Assembly (NCBI GenBank): GCA_030613915.1
Contig: JAUWKY010000071.1
Coordinates: 1 to 8,633, forward strand
DNA from: Syntrophobacterales bacterium
GTDB taxonomy: Bacteria > Desulfobacterota > Syntrophobacteria > BM002
Direction: 5' to 3'
DNA length: 8,633 nucleotides
This document shows positions 1 to 8,633 of the stretch, in pieces. Numbering within the stretch: the first letter of the stretch is position 1; each line of letters opens with the position of its first letter. The translations under genes and the position numbers were made by a program. Below the pieces are notes generated by a model. It was not told the DNA's origin and ran no database searches. It saw nothing but the letters and a program-made list of their open reading frames with translations.

Positions 1-321
1 CGCGTCTTGCCCCCCCATACTAATAATGGCAGAAGCGTCTGGAACCACATAGAGCACACCAAGTACCTGAGTAATGGATTCATACTCATAAAGTGCCCCG
101 AGTCGGGAAGCAATGATCTTGGCGTGATTGCCGGTGAAGGCGGCACTCTGTATGTGCTCCTCGCCAAAGCGTTCGTAAATCGACTGGAGTGTCTTGAGGG
201 TTTCGGCCACGAATCTGCCGAAATGGCGTTGGTAGGGAGCTTCGTAGGTAAGATCTCCATCCTTGTCTACGACCACACAATTGATGCTCACAGAACCAAT
301 GTCGATGCCCACAGTGTACAT
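1..321 (-). CDS. CoA-substrate enzyme activase (BadF/BadG/BcrA/BcrD ATPase family), N-terminal part
   Basis: Read from the ATG at 321, this frame stays open to the window edge and gives 107 residues; the C-terminus lies outside. The start MYTVGIDIGS is the phosphate-1 loop of the ASKHA fold. An FTGNHAK segment (62-68) and a GGQD motif (103-106) match activators of 2-hydroxyacyl-CoA dehydratases and benzoyl-CoA reductases. Family members carry a [4Fe-4S] cluster between two subunits and use ATP to push an electron into the partner dehydratase. The cluster cysteines and any C-terminal DUF2229-type extension would be outside the window. The residue pair before GGQD is Ser-Met, where most members have acidic-hydrophobic. 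No strong Shine-Dalgarno is seen before the ATG. Family assignment is secure; substrate and short versus long form cannot be judged. Confidence 0.82.
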   Translation of the reverse strand, partial: MYTVGIDIGSVSINCVVVDKDGDLTYEAPYQRHFGRFVAETLKTLQSIYERFGEEHIQSAAFTGNHAKIIASRLGALYEYESITQVLGVLYVVPDASAIISMGGQDA

Positions 322-380
322 GACAACCCCAACCGAAAGTCCACAACTCTTGGAGGTTCATTGCTTCAGTGAGAGATATC

Positions 381-418
381 AAAGGTTGAGTGATAACTGC
401 CACTATCACTCAACCTTT
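381..418. repeat. Perfect 15-bp inverted repeat (hairpin or operator)
   Basis: Arms AAAGGTTGAGTGATA (381-395) and its exact reverse complement (404-418) enclose an 8-nt loop. It lies 60 nt upstream of the activase start, inside the predicted transcript. Neither side has a T-run, so it is not a typical intrinsic terminator. It may be an operator for a dimeric regulator or an RNA stem in the leader. Confidence 0.75.
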
Positions 419-445
419 CACGAGTTTCAATGGAACATGTGCTCT

Positions 446-639
446 AGCCCGGATATTTCATGAATCACTTGCTGCGACCACGGATATGGCCGTCCTTCCT
501 GGCGTCCTCGGGTGTCGGCCCCTGCGACGTACCGTTGAGGTACGCCTCGGAACCAATCCCGCGGTACCGCGGGACGAGTTGCCCGGTGGCATGCCCATCT
601 TCGTGGTCTCGCGACAGAAATTCATGAAATATCCGGGCT
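446..639. mobile_element. 194-bp foldback (MITE-like) element
   Basis: The ends are perfect 20-bp inverted repeats: AGCCCGGATATTTCATGAAT at 446-465 and its complement at 620-639. Similarity of the arms continues imperfectly for roughly 25 nt further in (shared GACCACG-type segment). The interior has more dyads: CGTACC/GGTACG at 528-544 with a 5-nt loop, and an 18-bp perfect palindrome at 557-574 centred on GGTACC. No convincing coding frame fills it. Flanks CTA (444-446) and TTAG (639-642) do not make a clean target duplication. The best reading is a non-autonomous element; the alternative is a structured leader RNA, since a minus-strand promoter lies just outside at 682-710. The IS family cannot be assigned from sequence alone. 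Confidence 0.6.
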
Positions 640-681
640 TAGCTTTAGGTTTTTCCTTGGTCGGTTCCCGCAGCTGCTCGA

Positions 682-710
682 ATTATAAAAATTCCAAGAG
701 GCTGCGTCAA
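682..710 (-). promoter_or_regulatory. Sigma-70-type promoter reading toward the activase gene
   Basis: On the minus strand TTGACG (710-705) is followed after exactly 17 nt by TATAAT (687-682), 11 of 12 consensus bases. Transcription would begin near 675 and cross the foldback element and the 381-418 hairpin before reaching the ATG at 321, giving a leader of about 350 nt. The match is clear; activity is inferred. Confidence 0.6.
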
Positions 711-717
711 GTGAAGG

Positions 718-747
718 TGAAAACTTCCTGCTGGTCAGGTGTTTTCA
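718..747. repeat. Imperfect hairpin upstream of the minus-strand promoter
   Basis: TGAAAAC (718-724) pairs with GTTTTCA (741-747), and CCTG (727-730) pairs with CAGG (736-739) inside it. It sits just upstream of the -35 box at 705-710 and downstream of the end of the MerR gene. It could be a weak Rho-independent signal or an operator. Otherwise nothing is recognised between 640 and 818. Confidence 0.4.
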
Positions 748-818
748 ACCAGTGTACCACATCTATCCATGATTCCAATTTTTTTGCTGATTAACCGGAG
801 CGAAGCCACCAGGTTTTT

Positions 819-1244
819 TCAGGAGGGCGTGTCCTCACAGCAGCTGTCGAGCATGAGTTGCTGCTTCTTCTTCAAGTAAACCTCACAGTTGGGACACTCA
901 AGCTCTTTGCTGAGACAGGATTTTGGCTTTAGCTCCCAACATGGAACAGGAAAGTCAAGCACCGCCGGGCAGTTTTTGCGCTCATCCTCGGAGCATTGAC
1001 GAATTTCCCAGCAGGTGGCAAGGGTCAAGAGTTTCTTGATGCCGGCAATATTGAGGCCGTCCTCGTGGATAAGTTTGCGCAGGCACTTGAGCCACTTCAA
1101 GTCATTGTTGGAAAAGAATCGTTTCCCGCTGCGGCGCGCTGGCTTGATCAAACCCTCGCGTTCGTAAATTCTCAGGGTACGAGGGTGGATGTTTAATAAC
1201 TCCGCAATGATGCCAATGGGATAGACGGCCGTATAATCATCCAT
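819..1244 (-). CDS. MerR/HspR-like transcriptional regulator with C-terminal two-CW cysteine motif
   Basis: The protein has 141 residues from the ATG at 1244. That start has a strong AGGAAGG ribosome site, whereas an ATG further upstream at 1310 would lie within the promoter. Residues 8-35 form a MerR winged helix-turn-helix (HPRTLRIYEREGLIKP), and residues 56-73 (LIHEDGLNIAGIKKLL) resemble HspR more than metal-type MerR. The C-terminal half is cysteine-rich: Cys78-Trp-Glu, C84, C92, then Cys102-Trp-Glu, C110, C117, C120 and a final C135-C136. Such duplicated CWE units occur in regulators and signalling proteins of anaerobic Desulfobacterota and may bind metal, an Fe-S cluster or sense redox state; that role is inferred. 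The gene is divergent from ilvD, which makes autoregulation and possible control of ilvD plausible. DNA-binding role is firm; the ligand is unknown. Confidence 0.88.
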   Translation of the reverse strand: MDDYTAVYPIGIIAELLNIHPRTLRIYEREGLIKPARRSGKRFFSNNDLKWLKCLRKLIHEDGLNIAGIKKLLTLATCWEIRQCSEDERKNCPAVLDFPVPCWELKPKSCLSKELECPNCEVYLKKKQQLMLDSCCEDTPS

Positions 1245-1294
1245 TTTGCCCTTCCTGGTCGTGAGGATGAAGAGGTCAGCTACCTTTTGTAGGT

Positions 1295-1328
1295 AAGCTA
1301 TAGCTAGCAATGAACACTGTCAAGTGTT
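1295..1328 (-). promoter_or_regulatory. Promoter and overlapping dyad of the MerR gene
   Basis: On the minus strand a perfect TTGACA (1323-1318) is followed after 17 nt by TAGCTT (1300-1295); TATAGC (1302-1297) at 15 nt is an alternative -10. A dyad AACAC-N6-GTGTT (1313-1328) is centred exactly on the -35 box. This arrangement suggests repression or autoregulation. The predicted start of transcription near 1290 supports translation from 1244. Confidence 0.5.
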
Positions 1329-1424
1329 ATTTTTATCCTTGATAATCGGGGGGTTTTATTCTAGAGTTACTAAGTGCCAAAAAGACCACGGAGTGACTAC
1401 CTGCCGCTCATTTAGACTGCCCAA

Positions 1425-1454
1425 TATAGTACTTTCATCGTACCTCAAAAGGGG
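1425..1454 (+). promoter_or_regulatory. Candidate -10 box and ribosome site of ilvD
   Basis: TATAGT at 1425-1430 is a good -10 box, but no good -35 box lies 16-18 nt upstream, so an activator may be needed. AAGGGG (1449-1454), 6 nt before the ATG at 1461, is a strong Shine-Dalgarno sequence. Confidence 0.4.
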
Positions 1455-1460
1455 AATACC

Positions 1461-3128
1461 ATGCGTAGCGATATAATGAAAAAGGGAGTAGAGAAGGCTC
1501 CTCACCGGTCATTGTTCAAGTCCATGGGTTTCACTGATGAAGAGATCGCCCGGCCAATGGTGGGAATCGCAAACTCAGCTAATGAGATTATTCCCGGCCA
1601 CATTCATCTGGATCGCATAGCTGAGGCTGTGAAGGCTGGCGTCCGTATGGCTGGCGGTACACCCATCGAGTTCAGCACCATTGGCGTTTGTGATGGCATT
1701 GCCATGAACCACGAGGGCATGAAATACTCACTTTGCAGCCGTGAGCTCATTGCCGACTCGGTGGAGATAATGGCCCGGGCCCATCCCTTCGATGGCATTG
1801 TGGCCATCCCCAACTGCGACAAAGTGGTGCCGGGGATGCTGATGGCCTTGCTCAGGCTCGATATCCCTGCGCTGGTGGTGAGTGGTGGCCCCATGCTCGC
1901 CGGCAGACTGGCTAATAAAGCCATAGATTTGATTACTGTTTTCGAGGGTGTAGGCGCAGTAAAATCAGAGAAGATGACTGAAGAACAGTTGACTGAGATT
2001 GAAGATTGCGCTTGCCCCGGATGTGGTTCGTGCGCCGGGATGTTCACTGCCAATTCCATGAATTGTCTCACCGAGGCGCTGGGCCTCGGCCTCCCGGGCA
2101 ATGGTACCATTCCGGCGGTGGCGGCAGCCCGTTACCGATTGGCCAAGAAGGCGGGTATGCAGATTATGGAATTGATCGCTGGCAACCTAACGCCGCGCCA
2201 GATTGCTACTCAAGAAGCCTTTGAAAACGCCATCGCCATAGATATGGCTCTGGGCTGCTCTACCAACACGGTACTGCATGTTCCGGCCATCGCCAAGGAG
2301 GCTCGAATAGATCTTAGCCTTGAGCTGTTCAATCAGGTGAGCGCCCGCATTCCCCACCTGTGCAGTCTGAGCCCGGCTGGTCCGCACCGGCTGGAAGATC
2401 TCGATGCCGCTGGGGGGGTTCAGGCGGTGCTGGCCAGGTTGGATGAGGCCGACCTGATTCACCGTAGCCCTCTAAGCGTCACCGGCAATACAGTGGGCGA
2501 AAATTTCCAGGGGATACAAGTGAGGGATCCCCAAGTGATCCGTACTCTGGGAGATGCCTACCACGATGTGGGAGGAATTGCTATCTTGTTCGGCAACTTG
2601 GCGCCAGAGGGGGCGGTGGTGAAACAGTCGGCAGTGGCCCCGGAAATGGCCGTAAATGAAGGAAGCGCCCGGGTATTTGACTCCGAAGAAGCCGCGGTGG
2701 ATGCAATAATGAGCCAGCAGATCCGTAAGGGCGATGTGGTGGTGGTTCGCTACGAAGGTCCCAAAGGTGGACCTGGTATGCGAGAGATGTTGACCCCAAC
2801 TTCAGCCATTGCGGGCATGGGGTTAGACAAGGAGGTGGCCCTGATTACAGATGGCCGCTTCAGTGGCGGCACCAAGGGGGCAGCAATCGGCCACATTTCT
2901 CCAGAGGCAGCTGATGGCGGCCCCATCGGCCTGGTGGAGGAAGGGGATCGGATTGCAATCGACATCCCCGCCAAGCGCTTGACGCTGAAAGTTTCTGATG
3001 AGGAACTAGAAGAACGGCGGCAGCGCTGGCAGCCCCCAGAGCCCAGGATCAAGGAAGGCTATCTCTATCGTTACAGCAAACTCGTGACTTCAGGTGCCAA
3101 AGGTGCCGTGTTGAGGGAGGATATTTAA
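1461..3128 (+). CDS. ilvD: Dihydroxy-acid dehydratase
   Basis: This 555-residue protein has full family length. It dehydrates 2,3-dihydroxy-isovalerate and 2,3-dihydroxy-3-methylvalerate to the 2-oxo acids in valine, leucine and isoleucine synthesis, in the cytoplasm. Visible family motifs are [15 protein letters not shown] (77-91), IPNCDK with C119 (116-121), CPGCGSC with C191 (185-191), [10 protein letters not shown] (194-203), TGNTVGEN (341-348) and GRFSGGTKG (465-473). C119 and C191 are the expected Fe-S ligands. The first segment reads PGH (45-47), as in E. coli-type enzymes, instead of the TPC of enzymes that ligate a [2Fe-2S] cluster with a third cysteine. The start is supported by AAGGGG at ideal spacing. 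It is not followed by ilvB, ilvC or leu genes, so it appears to stand alone. Identification is secure. Confidence 0.97.
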
Positions 3129-3261
3129 AGAGCATAGAGCATGGCGCATAGAGTAAGGAGCCAGGAGTCAGAATCCAGAATTCAGGAGGAAAGAAATCGA
3201 AATTGACTGCCTCTCAACTACTTACCACTGACTACTTCTGTGGGGTGCCTAGTGTCTAGTC
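3129..3261. repeat. Degenerate heptanucleotide array after ilvD
   Basis: Starting directly after the ilvD stop codon, 133 nt can be cut into nineteen 7-nt units in one phase: AGAGCAT twice, GGCGCAT, GGAGCCA, GGAGTCA, GAATCCA, GAATTCA, then ACT-type units such as ACTTACC and ACTGACT, then CCTAGTG and TCTAGTC. Neighbouring units differ by one or two bases while the word drifts along the array. No gene lies in this gap. Confidence 0.65.
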
Positions 3262-3272
3262 TTATGGGCAAA

Positions 3273-3302
3273 GTTTCAGAATGACGGCAAGGTTGTTATA
3301 AT
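3273..3302 (+). promoter_or_regulatory. Promoter of the methyltransferase gene
   Basis: A perfect TATAAT -10 box lies at 3297-3302, with a weak -35 (GTTTCA, 3273-3278) 18 nt upstream. Transcription would start near 3309, about 28 nt before the TTG start codon. This suggests the methyltransferase is transcribed separately from ilvD. Confidence 0.5.
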
Positions 3303-3336
3303 AGAGCTAACCCATAAGGAATGATGAGGAATTAAC

Positions 3337-4155
3337 TTGAAAAGCGGGTTTGATCATAAGTGCGCCCAGCACTATGATGAATGGTACCAGAGGCCGGGTG
3401 GTGCGCGGGTGCTTAAACTGGAGCGGGCTCTCATCAAGCGCTATTTGGAACCCCGTCCTGGGGAAAGACTTCTGGACATTGGATCCGGCACAGGTATTCA
3501 TCTCGAATGGTTTAGAGAGTTGGGACTTCAGGTGACCGGCCTGGATGCGAGTCCGTACATGCTGGAGCAGGCACGAAGTCGACTACGAGGAGGTGCGGAC
3601 CTTCACCTCGGGTGGGCCGAACATCTTCCCTTCGAGGATAATGAGTTTGATCTCGCCACCCTGATTAACACCTTGGAGTTCGCCGAAGATCCGGAGAAAG
3701 CGCTGGCGGAGGCTTTTAGAGTTACGAGCCGCCGCGTGGTACTGGGAGTGCTCAATAAATATGCACTGATGGCCATGCATCGTCGCCTCAGGGGATTGCT
3801 AGAGGACAACATCTATTGCCAGGCTCGTTTTTTCAGCGTCTGGGAACTCAAAGAAATGATTAAGAAGATCATGGGGCCTATCTCTATTCAGTGGGGTACG
3901 GCCCTGTTTTTCCCACCGACCTTAGGGAAAATGACGCGTTCTTTGGAGCATCATCCCTTCTTCCAGCAAAATCCCTTGGGTGCCTTTATTGTGATGAAAG
4001 TGGACATAAGCTACCGATTTATCACCTGCAAAGAACCCCTCAAGACGCCGCTGCACAAGAAACATGGCCAACTGCCTCAGGGCAGCCTCAAGGTATTTTC
4101 GCCGCCGCCTGTGTGGAAAGAGAAGCACCCACCCGAAGCTATTCTGCGCCCGTGA
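3337..4155 (+). CDS. Class I SAM-dependent methyltransferase (Methyltransf_11 type)
   Basis: The 272-residue protein starts at TTG 3337, preceded by TGAGGA (3325-3330) with a 6-nt spacer; the ATG codons at 3321 and 3324 are out of frame. The Rossmann core shows motif I LLDIGSGTGIHL (45-56), the acidic end of strand 2 at D70 (GLDAS), LGWAEHLPFEDNEFDLA (91-107) and a strand-4 region LINTLEFAEDPEKALAEAFRV. Residues 57-225 are typical of small-molecule or quinone/lipid-type methyltransferases, but nothing fixes the substrate. The fold ends near GAFIVMKVD (215-223). The last 45 or so residues are basic, proline-rich and of no known domain, and the DNA just past the stop is an octamer array, so the tail may be a late 3' extension. 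Methyltransferase fold is secure; function is unknown. Confidence 0.85.
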   Translation: MKSGFDHKCAQHYDEWYQRPGGARVLKLERALIKRYLEPRPGERLLDIGSGTGIHLEWFRELGLQVTGLDASPYMLEQARSRLRGGADLHLGWAEHLPFEDNEFDLATLINTLEFAEDPEKALAEAFRVTSRRVVLGVLNKYALMAMHRRLRGLLEDNIYCQARFFSVWELKEMIKKIMGPISIQWGTALFFPPTLGKMTRSLEHHPFFQQNPLGAFIVMKVDISYRFITCKEPLKTPLHKKHGQLPQGSLKVFSPPPVWKEKHPPEAILRP

Positions 4156-4199
4156 GGGAGAAAGGGCGACACGGGGACACGGAGAAACGGCGAGACGGG
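4152..4199. repeat. Degenerate octanucleotide array
   Basis: Six 8-nt units in one phase overlap the methyltransferase stop codon: GTGAGGGA, GAAAGGGC, GACACGGG, GACACGGA, GAAACGGC, GAGACGGG. The period is 8 rather than 7, and the units share a GANACGGN core. Confidence 0.6.
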
Positions 4200-4204
4200 G
4201 ATTA

Positions 4205-4246
4205 GAGGTCAGAGGTCAGAAGGCAGCAGGCAGGTTGCAGCAGGCA
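4205..4246. repeat. Degenerate heptanucleotide array (GAGGTCA/GCAGGCA type)
   Basis: Six 7-nt units follow the octamers: GAGGTCA twice, GAAGGCA, GCAGGCA, GGTTGCA, GCAGGCA. It is followed at 4259-4274 by GCTCGGGACAGGCGGG, a 16-nt word that recurs exactly at 6316-6331 inside the end of radC. Confidence 0.6.
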
Positions 4247-4281
4247 GCCCCGCGACAAGCTCGGGACAGGCGGGCAGCTAA

Positions 4282-4351
4282 AAATTCCACAATCCGAAAT
4301 CTGTAATCTACAATCTACTCTATGCCCCATGCTCCATGCCCTATGCCTTCT
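4282..4351. repeat. Degenerate heptanucleotide array upstream of amrS
   Basis: Ten units keep one 7-nt phase: AAATTCC, ACAATCC, GAAATCT, GTAATCT, ACAATCT, then through ACTCTAT into GCCCCAT, GCTCCAT, GCCCTAT, GCCTTCT. The word changes from an AATCT type to a GCCCCAT type without loss of phase. The array occupies most of the space before the amrS ribosome site, and no clear promoter is seen there. Confidence 0.6.
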
Positions 4352-4392
4352 GTTATCCCTTTTTATGCGTCTCCGCGTCGGGAGTTTAGCAC

Positions 4393-5403
4393 ATGCGAGA
4401 GGCAATGCTATATGAGCAGTTGGAAGAACAACGAGTTCAGTGCCATCTCTGTGCGCACCGCTGTATTATCAAAGACCAAAAGCGGGGAATCTGCGGCGTA
4501 CGTGAAAATCAAAACGGGCGGTTGCAGAGCCTGGTTTACGCTCGCGCAATCGCCAGGCATGTGGATCCGGTGGAGAAAAAACCACTGTTCCACTTTCACC
4601 CCGGAAGCCGGACCTACTCCATAGCGACTGTGGGCTGCAATTTTCGCTGTCTTTTTTGCCAGAATGCTGACATTTCCCAGATGCCGAGAGAGGTTAAACG
4701 CATCATGGGTGAGCACTTTCCACCTGAGCAAGTAATAGTCTCTGCCCGTCAGAGTCGCTGTCAATCGATTTCCTATACCTATACTGAACCAACCATCTTT
4801 TTTGAATATGCCTACCAGACGGCCAAGCTGGCGCACGCTGCCGACATGAAAAACATCTTTGTAACCAACGGTTATATGACCCCTGAAGCGTTGGATAGCA
4901 TCCAACCCTACCTGGACGCTGCCAATGTGGATCTCAAAGCATTCAGCAATGATTTTTACAAAGAACAGTGCGGTGCCAAACTTGCACCTGTTTTGGAATC
5001 GCTGAAAAAACTCAAGAGTATGGGGGTGTGGCTGGAGGTTACAACCTTGGTTATCCCCAGGGTCAACGACAGCGACCAAGAACTTGCGGAGATCGCCCAG
5101 TTTATTGTGGAACTGGGACCAGAGACCCCCTGGCATGTGAGCCGCTTTCACCCAACCTACATGCTCAAGAATACTTCGAGCACTCCGGTGGCCACCCTGA
5201 AGCGCGCTCGGGAGATTGGCTTGCAGGTGGGCTTACATTATGTGTACACAGGCAACGTAGCCGGCGATCAAGGGGAGAAAACTCTCTGCCATAATTGTGG
5301 GGGAGTGCTCATAGATCGTTTTGGCTTTGCTACCGGGCACTATGCCATCAAGAAGGGTCGATGTCCTGACTGCCAAACTTCGGTGGGGGGAGTGGGGATG
5401 TAG
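4393..5403 (+). CDS. amrS: AmmeMemoRadiSam system radical SAM enzyme
   Basis: The 336-residue protein belongs to the AmrS family of radical SAM enzymes, which co-occurs with AMMECR1 and Memo proteins; its substrate is not securely known to me. An N-terminal CxxCxxxC (C17, C20, C24) with C34 precedes the radical SAM CNFRCLFC motif (C82, C86, C89) that would bind the SAM-cleaving [4Fe-4S] cluster. YTYTEPTIFFEY (128-139), IFVTNGYM (155-162), AANVDLKAF (176-184) and WHVSRFHPTY (247-256) are family signatures. Two C-terminal CxxC pairs (C299/C302 and C324/C327) form a zinc-ribbon-like end. ATG 4393 has GGGAG (4380-4384) at 8 nt; the next ATG, at 4405, has its purine stretch too close. Neither AMMECR1 nor Memo is in the window, so partners may be elsewhere. 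Family call is secure. Confidence 0.93.
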   Translation: MREAMLYEQLEEQRVQCHLCAHRCIIKDQKRGICGVRENQNGRLQSLVYARAIARHVDPVEKKPLFHFHPGSRTYSIATVGCNFRCLFCQNADISQMPREVKRIMGEHFPPEQVIVSARQSRCQSISYTYTEPTIFFEYAYQTAKLAHAADMKNIFVTNGYMTPEALDSIQPYLDAANVDLKAFSNDFYKEQCGAKLAPVLESLKKLKSMGVWLEVTTLVIPRVNDSDQELAEIAQFIVELGPETPWHVSRFHPTYMLKNTSSTPVATLKRAREIGLQVGLHYVYTGNVAGDQGEKTLCHNCGGVLIDRFGFATGHYAIKKGRCPDCQTSVGGVGM

Positions 5404-5436
5404 TAGACAGCAGGCAGAGGGCAGCAGGCAGACAGG
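5402..5436. repeat. Degenerate heptanucleotide array after amrS
   Basis: From the amrS stop codon onward five 7-nt units are in phase: AGTAGAC, AGCAGGC, AGAGGGC, AGCAGGC, AGACAGG. The GCAGGCA word is the same as in the array at 4205-4246. Confidence 0.55.
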
Positions 5437-5473
5437 AAGTGTTGATTTTTGAAGATTAGGCGCATTTATTACC

Positions 5474-5490
5474 TTCAGCTGCCAGCTGAA
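5474..5490. promoter_or_regulatory. 17-bp dyad immediately before the radC ribosome site
   Basis: TTCAGCTG (5474-5481) and CAGCTGAA (5483-5490) are perfect inverted arms around a single base. The radC Shine-Dalgarno AAGGGGGG starts two bases later (5492-5499). The position suits a repressor operator or an RNA stem limiting translation. It does not match the E. coli LexA box. Confidence 0.5.
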
Positions 5491-5506
5491 AAAGGGGGGC
5501 ACCAAA

Positions 5507-6355
5507 ATGGATGCGAGTGATTGGCGCAACCGTGTTGCTGGCCACCGTGAGAGACTTCGGCAGAAGTTCCTTGATCACGGTCTGGAAAAGCTAACGGATG
5601 AGGAGATTGTCGAACTCCTCTTGACTCTGGCAACTCCCAGGCGGGACTGTAAACAGATTGCACGTGAAGCACTCCGGTGCTTCGATGGCCTCGCTGGGGT
5701 GCTGGAGGCCTCCATGGCTCAACTACAGCAGGTTCCAGGCATTGGGCCGAAAAATGCTCTCGGCTTGAAGCTGGTGCACGAGGTCGCGCGTAAATTCCTG
5801 CAGGAGCGGCTGAAGGGCCGCGAGTTCATCTCTTCCTCCAGTGAGGTCTACGAGTACCTCCTGCACTCTCTGCGTGACTTAAAAAAAGAAGTCTTCAAAG
5901 TGATCTTCCTCAACGGCCGCAATGAGGTGATTCAGGTGGAGACCCTGTTTGAGGGCAGTCTCACCTCAAGTGCGGTCTATCCGCGTGAAGTCATCAAAAG
6001 TGGTCTCGAGCATCATGCAGCAGCTATGGTGTTTGCCCACAATCATCCTTCGGGAGACCCGAGCCCCTCAACCCAGGATTTCACCATTACCAGAGATCTC
6101 TTTCTGGCTGGTAAGATCATGTCCATTCAGGTGCTCGATCATCTGATTATTGGCCGAAACCGCTACTACAGCTTCGCGGACCAGGGTCACATCAGGAAAT
6201 GGGAAAAGGAGTTTGGGGAAGGGCCGGAGATCATTCTAAAGACCCTGGGAGAGGACCTAGGAGTAAGCGAGCAGGAGGCAGTTGGCAGCCCTGAGACTAC
6301 GCTCCCCGAGACTACGCTCGGGACAGGCGGGACAAGCAGGCAGGAGAACAACTAG
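5507..6355 (+). CDS. radC: RadC/JAB-domain protein (DNA repair RadC family)
   Basis: The 282-residue protein starts at ATG 5507, 7 nt after AAGGGGGG. Residues 8-100 form the N-terminal UPF0758 region with a helix-hairpin-helix (QQVPGIGPKNALGL, 74-87) that would contact DNA. Residues 107-228 are the JAB1/MPN+ (RadC) domain: E149 in LFEGSLTSS and the metal-binding HNHPSGDPSPSTQD (H178, H180, S188, D191), which binds zinc in relatives. Despite its name, a direct role of RadC in repair is doubtful, and many copies are carried by mobile elements; the biochemical role is open. The family normally ends near residue 236 here. The last 30 or so residues (SEQEAVGSPETTLPETT and beyond) are encoded by heptamer and 15-nt repeat DNA and look like a repeat-derived extension. 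Confidence 0.92.
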   Translation: MDASDWRNRVAGHRERLRQKFLDHGLEKLTDEEIVELLLTLATPRRDCKQIAREALRCFDGLAGVLEASMAQLQQVPGIGPKNALGLKLVHEVARKFLQERLKGREFISSSSEVYEYLLHSLRDLKKEVFKVIFLNGRNEVIQVETLFEGSLTSSAVYPREVIKSGLEHHAAAMVFAHNHPSGDPSPSTQDFTITRDLFLAGKIMSIQVLDHLIIGRNRYYSFADQGHIRKWEKEFGEGPEIILKTLGEDLGVSEQEAVGSPETTLPETTLGTGGTSRQENN

Positions 6356-6372
6356 GCACTAGGGACTAAGGG
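6266..6372. repeat. Heptamer and 15-nt repeats running through the radC 3' end
   Basis: Units AGCGAGC, AGGAGGC, AGTTGGC, AGCCCTG (6266-6293) lead into a 15-nt tandem, GAGACTACGCTCCCC (6293-6307) and GAGACTACGCTCGGG (6308-6322). The 16-nt word shared with 4259-4274 follows at 6316-6331. After the stop codon, CTAGGCA, CTAGGGA and CTAAGGG units (6352-6372) run up to the left end of the MITE-like element. Confidence 0.5.
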
Positions 6373-6373
6373 T

Positions 6374-6555
6374 CTAGCAGGCTGCTGAAAAAGCCTGGAA
6401 ACGGCCCCAAACGTCATACCGGACGAGACGAAGTCGAGATCCGGTATCCAGTAAATTATTGTTTTTTCTGGATTCCGGATAGTCGCTTCGCGCCTTCCGG
6501 AATGACGGATCTGATGCTCGTACTGCAGATATTGAGTTTTTCAGCAGCCTGCTAG
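6374..6555. mobile_element. 182-bp MITE-like element with two nested REP-type hairpins
   Basis: Perfect 19-bp terminal inverted repeats lie at 6374-6392 and 6537-6555. The outermost four bases are CTAG on both sides, so the element proper may be 6378-6551 with 15-bp ends (CAGGCTGCTGAAAAA) and a 4-bp CTAG target duplication, as in IS5-type insertion; this is inference. Inside are two 32-nt hairpins of the same design: ATACCGGA/TCCGGTAT (6416-6447) and ATTCCGGA/TCCGGAAT (6472-6503), each with a 16-nt spacer, arranged as an inverted pair. No coding frame is present. It sits between convergent radC and aroF-pheA and could stop transcription from both sides. Confidence 0.75.
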
Positions 6556-6580
6556 TAGATTAGTCGCTGGCTCATTTTGT

Positions 6581-8458
6581 TCAGTAGCATCCCAGTATTT
6601 TGAGAAACTCGGCATTTTCCGAGAGCTCCTCCATCACCCCTTGAAGTTCATCCGATTCCAGGTCGGCCTCCAAGTCAACGTAGAACATGTACTCCCACGG
6701 TTTACCATGAATGGGCCTGGATTCCAGCTTAACCAGGTTAATCCCGTTTTCAGAAAAAATCTTCAAGGTATCAAATAAGGAGCCTGGCTTGTTGCTGGTG
6801 GCGTAGACGAGGGAAGATTTTTTCTTGGGGCCGTTGTCTAGTGCATGTGCTGCAATGACCGCAAAGCGTGTGTAGTTTCTGGCGTTGGTCTCAATGCCTT
6901 CTTTGAGTATGCTAAGCTCGAAGAGATCTGCTGCTTCTCTTGCTGCGATGGCAACATCGCCAGGGTTTCCTTCTTCTTTAACCCGGCGCACTGCTGTGGC
7001 CGTGTCCCTGGCCGCGACCAATTCCCAGCCCTGCTGGTTCTCCAGGAAATCGCGACACTGTTCAAGGGCCTGGGGATGAGAGATGACCCGTTTAATGTCC
7101 TCAAACTTAGTCTCAGGATGGCCAATGAGGGCATGGACGATCCGCAGGGTTATCTCTCCAACGATTCTAACGTCATACTCTAGGAGCAGATCGTAGTTTT
7201 CATGAATACTACCGGTTAAAGAATTTTCCAGAGGAATTACACCGAAGTCACTATTGCCCTCCTTCACCTCTTTGTAAACGGTGCGAAACGAGGATACTGA
7301 ATCGATGTTGATGCCGCTACCAAAGAACTGCATTGCCGCTTTGTGGGCGAAAGCTTGCATCTCACCGGCAAAAACAGCTCGTCTCTGGCTACCGATTCTG
7401 GACGAGGGCAAAATCGGGGCAGCGGTGGCTTTGTCCAGATAGCCGAAGTCAAGTTGCTTGCCAACCACCGGAGCAATTACATAAAGGTCTCTCATGAGCT
7501 GCCCAAACTGTTCCGGGTAGAGACTCTGGGGCCCGTCGGAGAGCGCCTTAGACGGGTCGTGATGCACCTCGATCATAAGACCGTCTGCTCCAGCGGCGAT
7601 GGCGGCTCGAGCCATTGGACTTACCTTTTCCCTGAGTCCAGTGGCGTGGCTGGGATCGATGACCACCGGCAAGTGAGTGAGGTTTTTGATTATAGGGATG
7701 GCGGAGAGGTCCAGGGTATTTCGGGTGTAAGGCTCAAAGGTACGAATACCACGTTCACAGAGAATAACCTGCTCGTTCCCCTCGGAAAGAATGTATTCGG
7801 CTGACATCAGCCATTCCTCTATGGTGGCTGAGAGGCCCCGTTTGAGCAACACGGGCTTGCCAATGCGGCCAGCGCTGCGAAGCAATTCGAAGTTTTGCAT
7901 GTTGCGGGCGCCGATCTGGACCACGTCCACGTACTTGATCATTAGGTCTACCTGGTTGGGAGAGGTCATCTCGGTGGCAATCCGTAATCCTGTTTCTTCT
8001 CGGACCTGGGCGAGAATCTTCAAGCCTTCCTCTCCCAGTCCCTGGAAAGAGTATGGTGAAGTGCGCGGTTTAAAGGCACCGCCGCGAAATAACACAGCAC
8101 CCGCACTTTTCACCTCCCTGGCGATAGTCATAGCCTGCTCACGATTTTCTATGGCACAGGGCCCAGCTATGACCACAATGCGGGGACCACCCAGCTCCAC
8201 ATCACCAATTTGGACCACAGTATCCTCGGGATGCATCTCCCGGCTTACCAATTTGTATGGCTGAGATACTGGCATTACTTTGGCCACTCCGGGCAGCTGT
8301 TCAAAAACCCGTATGTCGCGACTCACTTCACCCACCGCGCCGATTACGGTTTCGTCACCAGTGCTCATCTCACGGATGAGGCAACCTTCTTCCCTCAGAA
8401 TGCTGCGGACTTGCTCTTCTTCTTCTTTGCTCACTCCCTGTTTCAAGACGATAATCAT
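6581..8458 (-). CDS. aroF-pheA: Fused DAHP synthase / prephenate dehydratase with ACT domain
   Basis: A single 625-residue frame joins two aromatic enzymes. Residues 1-70 are the ferredoxin-like regulatory domain of Thermotoga-type DAHP synthases. Residues 75-338 are the barrel, with metal and substrate motifs GPCAIEN (C101), [11 protein letters not shown] (130-140), LLKRG (K206), DPSHATG (H271) and MIEVHHDP (E297, D301); it condenses PEP and erythrose 4-phosphate. A linker (339-358) leads to prephenate dehydratase (359-540), which makes phenylpyruvate: [10 protein letters not shown] (409-418) and NYTRF with catalytic T530 (528-532). Residues 548-620 are a phenylalanine-sensing ACT domain with PGSL (558-561) and ESRP (579-582). 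The usual GPEGTFS-like start of the dehydratase is AGEMQAFA here. No chorismate mutase domain is present. The start has GAGGAG 8 nt upstream. Domain calls are secure; coupled feedback control is inferred. Confidence 0.95.
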
Positions 8459-8486
8459 GGCAACAACTCCTCACAATTGTGATTTT

Positions 8487-8523
8487 AAAAACCAAAAGCC
8501 CCGGGGTGCCCGCCCCGGGGCTT
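8487..8523 (-). terminator. Rho-independent terminator in the aroF-pheA leader (attenuator)
   Basis: On the minus strand AAGCCCCGGGG (8523-8513) and CCCCGGGGCTT (8506-8496) form a perfect 11-bp stem with a 6-nt loop, followed by TTGGTTTTT (8495-8487). It lies only about 30 nt before the start codon of aroF-pheA, in the same direction, so it must be bypassed for the gene to be expressed unless a promoter is hidden in the A/T-rich 8459-8486. Confidence 0.85.
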
Positions 8524-8624
8524 GAGTTCAAATGGTTACTGAAGCAGTATTCCACCCCGAGGCGACCGGTTTCGGTCCACCCGGGGCTCAACGCCATGCG
8601 TTAGGAGACCGGGCGGACGCCCAT
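8496..8624 (-). promoter_or_regulatory. Alternative RNA pairings of an attenuation leader
   Basis: Four mutually exclusive pairings can be drawn on the minus-strand RNA. Segment 0 GTCCGCCCGG (8618-8609) pairs with CCGGGTGGAC (8584-8575), 10 bp with one G-U. Segment 1 CCCCG (8586-8582) pairs with CGGGG (8559-8555), enclosing GACCG/CGGTC (8577-8573 with 8568-8564). Segment 2 CCTCGGGG (8562-8555) pairs with CCCCGGGG (8520-8513), 8 bp with one G-U, an antiterminator. Segments 3 and 4 make the terminator. Small local hairpins lie at 8590-8602 and 8537-8549. Confidence 0.6.
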
Positions 8625-8633
8625 AAAAAAGAA
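8601..8633 (-). CDS. Putative Phe-rich leader peptide, C-terminal end
   Basis: Read from the right edge, the minus strand gives TTC TTT TTT ATG GGC GTC CGC CCG GTC TCC TAA, that is Phe-Phe-Phe-Met-Gly-Val-Arg-Pro-Val-Ser-stop. The start codon would be beyond the window. Three consecutive Phe codons directly before an attenuator of a phenylalanine-pathway gene match the logic of E. coli pheL, where ribosome stalling at Phe codons prevents termination. The T-run could instead be chance or the tail of an upstream terminator. Confidence 0.5.
   Translation of the reverse strand, partial: FFFMGVRPVS

Follow-up and report, generated by a model that had tools for sequence, protein, structure and literature searches.

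A predicted his-type transcription attenuator with phenylalanine codons upstream of a DAHP synthase-prephenate dehydratase fusion gene

The window analysed here, the entire contig C30 of 8,633 bases from a source genome of 351 contigs that is 79% complete, ends just upstream of a gene in which DAHP synthase is fused to prephenate dehydratase, and this raises the question of whether, and how, the leader of such a gene could set its expression. A first-pass annotation of the same DNA had proposed a phenylalanine attenuator. Our data make it highly probable that the leader, which lies before the fusion gene, works as predicted, as a ribosome-mediated transcription attenuator of the his type that would likely raise the gene's expression when charged tRNA-Phe is short. 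The elements of the locus are as follows, with the digits used for the pairing segments in the first-pass annotation given in brackets.

6581..8458, minus strand: DAHP synthase-prephenate dehydratase fusion gene, 625 aa, with ferredoxin-like, DAHP synthase, PDT and ACT domains
8467..8471, minus strand: AGGAG, from its sequence the likely ribosome site of the fusion gene, invariant in nine of nine aligned family leaders
8486..8497, minus strand: T tract of the terminator, the TTTTGGTTTTTA region, read from the sequence
8496..8506, minus strand: segment F, 3' arm of the terminator, from the terminator-like site and the E:F pairing in relatives
8513..8523, minus strand: segment E (3), 5' arm of the terminator, of which 8520-8513 pairs with D
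8554..8568, minus strand: segment D (2), 3' arm of the C:D hairpin, of which 8562-8555 pairs with E
8573..8587, minus strand: segment C (1), which pairs with B (through 8584-8575) or with D
8609..8618, minus strand: segment B (0), in the peptide frame 3' of the Phe codons, which pairs with C and, in relatives, with A
8601..8633, minus strand: 3' part of the leader peptide frame, Phe-Phe-Phe-Met-Gly-Val-Arg-Pro-Val-Ser-stop (codons 8633-8601, TTC TTT TTT ATG GGC GTC CGC CCG GTC TCC TAA), with the start past the contig end and the frame complete in the same-genus genomes G001, G003 and G007 (L083-L085)

The listed NCBIfam models match the two halves of the fusion and none spans the whole. Its best named relatives, among the best 80 of 593 stretches, belong to deltaproteobacterial and Desulfobacterales genomes, and the fusion proteins from eight genomes of the same genus or family are 83 to 96% identical. 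Exactly one PDT domain, within the fusion, is present in eight of the nine genomes of the genus, and none was found in G005, which is 62% complete; no prephenate dehydratase other than the fusion was found in the genus, whose genomes are incomplete. A CM_2 chorismate mutase is encoded as a separate single gene in eight of the nine, with none in G001, and the unfused DAHP synthase of the genus showed no such leader in the five genomes inspected by eye.

The elements on which the first-pass proposal was built can all be read in the window. The three Phe codons and the stop are present at 8633-8601; GTCCGCCCGG (8618-8609) can form the proposed 10-bp pairing with CCGGGTGGAC (8584-8575), including one G-U; the following hairpin joins 8587-8573 to 8568-8554 around a 2x2 internal loop; the 8-bp antiterminator pairing joins 8562-8555 to 8520-8513; and the 11-bp terminator, 8523-8513 with 8506-8496, runs into its T tract. 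When folded, the leader is more stable than its shuffles (z = -2.96, 1 of 200 as good), and the terminator is the sole terminator-like site in 8300-8633, where 0.7 are expected in shuffles. A search of the same interval found no promoter-like site, including between terminator and gene, where a promoter would have spoken against the earlier reading. A T-box or riboswitch was considered and rejected, with no Rfam match at cut-off in the window and all matches at E up to 10 falling below cut-off. Because the contig ends at 8633, the leader start codon, its ribosome site and a further segment, A, are absent from the window. The missing 5' end was sought in the window's own genome with a 196-base query and was not found; the 50 matches obtained, spread over many contigs of that genome (G000), all fell in query bases 1-50 (L083:1150-1199, 5' of the G001 leader) and none in the leader, and this stretch looks like a dispersed short repeat.

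Relatives supply what the contig lacks. Our sample held 47 distinct fusion loci (L004-L020, L048, L082-L111; L002 repeats L087, L003 repeats L089 and L098 repeats L008), drawn from a similarity search of which the best 80 of 593 stretches were kept, and it covers fusions with an extracted locus, so that those of, for example, G039, G015, G005 and G052 lie outside it. Five of the 47 were set aside, namely the cut window (L082), L013 (100 nt upstream, showing no leader), L092 (43 nt), L109 (133 nt, in which segments C to F are visible) and L017 (400 nt upstream, in which a leader was sought and none found), leaving 42 usable leaders. The G001 leader matches that of the window at 166 of 174 aligned bases, and complete leaders of the same genus or family read MRLGATYFAQFADGRFFFFFMGVRPVS-stop in G001, preceded by a ribosome site and an upstream TTGACA, and MRREATHSLDFRAGRFFFFCFFRIVRPAS-stop in G002. 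A short frame rich in codons for the end product, as an attenuator should have, is found in all 42 usable leaders; each has an in-frame start codon and a Phe run, and 36 carry a Shine-Dalgarno-like word. What the first-pass proposal depended on, namely a start codon, a ribosome site and orthologous Phe codons, is thus present in relatives. The densest eight codons of the frame hold 3 to 7 Phe, and an independent scan for at least 4 Phe in 8 codons recovers 40 of the 42. Applied to 43 spirochaete fusions for which 200 nt or more of upstream sequence was available, the same scan gave no short frame of this kind, the maximum being 3.

Promoter-like boxes also accompany these frames. By a -35/-10 script that allows spacers of 15-18 and always returns a best match, the best -35 match is an exact TTGACA for 36 of the 42 leaders, 29 of which have it 51-75 nt upstream of the chosen start. 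The script found TTGACA..TATAAT with a 15-nt spacer in L086, on which the promoter scanner was silent because of that spacer length. Between terminator and gene, L086 has one weak site, TTCACA-18-AATGAT, matching at 9 of 12 positions (0.5 expected in shuffles), which we take for chance since its second hexamer overlaps the start codon. In L005, L014 and L016, unlike the other leaders, about 100 to 270 extra bases separate terminator and gene.

The window by itself, with only three Phe codons and a terminator, would also suit a plain terminator of upstream transcription beside a chance T-rich frame, with no sensing at all, as T-rich DNA easily yields Phe codons. Against this stand the conservation in 42 leaders, the promoter-like boxes 5' of the frame, the absence of such a Phe frame from all 43 spirochaete fusions and the three-way compensatory changes described below, and we regard it as scarcely credible. 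Chance is ruled out mainly by conservation in relatives. The reading of the leader as a Phe attenuator is supported by the relatives' Phe frames and start codons, and by helices that keep their register.

In all 42 leaders, segments B to F can be aligned without a shift of register, so that each leader can form mutually exclusive antiterminator and terminator structures (B:C or C:D, D:E or E:F), and a C:D hairpin that competes with B:C stands between peptide and terminator, as in a his-type leader; it is seen in the window as well. Over the 42 leaders the paired cells amount to 94.0% for B:C, 86.9% for C:D, 87.5% for D:E and 97.4% for E:F. Cells changed on both sides number 18 for B:C (6.4 in shuffles), 28 for C:D (6.9) and 49 for E:F (14.8), counts reached by 0 of 500 shuffles in each case. 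The D:E helix is conserved, with covariation not above shuffles (8 cells, where shuffles give 8.4 and 331 of 500 reach that count). Covarying stems, a check named in the first-pass annotation, are thus seen for B:C, C:D and E:F and not for D:E. These shuffles ignore kinship, and their outcome is supportive rather than a set of probabilities. Also telling, because C pairs with both B and D, are three-way changes: in six leaders C5 is A and both its B and D partners are T, and L106 has the same kind of change at C7. B:C pairing at or below 15 of 300 shuffles is seen in 40 of 42 leaders, the misses being L103 and L107.

The relatives also add a segment that the contig end had hidden. An A segment resembling GGACGCUUCU, upstream of the Phe codons, pairs with a B segment resembling AGAAGCGUCC in 22 of 42 leaders; these were chosen by eye, and besides the family of the window they include a further 12 loci of Desulfobacterales type, together with L106 and with L048 from the cultured Desulfamplus magnetovallimortis. 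The 5 to 17 bases between A and B are mostly Phe codons. The first-pass layout stands for segments B to F, and is corrected by the addition of A, which would give a six-segment, A-F arrangement of the his type rather than one of the pheL type (A:B, C:D and E:F against B:C and D:E, as in a his leader and not as in E. coli pheL), with a stalled ribosome predicted to free B. With this change of layout, the first-pass reading is largely right.

It is possible, at a clearly lower probability, that the attenuator is simpler and has no working A:B, that only B:C, C:D, D:E and E:F matter, and that the match of A to B merely follows from the choice of codons. The A motif is absent from the remaining 20 leaders (in four of these, L099, L101, L110 and L008 of the cultured Desulforhabdus, a different match lies upstream, likewise no worse than 15 of 300 shuffles), covariation in the 6-bp core of A:B is not above shuffles (at least 112 of 500 reach the score), and the switch described below can be reproduced in simulation without A. 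On the other side, at least 9 of 11 pairs form in each of the 22 motif leaders and all 11 in 12 of them, A:B lies at or below 15 of 300 shuffles in 18 of the 22 (the misses being L083, L085, L048 and L106), and slid registers pair at no more than 49.2%, against 94.7% in the true register.

Under the his-type reading, the position of B would be decisive. B lies 3' of the Phe cluster, and its end falls somewhere from 11 nt ahead of the stop codon to that codon's first base; the Phe-cluster rule used for this position and for the shuffle tests splits the Phe run in L093 and L094. From this placement, a ribosome at the first Phe codons would free B and one at the stop would cover it. We modelled folding in the 42 leaders by removing sequence up to 12 nt past the A-site codon, an assumed footprint, in simulations that covered the window's nearest relatives L083-L085, the window itself, which is without A, lying outside them. 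With the transcript extending to E, median B:C pairing was 0.01 with no ribosome and 0.91 once a ribosome stood on the first Phe codon in the core run; on the last Phe codon it was 0.31, and on the stop 0.00. In the same order, the medians were 0.79, 0.04, 0.59 and 0.87 for C:D, and 0.04, 0.60, 0.31 and 0.01 for D:E. A switch to B:C with the ribosome at the first Phe codons occurred at equilibrium in 30 of 42 leaders, a count in which, as in the ribosome folding and the three-way-change check, the E:F and D:E values of L106 are unusable, the alignment holding its correct stretch. The 12 leaders with no switch at equilibrium are L089, which belongs to the window's own family, L012, L015, L016, L018, L019, L008, L091, L095, L097, L100 and L107. 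When the B stretch is shuffled, B:C, as a fraction of C, falls from 0.75 to 0.05 and the effect is gone in the medians. If the transcript extends only as far as D, or already contains the whole terminator, the equilibrium medians favour C:D (and E:F) at any ribosome position, so the choice would have to fall during transcription.

The mechanism suggested by these foldings begins with the Phe-rich frame seen in relatives, which would be translated. With no ribosome, the predicted structures are A:B, C:D and E:F, and transcription should end. Stalling on the first Phe codons, a ribosome would disrupt A:B and free B; B:C and D:E would then take the place of C:D and E:F, letting transcription run into the gene. 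When Phe is ample, the ribosome should reach the stop just after B and cover B, and C:D and E:F would form. One Phe signal would in this way govern the Phe branch together with shikimate-pathway entry, because no second prephenate dehydratase was found in the genus. A T tract (at least 6 T in 8 nt) also follows C:D in 17 of 42 leaders, so that C:D may be a first terminator there.

Could the peptide instead arrest the ribosome by its own sequence, or sense translation in general, with Phe not specifically measured? The peptide end (R-S-V-H/R-P) is kept in many leaders, as such a peptide might require. This conserved end coincides with segments B and A, and is thereby explained by RNA pairing, the Phe run being the other conserved element; moreover, leaders of the same layout before Trp genes carry Trp codons. 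We consider a peptide-driven arrest very unlikely.

These last leaders came from a wider search with a model, R1, of segments B to F of the fusion leaders, which scores the window at 81.9 bits. R1 matches at E 0.01 or better occur in 126 of 297 genomes of the phylum, of which several weak ones resemble plain terminators without a peptide. Besides the window, 12 matches reach at least 69 bits, nine of them with a Phe-rich frame and one, L119, with a Tyr/Phe frame; the other two, L117 and L125, were left out of the codon reading, as were L130, L140 and L145, the match position in these five short loci having been wrongly set. Matches of 32 to 46 bits with other codons were selected from a longer list, and their resemblance is that seen by model R1. 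Among these, L149, L150, L151 and L152 (G017, G015, G019 and G020) have Trp-rich frames, for example NWRWWWPIKGTHHGCAVG-stop, upstream of an unfused DAHP synthase, with the B-F layout at 32 to 43 bits by R1, from which another isozyme would answer to Trp. Trp codons are also found in leaders before TrpE (L131) and a TrpB-like enzyme (L132). Tyr/Phe/Trp-rich frames precede DAHP synthase in L143 and L144, and Tyr/Phe frames precede ADTH synthase in L155 and, with the gene assigned by likeness, in L156 and L141; MNRNMAGIFYYGYFYYFSTCLPVVC-stop is an example from these five. An Ala-codon-rich frame (MSRTSTLSAAAAATGSALAAAR-stop in L153) precedes an aminotransferase of the alanine/LL-diaminopimelate type in L153 and, by likeness to it, L154, and from its sequence is a possible Ala attenuator.

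Further short frames were noted beside these. Phe/Tyr-rich frames stand before a PLP aminotransferase in L133 and L137, both among the matches of 32 to 46 bits, and before a 403-residue protein with no NCBIfam match at 1e-60 in L164. Conserved short frames ending much like GRLALRGLPGGRSTAA-stop, with few Leu codons, precede 2-isopropylmalate synthase in L136, L138 and L165 (L136 and L165 by likeness). In Clostridia, L077 and L080 have Phe/Tyr-rich short frames 5' of an unfused DAHP synthase (MKKVFNYYFYNFYFFRPY-stop in L080), possibly aromatic leaders in another phylum, judging from the frames.

It is about an even call whether Deltaproteobacteria use one shared his-type relay (B:C, C:D, D:E and E:F, fed by a short peptide) as a modular sensor with exchanged codons. 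Phe codons would then serve the fusion, Trp codons the trp genes and the unfused DAHP synthase, Tyr/Phe(/Trp) codons further DAHP synthases as well as ADTH synthase, an alternative enzyme of pathway entry, and Ala codons an aminotransferase of the alanine type. Entry to the aromatic pathway would then be split among isozymes by leader peptides, not repressors. If the leader works as predicted, a single Phe sensor would control shikimate entry as well as the one prephenate dehydratase that the genus was found to have, and, if true, a his-type relay, linked by modelling presented in PMC1183508 to low basal read-through, would be used for another amino acid in another lineage. The leaders of the same layout with other codons form a natural series on the evolution of control codons and relay hairpins, and together these leaders, missed by every Rfam family at cut-off, suggest regulation for genes of mostly uncultured bacteria.

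Our literature search, which did not extend to most subscription journals, turned up no paper that deals with this leader or with an attenuator before this fusion. An attenuator predicted before aroA'-aroB'-aroQ-pheA-aroF-tyrA in Desulfovibrio vulgaris (PMC1173090, Table 7) likewise precedes aromatic genes in a deltaproteobacterium, with other genes, and is described there without leader peptide, control codons or segment layout. The annotated E. coli pheL (NC_000913.3 2737599-2737646) shares with the present leaders a Phe-run peptide before a prephenate dehydratase gene, alternative helices and a terminator before the gene. In E. coli, however, a 12-bp helix has the Phe codons as one of its arms, and TGGGAGGC, located directly 3' of the stop, pairs with a portion of the terminator, whereas here the pairing segment follows the Phe codons; no relay hairpin like C:D was seen in pheL, whereas here an extra hairpin lies between; and the gene here, unlike pheA, is fused to DAHP synthase. 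A model of our leaders scores E. coli pheL at only 13.7 bits. The Rfam Phe leader, that of gammaproteobacterial pheA, gave no match at E up to 10 in 8440-8633 or at E up to 1 in eight relatives. Rfam His_leader (RF00514) stays below its gathering score of 49 bits, with the window at 13.9 and L099 at 31.8. The his leader of enterobacteria has six segments, lettered A-F. Its layout of A:B, C:D and E:F set against B:C and D:E, its run of control codons and, as PMC1183508 sets out for his, an extra hairpin before the terminator recur in the leaders described here, which differ in having Phe codons and aromatic genes, the A motif in only 22 of the 42 and a T tract after C:D in the 17 already mentioned. 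The modelling in that paper credits the extra hairpin with low basal read-through, and the paper puts greater sensitivity down to how many control codons there are and what fraction they make up. The leader of the fusion gene is thus predicted to be a variant of the ribosome-mediated attenuator in which a his-type relay carries Phe codons.
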